64,000 nucleotides of DNA, from the NCBI RefSeq assembly GCF_026248685.1, contig NZ_CP111036.1:1674001-1738000 (forward strand), given 5' to 3'. This DNA comes from Haladaptatus caseinilyticus (lineage in GTDB: Archaea; Halobacteriota; Halobacteria; Halobacteriales; Haladaptataceae). A program made the position numbers and the translations under genes. Numbering within the stretch: position 1 is the stretch's first letter; each line of letters starts with the position of its first letter. Below, piece by piece: positions 1 through 64,000 of this stretch. The notes below the pieces were generated by a model. It had not been told where the DNA came from and did no database searches. It was given only the letters and a program-made list of their open reading frames with translations.

Positions 1-192
1 GATCCGTACTGGGCGACCTACGGTGCACAACACCACCTGCGCTACGACGAAGGATACAGTATCTCCGTGGACGGTTACTACGGTCCGGAGACCGAAAGTG
101 CCATCGAGAGCTTCCAGTCCAGTGCAGGCATCGCAGTGGACGGTATCGTCGGCCACGACACGTGGCAAGCGCTCGTCGATATCGGCAACTGA
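1..192 (+). CDS. Peptidoglycan-binding-domain protein, 3' end only
   Basis: The gene runs in from the left edge, so only the last 63 codons are visible, read in frame 1 to a TGA at 190. The fragment carries the pattern of a PG_binding_1 repeat: a hydrophobic helix, then VDGYYGPETESAIESFQ and a second VDGIVGHDTW segment. In this fold such repeats bind cell-wall polymers. Haloarchaea lack murein, so here the domain probably binds another surface polymer or sits at the end of an exported hydrolase; the missing N-terminus would decide. A T-run follows 37 bases after the stop. Confidence 0.75.
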   Translation, partial: DPYWATYGAQHHLRYDEGYSISVDGYYGPETESAIESFQSSAGIAVDGIVGHDTWQALVDIGN

Positions 193-229
193 GCGAAAAC
201 GGCGCTTCGTAAATAACCGTCTTCCTTCG

Positions 230-235
230 TTTTTT
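230..235 (+). terminator. Oligo-T terminator after the first gene
   Basis: Six T residues 37 bases after the TGA of the peptidoglycan-binding gene. Archaeal RNA polymerase commonly terminates at such U-rich stretches without needing a hairpin. The assignment rests on position and composition only. Confidence 0.4.
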
Positions 236-348
236 ACAGCCCGTCCGGAGAAAGCGAACACGCAGGGACGGTCCGAAAACCGTACTGATCCCTCGATTCG
301 AGGGTGTAAACGTTCATGCCGGATGTTTCGGATCCCCTGGCTATGATT

Positions 349-2793
349 TTATGGTTCGTCGATAGTTGTGGGGGCTTCGATGGCTTCGACGGCGCGGACG
401 GCGGCGACGTTCGCTTTCACGTCGTGAACTCGGACGATGTCGGCCCCACGTTCCGCGGCGATGGTGGTTCCGGCGACCGTCGCAGGGCCTCGTTCGCCCG
501 CCTTTCGGCCGATGAGGTCGAACATGGATTTGTGGGAGTGTCCGATGAGAACGGGACAGTCGAGCCCGTGGAGTTCGCCCGTTCGACCGAGCAGTTCGAA
601 GTTCTCAGTGGCGTGTTTGCCAAAGCCGAGTCCGGGGTCCACGATGATTTGATCCCTGTCTAACCCGGCTTTCTCGGCGAGGAGAACGCGCTCTTCGAGC
701 TCCGCGATAACGTCCTCAACCACGTCGTCGTACTCCACTTCGTGCTCCGGAACGACGGGTGCATCGAGGCTGTGCATCACCACGAGTGGTGCGTCGTACT
801 CGGCCGCTACGAAGCGCATTTCCGGGTCCGCGAGGCCGGACACGTCGTTTATGATGTCCGCACCGGCATCGAGGGCGGCACGAGCGACCTCGGCTTTCCT
901 CGTATCGACCGAAATCATCGCGTCCAAATCCCGGATCGCCTCGATGACCGGGACGATACGCTCGATTTCTTCCTCGTTCGAGATTTCGTCAGCTCCGGGT
1001 CGGGTGCTCTCGCCGCCGATATCGATGATATCCGCACCTGATTCGACCATCCCGTTTGCCCGTTCGATTGCATCCTCGTGAGCTTCGTACTCACCACCGT
1101 CGTGGAAACTGTCCGGGGTAACGTTGAGAATACCCATTACCGCCGTCCGGTCTTCCCACGGGTAGCCGCGTTCGTTCTCCGCCTGTTGAATTCCGAGGGT
1201 CTTCCGAAGCTCGTCGGCGAACACCGACAGGCCGTAGGGTTTCGCTTCTATCGTCTCGGCGAGCTGTTTGTACTGTGCCAGCGTTCCCATGAGTAGCACG
1301 TCGATGTTTCCGTCATCGCGGTCGTTCAGCCCCGACCGTGCACATTCACCACCGATGCTCAGCATCTCCTCTTTGATATGCTGGGCTTGCTGAACCTGTA
1401 CCCGCGTTTTCAGCACGCGGTGAACGGCTTTCTCCCGCATTCTCCACACACCGGGTTCCGTGACGTGCGTCCCCTCCAAGGCGTCGCGTGCTTCCTCCAG
1501 ATTTCCGATCTGCTTCGGAATCTCGGCTCGCGTCCAGCGCGATCGAGCCTCCGCCACCGCGAACAACGACCCCGTGACGAGAATCAAATCGTCGGCCTCT
1601 GCTTCCTCGAGCGCGCTTTCGAGCGCACTTTCGACTGAACTCACCCGGACTACGTCGTTCGAACCGCGTTCTTCGAACGCGCGTGCAACGACTTCCTCGT
1701 CCTCCGAACGGTCGAGGTTCGGATGCGTAGCGACGACGCGGTCCGGTTTCGGGAGCGCATCGGCCATCGACTGAACGTCCTTGTCGTGCATCGCGCCGAA
1801 CACGAGATGGAGCTCGTCGTAGTCGAACTCGGCGACGGTTTCGGCGAGCGCCTCACACGCACCGGGGTTGTGCGCCCCGTCGAGGACGACGAGCGGGTCG
1901 GTCCTCATCACTTCGAATCGGCCGGGCCAGAACCCCTTCCGAAGCCCGCTGGCGAGATCATTCTCGCTTACGTCGGCAACTTGTCGGGCCAGTACTGCCG
2001 CGATACCGGCGTTTTGTGCCTGATACTCGCCGAGCAGTGGAATCGTCGTTTCGACCCCCCAATCCGACCCGGATAGCGAAATCGCGGCCTCGGTGTGATT
2101 CGTCCGGCCTTCGTATGTCGCCTGCACGTCAGCGTCGGCCTCTTTCCCAACCAAAACGACGTCGTTCGCTTGCTCCCTGATCGCATCCAGCGCGTCCCCG
2201 GTCGCTCCAGTAACCAACGGTACATCGACAGGCGCGACGTGTGCCTTGTCACGAGCGATTTCCTCGACCGTCTCCCCGATGATGCCTGTGTGTTCGAGGG
2301 TCACGCTCGTTACCGCCGCGGCGATCGGGTCGACGACGCTCGTTGCGTCGTAGCGCCCGCCGATGCCGACTTCGAGGATGGCGACATCGACTTCCTCGCG
2401 GCCGAAATACCACACCGCCATCGCGGTCATCGTTTCGAAAAACGTCGGGGAGGTGCCGTCTACCGCCCGGTCGGTGACGTAATCGTGGGCGTCCTCCACG
2501 AATTCGACCATCGCGGATTTCGTGATTTTTCGGCCATCGACCGTGATTCGTTCTCGCACGTCGTCGAAATGCGGTGACGTGTAGAGGCCGACCGTCAATC
2601 CCGCCTCGCGGAGCACTTGCTCCGACATTCGGGCTGTACTTCCCTTTCCGTTCGACCCCGCTACCTGTACGAACTGCACGCCGTCGTGGGGGTCACCGAG
2701 GTGTGCGAGGAGGTCCGCGGTGGAGTCCGTGCCCGGTTTCGGGCGGAACCGCCGCAGGTCGAAAAGAAAGTTCGCCGCCTCGTGGTAGTCCAT
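349..2793 (-). CDS. folCP: Bifunctional folylpolyglutamate/dihydrofolate synthase - dihydropteroate synthase
   Basis: An 814-residue two-domain enzyme of folate synthesis. The N-terminal half is FolC-like: an ATP loop GSNGKGST at residues 46-53, then the Mur-ligase-type segments ILEVGIGGRYDATSVVDP and LDGAHNPGACEAL. The C-terminal ~270 residues are FolP-like: MGILNVTPDSFHDGG, GGESTRPGADEIS, VDTRKAEVARAALDAGADII and DPGLGFGKHATENFELLG are the usual pterin and pABA-diphosphate binding motifs. The fusion is known from halophilic archaea. The start was placed at the ATG that begins MDYHEAANFLFDL; the open frame continues 150 codons upstream but that part is arginine-rich, unlike the acidic protein, and overlaps the neighbouring SHOCT gene. 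Confidence 0.95.
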   Translation of the reverse strand: MDYHEAANFLFDLRRFRPKPGTDSTADLLAHLGDPHDGVQFVQVAGSNGKGSTARMSEQVLREAGLTVGLYTSPHFDDVRERITVDGRKITKSAMVEFVEDAHDYVTDRAVDGTSPTFFETMTAMAVWYFGREEVDVAILEVGIGGRYDATSVVDPIAAAVTSVTLEHTGIIGETVEEIARDKAHVAPVDVPLVTGATGDALDAIREQANDVVLVGKEADADVQATYEGRTNHTEAAISLSGSDWGVETTIPLLGEYQAQNAGIAAVLARQVADVSENDLASGLRKGFWPGRFEVMRTDPLVVLDGAHNPGACEALAETVAEFDYDELHLVFGAMHDKDVQSMADALPKPDRVVATHPNLDRSEDEEVVARAFEERGSNDVVRVSSVESALESALEEAEADDLILVTGSLFAVAEARSRWTRAEIPKQIGNLEEARDALEGTHVTEPGVWRMREKAVHRVLKTRVQVQQAQHIKEEMLSIGGECARSGLNDRDDGNIDVLLMGTLAQYKQLAETIEAKPYGLSVFADELRKTLGIQQAENERGYPWEDRTAVMGILNVTPDSFHDGGEYEAHEDAIERANGMVESGADIIDIGGESTRPGADEISNEEEIERIVPVIEAIRDLDAMISVDTRKAEVARAALDAGADIINDVSGLADPEMRFVAAEYDAPLVVMHSLDAPVVPEHEVEYDDVVEDVIAELEERVLLAEKAGLDRDQIIVDPGLGFGKHATENFELLGRTGELHGLDCPVLIGHSHKSMFDLIGRKAGERGPATVAGTTIAAERGADIVRVHDVKANVAAVRAVEAIEAPTTIDEP

Positions 2794-2873
2794 AGTGGTG
2801 ACGACAGAAGCAGTCCGCTTTAGATTGTCGGAGTCGGAAGACCGTCGGTTCGCATCGTCCCATTTTCCACCGG

Positions 2874-3389
2874 TCAGTATTCGTATTCGTGTTCGGTTCG
2901 TCGACGCTCCTGTCTGACCTGTTCGTCGCTCACGTCCTCGTCCACGAGGCGTTTCATCCTGCGCTCGAACTCCGATTCGTCGATTTCGCCCGCGACGTAT
3001 CGTTCTTTCAATTCGTCCATCCGGTCCTCGGTCGTCGGTTCGACGCGTTCGGACAGGCCAAGCGAACTGGCCTGTGGGTGCAGTCGCTCCGCCCGCCGAA
3101 CGATGCCAGCGAGGCGGTCGTTCCGCGGCATCGAGACGTTCCGTGCGGCGGCCACGACCAACCCCACGAATAGCAATCCGGCGACCAGTCCGTCCAGTAG
3201 GAACGCGACGATGTAGGGGGCAGCGGAGTGGAGGAAAGCCCAAAGCAGGGGCGTATTGGCGTACGCCGGATTACCAAGCGCGGAGAGCGCGGCCAGCAGT
3301 CCGAGCGCGCCGATGCCGACGAGGAGGACCAACGAGAGGAGGAATCCCGTGAGCAGGGCTTTGACCTTGGAATCACCGAGCAGTCCCAT
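2874..3389 (-). CDS. SHOCT-domain membrane protein
   Basis: A 171-residue protein with two hydrophobic segments (about residues 10-37 and 56-82), a basic/polar linker, and a C-terminal SHOCT-type motif, LKERYVAGEIDESEFERRM (about 128-146), followed by a charged tail ending in EHEYEY. SHOCT motifs are short helical oligomerisation elements found at the ends of many membrane proteins. It lies 80 bases upstream of folCP on the same strand and could be read with it. No enzymatic role can be inferred. Confidence 0.85.
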   Translation of the reverse strand: MGLLGDSKVKALLTGFLLSLVLLVGIGALGLLAALSALGNPAYANTPLLWAFLHSAAPYIVAFLLDGLVAGLLFVGLVVAAARNVSMPRNDRLAGIVRRAERLHPQASSLGLSERVEPTTEDRMDELKERYVAGEIDESEFERRMKRLVDEDVSDEQVRQERRRTEHEYEY

Positions 3390-3483
3390 CGTGGGGGTGT
3401 TGGTGGTGGTCGCACTTTAACCCGTCTTCGGACGAGAGACGCGGCCGCGATGATTTTGACGCTGAGTGGCTTTACCACACGTG

Positions 3484-4284
3484 ATGCCTTACGAACCGTG
3501 CAACGGAGTCACGCTCTATTTTGAGGAACGTGGAGAGGGAACACCGATCGTCTTTTTGCCGGGGGTAACGACCGGCGTTCGATTTTTCGCGCCGCAGTTA
3601 GCGGCCCTCTCGGACGACTTCCGAACGATTGCGCTCGATTACCGAGGCCACGGGCGGTCGGAGAAGACGGAAGCCGGACACACCGTACCGCAATACGCCC
3701 GCGACCTTCGGGCGTTTCTCGACCGACGGAACCTCGACGGTGTCGTTCTCGTCGGATGGTCGATGGGTGCGCTCATCGCGTGGGAGTATCTCGATCAGTT
3801 CGGGGAGGGCGGAATTCGTGGACTCGTCGTCGTGGACATGTCGGCGTCACCGTTTCAGTGGGACGGCTTCGAACATGGCAACGCCGACCTCGACCGGCTC
3901 ACCGACACGCTAGAACTGGTACAAACCGACCATCTGGCCCTCGTCGAAGGTCTTATCCAGCAGACGTTCAACCGACCTCCCTCCGAGGATGTTCGACGAT
4001 TGGTTTTCGACGAAGTTTCTCGTACGCCGCCACCGGTCAAAACTGCCATCATCTTCGATTATACGATGCGCGATTATCGTGATATTCTTCCCGGCATCGA
4101 CGTTCCGACGCTGGTCTGCGCTGGCGCGGACGAGACGTGGCGAACTGTCGCCGCCGTCAAGGACGTGGCGGACCGTCTCCCAAATACGGAGTTCGAACTG
4201 TTCGAGGAGAGTGGGCACGTCCCCACGTTGGAGGAACCGGACGAGTTCAACCGAACAATCGCGGAATTCGTGGTGTCGCTGTGA
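3484..4284 (+). CDS. Alpha/beta-fold hydrolase
   Basis: A 266-residue single-domain hydrolase. Visible landmarks are the oxyanion region VFLPGV, the strand-turn LDYRGHGRSEK, the nucleophile elbow GWSMGA (Ser), an acidic GADET turn and the catalytic His in ESGHVPTLEEP. The family includes esterases, haloperoxidase-like proteins and C-C hydrolases, and the substrate is not predictable. The ATG at 3484 is preferred to the GTG 18 bases upstream because it begins the typical MPYEPCNGVTLYF strand and sits about 27 bases after a T-rich promoter-like stretch. Confidence 0.88.
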   Translation: MPYEPCNGVTLYFEERGEGTPIVFLPGVTTGVRFFAPQLAALSDDFRTIALDYRGHGRSEKTEAGHTVPQYARDLRAFLDRRNLDGVVLVGWSMGALIAWEYLDQFGEGGIRGLVVVDMSASPFQWDGFEHGNADLDRLTDTLELVQTDHLALVEGLIQQTFNRPPSEDVRRLVFDEVSRTPPPVKTAIIFDYTMRDYRDILPGIDVPTLVCAGADETWRTVAAVKDVADRLPNTEFELFEESGHVPTLEEPDEFNRTIAEFVVSL

Positions 4285-4384
4285 GTTCGACGCCGAGGGA
4301 TCTTTGAACCGTACGTGTCGAACTGCTCATTCCTTTCAATCGGCAACAAAGATTAACCATGCTTTGGCCGACGATTGGGACGTA

Positions 4385-4717
4385 ATGCCGGACTACACAC
4401 TGCACGTCCCCTCGATTCGTGGCGCGACGAAGGAATCCCCTAACACGCCGTATAGCGAGGGCGATTTCCCGATGGACGACATGGCGGACATCGACGACTA
4501 TTTCCTCCTCTCAACGTCAGACATCCCACCGGAGTCGTTCGACGACCTCTTCCTTCCCGTCGCTCATTTGGACCAGCGACTCAGCCTCCCACTGCTCAAG
4601 GAAGCGCTGGACGAAATCGAGACGCTGGAAGGATTGGACGACGAGACGAAAACCGAGACCATCGACATGATTCACGACCTCGCCGAGTGTTTCCCGAACG
4701 AAGGTCTCAACGACTGA
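4385..4717 (+). CDS. Conserved haloarchaeal hypothetical protein
   Basis: A very acidic 110-residue soluble protein with no recognisable catalytic motif. The N-terminal 40 residues look unstructured; the C-terminal half (SLPLLKEALDEIETLEG onward) is predicted-helical by eye. An ATTAAC box 28 to 33 bases before the ATG is well placed for a leaderless transcript, which supports the start. Codon use matches neighbouring real genes. Function unknown. Confidence 0.65.
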   Translation: MPDYTLHVPSIRGATKESPNTPYSEGDFPMDDMADIDDYFLLSTSDIPPESFDDLFLPVAHLDQRLSLPLLKEALDEIETLEGLDDETKTETIDMIHDLAECFPNEGLND

Positions 4718-4766
4718 AACGGACCGCTTCGGCTAATTTCGAGCTTCCACCACTCCTTTAGTACAT

Positions 4767-6383
4767 TCAATCGTGACGGAAGCACCGGCTCCCCGTGAAC
4801 ACCATCGCCATGTCGTGCTCGTTCGCGGCCTCGATAACGTCGTCGTCGTTGACCGACCCGCCGGGTTGAATAACTGCCTCGATACCCGCTTCTGCGGCTG
4901 CCTCGATGGCGTCCGGGAACGGGAAGAAGGCGTCACTCGCCATCACCGCACCCTCGGCGTCCTTCCCCTCTGCATCGCGGTCGGTCTTCATTTTCGCGAT
5001 TTCGACTGCGTCCACGCGGCTGACCTGCCCTGCGCCGACGCCGACCGTCTCGGTTCCTTTGGCGAAGAGGATAGCGTTTGATTTGACGTGCTTGATGGTC
5101 TGCCATGCGAACGACATGGCGTCGAGTTGCTCGCCGGTCGGTTCGCGCTCCGTGACGATTTCGAGGTCGTCGCGAGTCGGGGCCTGCATATCTCGCTCCT
5201 GGACGAGTCGCCCCCCGACGAGGTCCTTTTCGGTGTGCGTTTCCGTGATCTCGCCGAGGTCGCCGACATCGAGCACGCGCAGGTTTTTCTTCTCGCAAAG
5301 GGTCGCCAGTGCCTCGTCGGTGTATCCCGGTGCGACGACGACTTCCTTGAACGAGTCCACGATTTGCTCCGCAGTCGCGTCGTCGCACTCCCGATTGAGG
5401 GCGACGATGCCACCGAACGCGCTTTTCGCGTCCGTTCGAAGCGCACGGTCGTAGGCTTCCGCCAGCGAATCGGCGGTGGCACAGCCGGCGGGATTGGTGT
5501 GTTTGATGACCGCGCAGGCGGGTCGGTCGAACTCCTTGATGAGGTTCAACGCACCGTCGGCGTCGTTGTAGTTGTTGTACGACAGCGCCTTTGCGCCCTC
5601 GTTCAACTGGTCCGCGTGGACGACGCTAGCTTCCTCGCAGGTCGCATCGGAGTACAGAGCGGCGTCCTGATGCGGATTTTCGCCGTATCGGAGGTCAGCG
5701 GCTCGGTCCGCAGTTTCGACTCGGCGAGTCGGCAGCGCGTCGTCGGTGTCGTCCGCGACGTGAACCGCGTTCGCATCGTAATCGACCTCGACCTTCCCGT
5801 CCGAAAACCAGCGAACTGCGCGCGGATAGGCCTTGAATTCGCCCTGATACAGGACGCGCTCTGAGAGCGCGTCCTTCGTATCCCCCTCGTAGACCGGAAT
5901 CGGCTCCTGTGTGACGATCGGACCGCTGTCGACACGTTTCGGGTCCACTTTCCCCTCCTCGTCCGCTGCCTCCGTGACGACGTGAACCGTACATCCGGTG
6001 AGGCGTACACCTTCGTCGAGGGCGTCACCCCACGCATCCATGCCGGGGAACGAAGGGAGCAAGGATGGATGGACGTTCAGCGTCGTCGGCGCCTCCTCCA
6101 GAAACTCCCCGGTCAGGATTCGCATGTAGCCGTCGAGACAGACGAGGTCGAACTCGTACTCGGATAACGCATCGAGAACCCGTCGTTCGTGCGCCTCGCG
6201 GGCTTCGTCGTCGTCCAACTCGACGACTTCGGTCGGGATGTCGCGCTTCTCGGCTTCTTCCAAAACAGGTGCGTCCGCGCTGTTCGTCAGGACGACAGCC
6301 AACTCCGCGCCGCCCGGCGTGAGGTCGGCGATGTGCATCAGGTTTCGACCACGGTTCCCGGCCATACCCGCAATCTGTGTCAT
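4767..6383 (-). CDS. purNH: PurN-AICAR formyltransferase fusion
   Basis: A 538-residue enzyme covering two formyl transfers of purine synthesis. Residues 1 to about 185 are a PurN (GAR transformylase) domain with GNRGRNLMH, the catalytic strand NVHPSLLPSFPG and a VDSGPIV turn. From about 205 to the end is the AICAR transformylase half of bacterial PurH: RYGENPHQDAALY, KHTNPAGCA, TDAKSAFGGIVALN, TIKHVKSNAI and the terminal FTGSRCFRH. The IMP cyclohydrolase domain that normally precedes it in PurH is absent, so another protein must close the ring. The ATG chosen starts the canonical MTQIAGMAGNRG; the longer frame adds a low-similarity leader that crosses the promoter. Confidence 0.93.
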   Translation of the reverse strand: MTQIAGMAGNRGRNLMHIADLTPGGAELAVVLTNSADAPVLEEAEKRDIPTEVVELDDDEAREAHERRVLDALSEYEFDLVCLDGYMRILTGEFLEEAPTTLNVHPSLLPSFPGMDAWGDALDEGVRLTGCTVHVVTEAADEEGKVDPKRVDSGPIVTQEPIPVYEGDTKDALSERVLYQGEFKAYPRAVRWFSDGKVEVDYDANAVHVADDTDDALPTRRVETADRAADLRYGENPHQDAALYSDATCEEASVVHADQLNEGAKALSYNNYNDADGALNLIKEFDRPACAVIKHTNPAGCATADSLAEAYDRALRTDAKSAFGGIVALNRECDDATAEQIVDSFKEVVVAPGYTDEALATLCEKKNLRVLDVGDLGEITETHTEKDLVGGRLVQERDMQAPTRDDLEIVTEREPTGEQLDAMSFAWQTIKHVKSNAILFAKGTETVGVGAGQVSRVDAVEIAKMKTDRDAEGKDAEGAVMASDAFFPFPDAIEAAAEAGIEAVIQPGGSVNDDDVIEAANEHDMAMVFTGSRCFRHD

Positions 6384-6433
6384 GGTCGGAAGACCGACCG
6401 GCGTGGGCAAAGTAGTTGCGGTCTTTCGCCAAA

Positions 6434-6457
6434 ATATATGCATGTACGTGGATATAT
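6434..6457. promoter_or_regulatory. Imperfect 24-bp palindrome between purNH and purB
   Basis: The 24 bases starting ATATATGCATGTAC and ending GATATAT match their own reverse complement at 20 positions, with ATATAT at both outer ends. The site lies in the 167-base gap between the divergent purNH and purB starts, 51 bases from purNH and 94 from purB, and overlaps AT-rich sequence that could serve as TATA boxes. A shared operator for a purine regulator is inferred; no such regulator is encoded nearby. Confidence 0.5.
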
Positions 6458-6487
6458 TCATCGAGTCAGCTGGTGATAGACCGTTCA

Positions 6488-6497
6488 ATATGCATAT
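6488..6497. promoter_or_regulatory. Second palindromic site, ATATGCATAT
   Basis: A perfect 10-bp palindrome 54 bases before purB. Its ATATGCAT core also occurs inside the larger palindrome at 6436-6443, so the gap holds two copies of one motif. It may be a second operator half or part of the purB TATA region. Confidence 0.4.
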
Positions 6498-6550
6498 CCG
6501 TGCGCCACCGTACCGACACGCTTTTGCCGAACGCCCCGGCAGGCACAGGT

Positions 6551-7927
6551 ATGGATTCCCTTTACGCCGTTTCGCCGCTCGACGGCCGATATGCCGGTCG
6601 CACCGCGCCGCTCCGCGAGTATGCGAGCGAGGCCGCGCTCATGCGTGCCCGCGTGCAAGTCGAAGTAGAGTATCTCATCGCGCTGGCCGATCTCGACGCG
6701 ACACCGTTCGGAATCGCGGCCGACGACCGCGATTTCCTCCGCGATCTGTACGAGGAGTTCGACGAGGGAGATGCGGAAATCATCAAAGCGTTCGAAACTG
6801 CAGGTTACGCCGGATACTCCGCCACGAATCACGATGTGAAGGCGGTCGAGTATTTCGTCCGCCATTCACTTCCGGACGATCTGGAGAATCTCGCATCGTG
6901 GGTTCACTTCGCGTTGACGAGCGAGGATGTGAACAACCTCGCCCACCGTCTGCTGGTCAAACCCGCCGTGGAGAACGTTTTGCTTCCGGAGCTCGCCGCG
7001 GTCCGCGACGAACTCGCGGAAATGGCCCACGAGTACCGCAACGTACCGATGCTCGCCCGAACCCACGGGCAACCGGCGACGCCGACCACGTTCGGCAAGG
7101 AAATGGCCGTCTACGCCGCCCGACTCGGCCGCGCGACGGGGCGCATCGACGACGCGATCGAATCTATTTCGGGCAAACTCGCGGGTGCGAGCGGTACGTA
7201 TGCCGCCCACGTCGCTGCCTACCCCGACGTGGAGTGGCGCGCGTTCTCGCGGGAGTTCGTCACGAATCTCGGTCTCGAACACACCGCGCTCGCTACACAG
7301 GTCAACCCCTGTGACGACCTCGCGGAACTGTTCGACGCGCTCCGCGGGGCGAACAACGTCCTGCTCGATTTGAACCGCGATGCGTGGCTCTACGTCAGCG
7401 ACCGCTACCTGGGGCAGGTCGCAACCGAGGGTGAAACCGGCAGTTCGACCATGCCCCACAAGGTCAACCCGATCGACTTCGAGAACAGCGAGGGCAATCT
7501 CTCGAAAGCCAACTCGGACCTCACGTTTTTAGGAGACTATATCACCACGTCGCGCCTCCAGCGTGACCTCTCGGATTCGACCGTCAAGCGAAACATCGGC
7601 GCCGCCTTTTCGTACTGCCTGCTCGGCTACACGAAAGCACAGGACGGCCTCGGGAAAGTCGTTCCCAACGAGGACGTCATGCGCGAGGAACTGGACTCGA
7701 CGCCGGAAATCATCGGCGAGGCAGTCCAAACGATTCTCCGACGGGAAGGCCACGAAGACGCCTACGAGCGTGTGAAGGACTTGACCCGCGGAAAACGCGT
7801 CACGCTTGCTGATTTCCGTGACCTCTTCGACGAGTTGGACGTGGACGAGGAGGTGCGCGAGGAACTCCACGAACTCACGCCGGCAGGCTACACGGGACTC
7901 GCGAGCGACCTCACAGAGGACTGCTGA
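6551..7927 (+). CDS. purB: Adenylosuccinate lyase
   Basis: A 458-residue fumarase/aspartase-superfamily enzyme that releases fumarate twice in purine synthesis: from SAICAR, and from adenylosuccinate to give AMP. The signature loop SSTMPHKVNPIDFENSEGN is intact, as are the MLARTHGQPATPTTFGKE and FALTSEDVNNLAHRL regions that bind substrate. The start MDSLYAVSPLDGRY is the family's normal N-terminus; the longer open frame adds a leader that runs through the control region. It is divergent from purNH, with which it probably shares regulation. Confidence 0.96.
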   Translation: MDSLYAVSPLDGRYAGRTAPLREYASEAALMRARVQVEVEYLIALADLDATPFGIAADDRDFLRDLYEEFDEGDAEIIKAFETAGYAGYSATNHDVKAVEYFVRHSLPDDLENLASWVHFALTSEDVNNLAHRLLVKPAVENVLLPELAAVRDELAEMAHEYRNVPMLARTHGQPATPTTFGKEMAVYAARLGRATGRIDDAIESISGKLAGASGTYAAHVAAYPDVEWRAFSREFVTNLGLEHTALATQVNPCDDLAELFDALRGANNVLLDLNRDAWLYVSDRYLGQVATEGETGSSTMPHKVNPIDFENSEGNLSKANSDLTFLGDYITTSRLQRDLSDSTVKRNIGAAFSYCLLGYTKAQDGLGKVVPNEDVMREELDSTPEIIGEAVQTILRREGHEDAYERVKDLTRGKRVTLADFRDLFDELDVDEEVREELHELTPAGYTGLASDLTEDC

Positions 7928-7954
7928 GAACCGCGAACGTCGATTCGACCGCTT

Positions 7955-8320
7955 CTATCGGTAGTAGTCGCGCTTGTTGTAGACGTAGACCAGCAGGAGG
8001 CTGGCGACCACAATTCCGAAGATGGCTCCGATGTTCCCGAGAAGCAGGTTGAAGCAGCCAACCAGTAGGTCGATACCGAACACGACCATCGTTAGCGTCC
8101 ATGCCCACGGTTTCAGCGTCAATAGCCCCCACGCAACCACGAGTTGCACGATCGAAAGGATGATACCGAGCGGGCCGAAGACGATTCCGAGCGGCGAACT
8201 GGCCATCGTCCCGAGACCGCCGAGGATGCCGAAAATCGCCGAAATTGCCGCGAGGATCCCGAGTATTTTGATGCCGAGCGGAGGCGAACGACGGCGTCCG
8301 TACGTGCTGGAGGGTGCCAT
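7955..8320 (-). CDS. Small four-helix membrane protein
   Basis: A 121-residue protein of about four hydrophobic helices separated by short glycine-rich turns, with a basic N-terminus (YGRRRSPP) and a C-terminal VYNKRDYY tail. No active-site motif is visible. It converges with purB, leaving 27 bases between the two stops. Proteins like this are common in haloarchaea but have no assigned role. Confidence 0.75.
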   Translation of the reverse strand: MAPSSTYGRRRSPPLGIKILGILAAISAIFGILGGLGTMASSPLGIVFGPLGIILSIVQLVVAWGLLTLKPWAWTLTMVVFGIDLLVGCFNLLLGNIGAIFGIVVASLLLVYVYNKRDYYR

Positions 8321-8396
8321 ACTCGCTCCTGTGAGGCGAGTTATCATAAATGCCATCCACGAAGTATTTACGGGTACGCGATACACCTTCGACTAC

Positions 8397-8609
8397 ATGA
8401 ACGCCGATGACTCCTCCGGATGTCCGAAATGCGGCCACACGCAAGCCTCCACGGACTCTATATCGACGACCGGTGGCGGATTGAGCAAGATGTTCGATAT
8501 CCAGACGAAGAAGTTCACCGTCGTCTCGTGCGACAACTGTGGCTACTCCGAACTGTACAAAGACGTTCGTAATCGCGGAAGCGACGTTGTAGACGTGTTT
8601 TTCGGCTGA
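8397..8609 (+). CDS. Zinc-ribbon protein (DUF2082-like)
   Basis: A 70-residue protein with two CxxC knuckles, CPKCG near residue 9 and CDNCG near 45, separated by a stretch rich in Ser/Thr and a KMFDIQTKKFTVVSC strand. This is the layout of the small Zn-ribbon family described as nucleic-acid-binding (DUF2082). It probably binds one zinc ion; DNA, RNA or protein partner unknown. It follows the divergent membrane-protein gene by 76 bases. Confidence 0.8.
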   Translation: MNADDSSGCPKCGHTQASTDSISTTGGGLSKMFDIQTKKFTVVSCDNCGYSELYKDVRNRGSDVVDVFFG

Positions 8610-8669
8610 TGACCACCCTTCCGTCGGGGATTGTTCGATTTGCATCCCCGACGACATCTCCAACGATAG

Positions 8670-8677
8670 TTATATTC
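8670..8677 (+). promoter_or_regulatory. TATA box of the DUF5518-like gene
   Basis: The sequence TTATATTC is centred about 27 bases before the ATG at 8700, the spacing expected when transcription starts on the first base of the start codon. It supports a leaderless mRNA and the chosen start. Confidence 0.5.
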
Positions 8678-8699
8678 TCTACTGTCCAATAGATGATGT

Positions 8700-9065
8700 A
8701 TGGGAAACAACGATACGCTCGTTCACGCGCTCATCGGCGCGGCCGTAACGCTCGTGACCTCCTTCGTTCCGTTTTCACCCGTACTCGGCGGTGCCGTCGC
8801 GGCCTATCTCAGCGACGCCGACACCGGCGACGGCGTCAAAATCGGTGCCATCTCGGGTGCGATCGCGACCATTCCGATGATTCTCATCGGGTTCCTGTTC
8901 GCGAGCATCTTCCTCTTTGGGAGCGCGCCGGGTGGATTCACCGTTTTCCTCCTCGTGATCGGCATGATCGCAATCCTCTACACTGCCGGACTGAGCGCGC
9001 TCGGTGGCTACATCGGCGCGTATATGACGAATTCTAACCGAGGAATCGACGTAACGTCTCAGTGA
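8700..9065 (+). CDS. DUF5518-like membrane protein
   Basis: A 121-residue integral membrane protein with about four helices: an amphipathic N-terminus, GAVAAYLSDADTGDGVKIGAI as the conserved middle, then two strongly hydrophobic helices and the GGYIGAYMTNSN end. This matches the haloarchaeal DUF5518 pattern as I remember it; no function is known. Its last 32 bases overlap the tail of dapE on the other strand. Confidence 0.7.
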   Translation: MGNNDTLVHALIGAAVTLVTSFVPFSPVLGGAVAAYLSDADTGDGVKIGAISGAIATIPMILIGFLFASIFLFGSAPGGFTVFLLVIGMIAILYTAGLSALGGYIGAYMTNSNRGIDVTSQ

Positions 9066-10101
9066 CTGCATCTTCCGCCGCAGTCACTTCGTTTTCGTTC
9101 ACGTACTCCTGCGGTCCGTGTGCAACTGCTCCGTCGTCGTCGGCGAGTACGCCCGGTCCGAACACGACGGTCGGTGCGATCTGTGCAAAATAGGACGCCT
9201 CCGTCGCCGCGCCGAACGGTCGTACCTCGCCGCCGGAGGCGTCTCGGAGCGTTCGGACGAGTTCCGAATCAGCAGGCGTCTCGAACGCTTCCAAAAACGG
9301 CGTGTCCCGTTCAGCGAGCGAAACGTCCACTCCAACTCTTTCGGGCGCGGACTCCCGAAGATGGGTTTCGAGCGACCCTCGAAACTCCGCCGCGCCTTCC
9401 GGCGGAACGCTCCGTCGATCGATGACGAACGAGCAGTCGGCGGGGATTTGATTCGTCGCGGTTCCGCCCTCGACGGTCGTCGGGGTGAGCGTCGGTAACC
9501 CGAGTTCGGGATGTGGGTTACGGGTGTCGAACGTCTCCAGCGCGGCCAGTACGGGTGCGAGGCCAGCGATGGCGTTGACGCCTGCCTCGGGTTGTGCGGC
9601 GTGGGCGTTCTCTCCCCGTAGTGTCACCGTCCCCTGAAATCGCCCTCTTCCCGCGTTACAGACGTCGAGTCCGGTTGGCTCGCCGACGATGACGGCATCC
9701 GCATCGATGGAAAGTGCCGCCGCCCCCGTCGAATCGGTTTCTTCGTCCGGCGTGATTGCGAGCGTCACCTGTCCTCGCTCAGGTTCGACGGCGAGGAAAG
9801 CAGCAAGACATGCGGCGAGCGGCCCCTTCGCGTCACAGGACCCTCGGCCTCGGACTCGGTCGCCATCACGCGAAAACGGAACGTGTGGCGGAACCGTGTC
9901 GATGTGCGTGTTCAAGACGATGCGTGGACCGTCTTTCGTCGCTGTTCGCTTCGCAATGACGTTGCCAGCATCGTCCACGTCGGCATCAATACCCGCCGAT
10001 TCGAGCGTTTCCGTGAGAAAATCGCGCATCTCCGTGACCGACTCGTGTGATGGGGTCTGTACCGCTCGCTCCAAAAATTCGATCGTGTCGAATCCATTCA
10101 T
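9034..10101 (-). CDS. dapE: Succinyl-diaminopimelate desuccinylase (M20 family)
   Basis: A 355-residue zinc hydrolase of the M20 family. Metal ligands appear in order: LNTHIDTVPPH (His), RGSCDAKGPLA (Asp), TPDEETDSTGA (Glu-Glu), and a late His in AVAHGPQEYVN. The family also contains carboxypeptidases and LysK-type enzymes, but its place as last gene of a complete dap operon points to removal of succinate from N-succinyl-L,L-diaminopimelate. Its ATG overlaps the dapF stop codon (ATGA), indicating translational coupling. Confidence 0.88.
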   Translation of the reverse strand: MNGFDTIEFLERAVQTPSHESVTEMRDFLTETLESAGIDADVDDAGNVIAKRTATKDGPRIVLNTHIDTVPPHVPFSRDGDRVRGRGSCDAKGPLAACLAAFLAVEPERGQVTLAITPDEETDSTGAAALSIDADAVIVGEPTGLDVCNAGRGRFQGTVTLRGENAHAAQPEAGVNAIAGLAPVLAALETFDTRNPHPELGLPTLTPTTVEGGTATNQIPADCSFVIDRRSVPPEGAAEFRGSLETHLRESAPERVGVDVSLAERDTPFLEAFETPADSELVRTLRDASGGEVRPFGAATEASYFAQIAPTVVFGPGVLADDDGAVAHGPQEYVNENEVTAAEDAVTETLRRFLG

Positions 10102-10934
10102 GCTTCCAAGTCGAGTCGCCCCGCCGTGGAGATTCGAACTCGTCCCTCGAACTCGGGTTCGACCGGGCCGGAGAGCGTGGCGTACCGCTCGCCGAGCGCG
10201 ACTTCGAGGTTGCCCCCCGGTGGTGACACGGATATCTCCCGTTCCTCGGTTATCCCGAGCCGTCGGGCAACCACCGCGATTGCGACCGCTCCGGTTCCAC
10301 AGGATTGGGTTTCGCCTTCGACGCCGCGCTCGAATGTCCGTTGGTCGAACCCACCGTTGCGCGGTGACGCGAAGGTGACGTTTGCGCCCTCGGGAAACAT
10401 CTCGGCGTGTCGAATCGCCGGGGCGTCCTGTTCGATATCGATCGAATCCACGTCGTCCACGAAGGCGACAGCGTGGGGGACGCCAGTGTTGACTGCCGTC
10501 ACTTCGTAGCCACCGATTTCCTCCCGTATGAGCGGTTCATCCTGCGCGAGGGGAACCCCATTCGGCGAAAAGTCGGGCGCACCCATCTCGATGGTCGCGC
10601 CGTCGTCGTCGATGCTCGCGTAGCGCGTTCCGGCGAGAGTATCGATCATGACCTCGTCGGTGTCCGCCTGTTCTGCGGCCCACACTGCGGCACAGCGTGC
10701 GCCGTTACCACACATCTCCGCCGTGCTTCCGTCGGGTTGCACGAGCGTCATAACGACTCGCGGTGGCCGGTAGTTCGGTTCGAGTGCGAGGAAGAGGACG
10801 CCGTCCGCGCCGATTCCGTCGGCGCGGTCGCAGGCTTCGCGTGCGAAGCCTGCGCGATTCGGGACGCAGACGCTCGCATCCACGATGACGAAATCGTTGC
10901 CGGTGCCGTGGTACTTCTCGAACGAGACGTTCAT
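10098..10934 (-). CDS. dapF: Diaminopimelate epimerase
   Basis: A 278-residue enzyme that converts L,L- to meso-diaminopimelate with two cysteines as acid and base. Both are visible: EMCGNGARCAAVW (first Cys) and EGETQSCGTGAVA (second Cys). The substrate-binding start KYHGTGNDFVIVD is canonical. The ATG at 10934 was chosen because it overlaps the lysA stop as ATGA, the same coupling as elsewhere in the operon; a GTG two codons upstream is possible but would lengthen the overlap. Confidence 0.95.
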   Translation of the reverse strand: MNVSFEKYHGTGNDFVIVDASVCVPNRAGFAREACDRADGIGADGVLFLALEPNYRPPRVVMTLVQPDGSTAEMCGNGARCAAVWAAEQADTDEVMIDTLAGTRYASIDDDGATIEMGAPDFSPNGVPLAQDEPLIREEIGGYEVTAVNTGVPHAVAFVDDVDSIDIEQDAPAIRHAEMFPEGANVTFASPRNGGFDQRTFERGVEGETQSCGTGAVAIAVVARRLGITEEREISVSPPGGNLEVALGERYATLSGPVEPEFEGRVRISTAGRLDLEA

Positions 10935-12199
10935 TGCCACACCACCTCCGCTTCGGTCGCAGTCACGTCGCCGAGCGTTTCGCGTCGGTTGACGACCGCG
11001 CTGCGGTCGCCGTCCACGACGACGACCGCGGGTCGCGGACGGGAATTGTACTGGCTCGCCATCTCGTAGCCGTAGGCACCTGCGTTGCCGATTGCCAGCA
11101 CATCGTCGCGATCGGGGTTGGCAATCGTGTGTTCGCCGAAGGTGTCCGAACTCTCGCAGATGGGTCCTGCGATGGTCGTCTCGATTTCGGGGGCATCCCC
11201 GGCGAGATTTCGGACGTGGTGGTAGGCGTCGTAGAGTGCGGGTCGGGCGAGCGTCGTCATTCCGGCATCGACGCCGAGAACGGTGATCTCCGCGGTTTCC
11301 TTGACCGTGTTCACTCGCGTCAGGAGGACGCCAGCATCCGCGACGAGATAGCGACCCGGCTCGACCACGAGCGTTGCATCGAGGTCACCGAGCGCTTCCC
11401 GGGTCGCCTCCGCGACCGAATCGAGGTCGAGCGGCGATTCATCGGGATGGTACGGAACGCCGAAACCACCCCCGACATCGACGAATTCGAGCGACAGATC
11501 GATGTCGCGTGCCAACTTGCACATCCGTGAGACGAGTTCTCGATGGTTGCTCAAATCGTCGCCGGAAATTCCGCTTCCAGCGTGGGCGTGAATCCCCACG
11601 ACAGCGAATTCGTCCGCAGCGGTTTCGAGCAGTTCCGCGGCGCTGTCGTACGGGACACCGAACTTCGCATCCGCGCCGGTTCGTACCTTCTCGTGATGTC
11701 CGGCACCGACGCCGGGATTGACCCGAAGGCAGAGTCGTCCGTCGTAGCCGCGCTCCGCGAGTCGGTCGATGGTGTCCTCCGCCCCGACCGTAATCGTCAG
11801 TCCTGGGTGCTCGTCGGCGAGTTCCACCGCCCTGTCGAGGTCTTCGGCTGGCGGGTTGACGGCGGTGTAGTGGACGTGCTCGCCTTCGAACCCAGCGGCG
11901 AACGCGCGCTCAGTTTCGCCTGCCGACGCACACTCGACGCTCGACCCTTCGGCTTCCAACGTTCGAAGAACCGCCCGCGAAGTGTTCGCCTTTGCCGCGA
12001 AGTGAACGTCGGCGTTCGGGAACGCCGATGCAAATCGCTGGTAGTTCTCACGTACCCGACCGAGGTCGATGACGTACAGGGGCGTTCCGTGTTCCTCGGC
12101 GAGTGATTCGAGTCGCTCGGGCGGCCAATCCGCCAGTCGCCGTACGTCGGGGTTGTCGGGGTCGTTCCCCTCGTCACTCGATTCGCTCGTCGCGCTCAT
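10931..12199 (-). CDS. lysA: Diaminopimelate decarboxylase
   Basis: A 422-residue PLP enzyme that makes lysine from meso-diaminopimelate. The barrel lysine is in VHFAAKANTS, followed by HAHAGSGIS, the phosphate-binding GGGFGVPYH and the second-subunit cysteine motif GPICESSDTF; the C-terminal GAYGYEMASQYNSRPRP is also family-typical. It lies between dapD and dapF with four-base overlaps at both ends, although the chemical order would place it last. Confidence 0.96.
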   Translation of the reverse strand: MSATSESSDEGNDPDNPDVRRLADWPPERLESLAEEHGTPLYVIDLGRVRENYQRFASAFPNADVHFAAKANTSRAVLRTLEAEGSSVECASAGETERAFAAGFEGEHVHYTAVNPPAEDLDRAVELADEHPGLTITVGAEDTIDRLAERGYDGRLCLRVNPGVGAGHHEKVRTGADAKFGVPYDSAAELLETAADEFAVVGIHAHAGSGISGDDLSNHRELVSRMCKLARDIDLSLEFVDVGGGFGVPYHPDESPLDLDSVAEATREALGDLDATLVVEPGRYLVADAGVLLTRVNTVKETAEITVLGVDAGMTTLARPALYDAYHHVRNLAGDAPEIETTIAGPICESSDTFGEHTIANPDRDDVLAIGNAGAYGYEMASQYNSRPRPAVVVVDGDRSAVVNRRETLGDVTATEAEVVWQ

Positions 12200-13020
12200 C
12201 GGAGGGCCTCCTCACGCTCGACCTGCGCAAGCGTGTCGTCTTCTACATCGAGGGCGACGACGGCGGGCTTGAACGCTCCGCCGTCGAAGAGGTCGTGGTC
12301 GCCAAGCCCGGATTCCACGAATCGGGTAAACGCACGTCGGTTCGACGGCAGATGGCCGTACAATATTTCCTCGTCAACGAGGTCGTAGACCGGAATCCGC
12401 GGCGTGAGAAGCGTGTTCTCGCCGACGATGCTTCCCTCGCCAACGACGAACCCGGAGGTAACGCGACAGCCAGCGCCGAGGGTCACATCGTCCTCCACGA
12501 TGACGGGGGTGCTTTCGACGGGTTCGAGGACACCACCGATGAGCGTGTTCGCACCGAGTTTGACGTTCGCGCCGATTTGCGCGCAGGAGCCGACAGTGTT
12601 GCAGGAATCGACGAGCGTTCCGTCACCGACCGACGCGCCGATGTTGACGAAGCTCGGACTCATCATAATACAGCTCGAACCGATATGTGCTCCACGTCGG
12701 AGGACGGTTCCGTCGGGTGTATTTCGGGTTCCTCGCTCCGGAAGGTCGGTAGTTTCCCTGAGTGGAAGCACGTCGTAGTATGTGACACCACCGTACTCGT
12801 GTCCCGCCGTATCCCGGATGCCGAAGTTCAGTAGGATCCCTCGCTTCACCCACTCGTTCGCTTCCCACGCACCGTCGTGCTTTTCGGCGGCGCGAATTTC
12901 GCCCGCCTCCAGCGCGTCGAGGAATCCATCGAGGGTTTCGTACACCCTCTCCTCAGCGCTTTCTGCATCCAGTTCGCCCGATTCGTATCGCTGCCACAGC
13001 TCTCGTATGTCGTTTCTCAT
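12196..13020 (-). CDS. dapD: Tetrahydrodipicolinate N-succinyltransferase
   Basis: A 274-residue left-handed beta-helix acyltransferase. Hexapeptide-type repeats run from RRGAHIGSSCIMMSPSFVN through GASVGDGTLVDSCNTVGSCAQIG to GEGSIVGENTLL, preceded by the helical N-terminal domain of the family. It uses succinyl-CoA to open the tetrahydrodipicolinate ring, which shows that this organism uses the succinylase branch of lysine synthesis rather than the acetylase, dehydrogenase or LL-aminotransferase branches. Overlaps its neighbours by four bases on each side. Confidence 0.95.
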   Translation of the reverse strand: MRNDIRELWQRYESGELDAESAEERVYETLDGFLDALEAGEIRAAEKHDGAWEANEWVKRGILLNFGIRDTAGHEYGGVTYYDVLPLRETTDLPERGTRNTPDGTVLRRGAHIGSSCIMMSPSFVNIGASVGDGTLVDSCNTVGSCAQIGANVKLGANTLIGGVLEPVESTPVIVEDDVTLGAGCRVTSGFVVGEGSIVGENTLLTPRIPVYDLVDEEILYGHLPSNRRAFTRFVESGLGDHDLFDGGAFKPAVVALDVEDDTLAQVEREEALR

Positions 13021-13796
13021 TCTGCTACTACCTCGCTAAAATCGTACCGACCCGGAGTTCGTCCGGTCAACCAGACCGCCGCATCGAGTGCGCCGTCGGC
13101 GAACACCGCCCTGCTTCCCGCGCGATGGGTCAGTCGCAGTTCCTCGTGGTCGTTCGCCAGCAGGATTTCGTGCTCGCCCCTGATTCCGCCTGCTCGTCGT
13201 GCATGGACACCGATTTCGTCGGATTCGCGCAGCGCGTCTCCCTCGCGCCCGTGCACTCGCCCGTCGAACTCCCCGGCGGATTCGATTCGGTCGATGATCG
13301 TGTTCGCCGTGCCGCTCGGGGCGTCGCGCTTGTGTCGATGGTGGGATTCCGTGACTTCGACGTCGTATCCGGGCAAATCGTGGACCGCATTCCCGACTGC
13401 TCGGAGTAGCGCCTGAATCCCCCGTGAGAAATTGCTCGCGTGAAGGACTGGCACTCGCTCGCTCGCTTCGCGGAGGGCAGCCTCGCCGCCCTCCGTGAAC
13501 CCCGTCGTCCCGACGACGCAGGCGACGTCCGCCTCCGCGCAGTCGCCGACGAATTCCTGACTCGCTTCGGGAACTGAAAAATCGACGAGTACGTCGGGGT
13601 CGTACTCCGCGAGGGCACTTTCGAACTCGCTCGCGGGTTCGATGGGGCGTCCGTCGATTTCTCCCGACAGTTCACGGCTGACGCCCGCGACGACGCCCGC
13701 GTCGTCGCGGGCGTCTGCCTCCTCGATGACCCGTCGTCCCATTCGTCCGGTTGCACCGGAAACGAGAACGCGCGTCTCGGACGATTCCCGCATCAT
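13017..13796 (-). CDS. dapB: 4-hydroxy-tetrahydrodipicolinate reductase
   Basis: A 259-residue NAD(P)H-dependent reductase. The Rossmann motif VSGATGRMGRRV lies at about residues 11-22; the catalytic segment ESHHRHKRDAPSGTA carries the His pair and Lys, and NFSRGIQALL is the usual substrate-side motif. The first of two tandem ATGs is used because it overlaps the dapA stop. It follows dapA directly, as pathway order predicts. Confidence 0.96.
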   Translation of the reverse strand: MMRESSETRVLVSGATGRMGRRVIEEADARDDAGVVAGVSRELSGEIDGRPIEPASEFESALAEYDPDVLVDFSVPEASQEFVGDCAEADVACVVGTTGFTEGGEAALREASERVPVLHASNFSRGIQALLRAVGNAVHDLPGYDVEVTESHHRHKRDAPSGTANTIIDRIESAGEFDGRVHGREGDALRESDEIGVHARRAGGIRGEHEILLANDHEELRLTHRAGSRAVFADGALDAAVWLTGRTPGRYDFSEVVAE

Positions 13797-14677
13797 ACGG
13801 ATTCCTCCAGACGATCGAGGACTCCGGCCAGTTCGTCGCGATTTTCCGCAGAGAGCGGTGACAGCGGCGGACGCAGTCCGCTCGGCCCATAGCCACGAAG
13901 TTCCATCGCCGTCTTCACCGGAATCGGGTTCGTCTCCGAGAACAGTGCGCGGAACAGCGGCCCGAGGTCGTATTGGAGTTCCCGTGCTCTGTCGTAGTTA
14001 CCGTCGAGTGCCGATTCGACCAACTCACAGGTCCGCTCGGGTTCGACGTTCGCCGATACGCTGATGGTCCCCGTCGCACCGAGCGACAGCATCGGAAGCG
14101 TCAGCGCATCGTCGCCCGACAGCACCGAAAACGCCTCGTCTCGGGTTCGCTCGATGATTTCGCTTATCTGCCCGAGGTCGCCGCTCGCAGCTTTGTAGCC
14201 CGCGATGTTTTCGTGCTCTGCCAACGAGACCGTCGTCTCCACGTCGATGTTTCGTCCCGTTCGGGACGGGACGTTGTAGACGATTTGTGGCAGGTCAACT
14301 TCGTCGGCGATGGTCCGGTAATGTCGTTCCATCCCGGCCGGTTCGGGATTGTTGTAGTACGGCGAAATGAGAAGGAGTCCGTCCGCCCCGGCGTCTTCGG
14401 CGCGTCGGGAGAGTTCGAGTGCTTCGTGCGTGGCGTTGCTTCCGGTTCCGGCGATGACCGGGACGTCTACGGCCTCGACCACTGCCTCCACGACTTCCGC
14501 GTGTTCGTCGTGGGTCAGGGTCGCGCTTTCGCCGGTCGAACCGACGGGAACGAGGCCGTGTACGCCGGCCCGTTCCAGACGTTGGGCGTCGCTGCGAAGT
14601 TGGTCGTAATCGATGCTGTCTCCCGTGAAGGGCGTCGTCATCGCGGGGTAGACCCCGCGGAACGGTGTGTTTGTCAT
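13793..14677 (-). CDS. dapA: 4-hydroxy-tetrahydrodipicolinate synthase
   Basis: A 294-residue class I aldolase barrel and the first gene of the lysine operon. PVGSTGESATLTHDEH binds the pyruvate carboxylate, YNVPSRTGRNI supplies the catalytic Tyr and Arg, and GYKAASGDLGQ carries the Schiff-base Lys. Genomic context separates it from the KDG aldolase homologue at 46.3 kb. The ATG of MTNTPFRGVYPAMTTPF was taken because the upstream open frame is arginine-rich and unlike the protein. Confidence 0.95.
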   Translation of the reverse strand: MTNTPFRGVYPAMTTPFTGDSIDYDQLRSDAQRLERAGVHGLVPVGSTGESATLTHDEHAEVVEAVVEAVDVPVIAGTGSNATHEALELSRRAEDAGADGLLLISPYYNNPEPAGMERHYRTIADEVDLPQIVYNVPSRTGRNIDVETTVSLAEHENIAGYKAASGDLGQISEIIERTRDEAFSVLSGDDALTLPMLSLGATGTISVSANVEPERTCELVESALDGNYDRARELQYDLGPLFRALFSETNPIPVKTAMELRGYGPSGLRPPLSPLSAENRDELAGVLDRLEESV

Positions 14678-14839
14678 TGGTTTTGAGTCGGAAATCGGTG
14701 ATCGCGCGGTGCAAAACGAGGATGATCCACGACGGGTGTGCCAATCCCGCCGAGAACCGTTTATGCCGCGCGTTTTGTGCGTTTTCCGACTGTGCGGTCG
14801 CTCGTCCCAAACGAAAGCAGGGGGTGAGCGACTACACAT

Positions 14840-14953
14840 GGCATATACGACATGGCTGTTCCGTGGGGACTTATGCCTTACGCCGCAGGCAGAGTCTGCG
14901 GCGGCTCTCGGGTTCCCATCGTTTCCTCGGACGGGGGGAGTCTAAACGAAGGC
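14840..14953. ncRNA. Candidate structured RNA or transposon-end remnant
   Basis: Two adjacent hairpins: GGCATA pairing with TATGCC around an inner CATGG/CCGTG stem, then CGCCGCAG pairing perfectly with CTGCGGCG around a seven-base loop. GCCTT and AAGGC outside the second hairpin can close a larger domain. The density of stable pairing is well above that of other gaps in the window. No known haloarchaeal RNA (7S, RNase P, tRNA) was recognised. Strand is undetermined. Confidence 0.3.
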
Positions 14954-15036
14954 TGAAACGATCTGTCAGCAGTCGTTCGGTTCGTCACGCTCTCGTTCGC
15001 TCCAACCGTGACGCTACGTTCCAGCTCGAGTACACA

Positions 15037-15044
15037 TTTAAATA
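15037..15044 (+). promoter_or_regulatory. TATA box TTTAAATA
   Basis: A strong archaeal TATA box centred 26 bases before the ATG of the following membrane-protein gene, consistent with a leaderless transcript. Confidence 0.6.
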
Positions 15045-15066
15045 CGATGGGAATTTATGTCAAAGT

Positions 15067-15399
15067 ATGAATTGGAACCTCATCGGTCGGTGTGGCGTGC
15101 GATACACGTTCGCTTACGCCGGTCTCACCGTTGCTATCGTCTACGCCGTGACGCGGTCGGGGCTGGTTCTGCTCTCCACGTTCGGGTTCGGATTGGTCGT
15201 CCTGCTCTTCGCGCTCGGTGGGACTGGGACCGTGCGAATGGGGACGGGGATGACCAATGCGGATTCGATAGGTACCCGGAGCACTATCGTCGATCCGAAT
15301 GATTTATCGGCGAAACGGATGGACAGCGACATCAAATTCATCTTTTACGGCGTCGGATTACTGCTGTTCGCCGCGCTCGCACTCCTCCTTCACGGGTGA
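15067..15399 (+). CDS. Small haloarchaeal membrane protein
   Basis: A 110-residue protein with two hydrophobic helices near the N-terminus (about residues 10-27 and 30-48), a polar stretch GTGMTNADSIGTRSTIVDP, and a third helix at the C-terminus. It ends in LLLHG. The hydrophobic pattern, codon use and a well-placed TATA box support a real gene. Function unknown. Confidence 0.7.
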   Translation: MNWNLIGRCGVRYTFAYAGLTVAIVYAVTRSGLVLLSTFGFGLVVLLFALGGTGTVRMGTGMTNADSIGTRSTIVDPNDLSAKRMDSDIKFIFYGVGLLLFAALALLLHG

Positions 15400-15445
15400 G
15401 TACAATCCGGCGGTCTTATCACGTCTCCGGAAATAGCCACGGTCG

Positions 15446-16087
15446 ATGCTCGTCCTTGGAGATGCCCACGCCGCCGACCCCGAAAACCGGCGCGCCCTCT
15501 TTGCGGCCTACCGCGAAGCAGACCAAGACGTAACTCTGCAACTCGGTGACTTGGAGTACTACGATCTACCGAAACCGACGTGGTTCATCGCGGGCAACAA
15601 CGAGGACTTCGATACGATTTCGGCACTTCGAAACGGTCTGGTGTCGAACTCCGAGGTGCGAAACGCCAACCTGCTGGCAAGTACCGCCGTCGAGCTCGAC
15701 GGGTTACGCATCGCCGGGTTGTCGGGAAACTACGCGCCCACTCAATACGACCGTCCACGTGCGAATCTCGTCGGCGAACGTCGCCGTCACTTCACCCACG
15801 AAGACGTCGAACGCGCGATGTCGTTGGAATCCGTCGATGTACTGATGACCCACGAAGCACCGCACGGGTTGCCCGTTTCCGAAGAGTACGAAGTCGGATG
15901 CCAGTATGTAGACGACCTACTCTCCGCGCTCGACCCTGACCTCTGTCTTATCGGACACCACCACCAACACTCGGAAACGACCATCGGTAATACTCGCGTC
16001 ATCAGTTTAGCACCGACGTGGGAACGATATTACATACTTGATCCCGACTCCCTCTCTCTCACGTGGGCGGAGATGAAAGAAAACTGA
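15446..16087 (+). CDS. Calcineurin-like metallophosphoesterase
   Basis: A compact 213-residue phosphoesterase. The dimetal centre is complete: GDAHA at residues 5-9, GDLEYY, GNNED, a THEAPHG motif and GHHHQHS near the C-terminus. The small size and one-domain layout resemble the YfcE/MJ0936 group of phosphodiesterases, but the substrate cannot be told. A TCTTATCA box lies about 28 bases upstream of the ATG. Confidence 0.9.
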   Translation: MLVLGDAHAADPENRRALFAAYREADQDVTLQLGDLEYYDLPKPTWFIAGNNEDFDTISALRNGLVSNSEVRNANLLASTAVELDGLRIAGLSGNYAPTQYDRPRANLVGERRRHFTHEDVERAMSLESVDVLMTHEAPHGLPVSEEYEVGCQYVDDLLSALDPDLCLIGHHHQHSETTIGNTRVISLAPTWERYYILDPDSLSLTWAEMKEN

Positions 16088-16136
16088 AGACGGCTAAGCA
16101 GGAACCTCTTTATGCGAGTAGTTATCACACCAAGGT

Positions 16137-16634
16137 ATGACCGAGATTCACCCCGCTCAGCGCGTCACGGTGCTGGCCGACGCGCAAAACCTCTATCATA
16201 CGGCTCAAAGTGTTTACAGCCGTAATATCGACTACTCGTCCCTCCTTTCTAAAGCAACCCAAGATCGAGAGCTAACACGTGCTATCGCGTACGTCATTCA
16301 AGCGGACAGTCCCGACGAGGACCGGTTTTTCGATGCGCTCACGGAAATCGGGTTCGAGACGAAAATAAAGGCGATCAAAACGTTCGGCGACGGATCGAAA
16401 AAAGCCGATTGGGACGTCGGCATCTGCCTCGACGCGATTACGCTCGCACCGAAGGTGGACACCGTCGTTCTCTGTACGGGCGACGGTGACTTCGCACAAC
16501 TCGCGACGCATCTTCGCCACGAGGGTGTGCGCGTGGAAGTGATGGGGTTCCAAGAATCGTCCGCGGAAGAACTCATCGACGCTGCCGACACGTTCGTCGA
16601 TATGAGCGAACGGGCTGATACGTTTCTGCTTTAA
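16137..16634 (+). CDS. NYN-domain protein (LabA/DUF88-like)
   Basis: A 165-residue PIN-like NYN protein. Conserved acidic positions are in VLADAQNLYH near the start, KKADWDVGICLDAI in the middle and CTGDGDFAQL in the last third, the arrangement used to bind a metal ion in NYN ribonucleases. It is therefore a candidate RNase, perhaps in RNA processing or turnover. A TTTATG box 23-28 bases upstream of the ATG fits a leaderless message. Its stop overlaps that of the small convergent gene that follows by four bases. Confidence 0.85.
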   Translation: MTEIHPAQRVTVLADAQNLYHTAQSVYSRNIDYSSLLSKATQDRELTRAIAYVIQADSPDEDRFFDALTEIGFETKIKAIKTFGDGSKKADWDVGICLDAITLAPKVDTVVLCTGDGDFAQLATHLRHEGVRVEVMGFQESSAEELIDAADTFVDMSERADTFLL

Positions 16635-16807
16635 ACCGGTCGGCCGTCCTCGGCAGTTCCGTACATGAGCGCACCCGCCGCGAGTGCAACCGTGGCGAGC
16701 CCAGCCAGTGCGTTCCCGACGAGCGATCCCGCCATGGACGTGATGGCGAAGATCAGGACGCTTCCGGCTAACAGAAGCGCGATTCCGAGTAGTTCTTTGG
16801 TGTTCAT
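16631..16807 (-). CDS. Two-helix membrane microprotein
   Basis: A 58-residue protein beginning MNTKELLGIALLLAGSVLIF and ending in TAEDGRPV. It has two hydrophobic helices (about residues 5-21 and 28-49) rich in Ala and Gly, separated by a short polar turn. It is too short for many gene finders, but hydrophobicity, codon bias, an ATG followed by a charged TKE, and placement directly against the convergent NYN gene support it. Function unknown. Confidence 0.6.
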   Translation of the reverse strand: MNTKELLGIALLLAGSVLIFAITSMAGSLVGNALAGLATVALAAGALMYGTAEDGRPV

Positions 16808-16868
16808 ACGCGCCTTTCGGACTCATTCCTAATAAATCACTCTCAAACCGATAGACTGCAGCATGGTA

Positions 16869-16883
16869 ACCAATGACATTGGT
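16869..16883. promoter_or_regulatory. Palindrome ACCAATGACATTGGT
   Basis: Two perfect seven-base arms around a single central A, with GCAT and ATGC outside, in the 141-base gap between two divergent genes (two-helix microprotein and PUA protein). Its position and symmetry suggest an operator for either gene. Confidence 0.4.
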
Positions 16884-16948
16884 ATGCTTTGATATGGCAT
16901 TCGAAGGATGTCGAAGGGCTTTCACCCTCCCACTACGAATCCGGCCCA

Positions 16949-17440
16949 ATGACCGACGCAGGAGCTGAAACGGCGGAGTCCGACGACCTTCCCGCGCTTC
17001 GAATCACTGCCGATTATCAGTTCGGAGCGGGCGCCGGAACCGCACTGTTCCCGAAGAACGAGGAGTTGGAAATCCGTCGCTCGTCGTCCGGCCGCCCGCA
17101 GCAGGTTCACGCCGACGGTACCAGACTCGTCACCTACGCGACTGACGGGCGATTTACGCTCGGACTCGCAGGCGGTTCCCGACTCGCAGCGGCTCTCGAC
17201 GCACCAGCAGGCCGCGTCATCGTCGGTGACGAGAGCGAACCGTTCGTTCGCGACGGCAAGAACGTCTTCGCCAAATTCGTCGACTCGGTAGACGAGGACG
17301 TTCGCGCCGGCGACGAGGTACTCGTTACGCACGAAAACGGTGATCTGCTCGCGGTCGGTCGCGCCGAACTCGACGCCGACGCCATCCTCGATTTCACCAC
17401 TGGAATGGCCGTTAAAGTGCGCGACGGTGCGGATGAATAG
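16949..17440 (+). CDS. PUA-domain protein, related to archaeosine tRNA-guanine transglycosylase tail
   Basis: A 163-residue protein with an N-terminal ADYQFGAGAG segment and a C-terminal PUA-type RNA-binding domain (from about residue 75: GRVIVGDESEPFVRDGKNVFAKFV and DEVLVTHENGDLLAVGRAELDADAI). This resembles the stand-alone C-terminal part of archaeal TgtA. It probably binds structured RNA such as tRNA or rRNA. It has no catalytic domain of its own. Confidence 0.75.
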   Translation: MTDAGAETAESDDLPALRITADYQFGAGAGTALFPKNEELEIRRSSSGRPQQVHADGTRLVTYATDGRFTLGLAGGSRLAAALDAPAGRVIVGDESEPFVRDGKNVFAKFVDSVDEDVRAGDEVLVTHENGDLLAVGRAELDADAILDFTTGMAVKVRDGADE

Positions 17441-17747
17441 GTCGTTCCATCCCGTAGTCCCGCTGTTTTCGTCGCGCTCGGCGGAATGACCGTGACTGCG
17501 ATTGGACCGTTCCGTCGATAGCGAGCCACAAATCGAGCCCCGATTTCGGCCTTCGAACCCGACCGAAACCTTCCCCCGGCATACTGTTCGCTTTTACAGC
17601 CATTTTCGCCCCGGCCTCGGAACTCCCTCGATGAGCCGTTCACCTGTCGTTTCGGAGGCTATGGCCACTGTCCAACGCGACGAGGGGGAGAAAATAAGTC
17701 GCCGCGTTTGCGTCACGTTTTTTGCCCTCCGTTCCGACGATTCGGGT
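17441..17747. other. 307-base gap before nac
   Basis: No supported gene. The frame of nac stays open upstream through this gap but the translation is rich in Arg, Ser and Pro and poor in acidic residues, so it is not coding. A T-rich CGTTTTTTGC stretch about 27 bases before the nac ATG is the likely promoter core. Confidence 0.5.
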
Positions 17748-18140
17748 ATGTTTGGAGGAGGCGGCGGCGGACTCAACCCCCGAAAGATGCAACAGATGAT
17801 GAAGCAAATGGGAATCGACGTGGACGACGTCGATGCCGAAGAGGTGGTCATCCGGACGGCCGACGGCGAGGAACTCGTCTTCAGCGACCCCGAAGTAACT
17901 CGGATGGACGCCCGCGGTCAGCAGACCTACCAGATCGTCGGCGACGCCGAAACGCGCGAAGCGTCGGGCAGCGCGAGCGGTGCGGTCGAGGCCGGCGATG
18001 CGGAATCGTCCACGGACGAGATTCCGGATGCTGACGTGGAAATCGTCGCCCAACGAACGGGTGCAAGCGAAGACAAAGCCCGCGAGGCACTCGAAGCGGT
18101 CGATGGCGACCTCGCGGCGGCGGTCGAGCGACTGGAGTGA
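17748..18140 (+). CDS. nac: Nascent polypeptide-associated complex protein
   Basis: A 130-residue archaeal NAC. It starts with a glycine run and [15 protein letters not shown], followed by the NAC beta-barrel ([29 protein letters not shown]) and a C-terminal UBA domain of about 40 residues ([19 protein letters not shown]). A loosely conserved acidic linker joins the two. NAC docks at the ribosome exit and contacts nascent chains. The stop overlaps the GTG start of the methyltransferase gene, so the two are translated together. Confidence 0.95.
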
Positions 18141-18859
18141 CGATACTGCTCGTTCACGGCGACCGAGAGTATCTCCGTGACCCCGGCGAGGAACTCCAGA
18201 CCGACCTCGGGGTTCTCACCGTTCCCGAGGACGTGCAACCGGGCGACACCTTGATGACCCATTTGGACGAGGAGTTTACGGTTCGACGACTACGCGGCCC
18301 GGACCTCTTTCACCATTTCGAGCGCACGGGCGCGCCGATGCTCCCCAGAGACATCGGACTCATCGTCGGTGAGACTGGCATTTCGGCTGGCGACCGAGTG
18401 TTGGACGCTGGAACCGGAACTGGCGTTCTCGCCGGGTATCTCGGCCGGATCGGCGCGGATGTCGTTACGTTCGAACGCAAGACCGACTTTGCGGAGGTCG
18501 CCCGCGAAAACATCGAAATGGCGGATGTCGCCGACAGAGTCGATGTTCGAACGGGCGACATAACCGAAAATATGGACGACCTCGGCGAGTTCGACGTGCT
18601 CACGCTCGACACACCGGACGCGGCGGAGGTCGTCGCGCATGCGCCCGACCTACTCGCCGATGGTGGCTCGCTCGGCGTGTACGCGCCGTTCGTCGAGAGC
18701 GCCCGCGATGTCGAACTGGCGGCTCGCGAAGCGAACTTCGACAACATCCGGACGATGGAAACCATCCAACGTGAGATGGATTTCGACGACCGAGGGACGC
18801 GGCCCACGACGACCGGCGTCGGTCACACTGGCTATCTGTTATTTGCAAGAAACGTGTGA
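18137..18859 (+). CDS. tRNA (adenine-N1) methyltransferase family protein (TrmI/Gcd14-like)
   Basis: A 240-residue SAM-dependent methyltransferase. The N-terminal beta domain ends in [19 protein letters not shown], and the Rossmann motif I is [18 protein letters not shown], followed by [18 protein letters not shown] and a [10 protein letters not shown] motif IV. This is the TrmI pattern, which in archaea makes m1A57/58 in tRNA. Translation begins at a GTG that overlaps the nac TGA (GTGA). The pair links nascent-chain handling with tRNA modification, an arrangement conserved in haloarchaea as far as I recall. Confidence 0.88.
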
Positions 18860-18952
18860 TCGTCCCTCATTTCGATGACCGTCTCAGGTTTCGATTCGCA
18901 CTCCCTTTTCGAGCAGAAATGCTGAACTATTTCCTACCCGAATTGGAGCCCA

Positions 18953-19545
18953 ATGACCCGATTCCAGAACACAGGACAGCCCGATTGGGACTGGTGGGAA
19001 CGGCTTTGGCCTGCTCCGAGCGAGCTGCTCCGAACGCTCGGGGTCGAGTCGGGCGAAACCGTCGCGGAAGTCGGTTGTGGCAACGGCTATTTCGTCCTCC
19101 CGGCTGCGGAACGTGCGGCGATGGTATATGCGGTCGATATGGACGACGAACTACTGGCAGAACTCGAAGCGATCGCCGAAAATCGCGACCTTACCGGCCG
19201 AATCGAAACGATTTGCGGTGACGCTCGGATCCTTCCCTTCCTGCTTCCTGCCAGCGTCTCGTTTGCGCTCGTTGCGAACGTTCTACACGGTGTCGGTGAA
19301 AAACGTCAGTTCCTTCGACCGTTCGGCAGGTTCTCGAACCGACCGGCCGAGTTGCGGTCATCAACTGGCACGACCAACCGCGAGCCGAAACGACGCTCGA
19401 CGGCGAGCCGCGTGGCCCGCCGACAGACGTTCGGATGTCACTCGACGAAACGACGACCCTGCTCGAAGACGCCGGGTTTTCGATCGAAGAAACGGTCGAA
19501 CTGCCGCCGTTTCACTACGCCGTCATCGCTGAGCGAGCGGAGTGA
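18953..19545 (+). pseudogene. SAM-dependent methyltransferase, frameshifted
   Basis: The first frame gives a normal class I methyltransferase: ESGETVAEVGCGNGYFVLPAAE (SAM motif), then AVDMDDELLAEL and FALVANVLHGVGEK to about codon 121. There the coding frame switches: from 19318 the -1 frame reads TVRQVLEPTGRVAVINWHDQ and continues to the family's usual C-terminal end at 19545. A single missing base near 19316-19318 explains it (FLR followed by TVRQ with one extra A). It may be a true mutation or a sequence error; without correction the product lacks its last third. Confidence 0.8.
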
Positions 19546-19655
19546 GCGATGGGTAAACTAACCAACCCCTCCGAATCAGCAACCGACGCAGTCACCAGAA
19601 ATCAGCGACTCCACAGTTCGTAGCGGCGAGAACGGACCGTCGTAAAAGGTCGTGT

Positions 19656-19967
19656 TTAGTGATCGTCTTCGCGCCACTTGTGCTCGCACTCGGTGCAGAC
19701 GAAAAATCGGGTTTCGCTCTCGTCGGCCGAACGAATCTGTTGCATGTACCAGTAGGCTTCGTCGTTGTCGCAGTTCGGACACTGCGCGCTCGTCGTCGGA
19801 AGCCCGTTGGTGCCGCCGCCGCTCTCTATTATCTCGCTGGCTTCCTGGTCTTCGGTGATCGTGTAATCGCTGGCGTCGCCTTTCGGCTTCTCGTAGCCAC
19901 AGCTACCACAGACCCAAAGGCCATCGTCGGCTTTCATCATGGAACCGCACTCGTCACAGAACTCCAT
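19656..19967 (-). CDS. tfs: Transcription factor S (TFIIS/RPB9-like)
   Basis: A 103-residue archaeal transcript-cleavage factor. The N-terminal ribbon has CDECG and CGSCG; the C-terminal ribbon has CPNC and CTEC with the acidic pair in RSADESETRFF, the residues that reach into the RNA polymerase active site to promote cleavage of backtracked RNA. Presence of both ribbons and the acidic dipeptide argues for a functional TFS rather than a subunit paralogue. Length is normal for the family. Confidence 0.95.
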   Translation of the reverse strand: MEFCDECGSMMKADDGLWVCGSCGYEKPKGDASDYTITEDQEASEIIESGGGTNGLPTTSAQCPNCDNDEAYWYMQQIRSADESETRFFVCTECEHKWREDDH

Positions 19968-20012
19968 CGTTGTCCCGGGATAGCCGACGCGCCCATTTAA
20001 ACGGCGTGCTTC

Positions 20013-20270
20013 TTAGCCCTCGCCCTCGGACTGGTATGGCTCACCCACCGCCTCCCGCGGCAGGACGTTGTTGATCTCCGCGTCGATGTCCTCGACGGAT
20101 TCGTACTCGTCCTGTTCCGTCTGTGCAACGAGTTCGCCGAGGTTCTCTTGTCCTTCCGCGAACAGAACGGTTACATCATCCAGTGCTTCCGCGGCTTCGT
20201 CGCGCGACACTGGATAGGACAACCGCTGGAGTTCGGACTCCAGATGGCTGAACTTAACAGTATGTGCCAT
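20013..20270 (-). CDS. Conserved haloarchaeal protein (DUF5789-like)
   Basis: An acidic 85-residue protein beginning MAHTVKFSHLESELQRLSYPVSRDEA. The N-terminal SHLESEL..LSYPV..DEA pattern resembles the DUF5789 family of small haloarchaeal proteins; the rest is helical and acidic. The ATG chosen gives that canonical N-terminus; the extension upstream adds only MFSVA. It is followed, on the other strand, by an MFS transporter. Function unknown. Confidence 0.65.
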   Translation of the reverse strand: MAHTVKFSHLESELQRLSYPVSRDEAAEALDDVTVLFAEGQENLGELVAQTEQDEYESVEDIDAEINNVLPREAVGEPYQSEGEG

Positions 20271-20358
20271 GGCAACAGAGAACAACGCGAATCGTCTTAG
20301 CTGTTATCACGGCCTCCATCACAATCGTCTTCACCGCGGGAACGGTATTTCGAACCGA

Positions 20359-21621
20359 ATGTTCGGTACCGACAGACGGGTATTAGCGCTGGCGCTGGCA
20401 CGAATGGCGGACGCAGTCGGTAATTCGTTCCTTATCGTCGTGTTGCCGGTGTATATCGCGAGCGGTGCGGTTTCCGGCGACACGTTCGGTCTCGAGGAGG
20501 CGATGGTCACGGGAGTCGTGCTCTCGTTGTTCGGCTTTCTCAACAGCTTCACGCAGCCGTTCGCCGGGAGGATCTCCGACCGAACCGGAAAACGAAAGCT
20601 GTTCATCCTGCTCGGTCTGGCGATTCTGACGCTGACGAACGTCGCATACGCCTTCGCCGGAAACTATGTGTCGCTCGTCCTCATTCGCGCACTTCAGGGC
20701 GTCGGCGTCGCCTTTACGATTCCCTGTACCATCGCGCTCGTCAACGAACTCGCCACGGGTGACACCCGTGGGGGGAATATGGGCGTGTTCAACACGTTCC
20801 GTCTGTTGGGATTCGGCCTCGGACCGATCGCGGCAGGGTCGGTCGTGGATGGTGGACCGTACACCATCGCAGGTATCCAACTGACCGGCTTCGACGCCGC
20901 GTTCTACTTCGCGGCAGTCGGCGCGCTCGTCAGCTACTTGCTCGTCACCTTGCTGGTGAGCGACCCGAAGCGCACCGAATCGAGTGCCGGCGAGGAGTTC
21001 GACCTCTCGCTGCGTAGTTCAGGTGGTGGTCTCGATCCCGTCTTTACGCTCGGACTCACGACGCTGTTTTTGGCGATAAGCATCGCACTTCTGGCGACGA
21101 TCGAACCGACGATCAACGAACGGCTGGACCAAGGGAAGACGTGGTTCGGACTTCAGTTCGCCGCGTTCGTCCTCGCACAGGTCGCGCTTCAGGCTCCGGT
21201 CGGCCGCGCGAGCGACCGGTTCGGCCGCCGTCCCTTCATCATCGTCGGAATGGTCGTTTTGGTCCCAGCGACGCTGGCACAGGGGTTCGTCGGTACCTCG
21301 ACGCAGATGCTCGTTGCCCGTCTCGTACAGGGTGTCGCCGGCGCGCTGGTGTTCGCGCCTGCGCTCGCGTTGGCCGGTGACCTCGCGCGTGAGGGGCAGT
21401 CCGGAACTCAACTCTCCATCCTGACGATGGCGTTCGGACTGGGGACCGCAATCGGTCCGCTTGCGTCCGGATTCCTCGTTCGGTATGGCTTCTCGATTCC
21501 GTTCGAGTTCGGGGCGATACTGGCGGCGCTCGGCGCACTCCTCGTCTACACGCAGGTCGAAGAAACGATGTCAGTGGGTGCGGATTCGGACGCCGAATCG
21601 CGCCCGGCGCCGCAAGATTGA
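20359..21621 (+). CDS. MFS transporter
   Basis: A 420-residue major facilitator with about 12 helices. The cytoplasmic loop 2-3 signature GRISDRTGKRKLFI and its second-half counterpart GRASDRFGRRPFIIV are both present, and the central loop is polar (about residues 195-215). Sequence type suggests a drug/proton antiporter-like member, but the substrate is unknown. The ATG of MFGTDRRVLALAL is preferred over the longer frame, whose extra 30 residues overlap the promoter of the divergent gene and are basic. Confidence 0.88.
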   Translation: MFGTDRRVLALALARMADAVGNSFLIVVLPVYIASGAVSGDTFGLEEAMVTGVVLSLFGFLNSFTQPFAGRISDRTGKRKLFILLGLAILTLTNVAYAFAGNYVSLVLIRALQGVGVAFTIPCTIALVNELATGDTRGGNMGVFNTFRLLGFGLGPIAAGSVVDGGPYTIAGIQLTGFDAAFYFAAVGALVSYLLVTLLVSDPKRTESSAGEEFDLSLRSSGGGLDPVFTLGLTTLFLAISIALLATIEPTINERLDQGKTWFGLQFAAFVLAQVALQAPVGRASDRFGRRPFIIVGMVVLVPATLAQGFVGTSTQMLVARLVQGVAGALVFAPALALAGDLAREGQSGTQLSILTMAFGLGTAIGPLASGFLVRYGFSIPFEFGAILAALGALLVYTQVEETMSVGADSDAESRPAPQD

Positions 21622-21627
21622 GGGTTT

Positions 21628-22410
21628 CTACTTGAATTCCGGTTCCCGGTCGTCCAGGAACGCGGCCATTCCTTCGCGTTGGTCGTGCGTACCGAACAGC
21701 GAACTCCAGAGACGGCGCTCGTAGCGGAGGCCTGCCGACTGGGTTCCCTCGTGTGTCTGGTTCAGTGCTTCCTTTGCAGCCTGAAGGGCGAACGCCGGTC
21801 GTTTCGCCAAATCCCTCGCCATTTCTTCGACGTGGGCGTCGATCTGGTCGTGCGCGACGACTTCGCCGACCAAGCCCATTTCGTGGGCATCCTGTGCGTC
21901 GATTCGCTCGCCGAAGAAGATGAGCCTGCGAGCCAGTTCGTCGCCCACCACGCGAGCGAGTCGCTGGGTCCCACCCCATCCTGGAATAATGCCGAGGTCG
22001 ATTTCGGTCTGGCCGATGACGGCGTTCTCGCTCGCCACCCGGAGGTCGCAGGCGAGCGCGAGTTCACACCCGCCGCCGAACGCGTAGCCGTTCACCGCCG
22101 CGATGGCGGGCGCGGGGAACGACTCCAGCATGTCTGCCACGTCATGTCCGAGCTCCGCGTACTCCTGTGCTTCCGTCGTCGAGAGGTCCTGCATATGGCT
22201 GATGTCGGCTCCCGCGATGAACGCTTTCTCCCCAGCGCCGGTCAGTACGAGCGCGCGGGCATCTTCGGATTCTGCCTCGGAAATCGCATCACGGAGCGCG
22301 CGCAACGTCTCGACGTTCAACGCGTTGAGTCGGTCGGGTCGGTCAACCGTTAGCGTCGCTACGTCGTCGTCGTCGTCGAACTCGAGTCGTACCGTGTCCC
22401 ATTCGGGCAT
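21628..22410 (-). CDS. Enoyl-CoA hydratase/isomerase family protein
   Basis: A 260-residue crotonase-fold protein. The oxyanion-hole segments AFIAGADISHMQ and NGYAFGGGCELALACDLR are intact, and both catalytic-type glutamates, in GGCELALA and GQTEIDLGIIPGWGG, are present, which favours a hydratase. It probably acts in fatty-acid or amino-acid degradation. The start MPEWDTVRLEF was selected; the open frame upstream is arginine- and serine-rich and is not coding. It ends seven bases after the convergent MFS stop. Confidence 0.92.
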   Translation of the reverse strand: MPEWDTVRLEFDDDDDVATLTVDRPDRLNALNVETLRALRDAISEAESEDARALVLTGAGEKAFIAGADISHMQDLSTTEAQEYAELGHDVADMLESFPAPAIAAVNGYAFGGGCELALACDLRVASENAVIGQTEIDLGIIPGWGGTQRLARVVGDELARRLIFFGERIDAQDAHEMGLVGEVVAHDQIDAHVEEMARDLAKRPAFALQAAKEALNQTHEGTQSAGLRYERRLWSSLFGTHDQREGMAAFLDDREPEFK

Positions 22411-22622
22411 GCGTTCACCGTCTCGCGGAACTCGGTTAATCATTGCGGAGATGTGGATTTTGATCGAAAGACGGATCGATGTCCGCCATAGTGGGTCCCG
22501 CGAGTGTTCGGATGAGTGTGGAAAGACGAGTTCGGTTATTCCTCCACACGACCCCGCAATCATCGTCGTCGCCCAAACTGCTCCGGAACTGGGAAATAAT
22601 ACGCCCCCATACCCTTTCCATA

Positions 22623-23123
22623 ATGACGCTGTCCGAGGAGGCCCGCGAGCGACTCGCCGACCTGGTCGAACTGCAACCGACGAAAAACAGCGAACTACAG
22701 GACCGCTGGGGATTGGAGAGCGGGAGCGAAGTGCACCAGTATCTGGAGAGCGAACTGAAGGAGTACTACTACCGCGACGAAAACAGTTACATCTGCGCGA
22801 CGACCGAGGCGAACGACCTCGTGGACGTGGAACCAGGCATGGTCGCTGACGAGGACGGGGATGCACCCAGCGTCGTCCGCGTGCCTGAAATTCAACAGCG
22901 TATTTTCACCGTTCTCGCCGATCACGACGAGCGATCCGAGAGCGTCGTCTCCGTGCTCCACAAACTTCGCGACGAGTACGACCTCGATCCCGACGTGGAC
23001 GACGTGCGCTCCGCCCTCCAGAGTTTGAAACGAAAGGGCGTCGTCGAAGTCGTCTACCGAACCGTCCCGACGTTCAAACTCGCCGTCAAACGAGAGGAAA
23101 TCACCGTCGAAGCGTCCGGGTAA
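22623..23123 (+). CDS. Winged-helix-like haloarchaeal protein (DUF5797-like)
   Basis: A 166-residue acidic protein with two helix-turn-helix-like halves: LADLVELQPTKNSELQDRWGLES near the N-terminus and IFTVLADHDERSESVVSVLHKLRDEYDLDPDVDDVRSALQSLKRKG near the C-terminus, each followed by a beta-wing-like YYYRDENSYIC or VVEVVYRT. It is probably a regulator or a nucleic-acid-binding protein; DUF5797 is my best family match. AAATAATACG 25 bases upstream of the ATG is a well-placed TATA box. Confidence 0.7.
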   Translation: MTLSEEARERLADLVELQPTKNSELQDRWGLESGSEVHQYLESELKEYYYRDENSYICATTEANDLVDVEPGMVADEDGDAPSVVRVPEIQQRIFTVLADHDERSESVVSVLHKLRDEYDLDPDVDDVRSALQSLKRKGVVEVVYRTVPTFKLAVKREEITVEASG

Positions 23124-23158
23124 TCGGTCGAACCCCGGACTAGTGACACCCAGTCGGA

Positions 23159-24199
23159 TTACTTCGGTCGAAATCGCTCCCGGCGGGAGTCGAGCAGTCG
23201 CTGAATCGCCTTTCCAGGGCCGCCTTCGATTGGCCATCCTTTCCGTCGCCACGCGGGTGGTTCGGGTTCGAAGTCGGAACAGCGTCCGGAACACTGTTTC
23301 GCGGTTTGCGAACACGACTTCGCCGAACAGTGGGGAAGCAGCAACTCGTTTTCGCGCCGCAGTTCGAAGTGCCGACAGTCGGGGCGCATGGTTCGGGTAT
23401 ACGACCGCCAGCCGCGTTCGTACGCCCGCTCCGCGATTTCCAGTCGCTTTTGTTGTTTCGTTTCGCTCTCGACGTAATCGAAGCGGGCCGCCGATTGATC
23501 GTATGCTCCGCCACTCGGCCGCTCCACGATTCTGGTTCCCGGCGACTCAACGTCCAGGGTTCGGGGATACCACGCCACTGTGGCGGTTTCCGCCTTCGAA
23601 CTCGCATCCTCGTCGAAGGTCAGAATGCCCGCCTCGACGGGAAGGGATTCCAGCAGTGCAGGTTCGACTCGGTCACCGGTCGCACGAGTTGCAACCCACA
23701 CTTCGTCGGCCAGCGCGAACGCCACGTCTCGTTCCATCTGAGGACGTAAATCGCGGGCGGCACTGGCGTCCAGATCGGGCTTGTTTTCGATTGCGACGAT
23801 GCGACGAACCCAGTCCGGATAGTCCCAGCGGCGCCTGATTTCGAGCCGTCGTCCGCGTTTTCGAACGTCCAAAATCCCCCGGTCGTCCGCCTCGTGAATC
23901 GTTTCACGCACGTATCGCCACGAATAGCCCGGGTGGGGGAGGGCGTCCTGATACCACGCCCACTCTTCGGGTGCGTTCCGCATCACGTGTAGATGGTCGC
24001 TTTCGAGTCGCGTTCGACCGAACTTCGCACGTTGGGCGAACGCGTCACTGTCCACCTCTACGACGACTGTATCCCACCGTCTACGCTTCGTCCCGAGCTG
24101 TCGCGAGACGAGCACCGGACATTCACGGCCCGCTGGTGGCCAGTTTCGTTCCACCCACCGACACGTTCGCAACTCGAACGTGAACTCCGGCTCGGCCAT
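23159..24199 (-). CDS. DUF5787-like protein; candidate PD-(D/E)XK nuclease fold with Cys cluster
   Basis: A 346-residue protein. Residues 1-50 give a helix with Glu and a strand RRWDTVVVEVD (Asp 43). Residues 55-125 read as a winged helix. The core then resumes with RRIVAIENKPDLD (E138-x-K140) and PQMERDVAFALADEVWVATR, the order expected of a PD-(D/E)XK nuclease in which a helix-turn-helix has been inserted. The C-terminal region has five cysteines at about 275, 291, 296, 303 and 307, which could hold zinc or an iron-sulfur cluster as in Cas4/AddB-type proteins. The family name is from memory, and the nuclease reading is inference. Confidence 0.7.
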   Translation of the reverse strand: MAEPEFTFELRTCRWVERNWPPAGRECPVLVSRQLGTKRRRWDTVVVEVDSDAFAQRAKFGRTRLESDHLHVMRNAPEEWAWYQDALPHPGYSWRYVRETIHEADDRGILDVRKRGRRLEIRRRWDYPDWVRRIVAIENKPDLDASAARDLRPQMERDVAFALADEVWVATRATGDRVEPALLESLPVEAGILTFDEDASSKAETATVAWYPRTLDVESPGTRIVERPSGGAYDQSAARFDYVESETKQQKRLEIAERAYERGWRSYTRTMRPDCRHFELRRENELLLPHCSAKSCSQTAKQCSGRCSDFEPEPPAWRRKGWPIEGGPGKAIQRLLDSRRERFRPK

Positions 24200-24338
24200 A
24201 CCGACTTCTCGTCCCCCGTGCTGGTAAGCGATTCGACTGACTCATAGCAGAAAATTTTTGTTTACCGGTATGAAAGTTCCAGCCACGCTCGTCACGAGAC
24301 GGGCGAACGCGGTTTTACCGCAATATTACCGAACAGCT

Positions 24339-25019
24339 ATGAACATACGACACGCTTTGACCTCCTTGGTGATCGTCTCGCTCCTCGCAGGCACTGCCGT
24401 TGCAGGCACCGCCGGAACCGCGACGAACACCGACCAGAACCCTGCTGTACAGTCCCCTCTGTTCTTCCAACAGGAAGGCGATGGTAACGGAACCGTTTCG
24501 TTCAACCACTCCATCTACGAAGTCCAACAGGGCGAGACAGCAACGATGAACTTCAGCCTCGATGGTCTCGACGCCATGACCGTCCGAATCGGCGGTGGAC
24601 AGGCTGATTACACGCTAAACGCATCCGTCACCGACGGCGACGGCGATGGGCAGGTCGTTTTGCAGTTCGACACGTCGAAAGCCGGAAGCGGTGATGGATC
24701 GGCGCTGACGGCACGAGGCGACGACGACACCGTCTCCGTCACGAACGAGACGAACGCGGATTCGCTGAAAGCGTTTATGTACGGCCTCACGGTTTACTCG
24801 GGAACCGGCGAGAACGCCTCCGAAATCGCCTATGGCGGCATCAACGTCCACGGTGACGGCTCGTCGAATCGGACGACGACAACGACCGAGGGTGAATCGT
24901 CCGGGACGACGACAACGACGGCCACCGAAACGACCGGGTCCGACGGCCAACCCGGCTTCGGCATCGGTCTCGCAGTAACCGCCCTCGCGGGAGTCGCACT
25001 GCTGGCGCGGCGTCGATAA
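24339..25019 (+). CDS. Secreted surface protein with PGF-CTERM tail
   Basis: A 226-residue exported protein. A Sec signal peptide (residues 1-24, MNIRHALTSLVIVSLLAGTAVAG) is followed by a beta-rich domain of about 130 residues, a Thr-rich linker that is probably glycosylated, and a tripartite C-terminus: PGFGIG, a hydrophobic helix and RRR. This tail is recognised by archaeosortase A, which cleaves it and attaches the protein to membrane lipid. The globular part resembles domains found in haloarchaeal surface glycoproteins. Convergent with the Nudix gene. Confidence 0.85.
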   Translation: MNIRHALTSLVIVSLLAGTAVAGTAGTATNTDQNPAVQSPLFFQQEGDGNGTVSFNHSIYEVQQGETATMNFSLDGLDAMTVRIGGGQADYTLNASVTDGDGDGQVVLQFDTSKAGSGDGSALTARGDDDTVSVTNETNADSLKAFMYGLTVYSGTGENASEIAYGGINVHGDGSSNRTTTTTEGESSGTTTTTATETTGSDGQPGFGIGLAVTALAGVALLARRR

Positions 25020-25040
25020 CGTCCGAAAACTCCACGTTTT

Positions 25041-25469
25041 TCAGTGGTCGTCGTTCTCGTCGAGGAACTCGTGAGCATCACGGAGGATGTCCCGTGGACC
25101 GTCCTGCGTGATGGTGTTTATCGCCTGTTCGTAATCACGCCACTGCAGGTCGCGGTGTTCGTTCGACAGTTCCGCGCTGGCTTCGTACGATTTTGCGATG
25201 AACAGATGCACCGTTTTGTGGATCGTCGTTCCGTTCGCTTCGAAGACGTAACTGTAGTCGTCGCGAAAGCCATCGAGGAGCCGAAAATCGTCGATTCCGG
25301 CCTCCTCTTTTACTTCCCTGATTGCCGTTTGCTGTAGCTCTTCGTCGCCCTCCACGCCGCCTTTGGGGAACTCCCAATCGCCCGGACGGCTTTTGAGGAG
25401 GAGGTATTCCCTTCGACCACGGGTATCCCGAAAGAGGATCGCACCCGCGCTCGTAGCTTTGACTGCCAT
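25041..25469 (-). CDS. Nudix hydrolase, diadenosine tetraphosphatase-like
   Basis: A 142-residue Nudix enzyme with an exact Nudix box: GGVEGDEELQQTAIREVKEE followed by AGI, i.e. Gx5Ex7REUxEExGU. The opening AGAILFRDTRGRREYLLLKS and the WEFPKGG preceding the box are typical of Ap4A hydrolases, which clear dinucleoside polyphosphates. The ATG at 25469 is used; another ATG three codons earlier is equally possible. Confidence 0.92.
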   Translation of the reverse strand: MAVKATSAGAILFRDTRGRREYLLLKSRPGDWEFPKGGVEGDEELQQTAIREVKEEAGIDDFRLLDGFRDDYSYVFEANGTTIHKTVHLFIAKSYEASAELSNEHRDLQWRDYEQAINTITQDGPRDILRDAHEFLDENDDH

Positions 25470-25657
25470 TGCGCTCATCTATGCGGTTCGCCATTAAAGG
25501 AATGTCGAACCAGTACAGTTCTTCTCGCGTGTCTTCTGCGCACCGTCTCGACCATCACGACATGTCGGGGAAAACCAGACAGCGAACCGAAACATCCGCT
25601 CGAACGAGAAGCAGGAATTTTACGTACTGTGATTCTCTATACTCTACAGAGCCAGCC

Positions 25658-25990
25658 ATGACCTTCATCACAAAAATACTGCTCCAGAGCGGGAACCGTC
25701 CCGTACTGGACAAAGTCGTGTCGGAAATTCGCTCGACGGCGGAACGAAAAGGGGCGGACCTGCGGGGCCCTCACTCCGAACCGCCGGAACGCATCCGTGT
25801 CCCACAGTACAAAACGCTCTCCGGTGACGAGGGACGTCAGTTCAGAAGTTGGGATTACACCGTGTACACGCGAAAGGTGGAAATCGTGGGTCACAACGGC
25901 GTTTCACGGCAAGTCGCCGAGATGGATTTCCCGCCGGGAATCCGCGTCGAGGTAGAACTCGAACAGATTCAGGGAATGGGCAAAGCATAA
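25658..25990 (+). CDS. uS10/mL48-type ribosomal protein S10 paralogue
   Basis: A 110-residue S10-fold protein. It has the S10 pattern of a first strand (TFITKILLQSGN), helix (RPVLDKVVSEIRSTAERKGADLRGP), the loop HSEPPERIRVPQYKT and a C-terminal strand ending in IRVEVELEQI. True S10 belongs in a ribosomal or EF-1A operon; this stand-alone copy instead resembles the second, diverged paralogue found in haloarchaea. It might be an alternative ribosome component or have left the ribosome. Confidence 0.8.
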   Translation: MTFITKILLQSGNRPVLDKVVSEIRSTAERKGADLRGPHSEPPERIRVPQYKTLSGDEGRQFRSWDYTVYTRKVEIVGHNGVSRQVAEMDFPPGIRVEVELEQIQGMGKA

Positions 25991-26110
25991 CTCGGACCCG
26001 AAATCCCCGAATTTCGTCGTTTCTCCGCCGATACCGAACGGTTCTCTCGCTCGTGTTCACGCGTAGCGATCGAAATACGGTGCGGTAATCGGTCGTGTTT
26101 TCTCCCCCAT

Positions 26111-26566
26111 TCACCTATCGGTGCGCCTGACGGTCGTACTGATGAGGTTGAGCCGTGGGCTGAAGAACGAGGCGTCCCTCGTGAACCGATACCTGACGCC
26201 GGTGCTGAGTCCGTCTCGCGTGAAAACGGTCGTCGAACCGACGACGTTTCCCCCGGAAGTGTATCGAACCGTATATCCGATGTAGTCGTCCAGTTGTGTG
26301 GTTTCCACCGCATCCCCGCCGCCCGGCAGCGTGAGCAATCTCACGGTGGTCGATGCCGGAAGTTGATCGATGACGCGGAAGGTCTCTCCTGGCCGGAAGT
26401 CGTCGGCGTATACGAGCACGTTTTCACGGCTCTGTGCGGTGCTGGTTCCCGCGGCCGAGAGTCCGAGTGCGACTGCCCCGACCGTTAGCGCACCTTTCTT
26501 CATGAAATCCCGACGCATGTCGTTTCCACCCGTTCGATTCGAAGTATCGGTTGTCCGTGTCTCCAT
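26111..26566 (-). CDS. Tat-exported small protein, function unknown
   Basis: A 151-residue precursor with a twin-arginine motif MRRDFMKKGALTVG, a hydrophobic segment and an Ala-rich end (GTSTAQ), leaving a mature domain of about 107 residues rich in Thr and Val. The mature part, from ENVLVYADDFRPGETFRV to the end, has no motif I recognise. A start at 26566 gives a 16-residue polar n-region; an in-frame ATG at 26518 directly before the arginines is an alternative. A TATA-like CATATTACAG at about 26623 fits the longer one. Confidence 0.7.
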   Translation of the reverse strand: METRTTDTSNRTGGNDMRRDFMKKGALTVGAVALGLSAAGTSTAQSRENVLVYADDFRPGETFRVIDQLPASTTVRLLTLPGGGDAVETTQLDDYIGYTVRYTSGGNVVGSTTVFTRDGLSTGVRYRFTRDASFFSPRLNLISTTVRRTDR

Positions 26567-26728
26567 CGGTGGTCCCCCCCGTGTGGGTACTACGGTAGAA
26601 ACGACGCATCCTTCGGCAATAACTGTAATATGAGCTAACTGTTACTGGGTAACCGACCGGTAACGCTCTTCGAGTGGAACTGTCGGTCCGGGAAAAACGA
26701 AATAGGGGTAATTTCGAACCGGGCGTTC

Positions 26729-26995
26729 TCAGGCCGTTTCGCCGTCTATCGGTTCGAGAAACGTGGCTCGTCCTTCGTGGTCACTCTCGTCGAACTCCTC
26801 GACACGGAGCCGGACGCGAGTGTCGAGGGCGTCCTGCGGTGCGCCCTCGACGTGGAGGAGCGTGTCGCCGACACGCGCGAGGGCAGTGCCGTTTTTGTAG
26901 TCCGTGAGGTAGACCTCGATCTTCTCCCCGGTATCGAACTCGGGTTTGTTCGTACGGAACGTCCACCCTGCGGTGTATTTGTCGAAGAGACTCAT
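26729..26995 (-). CDS. TRAM-like small protein
   Basis: An 88-residue protein beginning MSLFDKYTAGWTFRTNKPEFD; the central region, TGEKIEVYLTDYKNGTALAR to VGDTLLHVEG and VRLRVEEFDESDHEGRA, has the beta-barrel pattern of a TRAM domain, usually an RNA-binding fold in haloarchaea. Its start overlaps the stop of the NhaC gene (ATGA), so both are on one message. Function unknown; a regulator of the transporter or an unrelated RNA protein are both possible. Confidence 0.7.
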   Translation of the reverse strand: MSLFDKYTAGWTFRTNKPEFDTGEKIEVYLTDYKNGTALARVGDTLLHVEGAPQDALDTRVRLRVEEFDESDHEGRATFLEPIDGETA

Positions 26996-28566
26996 ACTCG
27001 TGCCACCTCCTCAGCACGGCGGTCGGAAACGTATTCGAGTCCGAACCCGGTCAGTGCGGAGAGGAGGAACACGCCGAACAGGAACCACCCGTGGAAGACG
27101 AACGGCCACACTTCGGCGGGGTTGACCAGCATCGCCGGTGTGAACCACTCGAACTGGTCCACCAAGCCGACCATGGTTGCATAGCCGACGAGGACGCCGC
27201 CTCCCCACGGGAAGATGTAGCCCATCGCGGAGGAGTTCGCGTCGAGAATGTTCGCACGGCGGTAGCCGTTGATGTTGAACTTCTGGCCGATACGAGCGAC
27301 GTAGGGTGCGATGGCGATTTCGGCGGCGGTGTTGATGGTGATCATCGCGTTGACGCTCGCCGTTCCCATCACCATCGTCGTCTCCGCACGTCTGACGTTG
27401 GTCGCCACACTGTCGAGCAACCAGTCTTGGAGCGCCTCGAAGCCACCGCCGCGAATCATGATTTGCGCACCCGCGACGATGAGCAAGGTCAGTACGATAA
27501 GCGGGAAAAAGCCCGATGCACCGCCGTACAGGCTTCCGTCTACCGTGCCGGCGTTTTCCGCGTTGGCCGAAACGACCTCTACGACCGGGAGAAACGCCAA
27601 CTCCTGCGCGAACGGGCCGTTTTCCGGCGCGTAGAACACCAGCATCTGCTGTATCTTCGCGAGGCCGAACACCAAGTTGGCGGAGACCGCGAAGATGAGG
27701 CCCCACGAGATCGCCTCGACGATGTGGCGGCCCGATATCGCCGTTACGATAACGATGAGCATCGAAACCAGGTGGATGAGGCCGATCGGGTTCCCCTCCA
27801 GAACCGCCGCTCCGGAGACGTCGATCCCACTCATCATCGATCCGGCAACGACGTAGCCCGCGAGTGCCAGTATCGCCGCGAAGATGGCGTATTTAAAGCG
27901 TGATGCGACGACGCCGCCGATATCGGAATCCTGCGTCACCGCGCTCACGATGGTCGTGTCGCTCACCGGTGCGAGATTGTCACCGAACACTGCGCCCGAG
28001 AGAATCGCACCGAACATCAACACCGGGTTCGCGCCGATCAGGAGGCCTGCCGGGAAGAACAGTCCGGTAAACGCGATGGTCGTCCCGTAGCCGGTTCCGA
28101 TGCCAGTCGCGAGCAGTGCGGCGAGTATGAACGTGGCCGCCGGAAACAGTGTCGCGCCGATACTTAGCGTATCCGCGGCCCAAACGAGTCCCTGAACGAA
28201 GCCACCGTCTTGGAGCACCTGTGCGAACATGCCTGCCCAGAGCCAAGCGACGATGGCCGTGGCGGCCACACGTTGGGTCATCCCTTCGAAGATGGTGTTC
28301 GCGTAGGTTTTCCAGTTCCCTTTAGCGAACAGCATCCCGATGATGAGTGAAACGAGCATTCCGATAACGAGTCCCGTCGTGTCTCCGATTCCGAGAAATC
28401 CGCTCTGAAACACCGCCCAGACGATGAACAACGCGATAGGCAGTGTACTCATCCACTTTCCGCCGTAGAATTCGATTCGCGGTTCGCTCCGCGCTTGTTC
28501 CGCTTCCATCAGCTCTTCTTCTACTTCTTCACCCGGTTCATCCTGTCTATCTTCTGACGAACCCAT
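26992..28566 (-). CDS. nhaC: NhaC-family Na+/H+ antiporter
   Basis: A 524-residue membrane protein with about 11-12 helices after a 35-residue acidic cytoplasmic leader. Signature segments of the NhaC family are visible: FGDNLAPVSDTTIVSA, GTGIGTGYGTTIAFTG and MITINTAAEIAIAP. It probably exchanges sodium (or an amino acid) for protons, which helps salt and pH balance. The divergent amidohydrolase gene and co-transcribed TRAM-like gene are its neighbours. A related family member could transport tyrosine or malate instead. Confidence 0.88.
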   Translation of the reverse strand: MGSSEDRQDEPGEEVEEELMEAEQARSEPRIEFYGGKWMSTLPIALFIVWAVFQSGFLGIGDTTGLVIGMLVSLIIGMLFAKGNWKTYANTIFEGMTQRVAATAIVAWLWAGMFAQVLQDGGFVQGLVWAADTLSIGATLFPAATFILAALLATGIGTGYGTTIAFTGLFFPAGLLIGANPVLMFGAILSGAVFGDNLAPVSDTTIVSAVTQDSDIGGVVASRFKYAIFAAILALAGYVVAGSMMSGIDVSGAAVLEGNPIGLIHLVSMLIVIVTAISGRHIVEAISWGLIFAVSANLVFGLAKIQQMLVFYAPENGPFAQELAFLPVVEVVSANAENAGTVDGSLYGGASGFFPLIVLTLLIVAGAQIMIRGGGFEALQDWLLDSVATNVRRAETTMVMGTASVNAMITINTAAEIAIAPYVARIGQKFNINGYRRANILDANSSAMGYIFPWGGGVLVGYATMVGLVDQFEWFTPAMLVNPAEVWPFVFHGWFLFGVFLLSALTGFGLEYVSDRRAEEVARV

Positions 28567-28751
28567 CTAACTCACCTCTATCAGTGTGAGCCAAGAGGGT
28601 CCGGTGTTATAAATCATAGCTATTTCATGATGACAGTTCGTGAAAGCTGAAGCATATCGCACGAAATATCCGATTTTTCCACACCCGCAGGGAAGATGCA
28701 ACGCCTGCCCACTCGTGAGGGTTTAAGCCTGCGCCGGTCGTCGCCCTTGCC

Positions 28752-30035
28752 ATGAGTCAGCAAACCCATCGTGATCGGCTTGTCGAACTCCGACGGGACC
28801 TCCACCGCCATCCGGAACCGGCGTGGCGTGAGTTTTACACGACCTGTCGAATCGTGGATGAACTGGAAACGATCGGCGTAGACGAACTCTACGTCGGCCC
28901 CGAGGTCCTCGCGGAAGAGGAACGGATGGCCGTTCCGGACGGGGACGAACTCGGCCGATGGTACGAACAGGCGAGACAGGACGGCGCCCGTGAAGACATC
29001 CTCGAACGGTTGCAGGGCGGGAAAACCGGTGCGGTTGCCGTCATCGAACGGGGTGAGGGGCCGACCGTCGCTCTCCGGGTCGACATCGACGGTCTCCTCC
29101 GCGAGGAATCCATGAACGAGGATCACGTACCCATGGCGGAAGGGTTCCGCTCCGAGCACGCGGGCGCGATGCACGCGTGCGGGCATGACGCTCACGCGAC
29201 CATCGGACTCGGCGTATTGGAAGCCATCAAGGATAGCGACTTCGAGGGGACGCTGAAGGTACTCTTCCAACCCGGCGAGGAGCGTGTCGCCGGTGGGAAG
29301 CCGATGGCCAAGAGCGGTCACTTGGACGACGTGGATTACTTGCTTGCGGTTCATATCGGTCTCGACCACCCGACCGGCGAAGTCGTCGCCGGTGTCGACG
29401 GATTCCTCGCCGTCAACCATTTCCTCGCCGAGTTCACCGGCGAACCTGCCCACGCGGGGGGGAAACCGAACGCCGGTGAGAACGCGGTTCAGGCGATGGC
29501 AACCGCTATTCAGAACCTCTACGCCATCCCTCGCCACGAGGACGGTGCGACCCGAATCAACGCCGGGAAGGTCGGCGGCGGCACGGCAACCAACATCATC
29601 CCCGAACAGGCCCACATCGAGGGCGAAGTGCGCGGCGAAACGACGCACCTCAAGAACTACATGAAAGAGCGCGCGGACCGCGTACTGGAACACGCCGCCG
29701 AGATGCATGGATGTTCGGTCGAACTGAGTTCGGAGGGTGAAGCGCCGAGCGCCGAGAGCGACGAGGATCTGGTCGAAATCGTCCATGAGGTTTCGACCGA
29801 TACCCGCGGCGTGGACAACCCGATTCGTCGGGACACGCTCGGCGGGAGCGAAGACGCGACCTTCCTCATGCAGGAGGTACAGCAAAACGGCGGCCTCGCG
29901 GCCTACGTTGGCGTCGGGACCGACCATCCCGGTGGGCACCACACCTCGACGTTCGACGTGGACGAGGACAGTCTTCCGATCGCGGTCGATCTATTGTCCT
30001 CCTCGATCCGAGAGATCGCAAGTAAGCGTCCGTAA
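28752..30035 (+). CDS. M20-family amidohydrolase (AbgB/HipO-like)
   Basis: A 427-residue amidohydrolase. Metal ligands are in AMHACGHDAHAT and FQPGEERVAGG, with a later His in DHPGGHHTSTFD; the dimerisation-domain helix RHEDGATRINAGKVGGGTAT also fits. The family releases amino acids from N-acyl or aminobenzoyl conjugates. It is divergent from NhaC, and TTTAAG about 27 bases before the ATG supports the start. The natural substrate is not predictable from the sequence. Confidence 0.88.
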   Translation: MSQQTHRDRLVELRRDLHRHPEPAWREFYTTCRIVDELETIGVDELYVGPEVLAEEERMAVPDGDELGRWYEQARQDGAREDILERLQGGKTGAVAVIERGEGPTVALRVDIDGLLREESMNEDHVPMAEGFRSEHAGAMHACGHDAHATIGLGVLEAIKDSDFEGTLKVLFQPGEERVAGGKPMAKSGHLDDVDYLLAVHIGLDHPTGEVVAGVDGFLAVNHFLAEFTGEPAHAGGKPNAGENAVQAMATAIQNLYAIPRHEDGATRINAGKVGGGTATNIIPEQAHIEGEVRGETTHLKNYMKERADRVLEHAAEMHGCSVELSSEGEAPSAESDEDLVEIVHEVSTDTRGVDNPIRRDTLGGSEDATFLMQEVQQNGGLAAYVGVGTDHPGGHHTSTFDVDEDSLPIAVDLLSSSIREIASKRP

Positions 30036-30111
30036 GTCGATTTTCCCCTTCGTGGGTTTCCAACCCTGTACGGGCGAAAGTGGTTTCCTCGAAACAGCCG
30101 AATCTCTATCT

Positions 30112-30681
30112 ATGGGGGGAACTGAAACGACACGGCGGGGATTCATTCGGGGTCTTGCCGGAGGAGTTGCGGTTGCGTCCACGGCAGGGACCGGGTCCGG
30201 GCAAGAACAGCGAGTCATCGAGATGACCGACAGTCTCGTCTTCGACCCGGATGCCGTCACGGTTGCGCCGGGGACGACCGTCGTCTGGGAAAACACGGGG
30301 TCCGTCGGACATTCCGTTACGGCGTACGAGGACGAAATCCCGGGGAACGCCGCATACTTCGCGAGCGGAGGGTTCGACAGCGAACAGGCGGCACGGGACG
30401 CCTATCCGGAGGGTGAAATCGGCGGCGGCGAGTCGTTCGAACGGACCCTCGACGTGGAGGGCGTCTACGAGTACTTCTGCATTCCACACGAGTCCGCGGG
30501 GATGGTCGGCAGTATCGAAGTGAGCGCTGGCAGCGGTGGCGGCGGAGGTAGTGGCGGTGTCCTGCCGTCGATACCAGGTGCGGCGAAAACACTGGCAGTA
30601 GCGACGGTATCCGCCCTGTTCGCTGTGTTGGCAGTCACGTACTTCTTCCTCAAGTACGGTGGCGATTACGGGTTGGACTGA
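30112..30681 (+). CDS. Halocyanin-like blue copper protein, membrane anchored
   Basis: A 189-residue exported cupredoxin. A Tat signal (TTRRGFIRGLAGG) is followed by the copper-binding domain with ligands His 67, Cys 123, His 126 and Met 131 (C-x2-H-x4-M in FCIPHESAGM). A Gly-rich linker and a C-terminal hydrophobic helix (about 163-183) then anchor it outside the membrane. It probably carries electrons to or from the respiratory chain; the lipobox typical of classical halocyanins is absent. Confidence 0.9.
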   Translation: MGGTETTRRGFIRGLAGGVAVASTAGTGSGQEQRVIEMTDSLVFDPDAVTVAPGTTVVWENTGSVGHSVTAYEDEIPGNAAYFASGGFDSEQAARDAYPEGEIGGGESFERTLDVEGVYEYFCIPHESAGMVGSIEVSAGSGGGGGSGGVLPSIPGAAKTLAVATVSALFAVLAVTYFFLKYGGDYGLD

Positions 30682-30809
30682 ATAACGTAATGGTCGACTC
30701 GATTATGGTATATTTCCAACCGTTTCAAATGCAGACGACAATTTTTATTACCCTCTGTCGCAAGGCTCTGAACAGACCGAGCAGTATTGCAGTGTTGGAG
30801 GTCTACAGT

Positions 30810-31127
30810 ATGAACGGGAACATCAACGACAGTAATGACGGCGGCATTATCACGGGCACAGCACGAGCAAACCAGCATTCCTGCTATGCGGACGACGAGA
30901 AACTCAGCACGGCAGTAGTAATGGCGCTCGCCGAAGTAGCGGGGGACGACCCCGCGGAAATGGGAATGCCCCTATACGATGCTATCGACCCTGATGCGTT
31001 AGATACCCTTTTCAGCGACAAACACGACGGGACACCCCGAATGGGTGGCAAAGTCGTCTTCGATATTCTCAACTATCAAGTAACGGTTCACAGCTACGGC
31101 CAAATCGTTATCAGCGAACTCGACTGA
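30810..31127 (+). CDS. HalOD1 output-domain protein
   Basis: A 105-residue protein consisting almost wholly of a HalOD1 domain: STAVVMALAEVAGDDPAEMGMPLYDAIDPDALDTLF and a terminal strand ITVHSYG/IVISELD-type end. Such domains are output modules in haloarchaeal signalling and also occur alone, as here. The first 25 residues are unstructured. It likely acts through protein contacts in gene control, but no partner is encoded nearby. Confidence 0.85.
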   Translation: MNGNINDSNDGGIITGTARANQHSCYADDEKLSTAVVMALAEVAGDDPAEMGMPLYDAIDPDALDTLFSDKHDGTPRMGGKVVFDILNYQVTVHSYGQIVISELD

Positions 31128-31315
31128 GCGAAAATCCGAGCAAGTTGTTCTTTTCTAGACACTTCGTCGATTCTTGCCTTTCGTGTGCAACAGCGTGCTA
31201 TGGGATGGCATGACTATCTTTCGTTCGTAAGACGACGCTGGTCATCGAGAAACCGAGTTCTCCACCGTAACAAACCGATCGTGACGTCGGATTTGCGGCC
31301 GAATCGACGATCGTA

Positions 31316-32683
31316 TCAGTATTTTGGTGCCGCGTCGGTCGCTTCGTACACGTCGTCCATCAAGTCGTCACGAACCTCCTGCCACGATGGAAGACCTCGT
31401 GGGTCGGTCGGGTAGTGGTCGTAGTGGTCGATGATGTCGTCGGCCAACTTCTTCGTCTTGTACAAGTCGTAGATGAGCCGCCAGTGGTCCCTCGCGTCGA
31501 TAGCGGTCTGTAACTTGAGCTTCCACCCGATGTTCGCACTGCCGGAATAGAGTGCCTCGGAGAGCTTCTCGGTCGGCAATGCTCCGAGCATCCCCATCAG
31601 GTCGTCCACTTCGACGGCAGTCGTGAAGATGTTGTAGATATCGAGACCGGCATATCGTGCACCGAAGTGGTCCATGACACGCTGGTTGTACCGCCACAGG
31701 TTTTGCTCGCTCACGTCGCCGGATTCGAAGGCTTCGATGGCCTGCTCGCCCGCATACTTCCCCGCGTAGGCAGCACCTGCGATGCCGCCGCCGGTCGTCG
31801 GATTGACGTGACCTGCGGCGTCACCGACCGCGATGAATCCCGGGGCGACGGCGGAATCGTACGGTCGTCGGGTCGGCAATGCAGCACCGAGTTTGTCCTC
31901 GACGGTTGCACCCTTGAACTCGGGTCGGTTACGAAGGTCCCGCTTCAGGTCTTCGACCAGTTTCATCGGCTCCTCGTTCATCTGGAAGCCGAGTCCGGCG
32001 TTGATTTCCGTACTGGTGCGGGGGAAATACCAAAGATAGCCTGCGGCGCGGTCTGTCGGTTTGAACACGAGTGCGTCGTCCCATTCGACCGGTTCCTCGA
32101 CGTGAAGCACTTCACGGTAGGCGGAACAGAACTGTGAGTAGGTGACGTTCGTGTCGAACGTCGCGTCCGAGAAGTCCGTTTTGTCCTGCAAAAGCGAAAG
32201 CGCTCCGGCGGCGTCGATGAGCAGTTCGGATTCGTACTCGACGACATCTCCCTCGTGTATTGCGCGAACACCTGTGACGTGGCCATCGTCGTCCTGTGTC
32301 ACGTCCTGTACGACTGTGTCGTAGTGGAACGTCGCACCGGCGTCCTTCGCACCGCTGATGATTCGCCGTCCGTACTCCCACCGGTCGATGACGGCGAGTT
32401 CGCCGGGAACCGGGATTTCGAGGACGGTGTCTTCCTTCGGAATCTCGAACCGACCGTGGTCTACATCCGTGTTCGTGAACGCGGGTTGGATCTTCTCCTT
32501 CGGAATCGCCTCGGGGAAGGCGTCCGCACCTTTCAGCGCGTCCCCGCAAGCGATGTGTCCCGCTTCTTTCTCCGTCTTCCGCTCCACGACGACGACGTCG
32601 TAGCCCTCGCGTGCAACAGTCGCCGCGGCGTAACACCCCGAGGTTCCTGCGCCGACGACGACCATATCGTACTGCTCGGTCAT
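31316..32683 (-). CDS. Geranylgeranyl reductase family protein
   Basis: A 455-residue FAD-dependent reductase. The dinucleotide motif VVVGAGTSGCYAA starts at residue 8, then ERKTEKEAGHIACGDALKG, the FAD contact VGDAAGHVNPTTGGGI and the substrate-side LYSGSANIGWKL. In archaea this family saturates the geranylgeranyl chains of membrane lipids. It is divergent from a 2Fe-2S ferredoxin gene that is a plausible electron donor. The ATG used is the family start. Confidence 0.92.
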   Translation of the reverse strand: MTEQYDMVVVGAGTSGCYAAATVAREGYDVVVVERKTEKEAGHIACGDALKGADAFPEAIPKEKIQPAFTNTDVDHGRFEIPKEDTVLEIPVPGELAVIDRWEYGRRIISGAKDAGATFHYDTVVQDVTQDDDGHVTGVRAIHEGDVVEYESELLIDAAGALSLLQDKTDFSDATFDTNVTYSQFCSAYREVLHVEEPVEWDDALVFKPTDRAAGYLWYFPRTSTEINAGLGFQMNEEPMKLVEDLKRDLRNRPEFKGATVEDKLGAALPTRRPYDSAVAPGFIAVGDAAGHVNPTTGGGIAGAAYAGKYAGEQAIEAFESGDVSEQNLWRYNQRVMDHFGARYAGLDIYNIFTTAVEVDDLMGMLGALPTEKLSEALYSGSANIGWKLKLQTAIDARDHWRLIYDLYKTKKLADDIIDHYDHYPTDPRGLPSWQEVRDDLMDDVYEATDAAPKY

Positions 32684-32710
32684 GCGTTTCGCTACGAGAG
32701 GGAAGCGAGA

Positions 32711-32721
32711 AAACTCTTTAT
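32711..32721 (-). promoter_or_regulatory. Promoter element ATAAAGAGTTT of the reductase gene
   Basis: Read on the minus strand, these 11 bases lie 28 bases before the reductase ATG. An identical 11-base element lies at the same distance before the divergent ferredoxin gene. The AATAAA core is TATA-like. The match in both sequence and spacing suggests that one factor controls both genes. Confidence 0.55.
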
Positions 32722-32769
32722 CCCCTTTTGTGTCCTTTCGAAAACGACGTAAAATGTGAACGGGCGGGA

Positions 32770-32780
32770 ATAAAGAGTTT
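32770..32780 (+). promoter_or_regulatory. Promoter element ATAAAGAGTTT of the ferredoxin gene
   Basis: The plus-strand copy of the element that precedes the reductase gene, ending 28 bases before the ferredoxin ATG. See the reductase element for the matching copy. Confidence 0.55.
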
Positions 32781-32807
32781 TGTCAGGCTTGTTCGTATTC
32801 CCGGAAC

Positions 32808-33143
32808 ATGAACGAATACACCGTCGAGTTCGTCGGGACGGGCGAAACTATCGAGGTATCCGACAAGGAGACCATTCTCAAGGCCTGTATCGAGGCGGGA
32901 ATCGCACAGGAATACTCCTGCCGGGTCGGCATGTGTCTCGCGTGTTCCGCGGAAATCGTGGAGGGAGAAGTCACACAACCGGCAGCCCGTGGACTGACCG
33001 AAGCGGAAGCCGAAAAGTACGCGCTTACCTGTATGGCCCGTCCACAGAGCGACCTGAAACTCGACCGCGGCAAATACCCACCCAGCATCGAAGCTGATGC
33101 GGACGCGATGGATTCGAACACGGCAACTGCGGACGACGACTGA
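32808..33143 (+). CDS. 2Fe-2S ferredoxin
   Basis: A 111-residue plant-type ferredoxin. Cluster ligands are Cys 38, 43, 46 and 75 (C-x4-C-x2-C-x28-C), in SCRVGMCLAC and LTCMARP. The acidic C-terminal tail is typical of halophilic proteins. Divergent from the geranylgeranyl reductase, which it may reduce; the paired promoter elements favour this. It is shorter than the classical haloarchaeal ferredoxin, which carries an acidic N-terminal insert. Confidence 0.92.
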   Translation: MNEYTVEFVGTGETIEVSDKETILKACIEAGIAQEYSCRVGMCLACSAEIVEGEVTQPAARGLTEAEAEKYALTCMARPQSDLKLDRGKYPPSIEADADAMDSNTATADDD

Positions 33144-33165
33144 CGACGACTGACGACGAAGACGA

Positions 33166-33975
33166 CTACCGATTGCTACCGAACCACTCGCTAGCGAAAT
33201 CGACCAGTTTCCGCTGGCTCATCGCCGTCGTCTCGGCGTTGCCGACCTGTCCCCGAGCGACTGCTTCGGGGTGTTCTCGTTCGAAAGCCTCTCCGACCCG
33301 TTCGAAATCGTCGTCTTCGAGACCGAGTTCCGTCAGTTGAATCCATTTTCGCTCGCCGTCCTTCATCACTGGCGCACCGTCGGGGACGGTTTCTTTCTCG
33401 TAGTCGCCACGGTGTTCGGCGAGATGAAGTGAGGTGTTCGAGTCGTGTCCTGCGCCCAACAGGAGGACCGTCCCGTTCCTGTCGTACACGTCGGAAAGCG
33501 GGGAGTTCTCGCCGAGTCCGAAATCGTACTCGTGGTCGGCAACGATGGGTTCCGCGTCCTTCCCCCACGCTGCGAACGAAACCTGTGGGTGCTCGCTTCG
33601 AACGACGTCGGGATAGTTCCGGAACGTCTCCGGAATTGCGCCCATTCCGCGCGTCGGCGTTATTTCGGGTCGATAGGGTGTCATCGTCGCTCGGATTTCG
33701 TCCTCCCAATCGTCGGGGACTGGCGGATTCTGCCACCCCTCCGGGTCGGACAACCCCGTGTGGGTTGGCATCACCAGGGTTCCGTCCTCGCTGATGACTG
33801 ATCGGAGTGCGTCCACGACCGCTGGTGCACCACCACTGACCCATCCGAGGGCAGAAAGCGACGAGTGAACCAGTACGGTGCCACCCACCGACACCCCGAG
33901 GGTCCGAAGATCCGTTTCGATTCGTTCCGTCGTAATCGGTTCGTCACTCTGCTCGATGGTTTCTCGTTCCGTCAC
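33166..33975 (-). CDS. Aminoglycoside N(3)-acetyltransferase-like protein
   Basis: A 269-residue member of the antibiotic NAT family: VLVHSSLSALGWVSGGAPAVVDAL and LVMPTHTGLSDPEGW near the start, then RGMGAIPETFRNYPDVVRSEHP and LLLGAGHDSNTSLHLAEH, which hold the catalytic Glu/His surface. It starts at a GTG that overlaps the stop of the flavin reductase gene (GTGA). In an archaeon this is unlikely to serve drug resistance; acetylation of an amino sugar or peptide amine is more plausible. Confidence 0.85.
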   Translation of the reverse strand: MTERETIEQSDEPITTERIETDLRTLGVSVGGTVLVHSSLSALGWVSGGAPAVVDALRSVISEDGTLVMPTHTGLSDPEGWQNPPVPDDWEDEIRATMTPYRPEITPTRGMGAIPETFRNYPDVVRSEHPQVSFAAWGKDAEPIVADHEYDFGLGENSPLSDVYDRNGTVLLLGAGHDSNTSLHLAEHRGDYEKETVPDGAPVMKDGERKWIQLTELGLEDDDFERVGEAFEREHPEAVARGQVGNAETTAMSQRKLVDFASEWFGSNR

Positions 33976-34556
33976 GGAGGGCGCTCCATGGAAAATCGTT
34001 CCTTCGTGTTCGCATATAAATTTCCTGAAAGACGACCGACAGCATCGATTTTCTTCACGTCGAGTTTTCCGTCGGTCGTCACGGAATCGTCGATGTGAAC
34101 CCACTCGACCTCGCCGAGTACCATCGTCGATGCGCCGATATCCACCATCTCGTACAGGGAACATTCGAACGCGACTGGCGTCTCTGCGACGCGCGGTGCG
34201 TCCACCGTCGTCGACTCCGCTCGGGCGAGTCCGGCGTGGTCGAACTCGCTTTCCCCGTGAGGAAGCGTCGCGCTCGTCCGGTTCATCGCCTCCGCCAGCG
34301 GTTCGGTAACGACGTTTACGACGAACGCCTCGGTTTCGCGGATGTTTGCGGGAGTGTCTTTCAATCCATCTTGGCCGTCTACCGGCGCGAACATTACGAC
34401 CGGCGGCGCAACGCTCACGACGTTGAAAAAACTGTACGGCGCGAGGTTGTCCACTCCATCGGGACTTCGAGTGCTTACCCAGGCAATCGGGCGTGGAACG
34501 ACGGCACCCGCCAGCGTTCGATAGAGCGACTGTACTTCGTTCGGGTCGAGTTCCAT
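33972..34556 (-). CDS. Flavin reductase-like protein (split-barrel)
   Basis: A 194-residue FMN-binding split barrel. VPRPIAWVSTRSPDGVDNLAPYSFF and VGRLSGNLYANTK are the typical flavin-binding ends. The family reduces flavin with NAD(P)H or binds it as a cofactor. It heads a two-gene operon with the N-acetyltransferase-like gene, to which it is translationally coupled. A joint role in modifying a small molecule can be imagined but not shown. Confidence 0.88.
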   Translation of the reverse strand: MELDPNEVQSLYRTLAGAVVPRPIAWVSTRSPDGVDNLAPYSFFNVVSVAPPVVMFAPVDGQDGLKDTPANIRETEAFVVNVVTEPLAEAMNRTSATLPHGESEFDHAGLARAESTTVDAPRVAETPVAFECSLYEMVDIGASTMVLGEVEWVHIDDSVTTDGKLDVKKIDAVGRLSGNLYANTKERFSMERPP

Positions 34557-34931
34557 GCGAAGTGATGGGTGTGGGACGGCAAGGTCGTTCCGGGTGCAGA
34601 CGAATCTGCCGGTGTATCTCTTCCGTATATGATATTAATTGTCGGATTATCGCAGAGGGAGAGACGCCATCAATCATATCTTTACTGGCACTCGGGAAAT
34701 TGTCACGAAAACATCTCTCAAAATATGTTTGTGAATGCCGTATTTATCCTCGCATTTATAAATATATTTATAATGCTATACGAGTTATAGTAAATTACCT
34801 CCTACAGTTTATCGACTTGTATCCGAGGCGGGTAGCAATCTGACGCCACGCCATCTACAATCTGACACGATGTTTGACTGTAACTTCGGCACGAATATCA
34901 GATATCTATCTACGGCCGGGTACGCACTCAC
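34557..34931. other. AT-rich gap with an 18-bp palindrome
   Basis: No gene found. This 375-base stretch is strikingly AT-rich compared with its surroundings, especially 34690-34800. At 34756-34773 lies a perfect 18-bp palindrome made of A and T only, framed by GCAT and ATGC. The end of the gap has the promoter of the following gene (GATATCTATC at about 34901-34910). Confidence 0.5.
34901..34910 (+). promoter_or_regulatory. TATA box placing transcription start at 34932
   Basis: The stretch GATATCTATC is centred about 27 bases before the ATG at 34932, the spacing of a leaderless haloarchaeal promoter. This supports 34932 as the original start codon, although its third codon is now TGA. Confidence 0.45.
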
Positions 34932-35555
34932 ATGGAGTGAAACTCTACAATAGAACACAAAATCAAAAGCGTGCTGCTTGTAGCTGTGTTGTTGACCTCT
35001 GCCGTGGCCGGCGTTGCGGTGGCCACGGATCATGGCGCTAACGCAACCGCAGTGAGCGACACTGTTGCGCAATCATCGGACGACAGCGACTGGAGCGACG
35101 GTAATTCCGACAGTGGCGGTAACCCGGACAACAAAACCAGCGACGACTCGAACGATAGCAGGACTGGTGACGACTGTAAGGATGAAATACTAAAAGCGAG
35201 CATCGCCTTCGACAAGCAATCTACCGATGGCGAGTCCGTGACCGTACAGAAAGTCACGCTGAAAGAGAAGGGATACGTCGTTATCTACGACGAAAATGGC
35301 AACGTCGTCGGGCAGTCCGAGCAGCTCGAAGCCGGAACCCACGCGGATGTCACCATCAAGCTGAACGACGAGTTCTGTGAGGATACGAAGCTGAAAGCTG
35401 TCCTCTACGTCGATAGCAACGGCAACGACGACGACGCTGACTGGAGCGACGGCGACTCCGACAGTGACGGCGACGACAGCGATGACGATGGCGATCACCC
35501 CGCCTTGAACGGCGACAAAGCCATCTCGGGGTGGGCGTGCATCATCATCGAATAA
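34932..35555 (+). CDS. Secreted acidic Asp/Ser-rich protein with TGA as codon 3
   Basis: From ATG at 34932 the frame reads Met-Glu-stop and then continues open as NSTIEHKIKSVLLVAVLL to 35555. The part after the stop gives a complete Sec signal peptide with a Lys-containing n-region, a hydrophobic core and an AVA cleavage site. The mature protein has two DW-S-D-rich repeats (DSDWSDGNSDSGGN and DADWSDGDSDSDGD) around a beta-rich core with Cys 74 and Cys 138 (from ATG), probably disulfide bonded. A GTG at 34971 could restart translation but would lose the charged n-region. Function unknown. Confidence 0.6.
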
Positions 35556-35660
35556 CATCACACCATTCGGCCGACGGTTCCTTTTCTTCATACGATTCGA
35601 CGTACGACTCGTCATTCAGATAGCCGAATCAAACATTAGGGGTGAAGATAATTTTCCCCT

Positions 35661-36452
35661 ATGAGCGTCACCACGACGGCCCGGTCGGTCATCGATGTCG
35701 TCCGCGAACGCAACATCACGTTTCTCGCGGCGAGTTTCGCATACTACGCCTTCGTGTCGGTCTTTCCGCTCGCGCTTCTCGCAATCACCGTCGGGTCACT
35801 CATCGGCGGACAGGCGTTCGCCACCGCGCTCGTCGACCAGGCACAGGGGTTGCTATCGCAACAGGGCGCTTCCTTCCTCGAACAGGCGCTACAGAACTCG
35901 TCGGCACGGGCAAGCGCGTCCCTCCTGAGTGTCGTCGTCCTACTTTGGAGCGCGCTCAAACTGTTTCGGGGGCTGTTGCTCGCCTTCGAGGAGGTGTATC
36001 AGCGTGACCCTGAGGCCGGTATCGTCGAACAGCTAAAGAAGGGGCTCGTCACGCTGGTCGCCGTCGCCGTCGGTATCGCGTTGATGATCGCTATCGGGGC
36101 CGTGATTCGGTCGGCGACGTTGGAGTCGATTCCGCTCATCGACTTCGCCGGGACGCTTGCCCTCCTGTTGGGCCTCATGCTCGTTTTCCTCCCGCTGTAC
36201 TACGTGTTACCGCCGGTGTCGATGACGCTCCGCGAGGCACTCCCCGGTACCGTCTTCGCCGCCGTCGGGTGGATCATTCTGCAAGGTGGCTTTCAGGCGT
36301 ATGCGGGTGCTGCGAGCAAAGCCCCCGTCTATGGGGCGCTCGCCGGTGTCATCCTCTTTCTTACGTGGCTCTACTTCGCGGGCGTCCTCCTGCTCGTCGG
36401 GGCCGTGGTAAACGTCGTCGTCGCGGATCGAAATGCTGCACTCCTGGACTGA
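35661..36452 (+). CDS. YihY/BrkB-family membrane protein
   Basis: A 263-residue integral membrane protein with about six helices. The N-terminal RNITFLAASFAYYAFVSVFPL and central LWSALKLFRGLLLAFEEVYQ are the family's signature. The family was once called ribonuclease BN by mistake and has no proven activity. The C-terminus is short and cytoplasmic. No neighbour suggests a role. Confidence 0.85.
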   Translation: MSVTTTARSVIDVVRERNITFLAASFAYYAFVSVFPLALLAITVGSLIGGQAFATALVDQAQGLLSQQGASFLEQALQNSSARASASLLSVVVLLWSALKLFRGLLLAFEEVYQRDPEAGIVEQLKKGLVTLVAVAVGIALMIAIGAVIRSATLESIPLIDFAGTLALLLGLMLVFLPLYYVLPPVSMTLREALPGTVFAAVGWIILQGGFQAYAGAASKAPVYGALAGVILFLTWLYFAGVLLLVGAVVNVVVADRNAALLD

Positions 36453-36499
36453 TGGCCGCCACACAAAAGTAGCGCTTCGATGTATTCCCCGCTGAGACG

Positions 36500-36709
36500 A
36501 TGGCTGAAGATAACCGCGACAGAGAACGGGAGATGCAACGGGAACGAAAGCAAGAGATCGATGAAGAACTCGACCGGGTAGACGAGGAGATGGATTCGAC
36601 GGAGCTGAAACAGTCGGACGCGGAGGGGATTCCGGAAGACGAGGACGCGGGCGACGAGCGAATGGACGACCGGCACGTCGAGGTCAACGAGGAGACCGAC
36701 CGGGCCTGA
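36500..36709 (+). CDS. Small acidic coiled-coil protein
   Basis: A 69-residue, entirely polar protein with a charged helix DREREMQRERKQEIDEELDR followed by an Asp/Glu-rich tail. It has the amino-acid bias of real haloarchaeal proteins and follows the YihY-like gene by 47 bases on the same strand, so it may share its message. It could also be a spurious frame, since charge patterns like this arise easily in GC-rich DNA. Confidence 0.5.
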   Translation: MAEDNRDREREMQRERKQEIDEELDRVDEEMDSTELKQSDAEGIPEDEDAGDERMDDRHVEVNEETDRA

Positions 36710-36739
36710 TTTCCCGGGCACTACCATCCTTTTCGTCCG

Positions 36740-37909
36740 TTACTGCACCGCACAGTTGTTCGGCCCGAGTTCGAGTTCGAACGCGGCGGCGTCCTCGACC
36801 GTTTTCCGTCCGAGATTCACCATGACGATCTCCTCGTAGTTGGCAGGCCGAGGTGGGAGGTCACTGGCGACTCGTGCCACGAACTCGTCACGGCCGACAG
36901 AGAGGAGCGGAATCGAATCACGCACTGTCGGCAATCGTGCGGTGAAGGTGTCGTCTCCCCTCCGCCGCGTTTTCTCGTGAACGTGTCCCGGTGCGACGAC
37001 TGTCCCATCCGGAAGCGAGAGAACGTGCTCGTGAAGTGTTTCGTAAAGATCACTCGCCAGGTCGACCGCTCGGTCCGAACCGTCGCTTGCGACTTCGTCG
37101 CTCGTCCCTCCCTCCAGATCGGGCCGCCCGATGCTATCTAAAAACAGCGTATCGGCGCTGAAAAGCGTATTTCCGAGCCGAAACAGCATCATTTCGCTGG
37201 TATGGCCTGGAGCGTAAATCGCGGTCAGCGCCGCCGTTCCGACCTCGATTTCGTCGCCATCCTGTACGAACGCTGCCTCTAACGCGAGCCCTCTGTCTCG
37301 CGCGCCATCGGGCAGGATCATTTCCGCGTCAGTCGCCGATGCGACTTCACGCAGGCCGCTCACGTGGTCCGCGTGGACGTGTGTGTCGATGGCGTATCGA
37401 AGCGCTGCTCCCTGTGCTCGGGTGTCTTCGACGTATCGGTCGGCAAACTCCCGGAGCGGGTCGATAACGGCGGCCTCCCCATCGGAGATGACGAGGTACG
37501 ATAGACAACCGCTTGACGGACGCTCGTACTGGAGAATGGTCGCGTCATCCTGGCCACTTCCGCCGTCGATTTCGCGTGCGACGTACACTCGCGCCCACCC
37601 GTTCATTCCGTCGGCCAGATTCTTCGCGTCGATGCCGGCGTCTCGGAGCATCTCTGCGACCCGTTCGCTCGCTTCGCCGCGAGGACAGACCGCGACGACT
37701 GGTGATTCGAGGGCAAGCGAGTCGGCAAGCGTCGGAATCTCGTCCGTTACCTTCGCGCTCATGAATTCGGCGTAGGGCGTCTGGACGGTCCGGGGAGCGT
37801 CGATATGCCACGCCTCGAACTCGTCGCGGTTACGAACGTCGAGAATCGTGAGCGACTCACCTCGGTTCAGTCGGTCGTACAGGCTTCGAGCGGAGAGGGC
37901 ATCTTCCAT
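36740..37909 (-). CDS. Rhodanese - metallo-beta-lactamase fusion (persulfide dioxygenase-like)
   Basis: A 389-residue two-domain protein. Residues 1-110 are a rhodanese domain with its sulfur-carrying Cys in AVCPRGEAS. The rest is an MBL-fold hydrolase: THVHADHVSG, APGHTSEMMLF and VVAPGHVHEK hold the metal ligands. This MBL type matches ETHE1-like persulfide dioxygenases, which oxidise glutathione or other thiol persulfides; fusion with rhodanese is known in bacteria, usually with rhodanese at the other end. Probably sulfide or persulfide detoxification. Confidence 0.85.
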   Translation of the reverse strand: MEDALSARSLYDRLNRGESLTILDVRNRDEFEAWHIDAPRTVQTPYAEFMSAKVTDEIPTLADSLALESPVVAVCPRGEASERVAEMLRDAGIDAKNLADGMNGWARVYVAREIDGGSGQDDATILQYERPSSGCLSYLVISDGEAAVIDPLREFADRYVEDTRAQGAALRYAIDTHVHADHVSGLREVASATDAEMILPDGARDRGLALEAAFVQDGDEIEVGTAALTAIYAPGHTSEMMLFRLGNTLFSADTLFLDSIGRPDLEGGTSDEVASDGSDRAVDLASDLYETLHEHVLSLPDGTVVAPGHVHEKTRRRGDDTFTARLPTVRDSIPLLSVGRDEFVARVASDLPPRPANYEEIVMVNLGRKTVEDAAAFELELGPNNCAVQ

Positions 37910-38022
37910 ATGCTGACTACGTGTTTCGTGGGCAAAAGCGATCGCCCCGTTTTCCGTCGCTCTCCTCTGACTACCCCGTTATCTCGCCCAAACGTTATGC
38001 CCACCGTCGTCGTCCCGGTCGT

Positions 38023-38637
38023 ATGAACGCCGACGATTTCGACGATTCGGTTCGAACGGCCAAATCAACCGAACTCGACCGCCTCGGCTCGCAACAACTC
38101 CTCGTCGCGCTTACCGGCGCTGATCTCGAACCCGAGGTTGTGCTCACCGCGGTGGCGAGAAGCGAACACACCGCGGCCGAAACGTTTTCCGAATGGGCCG
38201 GGAGGTCGCAGCGGGAACTGTTCGACCGACTGGCAAAACAGGAAGAGGACCATTACGAACGCGTGGTCGCTGAACTGGACACATTCGAACCGGCCGAAAT
38301 CGATCCGATGCACGGACGTCTCCGCGAACTGGACGACGACGTTTCTCGCGCGGGCGGCCTCGTCGGACGCTCGCTCGTCGGCGACAAGACCTTGCTGCAG
38401 GTCGTGAACTTCTTCGTCAACAAGGCCGACGAGCGCCGTGCAAACGTTTTTCGTGACTTGCGCTCGGATACCCAGAACAACATCGGCGACGGCGTCTCCT
38501 TGCTTACCGACTGCTGTGGCGGTGAAGCGGACTGGGAGTACGCGCGGGAGACCGCTGAAGAAATAGTTCAGATCGCCTACGAGGACTACGCCGATACGTT
38601 AACTGGAATGGGACTCGACCCGAAGCCGATCTGCTGA
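38023..38637 (+). CDS. Rubrerythrin-family protein
   Basis: A 204-residue helical protein. The glutamate-rich helices LTAVARSEHTAAETFSEWAG and FDRLAKQEEDHYERVV give ExxH motifs expected of a ferritin-like di-iron site. The family name is my best guess; part of the second half (LVGRSLVGDKTLLQVVNFF) is hydrophobic and could mean an alternative use. A GTTATG box about 27 bases upstream supports the start. Possible role in peroxide defence. Confidence 0.7.
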   Translation: MNADDFDDSVRTAKSTELDRLGSQQLLVALTGADLEPEVVLTAVARSEHTAAETFSEWAGRSQRELFDRLAKQEEDHYERVVAELDTFEPAEIDPMHGRLRELDDDVSRAGGLVGRSLVGDKTLLQVVNFFVNKADERRANVFRDLRSDTQNNIGDGVSLLTDCCGGEADWEYARETAEEIVQIAYEDYADTLTGMGLDPKPIC

Positions 38638-38836
38638 GGGTTCGTTTTGGGATGTGCGAACGAATCGCACACTCGTAGAACCGTCAACCGCCAGAGCCAC
38701 CCCTCTCGGAATCGCTGTACTTCGCGGAATATCGGTTCGTCGCTCGTTCGGGGGAGATATTTCGTTCGCTCCGGTCGATGCTGGTCACGTTCGAAAAGAC
38801 GGTTGTCGAGCGGCCGCAAACGGGAGAGAGTGAACG

Positions 38837-40453
38837 TCAGTCGTCTCTCTCGATGCGATTGCGGAGATACGCCCCCACACCCGCGAGTCCGCCGACCGCG
38901 GTAACGATTCCGAATCCCGGTTGTCCGTCCGTGGTGGTCGTGGTAGTTCGTATCCCACCGCCTGCCGAGTCCGTCGTGGCCCCCGATGTTTGTGGTCTCT
39001 CCGTCATGGATGTCGATGTGGCCATCGTTTCCGTCGTTGTCCTGGTACTTTCGGTCGTTTCACTCGCTGTTGTTCCGCTCGCCGTCGTTGCTTCTTCGGT
39101 CGTCGTCTTTACCGTTGTTTCGTGATCTGTCGTGGTCGTTCCTTCGTTCGTCGTAGTCGTCTCCTCATCCGTCGTCTGGGTGGTTTGCGTCATCGTCTCA
39201 CTCGACTCGTCCGATCCGAGCACGTGAAAGTCGGCATACTCAGTGTACATCCAATCGAGGGTCGACCGCATTGGGAACGTGGCAGTGTACACTCTCCCGT
39301 CGGCGACGACGGGCGTCCCGGCAGCGGGTCCGGTATCATCGAAATCCCACGCTCCGAACGAGTGACTCCATTTGGATTCGCCTGTCGCCGCATCGATGGC
39401 GATGACGAGCGCATCACCGGTATCCGGGTCGGGGTCCGTTCGCCCACCGACGTAGAGCGCGTCGTCCGCGGCCGTTACATCACTCGCGAGTTCTGCGTCC
39501 GTTTCGTACGCCCACACTTTCTCGCCCGTATTCGCGTCAAGTGCGTGTACCGCATTGTCGAGTCGATAGAAAACGTGTCCGTCAGCGACCGTGAGCTGAG
39601 CGCCCCACCAGTAGTCGTCGATTTCGAGCGAATGTGTCCATATAACCGTCCCGTCGTCGGTTGACCGCGCCCGGATGTCGGTTCCCGTATCTCTGTCGGT
39701 TTTGATGCTGTACACTCGATCATCGGCAACCGTCTGTAACTCATCTTTATCTTCAGACACGTCCCACAGGACGGAGCCGTCATCGGCGGAAAGTGCGACG
39801 CGATCGCCGTAGAAGAGGGTTCCATCGGTATAGCAAATGCCTCCGCCGACATCTGCGGTTTGCCAGATCACGTCACCGGTTTCCGAGTCGACTTTGTAGG
39901 CGTCTCCCATCACCTTGCAGTACAATCCGCCGTCGGCGACCAACGCCCCACCGAACCCCGCGGACGCCGCCTTGTGCCATTTCGTCTCACCGGTCTCACC
40001 GTCGAGCGCGAAGAATCCGGTCGAGTCGGCGTCTTCGGAACCGTAGGTATCGAAGTAGAGCGTTCCATCACCGAGTGTGGGTGTCCCCGGACGAGAAATT
40101 CCATCCCGTTTCCAGAGCTCGTTGCCCGCCAGGTCGTAGGCGGCGACGTACCCCTCACTGGTCGAGGGAGTGTGCGATGTCGTCACGGCCAGATAAACTC
40201 TCCCCTCGCCAACCACTGGTTCGCTACCGAACATTCCACCACCCATGTCGAACGACCAGTCGGTCGTTACATTCGAACCGGGACCACTATCGGTGGTCGC
40301 CCCGGTTCGTCCGGCGTTTCCGCGGCGCATTGGCCACTTACTGCCGGACTCGTTGGTATCCGCCGCACTAAGCGCGAATCCGGTTCCGACTGTTGCCGCC
40401 GCGCCGAGGATACCTACTGTTTTGAGGAACTCTCGCCGATGTGTCCCATCCAT
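38837..40453 (-). CDS. Tat-exported PQQ-type beta-propeller with PGF-CTERM tail
   Basis: A 538-residue protein. A Tat motif (THRREFLKTVG) is followed by about seven beta-propeller repeats, each with a variant of ALDGETGETKW or GDVIWQT, as in quinoprotein-like WD/PQQ domains. A Thr-rich linker (about residues 415-505) and a C-terminal PGF motif, hydrophobic helix and basic end (GQPGFGIVTAVGGLAG) follow. The precursor therefore uses Tat export and archaeosortase processing. No catalytic calcium or PQQ ligand set can be confirmed; it is more likely a scaffold or ligand-binding protein. Confidence 0.85.
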   Translation of the reverse strand: MDGTHRREFLKTVGILGAAATVGTGFALSAADTNESGSKWPMRRGNAGRTGATTDSGPGSNVTTDWSFDMGGGMFGSEPVVGEGRVYLAVTTSHTPSTSEGYVAAYDLAGNELWKRDGISRPGTPTLGDGTLYFDTYGSEDADSTGFFALDGETGETKWHKAASAGFGGALVADGGLYCKVMGDAYKVDSETGDVIWQTADVGGGICYTDGTLFYGDRVALSADDGSVLWDVSEDKDELQTVADDRVYSIKTDRDTGTDIRARSTDDGTVIWTHSLEIDDYWWGAQLTVADGHVFYRLDNAVHALDANTGEKVWAYETDAELASDVTAADDALYVGGRTDPDPDTGDALVIAIDAATGESKWSHSFGAWDFDDTGPAAGTPVVADGRVYTATFPMRSTLDWMYTEYADFHVLGSDESSETMTQTTQTTDEETTTTNEGTTTTDHETTVKTTTEEATTASGTTASETTESTRTTTETMATSTSMTERPQTSGATTDSAGGGIRTTTTTTDGQPGFGIVTAVGGLAGVGAYLRNRIERDD

Positions 40454-40882
40454 GCAGATTCAGGATGTATTGCCATTAGATAAGTTTTATGCCAGAATAA
40501 TCCTAAAAACCTCTTTCGAAAACTGGTATCGTAATAATGTGTTCACCAAGTAGCACTGAAAATAGAAAGATTGTCAAGTGGTATGTGAAACGTGGATATG
40601 GTCACACTTACTGTTTGTCACACGTCGGTAATTCACCGATCGTATATAGATACTCGAACGGTTGGCTGTCTTGTTCCTCGCCAGTTTGCTCACTCGACAA
40701 ATGGATCGAATCGGATATTCACCGGCCCGACTACACTTCGTCAAATAAGTCGAACCAAGGATTCGCCAGCTCGATTCATCTGTGCCGAATCGAACAGCGC
40801 AAATCCAAGATTTGCTGGCCTGACAAGCGTAGCTTCGTCAATCAGCGTGAGGCAACGCCTCGCTCGTCCGACTTCGCCTTGC
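40454..40882. other. 429-base AT-rich gap
   Basis: No gene supported. The plus-strand frame starting at 40537 continues past this gap into the antisense of gnaD; its sequence is Ser/Cys-rich and not acidic, so it is not coding. A GAGGC/GCCTC hairpin near 40850-40862 lies just beyond the gnaD stop. Confidence 0.4.
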
Positions 40883-42115
40883 TTAGTCGAACAACGTCTC
40901 GCCTTCGACCATTTTTTCCTCCACGACGTCCATGTCGAGCGTGATACCGAGTCCCGGTTTCTCCGGAATTTCGATATAGCCGTCCTCGATAACGTCCTCC
41001 TCCACCAGGTCTTCCCACCAGCCGAGTTGGTAGGAGTGGTACTCCACCGCTAGCGAGTTCGGAATCGCGGTGCCGACGTGGGCACTGGCCATCGTCGCCA
41101 CGGGCGAGGAGACGTTGTGCATCGCGACCGGGACGTAATACTGGTTCGCGACGTCCGCGATTTTTCGGGTTTCGCGCATGCCACCCACCTTCGGCAGGTC
41201 GGGAGCGATGATGTCCACGGCGAGGTTTTCGATGAGACGTCGTTCCTCGGTGACGCGATAGCGGTTTTCGCCCACCGTAATCGGCGTGCTGGTGGATTTC
41301 GTGACCTCTTCTTGTACTTTCAGATTCTCCGGTGGAACCGGATCTTCGAGCCACCACACGTCGTAGTCCTCGATGGACTTTGCGAGGCGTTTCGCGCTGC
41401 CGGCCGAAAACGTCCAGTGGCAGTCGAAGGCGACGTCGGCGCGGTCTTTCACGCGCTCGGTAACTCGCTCGACGATCTCGGCTTTGTGCCGGATCTCTCC
41501 GGGCCGGAGGTGGCGGTTCGCGCGGTCCTTTTCGAGACCGGACGGAACGTCCAAGTCGAACTTCAGGGCGTCGTAGCCGAGTTCCTCAACAACGCGCTCT
41601 GCCTCGTCGGCGCAAGCCTCGGGGTCTGCCTCGTCAGCAGTGTGGCAGTCACAGTACACGCGAACCTCGTCACGGTACTTCCCGCCGAGCAGTTGGTACG
41701 CTGGAACGTCGAGAATCTTTCCCGCGAGGTCGTGGAGGGCGATTTCGATGCCCGAAATTGCGGTTACCGTGACGCCTTCGACGGACCCCTCGCCGGACAT
41801 CTTCTGGACGAGGTGTTCGAACAGCCGGTCGATGTCGAGCGGGTTTTCGCCGACGACGAACGGTTTCATCCGCTCGATGAGCTCGGGCACTCCCGCGCCC
41901 CAGTAGGCTTCACCCGTGCCGACGATTCCAGCGTCGGTGTAGACGCGAACGAGCGTCCACGGGAAGTTCCCGTCAACCATCGTCGTCTGTACGTCGGTAA
42001 TTTCGACGTCACGTGTACCACTTCGATTCGCCGTCGTGCCCATCGTTTCTGCGGAAAGATTCCGCATCGTGTACTCCGCGTTCGGGTCGTGGAGCGTCGA
42101 GTAATCGCGTCCCAT
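40883..42115 (-). CDS. gnaD: D-gluconate dehydratase (enolase superfamily)
   Basis: A 410-residue enolase-superfamily enzyme closely resembling the haloarchaeal gluconate dehydratase of the semi-phosphorylative Entner-Doudoroff route. The N-terminal lid (SAETMGTTANRSGTRDVEITD) is typical of this group. In the barrel, ALKFDLDVP gives the Lys base, FDCHWTFSAG and LEDPVPPEN and GENRYR the metal ligands, and MHNVSSPVA the His. It removes water from gluconate to give KDG, which the kdgA product would cleave. D-xylonate or galactonate dehydratase is the alternative. TATA about 26 bases upstream. Confidence 0.88.
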   Translation of the reverse strand: MGRDYSTLHDPNAEYTMRNLSAETMGTTANRSGTRDVEITDVQTTMVDGNFPWTLVRVYTDAGIVGTGEAYWGAGVPELIERMKPFVVGENPLDIDRLFEHLVQKMSGEGSVEGVTVTAISGIEIALHDLAGKILDVPAYQLLGGKYRDEVRVYCDCHTADEADPEACADEAERVVEELGYDALKFDLDVPSGLEKDRANRHLRPGEIRHKAEIVERVTERVKDRADVAFDCHWTFSAGSAKRLAKSIEDYDVWWLEDPVPPENLKVQEEVTKSTSTPITVGENRYRVTEERRLIENLAVDIIAPDLPKVGGMRETRKIADVANQYYVPVAMHNVSSPVATMASAHVGTAIPNSLAVEYHSYQLGWWEDLVEEDVIEDGYIEIPEKPGLGITLDMDVVEEKMVEGETLFD

Positions 42116-42163
42116 GCCAGCGGGTACTCAGCCCAGAGTAAAAGTTCGAATGGTATCGGCTAG

Positions 42164-42289
42164 TCACTGCAGTACGTCGACTGGCTTCTCCGCACTGATC
42201 CATGCGTGGACGGAATCTTCCGTTCGGAGCTCGTATCGACCGCGACGATAGTAGCCGACGACCCGTGGAGCGGTCTGCTGTTCTGGCAT
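42164..42289 (-). CDS. 41-residue conserved haloarchaeal microprotein
   Basis: A short frame ending in VVGYYRRGRYELRTEDSVHAWISAEKP, which resembles a recurring small haloarchaeal protein with the pattern GYYR-x-YELRT-x-D-x-AWI. The ATG at 42289 is the likely start (MPEQQTAPR); an earlier in-frame start at 42346 adds a less typical leader. Function unknown. It ends 48 bases upstream of gnaD on the same strand. Confidence 0.5.
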   Translation of the reverse strand: MPEQQTAPRVVGYYRRGRYELRTEDSVHAWISAEKPVDVLQ

Positions 42290-42484
42290 CTCGACTATCG
42301 ATTCGGTCGCCGTCGTCCTTACTATTGACCAGTTAACTGTTGACACGGGAAAATAGGGCGACCGTTCCTGTCTGTTGGCGGACGAACGTCGTAGAATCTG
42401 AGTCGCCCGCTCGATCGCCGCTTCTGTCGATTAAGTGGTGTCTAATCGACGTCCCCTTCGAAAACACACACGAATTTTTACATT

Positions 42485-44014
42485 TTAGCGGTCAAACACC
42501 AAATATCCGACCGACTCGGCTCGATGGGCGACTTCGTCGTCGGCGCTTCGCTCCTCTTCGATTCGAACTTCGACGCTCGAACTCGTGAGGTTCCGATACC
42601 GGATTTCCGAGGAGTCGTAGCCATTGTACGTCTGGATGTCCGCGATGAACGTCGGGTTGTCGTGCGATCCGTCGAACGAAATTTCGTGCCACTGGTGGGT
42701 GACGACGTCACCCGTCCGTCCCGCCTCGAAGTCCGTTCCACCGACGCTTCCGTATCCCTCCTCGACTGCGAGATAGCCGACCGATTCGTCCGTGTGCGCC
42801 CCGTACCTGTCCTGCTCTTTCAGACAGATATCCATCCCATCCCGGGATACCTCGTGATGGCGCGTTATCACGGCGTCGAGTCCGTTCCGCGATTGAGCCT
42901 GGCTGAAGACGACGGGCGTCGAAGCGAAATCCTGCTCGAACGAGACGGTCCGGAAGGAGTCGTCGGTGGTCACGTGTCCTACCTCGACCGTCGCGCCGCC
43001 GAGCGAATGTGCCCCGGATTCGAAGACGGCGTACCCGAACGTTTCGCTGGTGTGTGGTCCATCCTCGTACTCCCACTCCTCGATTCGGTACTGGAACCCG
43101 CTACTGCCGACGTTTCGTAATCGAACGTGGGCGGGGTCATGGCCGTCGTAGGTCAGCGATTTGGCGATGACGGTCGGCGAATCGTACGACCCCGCTAAGC
43201 CCTCATCGAACCATTCGTTTTCGTCGCCCTGTTTCGCTGTTATCGACCCGAATTCGCCGAGCGATCCGGAGGACCCACCACTGCCGCCGTCGTCCGGCAG
43301 ACGGTTTTCTATCCAGTTCAGAATGTCGTGGGTGTCGTGATGTGGGGGTGTCGTATCGCCGTTCAGTTCGAACGTGGGCGTGTACGTCACACCGTCGTCG
43401 CCAGCAGCGTACCGCGTCTGGTAGACTGGATCCTCGTATCTGCCTTCTTTCGCCCACGAGATGGCGGTATCACGTTCTTCGAGGTCGGATCGATTCATCC
43501 GGACACGCATGTCGCTGTAAGAGACGTTGCCGGAGACCCGGTTTTCGAACATATTGCGGAAGAAGGCCCAGTACTCGTTCGGTTCGGCCGTCCATGCACC
43601 CATCGCGGATTCGGAGATGAGCGGGTCGCTGTCGGAAATAAAGTAGTACGAGGAGCCATGGGAGGAGTGTCCCGGGGGTTCGTAGGCAAGCGCCCGAAAC
43701 CGAATGTCGAGGCGTCCCGGTTCGACGAACTCCCGAATCACATCTTCGAGGTTGTTGAGGACGAAATCCTTCGTATACGGGCATTTGAAATTCCCGTACA
43801 GCGTCGCGGTCGGGTTGCCACCGTGACCCATCGTGGCATAGGTGTACTGTCCCGGAGTATCAGGTACTGGGGCACCGGAGACGGGGTCTGCGGTGGTGTG
43901 GTTCGCATTTACAGTATTTGCAAGTCCGAAAAGTGCAGTACCGCCGATGAGTCGCATAAACGTTCGTCGTGTCGTGTTTTGCGTCGCGTTTCGGATAGGG
44001 TTTTGTCGCGTCAC
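42485..44014 (-). CDS. Tat-exported monothiol thioredoxin-fold protein with three lectin-like repeats
   Basis: A 509-residue exported protein. A Tat signal (TRRTFMRLIGG at about residues 15-25) is followed by a DsbA-like domain whose active site reads CPYT at residue 78, so only one catalytic Cys remains. After a Gly/Ser linker come three tandem repeats of about 85 residues (roughly 250-338, 339-424, 425-509), each with a PxxxA/Q strand, a TYNG/TYDG turn, an RxRN motif and a closing ESVGYLVFD/ETFGYAVFE strand. These resemble H-type lectin beta domains. GTG at 44014 is used because a strong TATA box lies 26 bases before it. Confidence 0.75.
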   Translation of the reverse strand: MTRQNPIRNATQNTTRRTFMRLIGGTALFGLANTVNANHTTADPVSGAPVPDTPGQYTYATMGHGGNPTATLYGNFKCPYTKDFVLNNLEDVIREFVEPGRLDIRFRALAYEPPGHSSHGSSYYFISDSDPLISESAMGAWTAEPNEYWAFFRNMFENRVSGNVSYSDMRVRMNRSDLEERDTAISWAKEGRYEDPVYQTRYAAGDDGVTYTPTFELNGDTTPPHHDTHDILNWIENRLPDDGGSGGSSGSLGEFGSITAKQGDENEWFDEGLAGSYDSPTVIAKSLTYDGHDPAHVRLRNVGSSGFQYRIEEWEYEDGPHTSETFGYAVFESGAHSLGGATVEVGHVTTDDSFRTVSFEQDFASTPVVFSQAQSRNGLDAVITRHHEVSRDGMDICLKEQDRYGAHTDESVGYLAVEEGYGSVGGTDFEAGRTGDVVTHQWHEISFDGSHDNPTFIADIQTYNGYDSSEIRYRNLTSSSVEVRIEEERSADDEVAHRAESVGYLVFDR

Positions 44015-44032
44015 GATTCTCTTCGAAAGCAG

Positions 44033-44046
44033 TTTATAATATAAAA
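44033..44046 (-). promoter_or_regulatory. TATA box TTTATAATATAAAA region of the thioredoxin-lectin gene
   Basis: A 14-base A/T-only stretch centred 26 bases upstream of the GTG at 44014 on the minus strand, giving leaderless spacing. An upstream Shine-Dalgarno-like GGAGGTG at about 44072-44078 instead suits no usable start. Confidence 0.6.
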
Positions 44047-44237
44047 CGAGGAATCGTTGAACGTTGCTAAACACCTCCTAATCAGTTGCATACCGTTTCA
44101 AACAGTTACCGACCTGAGTTCGGTGATTCTACGACTCGGACAAAATTCCAGCCAAATACAAAACTCATGTCCGGTTTCAACCAAATATCAGTAGGACAAC
44201 CATCACTTTCAGGAGGATCGCCGTTGTCCGCGATTGT

Positions 44238-45341
44238 ATGACTCGTCGGTGTACGAGACGGGGGTTCATCGCTACCGGCGTCGCATCCGCTGTTTCGCTG
44301 GCAGGATGCGTAGCCGATGCCCGAGAACCGCCGGTCGATATCCGAGGTGCGATGTATCTCCCATCCCGAGCGATGAACTCGTTTCAGATGTGGCATACCT
44401 ACGAACGTGGTGTCACGCAACGCGATATGGGTTTTGCCGCTCGACTGAATCTAAACGCCCTCCGAACGTGGCTCAGCTACGAAGCCTGGCACAAGGACCA
44501 AGACTCGTTCGGCCGAGCGGTTGACCATCTCCTGCGGACGGCCGAATCACACGGCATTCGCGTCATGCTCGGGATTTTCGAAGGCGTCGGCCGTCCGCCC
44601 GTTCCGAAGAACCTCTACGATACGGACCCATGGACGGGAACGTCCGTCTGGTCCCCCGGAAAACGCGTGATGCGAAATCCCGACCGGTGGGGGCGGCCCA
44701 CCCAGTTCGCGAAGTGGGTGATGGATCGTTACGGCGACGACGAGCGAGTGCTCGCCATCGAGGTGATGAACGAACCGGGATGGCGGCCATGGAAGAAGCG
44801 ATTCGCCCGCGAGATGTTCCGCGTCGTCCGCGACGTTCGAGGAAGCGTTCCATTGACGGTCGGTGCGACGAGTTTGGCGAACGTGGCCGACTACTACGAT
44901 TGGGGGATCGACATCGCGCAGTTCCACTACAACTATCCGAACACGCAGGACATCTACCGCGGCGTGCTCGAACAGGCCAAAAAACTCCAACGAAGCGCCG
45001 GGATGCCGGTGTGGCTCACCGAATGGCAGCGAATCGCCGACTTCGGATGGGGACAGCAAAACGTCCCCCCGGCCAAGCGCGGCCCACAGTATGCTTCTCT
45101 CGTCCCGCCAATCCGCGAGTCCGGCGTCGGCAACTTCTTCTGGTCGCTTATGCTCAAACCGGCCTATATGCTTAGCCAACGAAAGCGCGGTATCTTAAAC
45201 GGTGTTTTCCACGAGGACGGGTCGGTATGGAGCATGGAAGACGCCCGTGCCATCAAATCGATGTCAGGTGATAGTTCGTTCTCCGGACGTCAGCGAAAGG
45301 AATGGCCGGAGTGGGCGCAGAAGGCGAAACGACGGGCGTAA
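44238..45341 (+). CDS. Tat lipoprotein, glycoside hydrolase family 5-like
   Basis: A 367-residue secreted lipoprotein. The leader has twin arginines (CTRRGFIATG) and a lipobox ending at Cys 24 (SLAGC), so the mature protein is anchored to lipid outside the cell. The barrel shows the cellulase family pattern: FAARLNLNALRTWLSY, the acid/base Glu in VMNEPGWRPW and the nucleophile Glu in WLTEWQR. Such enzymes cut beta-linked glucans or mannans. It is divergent from the thioredoxin-lectin gene. Confidence 0.85.
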   Translation: MTRRCTRRGFIATGVASAVSLAGCVADAREPPVDIRGAMYLPSRAMNSFQMWHTYERGVTQRDMGFAARLNLNALRTWLSYEAWHKDQDSFGRAVDHLLRTAESHGIRVMLGIFEGVGRPPVPKNLYDTDPWTGTSVWSPGKRVMRNPDRWGRPTQFAKWVMDRYGDDERVLAIEVMNEPGWRPWKKRFAREMFRVVRDVRGSVPLTVGATSLANVADYYDWGIDIAQFHYNYPNTQDIYRGVLEQAKKLQRSAGMPVWLTEWQRIADFGWGQQNVPPAKRGPQYASLVPPIRESGVGNFFWSLMLKPAYMLSQRKRGILNGVFHEDGSVWSMEDARAIKSMSGDSSFSGRQRKEWPEWAQKAKRRA

Positions 45342-45374
45342 TCGGATACCGGAAATTCAGGAGGTCGGTCGGAC

Positions 45375-46223
45375 TCACGCGGCGGGCGTGAGTCCGGCGT
45401 ACGCGAGCACGTCGCCGTGGTCCAACCCTCCATCGCCGTCGAAATCGAGGGCGGTACGCTGTTCCGACGGAACGTCCGCGATGCCAACCGTGTCCGCTCC
45501 AACGACGATCGGAAACGCCACCGCGTCCAGGAACCCTGCGTGACCGTCTCCGGTCACGTCCTCGTACTTCCCATCTTGGTCACGGTCGAGTGGCGGTCCG
45601 AGCGTGAGTTGGATGCCGAACACATCGACGACCGCGAGTGGCGCATAGACGTTCACGACCAGGTTGTTTTCGATCCGGTTTCGTTCGAGTTCGTCGTCCC
45701 ACGGGTCGGCGAGAACGACGCCCTTGAGGTCTCGCCTGACCGTATTTTCGACCAGCCGAGCGTCGGCGTCGGTCACGTCGATACCGATCGCGTTGTTCGA
45801 TGCATCCACGCCACGAACCGTTACGTCCTCCGAGTTGGTGACAAATATGCCGCGATTCCAGTCGTTGACCGTGACGTTTCTGACGGTGACGTTCGAAGCA
45901 TTTTCGACGCGGACGCCGCTGGTATCGCTGACGCCGAACCCGCTGAGGAGGTGCCCGTTGCCATCGAACACGACATCGTTCGCCCGGATTTCGATACAAC
46001 CAGTCGAGATGCGTGTCTTGCCGTTGTGAATGTCTCGCCCTAGCGTGTAGTGACCGGGTTTCGTAATTTTCGTACACGAACCGACCGTCGGTGCTGATTG
46101 TGTCACTAACGTTGATTCGGTCGGCGAGTTACCGATAGATGCTGCAAGTGGTCGAGCGTCGGCAACACCGCCTACCAAACACAGGACGACCAGGCCAATC
46201 GCGAAGACGCGCGAGGAAACCAT
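45375..46223 (-). CDS. Secreted right-handed beta-helix protein with dockerin-like C-terminus
   Basis: A 282-residue exported protein. A Sec signal (VSSRVFAIGLVVLCLVGG) precedes a NosD/pectate-lyase-type beta-helix (about residues 45-210) with repeating V-N-ASNVTVRNV-type turns. The last 70 residues contain two Ca-binding-like loops, DRDQDGKYEDVTGDGHAGFL and DFDGDGGLDHGDVLAY, spaced as in a dockerin. That pair usually binds cohesin partners or calcium. It converges on the GH5-like gene, 33 bases apart. The ATG at 46223 is used rather than a GTG four codons earlier. Confidence 0.78.
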   Translation of the reverse strand: MVSSRVFAIGLVVLCLVGGVADARPLAASIGNSPTESTLVTQSAPTVGSCTKITKPGHYTLGRDIHNGKTRISTGCIEIRANDVVFDGNGHLLSGFGVSDTSGVRVENASNVTVRNVTVNDWNRGIFVTNSEDVTVRGVDASNNAIGIDVTDADARLVENTVRRDLKGVVLADPWDDELERNRIENNLVVNVYAPLAVVDVFGIQLTLGPPLDRDQDGKYEDVTGDGHAGFLDAVAFPIVVGADTVGIADVPSEQRTALDFDGDGGLDHGDVLAYAGLTPAA

Positions 46224-46290
46224 AGCCACTTGCACAACCGCCTCCCTGTTATAGGCATCTCCTGAAAGAGCGTCTTACTCGGGAGTAGGG

Positions 46291-47205
46291 TCAGAGTAAA
46301 CCCAGCGCGCGAAGGTCGGACTCGAGTTCCGCCCGGTCCGAGTCGTTCATCTTCCGGAGCGGACTACGGAGCGGTCCGGGCGAGAAGTCGAGGTCCCGAA
46401 CGTCGAGGGCGGTCTTCACACCGGCCATGTACGACCCCCCTTTCAGCGCGTCCCGAACGTCGTAGACCCGACTTTGGAGTTCGCGTGCGCGGTCCTCGTC
46501 ACCCGAATCGTAGGCGTCGTAGAGTTCGACGACCAGTTCGGGGAAGGCGTTGGCGACCGCACTGACCATCCCCGAACAACCGATTTCGAGCCCCGGGAAG
46601 AGCAGGGAATCGGAACCTGCGAGGAAGGTGAGTTCCGGATGTGCGTCGATGGCCTGTCCCAGCCACGGTACGTTCTTGCTCGAATCCTTGAGACCTGCAA
46701 GGTTCGGAATCTCGGCGAGATCGGAGAGCGTGTCGAGCGACAACGAGTTGCCGGTTTTGCTTGGAATGTGATAGACGTACACCGGGACATCTACCGCCTC
46801 ACAGACGCGTCGATAGTGCGAAACTGCGGCGTCGTGGTCGAGCGGGAAGTAGTACGGTGTGACGACGACGAGGCCGTCCGCGCCGACGGCCTCGGCGTGT
46901 TCCGCGTGCGCTACAGTCTCGTGCGTGCTTGGAGCGCCGACACCAGCGATAACGGGAACCTCGTCCACGGCATCGACGACCGCCTCGACGATGCCGCGAC
47001 GCTCTTCGCCCGTCAGCAGTGGAAACTCGCCGTTCGTTCCGAGCGGGAAGACGCCGTGTGCGCCCCCTTCAACGACGAACTCGGCGTGGGCAGCCGTCGA
47101 TTCGTAATCGACCGTCTCGTCGTCGTGAAACGCCGTAATCGTGGGTGGAACGACGCCGTGTAGGGAAAGCGGATCGTCCGACCCCGGTTTCGGTGCGTGC
47201 GACAT
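46291..47205 (-). CDS. kdgA: 2-keto-3-deoxygluconate aldolase (DapA family)
   Basis: A 304-residue aldolase barrel similar to dapA but with KDG-aldolase features: PLGTNGEFPLLTGEE, YHIPSKTGNSLSL and GLKDSSKNVPW (Schiff-base Lys). It has no place in the lysine operon, and the dapA gene at 13.8 kb already serves that pathway. Gluconate dehydratase 4 kb away supports the KDG assignment. A GCTTATGG box about 28 bases upstream suits the ATG of MSHAPKPGSDDP. Confidence 0.85.
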   Translation of the reverse strand: MSHAPKPGSDDPLSLHGVVPPTITAFHDDETVDYESTAAHAEFVVEGGAHGVFPLGTNGEFPLLTGEERRGIVEAVVDAVDEVPVIAGVGAPSTHETVAHAEHAEAVGADGLVVVTPYYFPLDHDAAVSHYRRVCEAVDVPVYVYHIPSKTGNSLSLDTLSDLAEIPNLAGLKDSSKNVPWLGQAIDAHPELTFLAGSDSLLFPGLEIGCSGMVSAVANAFPELVVELYDAYDSGDEDRARELQSRVYDVRDALKGGSYMAGVKTALDVRDLDFSPGPLRSPLRKMNDSDRAELESDLRALGLL

Positions 47206-47305
47206 ACTCGAAGGCTCATCCTCCGCCCCCATAAGCGGTTTCGTCCCGGCAGGACTTTTTCGAGTATGAGTAAACTTTTTGTTGCAGGCGGACATCAGTG
47301 TGAGT

Positions 47306-47572
47306 ATGAACGTCACAGTTAAGCTTACCGGCCCGATGGTCGCGCGAACTGGAACCCGCGACGCCCGCGTCGCGGTGCCGGAAGAAGCAACCGTCGAGGA
47401 CGTAGTCAGTCGCCTCGGCGAGCAGTACGGCCAACAGGTCAGTGCCGGTATCGTGGACGGACTCGGCCTCCGCTCGGACACGCGCGTCCTCCGTGAATCC
47501 GACCACGAACCCCTCTCGGCACACAGTCCCGTCGAATCGGGCGACACGGTGTGCGTTCAATTGAACGCCTGA
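47306..47572 (+). CDS. MoaD/ThiS-like beta-grasp protein lacking a C-terminal Gly-Gly
   Basis: An 88-residue ubiquitin-fold protein: MNVTVKLTGPMVARTG, helix EATVEDVVSRLGEQYG and a closing SGDTVCVQLNA. In MoaD, ThiS and haloarchaeal SAMPs the chain ends in Gly-Gly, which is adenylated or conjugated; here the end is QLNA, so it cannot act that way. It may have lost catalytic function or act as a binding partner. It is divergent from kdgA. Confidence 0.75.
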   Translation: MNVTVKLTGPMVARTGTRDARVAVPEEATVEDVVSRLGEQYGQQVSAGIVDGLGLRSDTRVLRESDHEPLSAHSPVESGDTVCVQLNA

Positions 47573-47694
47573 GCCGTCCGTTTCGACACGCTTACTTCGG
47601 TTCCGTTCTCTATTCCGTATCCCGTTTCTCACCAGAAAACTTATCCCCGCTATTGACAATTCGCGGCCATGTATGGGTTGCGGACGGTGGTTTC

Positions 47695-48330
47695 GTGAAC
47701 GGGCGGCGAGCGACCGGTCTCGTCTGTTTCCTCCTCGCCATCGCGTTCGTCACGAACACGCTGTGGTTGCTTCCGCACGGCGATGAACCCCGCTACGAGT
47801 ATCGCGCCGTCGAACTAACTGACGATAACCGAAATCGATATGTGAGCAACCATCCGCAAGTCAAGGAATGTTACATCGTTTTCTCCCGATCCTGCGGATT
47901 GGAACACCGAGTGCGGGACGACCCGTTGCGATTCAACCGTAGCGAGACGGATTCGCTCGATTATCTCGAAAACGACTACCGTTTCGTCGCGTTCACCGAC
48001 GGATTTCGAGAGCCGACGTACAGCATCGAAAACGGGTCGCTGATTCTCTCCTCGAAATCGGTTAGCAACCGAACCGTAGCCGCCGAACTCGCCAGACCGT
48101 ACGACCACGTTTCCGATAAAACCGCCCGTGTTTTCGACGGTGGCAACGTCACTATGCGTGAGGAACTGCCACAAAACTATCTCGTCCAGCGAAACGAATC
48201 CGTTTACGGTATCGATATGATCGGGGAATCCCACCCGAATTACGGCTTCAAACTCGTCGTTCTGCGTGGCTTACTTTGGCTCGCGGCGATTCCGCTTTCG
48301 GTCGCCAGTTTCGTCTACTCGTACGGCTGA
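47695..48330 (+). CDS. Membrane protein with extracytoplasmic domain
   Basis: A 211-residue protein with a hydrophobic helix at each end (about residues 7-25 and 185-205), and between them a polar domain of about 150 residues containing two Cys (CYIVFSRSCG). This is a typical anchored-domain plan; disulfide bonding outside the cell is likely. The GTG start of NGRRATGLVC is preferred because the frame upstream is poor in acidic residues and overlaps the preceding gene. Function unknown. Confidence 0.65.
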   Translation: MNGRRATGLVCFLLAIAFVTNTLWLLPHGDEPRYEYRAVELTDDNRNRYVSNHPQVKECYIVFSRSCGLEHRVRDDPLRFNRSETDSLDYLENDYRFVAFTDGFREPTYSIENGSLILSSKSVSNRTVAAELARPYDHVSDKTARVFDGGNVTMREELPQNYLVQRNESVYGIDMIGESHPNYGFKLVVLRGLLWLAAIPLSVASFVYSYG

Positions 48331-48331
48331 T

Positions 48332-48475
48332 TTAGACGTACTCGCCCGGCGCTTCTTCGAACTGCTCGCGGTGGTCGGCGGAGCAGAAGTGATACTCCTC
48401 GCCGATGTGACGCGTAACGAACTTGGTCTCCCGGTTCTCGTACAGCGCCGTTCCGCAGACTGGACATTCGTTCAT
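48332..48475 (-). CDS. YHS-domain microprotein
   Basis: A 47-residue protein MNECPVCGTALYENRETKFV followed by HIGEEYHFCSADHREQFEEAP. This is a YHS motif with a CPxC pair and FCS/H residues, a small fold that binds metal (copper or zinc) in many bacteria and archaea. Only one base separates its stop from that of the convergent gene. It was short enough to be missed by length cut-offs but the motif makes it secure. Confidence 0.75.
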   Translation of the reverse strand: MNECPVCGTALYENRETKFVTRHIGEEYHFCSADHREQFEEAPGEYV

Positions 48476-48552
48476 GTGAGTCCATTCGCGGGCGTACTGA
48501 AAACGCGCTCTGCCTGCATCGGCAAGCAACCCTCCCATTTCTCGATGGAGTA

Positions 48553-49782
48553 TCACCCTAATCGCGCTAGCCGATTCAGCGCGTATACGGTTCGGAGGAT
48601 GTCACCCGCCTTTCCTTGGTCATAGATGAGCTCGTCCGTTTTGACGACGTGGTCCAACACGTCGCGGGAGGAGTGTTCCGGCGCGGCGGCGATCCCCGAG
48701 TCGGTTTCGTCTACCCATTGCATCACCCGGAGGTCGCTCTTGCTGTCGCCCATCACGAGCGTAAAGGGGTCGTCCACGCCGAGCACGTCCAGCGCACCCT
48801 TCACGCCGACTACTTTGTTCAACTCCCGGCTCCCGATTTCGGCGGCATCACCCTCGTAGTAGGCCACGTCGATTCGTTCGAAGGTGTCCTGCACGTCCTC
48901 CGGAATCCCCGCTACGTCGCTTTCGGGTGTTCCGCCCTGCTCTTCGAGCACGCCGCGGATTTCCGGGTCGCTGTCGGCGTAGTACGCCCGCGCCCAATCG
49001 CTTCCGTCCTCCGCTTCGACTACCGTCTTACCGAGCAAATCCAGCAGGTAGACTAACGCGTCGTCGATGATTTCGACCGCCCGCGAACTGCCCGTCTCGA
49101 AGTTCGGTTTCATCGTGATGTTGAACTCGTTTCCTTGCAGGTGGGTACACCGCCGGAGTTCGTCGGGTGCCGACGAGAGCACTTGCGAGCGAACCGTATC
49201 GAAGGTGTCCCGAATCTCGTCGTCCAACTCCTCGTACAGCAGGCGTTTCGTCTCCGCCCCGTGTCCCGGTGTGAATACGCCGGTTCCGGCCTCGTAGACG
49301 ATACTCAAATTGCCCGAATGGACGATTTCATTTCCAAGGCCCTGAATGGCGAATCCCTTCACGTTTTCCAGCGTTTGGCCGGTACAGACGACGATGGGCA
49401 TCCCTTTTTCGTGGAATTCCGTCAGCAGGTGGAGCGTCTCCCGTGGAATCTCATTGTCCGTTCCCCCGGCGGAGCGCAGGGTTTCGTCCACGTCCAGTAC
49501 CAGTGCGTTCACGGCGCGTCCGTATTTCGAGTAGAGGTCGAGCGCGGTAAACGACTGGTCGCGCGTGGCGTGTGCGGCGATGGTGGCGTAGGTTTCACCC
49601 GCATCGAACGCCCCGCGAATCTCGTCCTTTCGCTCGTCCAACTCCTCGCTCGCGGACTGCCAGTGTTCGAGTGCGACTCGGGAATCGACCGGCGGAAAGA
49701 GGTCCACGAAATCTTGGTACGCTCTGAGAGTTTTCGCGTCGAACTCGTCGTAGAGGCGATAGAGGGCGTCGTAGCGTTCCAT
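48553..49782 (-). CDS. HAD-superfamily phosphatase-like protein
   Basis: A 409-residue protein. The N-terminal 120 residues are helical; the HAD motif I is VLDVDETLRS at about residues 95-104, motif II is IVVCTGQTL, and motif IV is VMGDSKSDLRVMQWV near the C-terminus. Motif III and the long insertion between suggest a cap domain of the C2 type, as in sugar and trehalose phosphatases. An OtsB-like role is conceivable because otsA lies 3.5 kb away, but the sequence does not prove it. ATG of MERYDALYRLYDEF is used. Confidence 0.75.
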   Translation of the reverse strand: MERYDALYRLYDEFDAKTLRAYQDFVDLFPPVDSRVALEHWQSASEELDERKDEIRGAFDAGETYATIAAHATRDQSFTALDLYSKYGRAVNALVLDVDETLRSAGGTDNEIPRETLHLLTEFHEKGMPIVVCTGQTLENVKGFAIQGLGNEIVHSGNLSIVYEAGTGVFTPGHGAETKRLLYEELDDEIRDTFDTVRSQVLSSAPDELRRCTHLQGNEFNITMKPNFETGSSRAVEIIDDALVYLLDLLGKTVVEAEDGSDWARAYYADSDPEIRGVLEEQGGTPESDVAGIPEDVQDTFERIDVAYYEGDAAEIGSRELNKVVGVKGALDVLGVDDPFTLVMGDSKSDLRVMQWVDETDSGIAAAPEHSSRDVLDHVVKTDELIYDQGKAGDILRTVYALNRLARLG

Positions 49783-50264
49783 ACAGGAGTATGGCTTTTG
49801 ATGGGGGATAAAGTTCGGGGCGGAAACGGCTCGGGAGTGTGGACCACGTTCGGTGACTTGCTGGCGCATCCGCCACGACTTCGCGGGAACCAACCGACAA
49901 CGAACGGGTTCACGGGATATGAACGGACGATATGGTGCGCGATGGCGAAACCGCGGTTTCGCCATCGCGCGAGGATGGGTGGGAAGCAATGCGACGAAGG
50001 AATCGGCTGGGAAGGGCGTGGAAATCGGCTGAGGAGGGCGTGACTGAAACGGTCGCGGTTTCGTCGAGGTCGGGAGTACTTACGTCGGAACAACGATCTT
50101 ATTCAGTACGTCACCGCGATCCTGCGACGAGTTGAGTCAGTGCTACGGTGACTTCCCGCTTCCATTTCAGATGCCCTTTTGCCGTTTCAGCCCGTTTCTT
50201 CCCCCGACCAGAGGGGGACCCGGAGTGTTAGCAACCCAACCACCGACGAGCAGAGGGAAGACCG
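49783..50264. other. 482-base intergenic region with a 34-bp perfect palindrome
   Basis: No gene supported between two divergent genes. Besides the palindrome, the stretch at 49971-50050 has repeated GGxxGGGCGTG-type units. The region could hold both promoters and may carry a small repeat or mobile element remnant. Confidence 0.4.
49937..49970. repeat. 34-bp perfect palindrome
   Basis: The 34 bases beginning GCGCGATGGCGAAACC and ending in their exact reverse complement form an uninterrupted palindrome with no loop. As DNA it would extrude as a cruciform; as RNA it would be a 15-16 bp hairpin. It lies upstream of both flanking genes, so a simple terminator role is unlikely. Confidence 0.8.
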
Positions 50265-51665
50265 ATGACTAACGAAAGGAGAGCCGACTATCTCGTCATC
50301 TTCGTTCTCTGGCTGTTGGTATTTGTCGTCGCCAGCCAAGCACTCATCATCGCGCCCATCCTTCCGCGAATCGCCGACCAACTTTCGGCTCCCGAGGCCG
50401 TCTTGGGTACGCTCATCACCTCCTATGCCGTCGCAGTCGGGGTATTCTCGCTTATCGTCGGCCCGATTTCCGACCACGTCGGTCGCCATCGAATTTTGCT
50501 GGTCGGAACCGCCCTGCTAACCGTCTCACTGGCAGCACACGGGTTGGCGTGGGATTTCGTGTCCTTGCTGGCGGTGCGGGGACTCGCTGGCATCGCTGGC
50601 GGCGTCCTCAATGGCGCGGCGGTCGCCTACGTCGGCGACTACTTCCCGCGCGAACAGCGTGGCTGGGCGAACGGTTGGGTGTTCAGCGGGTTCGCCGCCG
50701 GACAGATCGCCGGGATTCCTCTCGGTGCGATTCTCGCGGAACGACTCGGGTTTCGAGTTCCCTTCCTCCTCTTCGCCGTGCTGATGGCTGTGACCTTCGT
50801 CCTCGTCTGGACGGTTGTTCCGAAACCCGACGTGCAGTTGGCGACCGGCCGACTCTCCTTCGGGTCGGCCATCGATGCCTACGCGACCCTTCTCCGTCGT
50901 CCGGAGATCGCCGCGGCGACGATCGTGTTCATCGTGATGTTCATGGGCAACGCGCTGTACACGACCTATCTCCCGACGTGGCTCGAAGCCACCCTCGGAA
51001 TGAGCGGGACGGCGATCGGCGCGATGTTCTTCGTCGGCGGCATCGCCAACGTCCTCGCGGGGCCACAGGCTGGAATCCTCTCCGACCGCGTGGGTCGTAA
51101 GCGAGTCATCGTCGCCGCCTCGGTCGGCATCGCGGTCGTCATGTTCGCAACGCCGTTCCTCGCGATTGCGGCCGGAGTCCTCGCGGTGTACGCGCTGTTT
51201 TTCGTCGTGATGGGTCTGTTCGCCTCCCGGGCCACACCGTTCCAGACGATGCTCACCGAACTCGTTTCCGGCGACCAGCGTGGGTCTCTGATGAGCCTCA
51301 CGGTCGGTATCGGACAGGTCGGTTCCGGCATCGGCGGTGCACTCGCGGGAGGGGCCTACGTCGCGGTCGGGTACGACGGCACGACGACGATTGCGGCGGG
51401 AGCGATGGTTTTCATCGTCGTTCTCGTTTGGCGATACCTGCCGGAGACGGCACACATCGACGTACCCTCAGGAACTGAACGAACCGAACACCTTCACGCC
51501 GACACTGCGACCGAACTCTCATGCGGACAGACGTACGACGCCTTCTGCGGTCCGACCGCGGAAGGGGGCTTTTCGCTCGAAAAGACGATCGCCTATGAAC
51601 AGGCACGGCGCAACGCAGACGGGGACGTTCATCCCAATCCAGCGGAGGACGTTACCGGGCGCTAA
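50265..51665 (+). CDS. MFS transporter with soluble C-terminal tail
   Basis: A 466-residue, 12-helix major facilitator. It has the GPISDHVGRHRILL loop and the second-half GILSDRVGRKRVIVA signature. The last 65 residues after the final helix form a hydrophilic tail with a CGxxYDxFCG pair of cysteines, unusual for the family, which may bind metal or regulate transport. The substrate is unknown; drug or sugar efflux are possible. Confidence 0.88.
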   Translation: MTNERRADYLVIFVLWLLVFVVASQALIIAPILPRIADQLSAPEAVLGTLITSYAVAVGVFSLIVGPISDHVGRHRILLVGTALLTVSLAAHGLAWDFVSLLAVRGLAGIAGGVLNGAAVAYVGDYFPREQRGWANGWVFSGFAAGQIAGIPLGAILAERLGFRVPFLLFAVLMAVTFVLVWTVVPKPDVQLATGRLSFGSAIDAYATLLRRPEIAAATIVFIVMFMGNALYTTYLPTWLEATLGMSGTAIGAMFFVGGIANVLAGPQAGILSDRVGRKRVIVAASVGIAVVMFATPFLAIAAGVLAVYALFFVVMGLFASRATPFQTMLTELVSGDQRGSLMSLTVGIGQVGSGIGGALAGGAYVAVGYDGTTTIAAGAMVFIVVLVWRYLPETAHIDVPSGTERTEHLHADTATELSCGQTYDAFCGPTAEGGFSLEKTIAYEQARRNADGDVHPNPAEDVTGR

Positions 51666-51797
51666 CTAGCGCACACGGTCGAAAACCGTGTTCTGACAGC
51701 GCCGACACTGTCGGCGGTTTCGCCAGTATTTCTTTCCGCACGCATTACATTTCCAGTTCGGGGTGAGGAAATCCGGTCTCAAGGATTCGAGGTTCAC
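51666..51797 (-). CDS. 43-residue zinc-ribbon microprotein
   Basis: Reading from a GTG at 51797: NLESLRPDFLTPNWKCNACG, then KKYWRNRRQCRRCQNTVF. Two CxxC knuckles (CNAC and CRRC, 12 residues apart) and a basic C-terminus form a compact zinc ribbon, very likely a nucleic-acid-binding microprotein. It begins one base after the end of the convergent MFS gene and is shorter than most gene-finder limits. Haloarchaea have many of these tiny zinc-finger proteins. Confidence 0.7.
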   Translation of the reverse strand: MNLESLRPDFLTPNWKCNACGKKYWRNRRQCRRCQNTVFDRVR

Positions 51798-51905
51798 GAC
51801 ACCAGTAGGACGCGAGCGAATAAACGCATCTCGTCGGATCTAACGTGGCCGAACCGTTGCTCGACTGCCCACAGCTATTACTGAACTCCCGTCGTCCCGC
51901 TTGCT

Positions 51906-53306
51906 ATGGTGGGGAGCGAGTTCGACGACGAGGACCCGAACTTCGGGTACGTCACACCCGAAAACGTGGCACTGTTTACCGACCTCTACGAGTTGACGAT
52001 GCTGCAGGGGTATTACAGAGCGAATCACACCCCCAGGGCGACGTTCAGCCTCTTCTTTCGCGACCTGCCGCCGAATAGAGGCTACGTTCTCACGGCGGGA
52101 TTGGAGCAAGCGATCGCCTCCGTGGAATCCCTCTCGTTCGGCGAGCTGGCACTTTCGTATCTCCGTGACAGGGGATTCGAGGATGAGTTTCTCGACGAAC
52201 TCGCCGATTTCGAGTTCACCGGCGAACTGCGGGCGCTTCCGGAGGGGACGCCGGTGTTTCCGAACGAACCGATTCTGGAGGTGACCGCCCCGATTTTCGA
52301 AGCGCAGCTGTTCGAGACGATTCTGTTGAACCAAGTCGGGTATCAGTGCCTCGTCGCGACGAAGGCGGCACGAATGCGCGAAGCTGTCGAACGCTACGGC
52401 GACGACCAGTCGCTCGTCGATTTCGGCTGTCGGCGATCCCACGGCACCGACGCCGGAATGAAAGCCGCTCGTGCCGCCGTCGTCGGTGGCTTCGACGGCA
52501 CTTCGCTCGTTTCTGCGGGGGAAACGTTCGATATCCCCGTTTATGGCACGATGGCCCACTCGTGGGTTCAGAGCTTCGAAAACGAGCGTGACTCGTTTTC
52601 GACCTTCATCGAACAGTACGGCGATGACCCGATTTTGTTGGTCGATACGTACGACTCCGTCGAGGGGGCTCGAATCGCGATGGACGTCGCTAACGAACAC
52701 GATATCGAGGTCGGCGTGCGCCTCGATTCGGGCGACCTCGCCGTGCTCTCGAACGAAGTCGAAGCGATCGTCGGCGATGCGCCGATCTTCGTCTCCTCGA
52801 GCATGGATGAGTACAAAATCGTCGAATTCTTCGAAAACGGCGGCGTGGCGACCGGGTTTGGTCCCGGTACAGCACTGACGACGAGCGAGGACGCGCCTTC
52901 ACTCGACCTCGTGTACAAACTCACCGAAATCGAACGCGACGGCGAGATGCGCCCGAGCATGAAACTTTCGTCCGGCAAAGTCACCTTCCCCGGCGCGAAG
53001 AGCGTCTATCGAGTCCGGAGCGGAGAGGGTGACGAAACGTACGAAAAGGACGTTCTCGCGCTGCGAAACGAAGACGTTGCTGGAGTAGAAGCGGCAGACG
53101 ACCAGCTGGTGACGGTCTTCGAAAACGGAAATCGAGTGATCGACCTACCGCATCTCGATGCGATTGCGGATCGAGCGGGGGAACGACGCCGAAAACTCCC
53201 TGTGCGATGTCGCGCCCTGCACGAATCGGAGGAGTATTCGGTAGAAATCAGCGACGGACTCCGAGCGTTGACGGACGAATTGCAGGCGGAACTGGCGGCT
53301 GACTAG
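51906..53306 (+). CDS. pncB: Nicotinate phosphoribosyltransferase
   Basis: A 466-residue enzyme of NAD salvage that joins nicotinate to PRPP. Visible hallmarks are FTDLYELTMLQGYYR at the start, DFGCRRSHGTDAGMKAAR and VGGFDGTSLVSAG (the substrate and PRPP loops), and VRLDSGDLAVLS. The phosphate-site GTALTTSED and GAKSVYR also fit. Its 3' end overlaps the tail of otsA by four bases on the opposite strand. Confidence 0.95.
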   Translation: MVGSEFDDEDPNFGYVTPENVALFTDLYELTMLQGYYRANHTPRATFSLFFRDLPPNRGYVLTAGLEQAIASVESLSFGELALSYLRDRGFEDEFLDELADFEFTGELRALPEGTPVFPNEPILEVTAPIFEAQLFETILLNQVGYQCLVATKAARMREAVERYGDDQSLVDFGCRRSHGTDAGMKAARAAVVGGFDGTSLVSAGETFDIPVYGTMAHSWVQSFENERDSFSTFIEQYGDDPILLVDTYDSVEGARIAMDVANEHDIEVGVRLDSGDLAVLSNEVEAIVGDAPIFVSSSMDEYKIVEFFENGGVATGFGPGTALTTSEDAPSLDLVYKLTEIERDGEMRPSMKLSSGKVTFPGAKSVYRVRSGEGDETYEKDVLALRNEDVAGVEAADDQLVTVFENGNRVIDLPHLDAIADRAGERRRKLPVRCRALHESEEYSVEISDGLRALTDELQAELAAD

Positions 53307-54857
53307 ACGTTCTCGCGTTGGGTGAGCATTTCGCTCGCCGAACGAAGTACGTCGCGTTTCCATCGCTCGATATCGTTCGTTTCGACCTGCGCTCGGAGCC
53401 GACGCATTCGGTCCGACCGCTCCGATTGGTCCATCGTTCGTGCCTGTTCGACGGTCGTCGCGAACGCTTCGGTATCGTTCGGGTGAACCGTCAACGCTGA
53501 CTCCCCGAGTTCCTCGTGTGCACCGACGAGTTCGCTCAGTACCAACACACCCGGCTCGGCGATTTGTGAGGCGACGAACTCCTTCGCCACGAGATTCATC
53601 CCGTCCCGGAGCGAGCTTACGAGGCAGATATCGGACTCCCGATACAGTGCGGCCAGCGCCGATTGCGGCAGGTGGTCGTCTATCGAGACGACCGGTTGCC
53701 ACGTCGGCGTTCCGAACCGGTCGTTGATTCGTTCGACCTGTTCCTCGACGTTCGCTTGTACGCGCTGATATTCGTCGATTTGGCTCCGGCTTTCGGTCAC
53801 TTTCTGTACGTACGTGAGTTGCTCCCGACAGCTGGGATACCATTCCCATAGATGTTCGAGCGCGGCGAGTCGCTGTTCGATTCCTTTCGTGTAATCGAGC
53901 CTATCAACGCCGAGAAGGATCCCTCCCTCATTAGGAAGCGGATAGGTCTCTCGGAGAGACCTCCACTGTTCGTCCGCCTCGTCGGACTCGGCGAGCGTCC
54001 GTCGTTCTTCGGTATCGATACCGAGGGGGAATGCCGAGACACGAATCGTCCGACCGTCGTAGTCGATGTGGCCGCGGGTTCGGTCCACGTCGGCGTCGAG
54101 CGTCTGTGCAACGCAGTCGAGGAAGTTCCGACAGTATCGATCGAGATGGAAGCCGAGGAGGTCGTTGGCCAGCAGTCCATCGAGCAGCGCTTCGTACTGC
54201 GGACAGCTCTGGAACACGTCCCACGATGGCCACGGAATATGCCAAAACTGCATGCAGAACGCATCGGACGACTGCTCGCGCACGTATCTCGGTGCGAGCG
54301 CGAAGTGGTAGTCTTGAAACCAAACGACGGCGTTCGACGGATCGGTTCGCTCCACGATCGCGTCCGCGAACTGTCGATTCGTCTCCCGATACTGTCGCCA
54401 GTATCGTGCCTCCTGCGTTACTTTCGCCGTGTCGGAATGACACAGCGGCCACAGCACTTGGTTGCTGTACCCGTAGTAGTAGTTTCGCACCTGTTCGTTG
54501 GTGAGATCGATGCGTTTCAGTTCGTATGATGGGGATTCGGGGGGGGACCCGAACGCAGCCGTTTTCGTCGGTCACTTCGTCGTCCGCGTCGCCGCTTCCC
54601 CACGCAACCCACGTCCCTCCGGTATCCGCCATCATCGGGTCGAGTGCTGACGTGAGACCGCCTGCTGGTCGAGTGACGGTGATCGACCCGTCGTCGTGTT
54701 CGTGCGTGTATGGCTCTCGATTCGATACCAGAACGAAATCACGATTCTCGAAGGAATCGGGCATCGAAGGAGGGAATCCGTTCGCTTCGGAACGAGAATC
54801 CGAAGCGGGTGTATCCGAGTTGCTCACTGTCGTGTTTGTGAGCGAAAGCACAATCAC
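53303..54857 (-). pseudogene. otsA: Trehalose-6-phosphate synthase, single-base frameshift in a C8 tract
   Basis: GT20 enzyme making trehalose 6-phosphate from UDP- or ADP-glucose. The N-terminal frame (from GTG 54857) gives FVLVSNREPY and RPAGGLTSALDP and runs to VRVPP. Eight consecutive C (minus strand; plus-strand G at 54539-54546) then shift the frame; seven C would read VPPESPSYELKRIDLT into the downstream frame, which supplies FWHIPWPSW, GVDRLDYTKGI, and SLRDGMNLVAKEF to the end. All catalytic motifs are intact once corrected. Phase variation, mutation or sequencing error are all possible. A TATA box at 54882-54889 supports the start. Confidence 0.85.
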
Positions 54858-54881
54858 TGCGTGGGTTGCGTTTGCAAGTCG

Positions 54882-54889
54882 ATTTATTA
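54882..54889 (-). promoter_or_regulatory. TATA box of otsA
   Basis: TAATAAAT on the minus strand is centred about 29 bases before the GTG at 54857, consistent with a leaderless otsA message. Confidence 0.5.
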
Positions 54890-54927
54890 CGACCGACCGA
54901 AACGATATTTTCTCCTTTCACGAGGCG

Positions 54928-55440
54928 CTATTCGAACAGTTCGCCGTGGCGTTCCGCGAGGTCGGTATAGGCACCGGAGGAGTAGGCTTCGAAGGTTTCC
55001 TCGGGGTCGATTGCCGTCTCGGCGAGTGGCGTGACCTGTGCCGGTACCCCGCGAACGAACGATTCCGGCGGGATTTCGAACGCTTCCGGTGTCACGGTTC
55101 CCGACGCGACGATGCTTCGTTCTCCAACTCGAACGTCGCTGTTTATCGTCGCGTTGAACCCGACGAGTGCGCCGTCCCTGACTTCCGCGTCGTTGAGGAC
55201 CGCGCCGTGACCGACCATCACCCGGTCGCCGACGACCGAGGCGTGTAGGACGGCGTTGTCCCCGATGTGTGACTCCCGGCCGATTCGCACCGGCGAAATA
55301 TCTCCCCTGCAAACCACGCCGGGCCAAACGCTCGCGTCAGCGTCGATATGCACGTCTCCGACGAGCGTCGTCTCCCGACTGACGTGAGCGTCCTCGTGGA
55401 TGGATGGTTCTTCCCCCTCAAACCCATACGTTCGAGCCAT
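54928..55440 (-). CDS. Gamma-carbonic-anhydrase-like beta-helix protein, one metal ligand missing
   Basis: A 170-residue left-handed beta-helix protein with hexapeptide-like turns. The gamma-CA ligands would be three His: H66 in AVLHAS and H78 in VGHGAVLN are present, but the third, five residues later, is Asn 83. The usual loop between the first and second His is also short. It could bind a different metal, form a hetero-subunit or act as an acyltransferase relative. Start MARTYGFEGEEPSI is used. Confidence 0.85.
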   Translation of the reverse strand: MARTYGFEGEEPSIHEDAHVSRETTLVGDVHIDADASVWPGVVCRGDISPVRIGRESHIGDNAVLHASVVGDRVMVGHGAVLNDAEVRDGALVGFNATINSDVRVGERSIVASGTVTPEAFEIPPESFVRGVPAQVTPLAETAIDPEETFEAYSSGAYTDLAERHGELFE

Positions 55441-55516
55441 AGCTCTGACACGACGTTTTCGGACAAAGCTCTGGCGGGGGTAGCTTTTACTGGACGAACG
55501 TCGTGTCTCTACAGCG

Positions 55517-55687
55517 ATGTACAAAGCACAGCTTTCCGACGGCGAACAGATACGGTGCGACGACTACGAGATGGAGGAAGTCGGTGTCAGATTGTTCGAC
55601 GAGGACGGCGACTTTCTCGCATTCGTTCCGTTTGCCCATCTCTTGTGGGTCGGTCGCGTCGACGAAGCGGGACGAACACTCTGGTAG
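55517..55687 (+). CDS. 56-residue conserved haloarchaeal protein
   Basis: A very short protein beginning MYKAQLSDGEQIRCDDYEME and ending in LWVGRVDEAGRTLW. It has a beta-rich pattern with aromatic ends and no catalytic motif. Codon bias and a TTTTACTG box about 27 bases before the ATG support it. Divergent from the carbonic-anhydrase-like gene. Function unknown. Confidence 0.6.
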   Translation: MYKAQLSDGEQIRCDDYEMEEVGVRLFDEDGDFLAFVPFAHLLWVGRVDEAGRTLW

Positions 55688-55718
55688 TCGCCTGACTTTT
55701 CCCCTTTGTTCGCACTGA

Positions 55719-56576
55719 CTACTCGCCCCAGTCGTGCGTCCGGAGATAGTCCTCGAACGTCGTGAAATCGACCCCGTGATTCGTTCGTAGCTTCGCGATG
55801 TCGATGGGTGCCTCGTTTCGATTGAACCACCGATACATCGAAGCGTACCCTTTGCCTGCCCGTTCTTCGACCGCTTCGATCGGAATGTGGTCGGTCATCA
55901 CGTCGATGCCGATGCTCGCCGACAGTCGAATCGCCATCGCCGACATCGTGAGTTCGTCGCCCGCGAGGTCGAACGTCTTCCCGACGTGCCGGTTTCGGTC
56001 GTGGAACGCTTCCGCGACGAACGCGCCGATGTCGTCCACATCGATCATGTAGAGCGGGACGCGGGGTTCGAGCGCCATCGCGAGCGTCTCGTTCATGATA
56101 TCGTCGCGCATTCGTTCTATGTTCTGCATGAAAAACACCGGCCGAACGATGGTGAGCGACAGGTCGAGATTAGCCAATCGTCGCTCGATGGTGTGTTTGG
56201 AGTCGAAAAACGGGACGCCGCTGTCCGCGTCCGCACCCCACACCGAACTGAAGACGAACTGATCGACTCCGTGTTCCGCGGCCGCTTCGCCGAGGTTCGT
56301 TCCCTGTTCGACTTCCGCGTCGGGTCCCTCCACCCACGTCGTCACGCCGTACACCGCGTCCACGTCTCCCTCCCGAACCGCGTCGTGAAGCGACTCCTTA
56401 TCGCGAAGGTCGCCCTCGACGAGCGTCGCGCCCAACTCGTCCAGTTCGCGCGCCGGGTCGCTGTGCTCGTCCCGCGTCAGTGCGTGAACTTCGATACCGC
56501 GCTCCAAGAGGTGTCTCGTGACTGCCCCTCCTTGTTGTCCCGTTGCCCCCACCACAAGCACTCGCTCCGGTAGCAT
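55719..56576 (-). CDS. NmrA-family atypical short-chain dehydrogenase
   Basis: A 285-residue Rossmann protein with VLVVGATGQQGGAVTRHLLERG (dinucleotide motif), GDLRDKESLHDAVREGDVDAV and VRPVFFMQNIE typical of NmrA/HSCARG. Members sense the NADP(H) ratio or reduce unknown substrates. The usual Ser-Tyr-Lys catalytic triad is not evident, which favours a sensor role. It is divergent from the RuBisCO gene. Confidence 0.85.
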   Translation of the reverse strand: MLPERVLVVGATGQQGGAVTRHLLERGIEVHALTRDEHSDPARELDELGATLVEGDLRDKESLHDAVREGDVDAVYGVTTWVEGPDAEVEQGTNLGEAAAEHGVDQFVFSSVWGADADSGVPFFDSKHTIERRLANLDLSLTIVRPVFFMQNIERMRDDIMNETLAMALEPRVPLYMIDVDDIGAFVAEAFHDRNRHVGKTFDLAGDELTMSAMAIRLSASIGIDVMTDHIPIEAVEERAGKGYASMYRWFNRNEAPIDIAKLRTNHGVDFTTFEDYLRTHDWGE

Positions 56577-56652
56577 AACGAAGGGAGAACGACGGGAACA
56601 TTCTTAGCTGTTCTCGCCCCGGTAGTCTCCACCTTCCAGCAAAAACTGGCGG

Positions 56653-56668
56653 TCGGTTTTTTAACCGA
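56653..56668. promoter_or_regulatory. Inverted repeat TCGGTT-TTTT-AACCGA before rbcL
   Basis: Two six-base arms around four T, centred 28 bases upstream of the RuBisCO ATG, exactly where the TATA box should be. The T-rich core probably serves as TATA and the symmetry may add an operator. Confidence 0.45.
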
Positions 56669-56688
56669 TGACGATGAAGTAACAGGTT

Positions 56689-57936
56689 ATGCCGGGAATC
56701 ACATACGAAGACTTCCTGAACCTGGACTACACCCCCGCCGACACCGAACTCGTCTGCACCTTCCACATCGACCCCGCCAAGGACATGGATATGGAGGCCG
56801 CCGCGTCACGCGTTGCCAGCGAGAGTTCCAACGGAACGTGGGCGGAACTACAGGTCGAAGGTGGTATCACCGATCTGAGCGCCACGACCTTCGACATCGA
56901 CGGGAACACGATTCGAGTCGCTTACCCCGACGAACTGTTCGAGGACGGCAACATGGCCCAGGTGCTCTCGTGCATCGCGGGCAACATCATGGGGATGAAG
57001 GCGGTGGACCGCATCCGTCTGCTCGATTGTGCGTGGCCCGAACCCCTCACAACGTCGTTCCCCGGTCCGCAGTTCGGAAGCGACGTGCGAAACGATATTT
57101 TCGACGCGGGTGACCGACCCATCACCGCGACGGTGCCGAAACCGAAAGTCGGTCTCTCGACGGACCAGCACGCGAAAATCGGCTACGAGGCGTGGCTGGG
57201 CGGCCTCGACCTCCTCAAGGACGACGAGAACCTGACCGACCAAGCGTTCAATCCGTTCCAGGACCGTCTCACGGAGAGCCTCTCCTACCGCGACGATGCA
57301 CAGGACGAAACGGGGGAGAAAAAGAGCTACCTGATCAACATCACTGCCGACGCGAACACCATGCTCGAACGCGCCGACATGGTGGCCGAACAGGGCTGTG
57401 AATACGTGATGGTGGACGTGGTCACGACCGGGTGGGCCGCCGTGCAAGCCGTCCGCGAACGCTGTGAGGAACTCGGCCTCGCGATTCACGCCCATCGCGC
57501 GATGCACGCCGCGTTCGACCGTCTCGAAGACCACGGCGTCTCGATGCGCGTTCTCGCACAGATCACCCGACTCTGCGGTGCTGACCAGCTTCACACGGGT
57601 ACCGCAGACCTCGGCAAACTCGCAAACGAGGACACGGAAGGCATCAACGAGTGGCTCTACTCCGACCTCTACGGCATGAACGACGTGCTCCCCGTCGCCT
57701 CCGGCGGCCTCCACCCCGGACTCGTCCCCGAACTCATCGAGCGCGAGGGGACGAACATCGCCATTCAGGCGGGTGGCGGCGTCCACGGTCACCCCGACGG
57801 AACCCGAGCAGGTGCAGCGGCCCTCCGGCAAGCGGTCGATGCTTCGGTCGCAGCCATCCCCATCCAGGAGTACGCCGAAGACCACCCCGAACTGAAAACC
57901 GCGCTGGACAAGTGGGGAACTGAAACGCCACGATAG
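56689..57936 (+). CDS. rbcL: Type III ribulose-1,5-bisphosphate carboxylase
   Basis: A 415-residue archaeal (form III) RuBisCO. ATVPKPKVGLST carries the catalytic Lys, GGLDLLKDDENLTD the carbamylated Lys and metal acids, HAHRAMHAAF the phosphate-side His and Arg, and SGGLHPG the second phosphate site. The loop around GTADLGKL replaces the bacterial GTVVGKL. In archaea it consumes RuBP made from AMP, cytidine or uridine and returns two 3-phosphoglycerates to central carbon metabolism rather than fixing CO2 for growth. No AMP phosphorylase or R15P isomerase is in this window. Confidence 0.95.
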   Translation: MPGITYEDFLNLDYTPADTELVCTFHIDPAKDMDMEAAASRVASESSNGTWAELQVEGGITDLSATTFDIDGNTIRVAYPDELFEDGNMAQVLSCIAGNIMGMKAVDRIRLLDCAWPEPLTTSFPGPQFGSDVRNDIFDAGDRPITATVPKPKVGLSTDQHAKIGYEAWLGGLDLLKDDENLTDQAFNPFQDRLTESLSYRDDAQDETGEKKSYLINITADANTMLERADMVAEQGCEYVMVDVVTTGWAAVQAVRERCEELGLAIHAHRAMHAAFDRLEDHGVSMRVLAQITRLCGADQLHTGTADLGKLANEDTEGINEWLYSDLYGMNDVLPVASGGLHPGLVPELIEREGTNIAIQAGGGVHGHPDGTRAGAAALRQAVDASVAAIPIQEYAEDHPELKTALDKWGTETPR

Positions 57937-58042
57937 AATTCTCGGCCCCCAAATCGAATACAAACGTGGCGTATGTCGTGCTTTCGAACAGTACGCTGAT
58001 TCGCCGGTAGTAGTTGGTTCGGAGCGTGGAGTGACGGAACCC

Positions 58043-58080
58043 TCACGCGATCGTGATGCGGTCGCATCACGATCGCGTGA
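58043..58080. repeat. Hairpin with 17-bp perfect arms
   Basis: TCACGCGATCGTGATGC, a four-base GGTC loop, then the exact complement. It lies between the convergent ends of rbcL and the thermosome gene and could stop transcription from both sides, although there is no T-run directly beside it. Confidence 0.8.
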
Positions 58081-58103
58081 CGTGAATTAGGCGACACCTG
58101 TTT

Positions 58104-59744
58104 TCACATCGCACCGCCCATTCCGCCCATGCCACCCATCCCGCCCATTTCGGGTTCCTCTTCGTCGCCACTCTTGCCGAGGTCACCCGCCGAAATCACA
58201 TCGTCGATACGGAGGAGGAGTTCCGCGGCATCCGTCGCGCTCTCGATGGCTTGGGTTTTCACGCGGAGCGGTTCGGCCACGCCAGCGTCGAGCATGTCGG
58301 CCACCTCCCCGGTTTCGGCGTCGAGGCCTGCGCTTTCCTCTCCCGCGTCGTGCCTGCTTCGGAGGTCGGTCAGAGCGTCGATCGGGCTGACGCCCGCGTT
58401 CTCCGCGAGGGTGCGTGGGATTGCCTCCATCGCGTCGGCGAAGGCTTCGACGGCGAGTTGCTCCCGACCACCGACGCCGTCGGCGTAGTCGCGGATGGCG
58501 AGCGCGAGTTCCGTTTCCGGCGCGCCACCGCCCGGCAGGAGTTGTCCATCGAGCAAGGTGACTCGAACGACTCCAAGACTGTCGTCAACCGCTCGTTCGA
58601 CCTCTTCGACGACGTGCTCCGTTCCGCCGCGCAAAAGCAACGTGACGCTTTTCGGGTTGTCACATTCCTCGACGAAAATCATCGTATCACCTGCCACGTC
58701 ACGCTCGCTGACCAACCCCGCTTCGCCGAGGTCTGCGGGGTCGATGTCGTCCAGACTGGAAACGACTCTGCCGTCCGTTGCACGAGCGAGGTGTTTCATG
58801 TCCGTAGCTTTCGTTCGACGGACGGCGAGGATACCCTCCCGTGCGAGACGGTCCTGTGCCATGTCGTCGATCCCTTTCTGGCAGAAGACGACGTTCGCAC
58901 CGCTGTCGGCGATCCTATCGACCATCTCCCGGAGTTGGTTTTCCTCGCGCTCGATGAACGTCGTCAACTGGTCGGGGTCGGTGACGCTCACGGCCGTGTC
59001 CGCCTCCGTTTCGCGCACCTCGATCGGCGTGTCGATGAGCGCGATGCTCGCATCCTCGACGTGCCAGGGCATGTTGTCGTCGGCGCGCTCTTTGTCCACG
59101 ACGACTCCTTCCACGAGTTCCGAGTCGGAAATCCCGCCCCCGACGACGGTTTCGACGGAGACGTTCGATAAGTCGATAGCGTCCTCGTCTTTGACCGCGC
59201 GCACCGCCGTTACGACGAGTTCCGAAAGCGCTCCCTTTGCTGCTTCTGCACCCTTGCCGGTCATCGCGGTCCGTGCGATCGCCGTCAGCAGGCCCGCCTC
59301 CTCGACCGGATGGGATTTCGATTCGAGCACGCGGTGGGCCTCCTCGCTGGCGAGCCGATAGCCGTGAGCGACGACCGTCGGATGAACGCCCTGTTCTAGC
59401 AGGGTTTCCGCACGCTTCAACAATTCCCCGGCGAGGATTACCGCGCTGGTCGTCCCATCTCCGGTTTCGTCCTCCTGTGTCTCGGCCACCTCGACCACCA
59501 TGGTCGCCGCCGGATGCTCGATGTCCATCTGTTTGAGGATGGTAACGCCGTCGTTCGTAATGACCACGTCACCCATCGAATCGACGAGCATCTTATCCAT
59601 TCCCCGCGGGCCGAGCGTGGTTCGTACCGCCTCCGCCACGGCTTTCGCCGCGGTGACGTTCGTCTCGCGGGCGTCCCGCCCGCTGGTTCGCTGTGCGTCC
59701 TCTCCCAGTATCAGAATCGGTCCGCTCTGCATTCTGTTTGCCAT
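58104..59744 (-). CDS. ths: Thermosome subunit (group II chaperonin)
   Basis: A 546-residue CCT/thermosome subunit. [15 protein letters not shown] and [14 protein letters not shown] are nucleotide-binding segments; [12 protein letters not shown] is the conserved hydrolysis loop. The C-terminus is a run of GGM repeats that line the central cavity. Haloarchaea usually have two or three of these subunits; which one this is cannot be told from this sequence alone. The gene is divergent from the AIR-synthase-like gene. Confidence 0.96.
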
Positions 59745-59868
59745 GGTACCCCCAACCGAGGTACGCGAGCATCCACAAAAGAACTATCCCGATACGTCGT
59801 CCGGTAGTTGGTTTCGTTCCATCATCGTGGCGAAACGCACATCCCCTCCCCACGAGAATTTGCGGACA

Positions 59869-60816
59869 ATGATAGGCAAACTCGACCCGGAAGACCTCGC
59901 GTTGGTCGTCTCGCGCACGGGTGCACGAGACGAGGACGTGGTTGTCGGTCCCGGATATGGCGAGGACGCCGCCGAAATTCGAGTCGGTGACCAGTCACTC
60001 GTGGTCAGTTCCGACCCGCTTTCGCTGGCCCGTGAGCGACTCGGAACGCTGGCGGTCAACGTCGCCTGCAACGACGTGGCCGCCTCCGGCGCGGACCCAC
60101 GCTGGTTGACCAACGTCGTCTTTCTGCCCGACGACGACCCTGAAACTCTCGATGTGGTAACGCAGCAGATAGATGATGCAGCGAGCGAGTTGGGCGTGGC
60201 CATCGTCGGCGGACACTCCGAATACGCACCCGACCTCTCACGGCCGATGGTGACGATGACCTGCATGGGCCTCACCGACGAGTTCGTTCCGACCGGCGGA
60301 GCGACACCGGGCGACAAACTCGTGTTGACGAAGGGGGCAGGAATCGAGGGAACAGCAATCCTTGCCACCGACTTCAGCGACGATGTCGGTCCCAACGCCG
60401 AACGAGGCGAATCGTTTTTCGAGGAAATCAGCGTGGTCGAAGACGCTCGTGTTTGTCGGGAGTACGCCACCTCTATGCACGATCCGACCGAGGGCGGTGT
60501 GGTCACGGGACTGCTCGAGATGGCCGAAGCCTCGGATGTGCGTCTGGAAGTCTCGCGCGAGGACGTTCCAATTCGGGACGTAACCCGTGAGTTCTGTGGA
60601 GCCATGAACGTGGACCCGTTGCGAATTTTTGGGTCGGGAGCGCTGCTCGCGGCAGTGCCGGAAAACGACGTTTCAAGAGTTCTCTCCGACCTTCGAGACG
60701 CGGGAATTTCGGCGGACGAGATCGGGCAGGTAAGCGCAGGTGACGGCGAACTCCGCTTGGATGGAGAACGTATTTCGGATCCGCCTCGGGACGACCTATA
60801 CCACCTTTGGGAATAG
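59869..60816 (+). CDS. AIR synthase/HypE-family protein
   Basis: A 315-residue PurM-like enzyme with [21 protein letters not shown] at the N-terminus, [31 protein letters not shown] and, in the second half, [16 protein letters not shown]. These are shared by AIR synthase, HypE, ThiL and SelD. Without hyp genes or a C-terminal Cys, hydrogenase maturation is unlikely; a role in another ATP-dependent amide or phosphate chemistry is possible. The ATG gives [15 protein letters not shown], typical of archaeal HypE-like members. Confidence 0.85.
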
Positions 60817-61172
60817 TGACACCGCGGTGAATTTCGTCGAAGCGTCTCGGACGCCCGCTTGCGGTTTCTGCGAAACAGTGTATTTTCGCCGCTTCGCCGA
60901 CGCGTGTCATATCGCGTGAGTAGCTTTCCGTATGTTGCACCTGCGAGCATCGCACGAGCAGTGAGCGTGAGCGAACCGCGAATCACATTCCTTGCGGGCG
61001 GGGAGGAATGTGGTCCTCGGCGAATGTGATGGTTGGTGCCGACAGTAGCTCGCAACGAGGATGAAACGGTCCGAATACCGGGAAATCCCCGACAGGCATC
61101 GTTCTCACTACCGTTTTCCCTCCATCCACGAGGCCCCAAACGCTAACCAAACCCTCGTCGTCCACACTTCAG
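60817..61172. other. 356-base gap with two mutually exclusive hairpins
   Basis: No gene supported. ATCACATTCCT at 60982-60992 can pair either with AGGAATGTG at 61004-61012 or with GAATGTGAT at 61022-61030, but not with both. The pair lies about 140 bases before gfo6. Near 60907-60920 there is also a CGTGTCATATCGCG box. Confidence 0.5.
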
Positions 61173-62249
61173 ATGGAACTCGCCGAACATCTCTCCGAAT
61201 TCACGCAGCGTGACTGGCAGACCGTCACCGACCCGGACGATCGCATCCGATTTGCGCTGATCGGGCTGGGGTGGTTCACGGAAGGGGCGGTCATCCCAGC
61301 CCTCGCTGAAAGCGCTCTCTGTGAAGTGGGTACGGTCGTCAGCGGGGATCGAAACAAAGCCGCCAGAGTCCGCGACGAGGCTGGTGCAGACCGTGCGCTC
61401 ACGTACGACGAATTCCACGCCGGGGAGGGCCGATCGAACTACGACGCGGTGTACATCGCCACCCCGAACGCGACGCATCTCGATTTCGTAGAGAGCGCTG
61501 CCGATTTCGGCAAAGCCGTTCTCTGCGAAAAACCGATAGCGGCGACGACGACACACGCTGAGCGAATCGCCGAAGCCTGCAACGATGCGGGCGTGATGCT
61601 GATGGTCGGCTACAGGATGCATACCAACCCGGCAGTGCGTCGGATGCGCGAACTCGTCAGCGAAGGGTTCGTCGGCGATCCCGTACTGGTCGAAGGGGGG
61701 ATGTGCCAGAACGTCTTCGAGATGATCTCACCCGACCCGAATCAGTGGCGACTCGACGCCGACCTTGCCGGGGGGTCGGCGCTCATCGACCTCGGTATCT
61801 ACCCGCTCAACACCGCCCGGTTCGTGCTCGATACTGACCCCGTGAGCGCACAGGGGACGACTACGAGTTCGGACGACCGGTTTACCGAAGTGGACCAGCA
61901 CGTCTCGTTCGAAGTCGAGTTCGAGGACGGCATCACGGCAGCCTGTGTCGCCAGCCAGTACGCCCAGCAGGGGAGCCACTTCACCGTCATCGGCACCGAT
62001 GGACGACTGACGCTCGACCCGGCCTTTTTCGGTGAAGCACAGTTGGCCGTTCGACGCGGCGGCGCGGAAGCGGATTTTTCGGTCGAACCGGTGAACGAAG
62101 TCGCCGAGGAGTTCGACTACTTCGCGGACCGCCTGCTTTCCGGACGCGACCCGGTACCGGACGGGGAGCACGCACTCGTGGATATGCGCGCTATCGAGGC
62201 GATTTACGAGTCCGCCGAGACCGGCGAACGGGAGTTGATCAAGGGGTGA
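61173..62249 (+). CDS. gfo6: D-xylose 1-dehydrogenase (NADP+), Gfo/Idh/MocA family
   Basis: A 358-residue oxidoreductase closely matching the haloarchaeal Gfo6 group: an N-terminal EHLSEFTQRDWQTV, the Rossmann strand RFALIGLGWFTEGAVIPAL, the catalytic CEKPIA and DPNQWRLDADLAGGSALIDL. The group oxidises D-xylose (and L-arabinose) to the lactone, the first step of the oxidative pentose route to 2-oxoglutarate. Length is normal. Its 3' end overlaps the convergent alcohol dehydrogenase by 11 bases. Confidence 0.85.
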   Translation: MELAEHLSEFTQRDWQTVTDPDDRIRFALIGLGWFTEGAVIPALAESALCEVGTVVSGDRNKAARVRDEAGADRALTYDEFHAGEGRSNYDAVYIATPNATHLDFVESAADFGKAVLCEKPIAATTTHAERIAEACNDAGVMLMVGYRMHTNPAVRRMRELVSEGFVGDPVLVEGGMCQNVFEMISPDPNQWRLDADLAGGSALIDLGIYPLNTARFVLDTDPVSAQGTTTSSDDRFTEVDQHVSFEVEFEDGITAACVASQYAQQGSHFTVIGTDGRLTLDPAFFGEAQLAVRRGGAEADFSVEPVNEVAEEFDYFADRLLSGRDPVPDGEHALVDMRAIEAIYESAETGERELIKG

Positions 62250-63279
62250 TGACGGCCCGACCTTCGATTTCGCCGTGTTCCAGCTTCTCCGCTACGTCGT
62301 TGATCTCGTCCAAGTCGTATCGCGTTGTTCGTAAATCGACGTCGCCCCGAGCGACGAGCGACATGAGTTCCTGTAGTTCGGGATACGTTCCGACGAGGGT
62401 TCCTCGATAGTCGAAATCGCCGTTTACGAGTGCCTGGGCCGGTTCGTGAATGTGGCCACCGTAGCCGACAACGTGGTGGTCGCCGCCCCCTGCGAGCACG
62501 TTCGGAGCGTACCGGAGCGTCTCGTCACTGCCCACGAAATCGAGGATCTGATGAACTCCCGCACCGTCGGTGATCGCGTCCACCTCGTTCGCCACGTCCT
62601 CGTCGCGCGAATTAACGGTGTGGTCTGCACCCAAATCGGTGGCGAGGTCGAGCGCTGCGTCTTTCACCTCGACGGCGGTAATTTCCGCCGCGCTCATCGC
62701 CCGCAACACTTGCAGTCCGATGTGACCCAATCCACCGACGCCGACGACGACGGCGTGTTCACCGGGATTCAGTTCACGGACTGCCTTTTTCACTGCATGG
62801 TAGGCCGTGATTCCGGCGTCGGCGTGTGGGGCGATTTCCGTCGGGTCGACCCCGTCGGGAAGCGGAATCACGGCACGCTCGCTGGTCAGTAGATATTCGG
62901 CGAAGCCGCCATCCGTCGAAAGGCCGGGGAAAACGAGGTTGTCACAGTGCATGTCCTGCCCACGTCGGCAGGCACGACACGTACCACAGGTTCGTGCCGG
63001 ATGACAAATGACGGCATCGCCCGCCGAGACGAGGCTCACGTCATCTCCCGCTTCCGTTACGATTCCAGCGTTCTCGTGGCCGAGTGTCATCGGTAGCGAC
63101 TGACCCATCTGTTCTTCCCACATACCTTCGATGACGTGGTTGTCGGTCTGACACCAGCCAGCACCCTCTATTTCGACGACGACGTGGTTCCCGTCGGTTA
63201 CCTCCGGTCGGTCTACCTCGTCGATGGAGAGCGCATCGTCCATCTCGTCAGTATAGTCGTGGAGTCGTGCGGCTTGCAT
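62239..63279 (-). CDS. Zinc-dependent alcohol dehydrogenase (MDR family)
   Basis: A 346-residue medium-chain dehydrogenase. Catalytic zinc ligands are Cys in GWCQTDNHV and His-Glu in GHENAG; structural zinc is held by four Cys in CGTCRACRRGQDMHC. The NAD(P) motif is VVGVGGLGHIGLQV. Substrates of this group range from alcohols to sugars; the convergent xylose dehydrogenase and neighbouring glucose dehydrogenase make a sugar or polyol plausible. ATG of MQAARLHDYTDEM is used. Confidence 0.88.
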   Translation of the reverse strand: MQAARLHDYTDEMDDALSIDEVDRPEVTDGNHVVVEIEGAGWCQTDNHVIEGMWEEQMGQSLPMTLGHENAGIVTEAGDDVSLVSAGDAVICHPARTCGTCRACRRGQDMHCDNLVFPGLSTDGGFAEYLLTSERAVIPLPDGVDPTEIAPHADAGITAYHAVKKAVRELNPGEHAVVVGVGGLGHIGLQVLRAMSAAEITAVEVKDAALDLATDLGADHTVNSRDEDVANEVDAITDGAGVHQILDFVGSDETLRYAPNVLAGGGDHHVVGYGGHIHEPAQALVNGDFDYRGTLVGTYPELQELMSLVARGDVDLRTTRYDLDEINDVAEKLEHGEIEGRAVITP

Positions 63280-63530
63280 GGGTTCACAACAACGCGAAAG
63301 ATGACAGGTGTTGTGGCGACCGCTCGGAACCCCTCCGAGCGACTCGGATACAATCGCCATTCGTTCGGAAGCGCATTTCAGTCAGAACGAGGGTGGCCAG
63401 TACGGAGAATCGGGGATGATGTTCGGGACCCGATGTGAGCCAAACGTCGTGCAGTGGCCACCTTCCTGCAACAAACAAATTTACTCGGTGAAGAATAAAT
63501 CTTTTGAATCGGTGGCTCCAAGGGAGCGAT

Positions 63531-64000
63531 ATGCACGCAGTCGCACTTCGACGCGGGGCGGACAGCCCCGAGGTTATCGAGAAACCACGTCCGGAACCCG
63601 GCCCGGGCGAGGCGTTGGTACGGACACTCCGGGTCGGGGTAGACGGCACCGACCACGAAATCCTCGCCGGACACCACGGTGAATTCCCCGCGGACGACGA
63701 CCACCTCGTACTCGGTCACGAAGCGGTCGGCGTCGTGGAAGACCCGAACGGAACCGCGTTCGAGGAAGGTGACGTGGTCGTTCCAACCGTCCGAAGACCA
63801 CTCCCGGACGGCCCAACGGAGTACTTCGAGCGCGGCGAACCTGACATGGCTCCACCGGACGAAACGGCCGAACGCGGGATTTCGGGTGACCACGGATTCA
63901 TGAGCGAGTATTTCGTCAGTCCTGCCCAGAACCTCGTTCCGATTCCGGAGGAATTGGCAGAGTGGGGGTTTTTGATCGAACCCATCAGTATCTCGGTGAA
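63531..64000 (+). CDS. gdh: Glucose 1-dehydrogenase, 5' part only
   Basis: The first 156 residues of a zinc-type MDR enzyme resembling Haloferax glucose dehydrogenase: AVALRRGADSPEVIEKPRPE, LRVGVDGTDHEILAGHHGEF (catalytic Asp in DGTDHE), VLGHEAVGVV and FLIEPISI. It oxidises glucose to gluconolactone, opening the Entner-Doudoroff route continued by gnaD and kdgA. AATAAATC 30-37 bases upstream is a likely TATA box. The gene continues beyond the right edge. Confidence 0.9.
   Translation, partial: MHAVALRRGADSPEVIEKPRPEPGPGEALVRTLRVGVDGTDHEILAGHHGEFPADDDHLVLGHEAVGVVEDPNGTAFEEGDVVVPTVRRPLPDGPTEYFERGEPDMAPPDETAERGISGDHGFMSEYFVSPAQNLVPIPEELAEWGFLIEPISISV

Follow-up and report, generated by a model that had tools for sequence, protein, structure and literature searches.

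The window, by which we denote the whole 64,000-nucleotide stretch of DNA analysed, contains on its minus strand a stand-alone otsA gene (positions 53303–54857), encoding a GT20 trehalose-6-phosphate synthase paralog and broken by one extra base. Its start codon is uncertain, with GTG candidates situated upstream of FENRDF. The gene is flanked by a plus-strand ORF (51906–53306), its stop codon overlapping that of otsA in a tail-to-tail arrangement, and by a second minus-strand ORF (54928–55524). From recognition of their sequences, we take these putative genes to be nicotinate phosphoribosyltransferase-like and gamma-carbonic-anhydrase-like, respectively. Homologs of both neighbours adjoin the stand-alone ortholog in six congeners.

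A frame break at a run of eight C

The N- and C-terminal parts of the stand-alone otsA do not share a single reading frame, being divided at a minus-strand run of eight C at 54539–54546 (eight G on the plus strand, which reads TTC-GGGGGGGG-ACC across the break). The 5' part (54547–54857, minus strand) includes two N-terminal segments, SNREPY and PAGGLTSAL, and occupies its own frame up to Val-Pro-Pro; when this frame is kept, the minus strand is read as GTC CCC CCC CGA ATC and translation continues out of register for about 200 codons, ending at 53931. Leaving one base out of the run (VPPESPSYELKRI) brings both halves into register, the minus strand then being read as GTC CCC CCC GAA TCC, with the junction VPPESPSYEL and a frame that stays open until the stop at 53303. 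The 3' part (53303–54538, minus strand) extends in the second frame from ESPSYELKRI to the stop codon. The original prediction of one surplus base in this run, with seven bases restoring a single frame, is thus confirmed. The 3' part also contains a 395-codon minus-strand ORF opening at an internal GTG (RNYYYGYSN; 53303–54490), and a product restarted here would be devoid of the N-terminal SNREPY and GGL segments.

The in-register product consists of 482 amino acids without a stop. Its 3' part matches PF00982 over profile positions 87–471 with 406 bits (406–412 bits; cut-off 32.5), a match that by sequence makes the window gene a member of the GT20 trehalose-6-phosphate synthase family. The 5' part gave no match when searched alone against Pfam; it exhibits 74% identity with residues 1–99 of the intact ortholog of the congener G001, on which the two parts are placed with a net offset of 1 base. 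Residues 4 to 472 of the in-register product align with solved trehalose-phosphate synthases (best 5jij, E 6e-83), and identity with the nearest ortholog reaches about 81% in DNA and 82% in protein. The window copy therefore resembles OtsA of CAZy family GT20 in its profile match and end-to-end alignment with solved enzymes, and differs from it by the frame-splitting base and by the lack of an adjacent otsB. A dinucleotide shuffle of the window predicted 1.83 G/C runs of eight bases per 64 kb, and one is seen, so that such a run is in itself no rarer than expected from base composition; what is not due to chance is its position between the collinear halves of a single conserved gene.

GT20 copies in the genome and the genus

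The genome (G000; 4.8 Mb in 7 contigs, 99.99% complete) is assigned to Haladaptatus by kinship, its congener G003 having an otsB-linked paralog identical to that of H. litoreus. It contains three GT20 genes, namely one followed by otsB, the stand-alone copy of the window, and one on contig C6. Its single otsB adjoins a copy other than that of the window, which qualifies the original prediction, where the split gene had been treated as the trehalose synthesis gene. A GT20 tree including eight congeners separated a stand-alone clade, with one member in each of the nine species, from a second clade of otsB-linked copies and a third comprising the C6 copy and extra copies of two congeners (G002 and G007). 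Each otsB-linked copy is followed, at similar spacing, by a trehalose-phosphatase-like motif, whereas no such motif adjoins the stand-alone copies. In each of the nine genomes the otsB-linked paralog is intact, and this constancy, together with the occurrence of a stand-alone copy throughout the species of the genus, may be of interest to researchers of haloarchaeal osmoadaptation. The stand-alone otsA is probably redundant: the broken copy shares its genome with two further GT20 genes, one of them with otsB, which may be functionally equivalent, and we infer that otsAB is able to stand in for it. The extra copies of the three genomes, situated on other contigs in their separate clade and without an adjacent otsB motif, are perhaps plasmid-borne.

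The run itself was compared across the eight congeners, each species being represented by one genome. The stand-alone ortholog lies in one frame in seven of them, and its Val-Pro-Pro site is encoded by varied codons (e.g. GTG CCG CCG, GTC CCG CCG, GTG CCG CCC or GTC CCC CCG), the longest C run in intact orthologs being about 2–6 bases. Consequently, among the genomes read, the eight-base run is private to this one and a by-product of synonymous codons; the comparison of run length in relatives, which the original prediction had proposed as a check, revealed a tract that is not conserved. A contig scan for a named stand-alone otsA copy from the same or a near species returned none.

Constraint on otsA and other breaks in the assembly

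Nei-Gojobori dN/dS estimates, obtained pairwise and branch-wise, gave 0.11–0.13 on the window branch (95% interval 0.07–0.20) versus 0.17–0.18 on the sister branch. The values were alike for the two parts of the gene, that of the short 5' part being imprecise, with a wide interval. Seven of the 264 columns invariant in the other orthologs are changed in the window copy (range among the other orthologs, 1–12), and no in-frame stop or further indel was detected in the in-register gene. When neutral drift was simulated (0.05 changes per site), just 5% of genes escaped acquiring a stop, and any real inactivation is thus young. Normal coding constraint downstream of the break had been claimed from the window alone, and these estimates bear it out on both sides; with no other lesion present, they indicate that the base was gained very recently or is present in the assembly only.

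The frequency of comparable breaks was assessed in 464 kb of this genome, sampled in stretches. Coding sequence there contains 18 runs of at least seven of any base, of which the otsA run alone causes a frameshift. A near-complete survey of the genome for G/C runs of at least seven bases found 47 coding runs in frame and flagged four others. Two of these resemble gene overlaps, with the shift about 30 bases away at stop and start signals, and the other two are true shifts, each with one base too many: otsA and a threonine-synthase-like PLP-dependent enzyme gene (PF00291) on contig C2. The latter is split exactly at a G7 run (G000:C2:313801-313807), where six bases would fit, and is one open frame in seven congeners. 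Among about 49 coding G/C runs there is therefore one more clear single-base break of this kind, which fits either error or mutation.

A protein-based comparison with G001 was used beside a codon-HMM frame-break scan, the scan being of use for comparing assemblies only. The comparison yielded seven candidate breaks in 153 genes, several of which are attributable to a gap of more than one base, to the end of a gene or to a break on the G001 side; otsA is the clearest single-base break among these 153 orthologous genes in 464 kb, and the sole one in a long run. Thus, the assembly is mostly clean, with occasional homopolymer gains. In the scan, the otsA event scored low (rank 42 of 66), which we think is due to the cheap restart at GTG 54490 and the short 5' part.

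Other frame changes were observed in the course of these comparisons. Within the window, a gene for a small SAM-dependent methyltransferase (18880–19480, plus strand; PF13649 on its first part) exhibits an apparent frame change around 19315, near FLR..QVLEP, a second possible single-base break that lies outside any long run; its ortholog was not found in most of the genus. One gene of G001:C2 (L191:10479-11820) shows two close frame changes, its ortholog in G000 being undisrupted; paired indels or a G001 error probably account for them. The stand-alone otsA of G007 is also split, elsewhere in the gene, by loss of one C of a CCC near DPSEAV (G007:C21, about 541,850). This break is probably an assembly error, G007 displaying 29 apparent breaks in 155 genes against G001, almost all of them single-base. 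A recurrent loss of the stand-alone paralog, considered because of the G007 break, was accordingly dropped, and an association of broken stand-alone copies with a third GT20 copy (two of three genomes with it versus none of six without it) falls together with that break.

Origin of the surplus base

All the data are accounted for by an accidental surplus base, whether confined to the assembly or very recently acquired by the organism, and in our judgement this is very probably the correct reading. Constraint intact on both sides and the lack of a second lesion agree with two readings already listed in the original prediction, a recent break and a sequencing error. We give roughly even chances to a consensus error of the assembly at the otsA run, and a little less than that to a very recent polymerase-slippage mutation; on one assembly, the two were rated nearly equal, with error slightly ahead. 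A real mixture of eight and seven bases within the culture would look alike in a consensus. In either case, the base is, we infer, an accident and is not maintained. The window gene shares with the singleton frameshifted genes of the GeneTack survey its isolated break, single-frame orthologs and validation by homology, with no difference of note, and those singletons were ascribed to sequencing error or recent indels (PMC3711429).

If the base is real, the proposed sequence of events would begin with a C7 stretch arisen through synonymous codon choice (GTC CCC CCC for Val-Pro-Pro), to which slipped-strand mispairing would have added one C. Translation would then shift after VPP and end at 53931, and an internal restart at GTG 54490 would give a product without the N-terminal sugar-binding SNREPY and PAGGLTSAL segments, in which the residues for the sugar phosphate and the UDP-sugar are presumed to lie (Arg9 and Gly22 of E. 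coli OtsA). The stand-alone copy would thereby be inactive while the otsAB pair is intact, and the locus would represent the very beginning of the loss of one trehalose synthase copy out of three.

The original prediction had also envisaged a length-variable tract acting as an on/off switch of trehalose synthesis. At such a phase-variable locus, slipped-strand gain and loss of C would turn this OtsA copy on and off and produce a bet-hedging mixture of cells. Were this true, a poly-C tract would be switching an archaeal osmolyte paralog, namely one of three trehalose-phosphate synthases; the open-access literature yielded no account of an archaeal osmolyte gene switched by a homopolymer. The break within a C8 run does recall phase-variable poly-C/poly-G contingency loci, no G/C run found within a gene of this genome exceeds it in length and only one equals it, and the remainder of otsA is under normal constraint. 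Beyond the run itself, however, no mark of a contingency locus is present. None of the orthologs read retains the run, OtsA is not a surface structure, and its paralogs are intact, so that switching the stand-alone copy, with the otsAB pair and the third copy remaining, probably would not switch trehalose synthesis. The genome is poor in long G/C runs, with only six of at least eight bases in 4.8 Mb versus about 140 expected by extrapolation from the dinucleotide-shuffle rate of the window; a survey has found poly(C)/poly(G) tracts to be generally underrepresented in prokaryotic genes (PMC2831843). Four of the six are noncoding or at the margin of a coding sequence, the fifth is the otsA run, and the sixth, in a DapA-like gene, is in frame. 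Moreover, the unrelated PLP-dependent gene carries an equal lesion. We therefore consider a switch very improbable, and caution that a single-base homopolymer break in one assembly is weak evidence for one. In all six runs it is the listed contig strand that carries the G, a bias that is probably due to chance.

Compensation of the frameshift, by +1 ribosomal slippage on CCC CCC CGA or by transcriptional slippage on the C run, would still supply some full-length OtsA, and we regard this as slightly more improbable again than a switch. In bacteria and phages, CCC is known as a P-site codon prone to +1 shifts, and frameshifting is thought to be used by halophilic archaeal viruses (PMC5009743). 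Yet the orthologs, lying in one frame and without the run, have no need of it. Programmed frameshifting is recognised by a site conserved in several genes (PMC3711429), and here the arrangement of shift site and frames is not conserved, seven orthologs being single-frame and that of G007 broken elsewhere.

Least probable of all, and very unlikely, is an old pseudogene fixed at eight bases: the probable redundancy of the stand-alone copy and its disruption in two of the three genomes carrying a third copy would suit it, but none of the eight congeners combines a run fixed at eight with decayed codons, the pattern by which the original prediction would have recognised a plain pseudogene, neither side of the run in the window copy shows decay, and the G007 break is best read as an assembly error.
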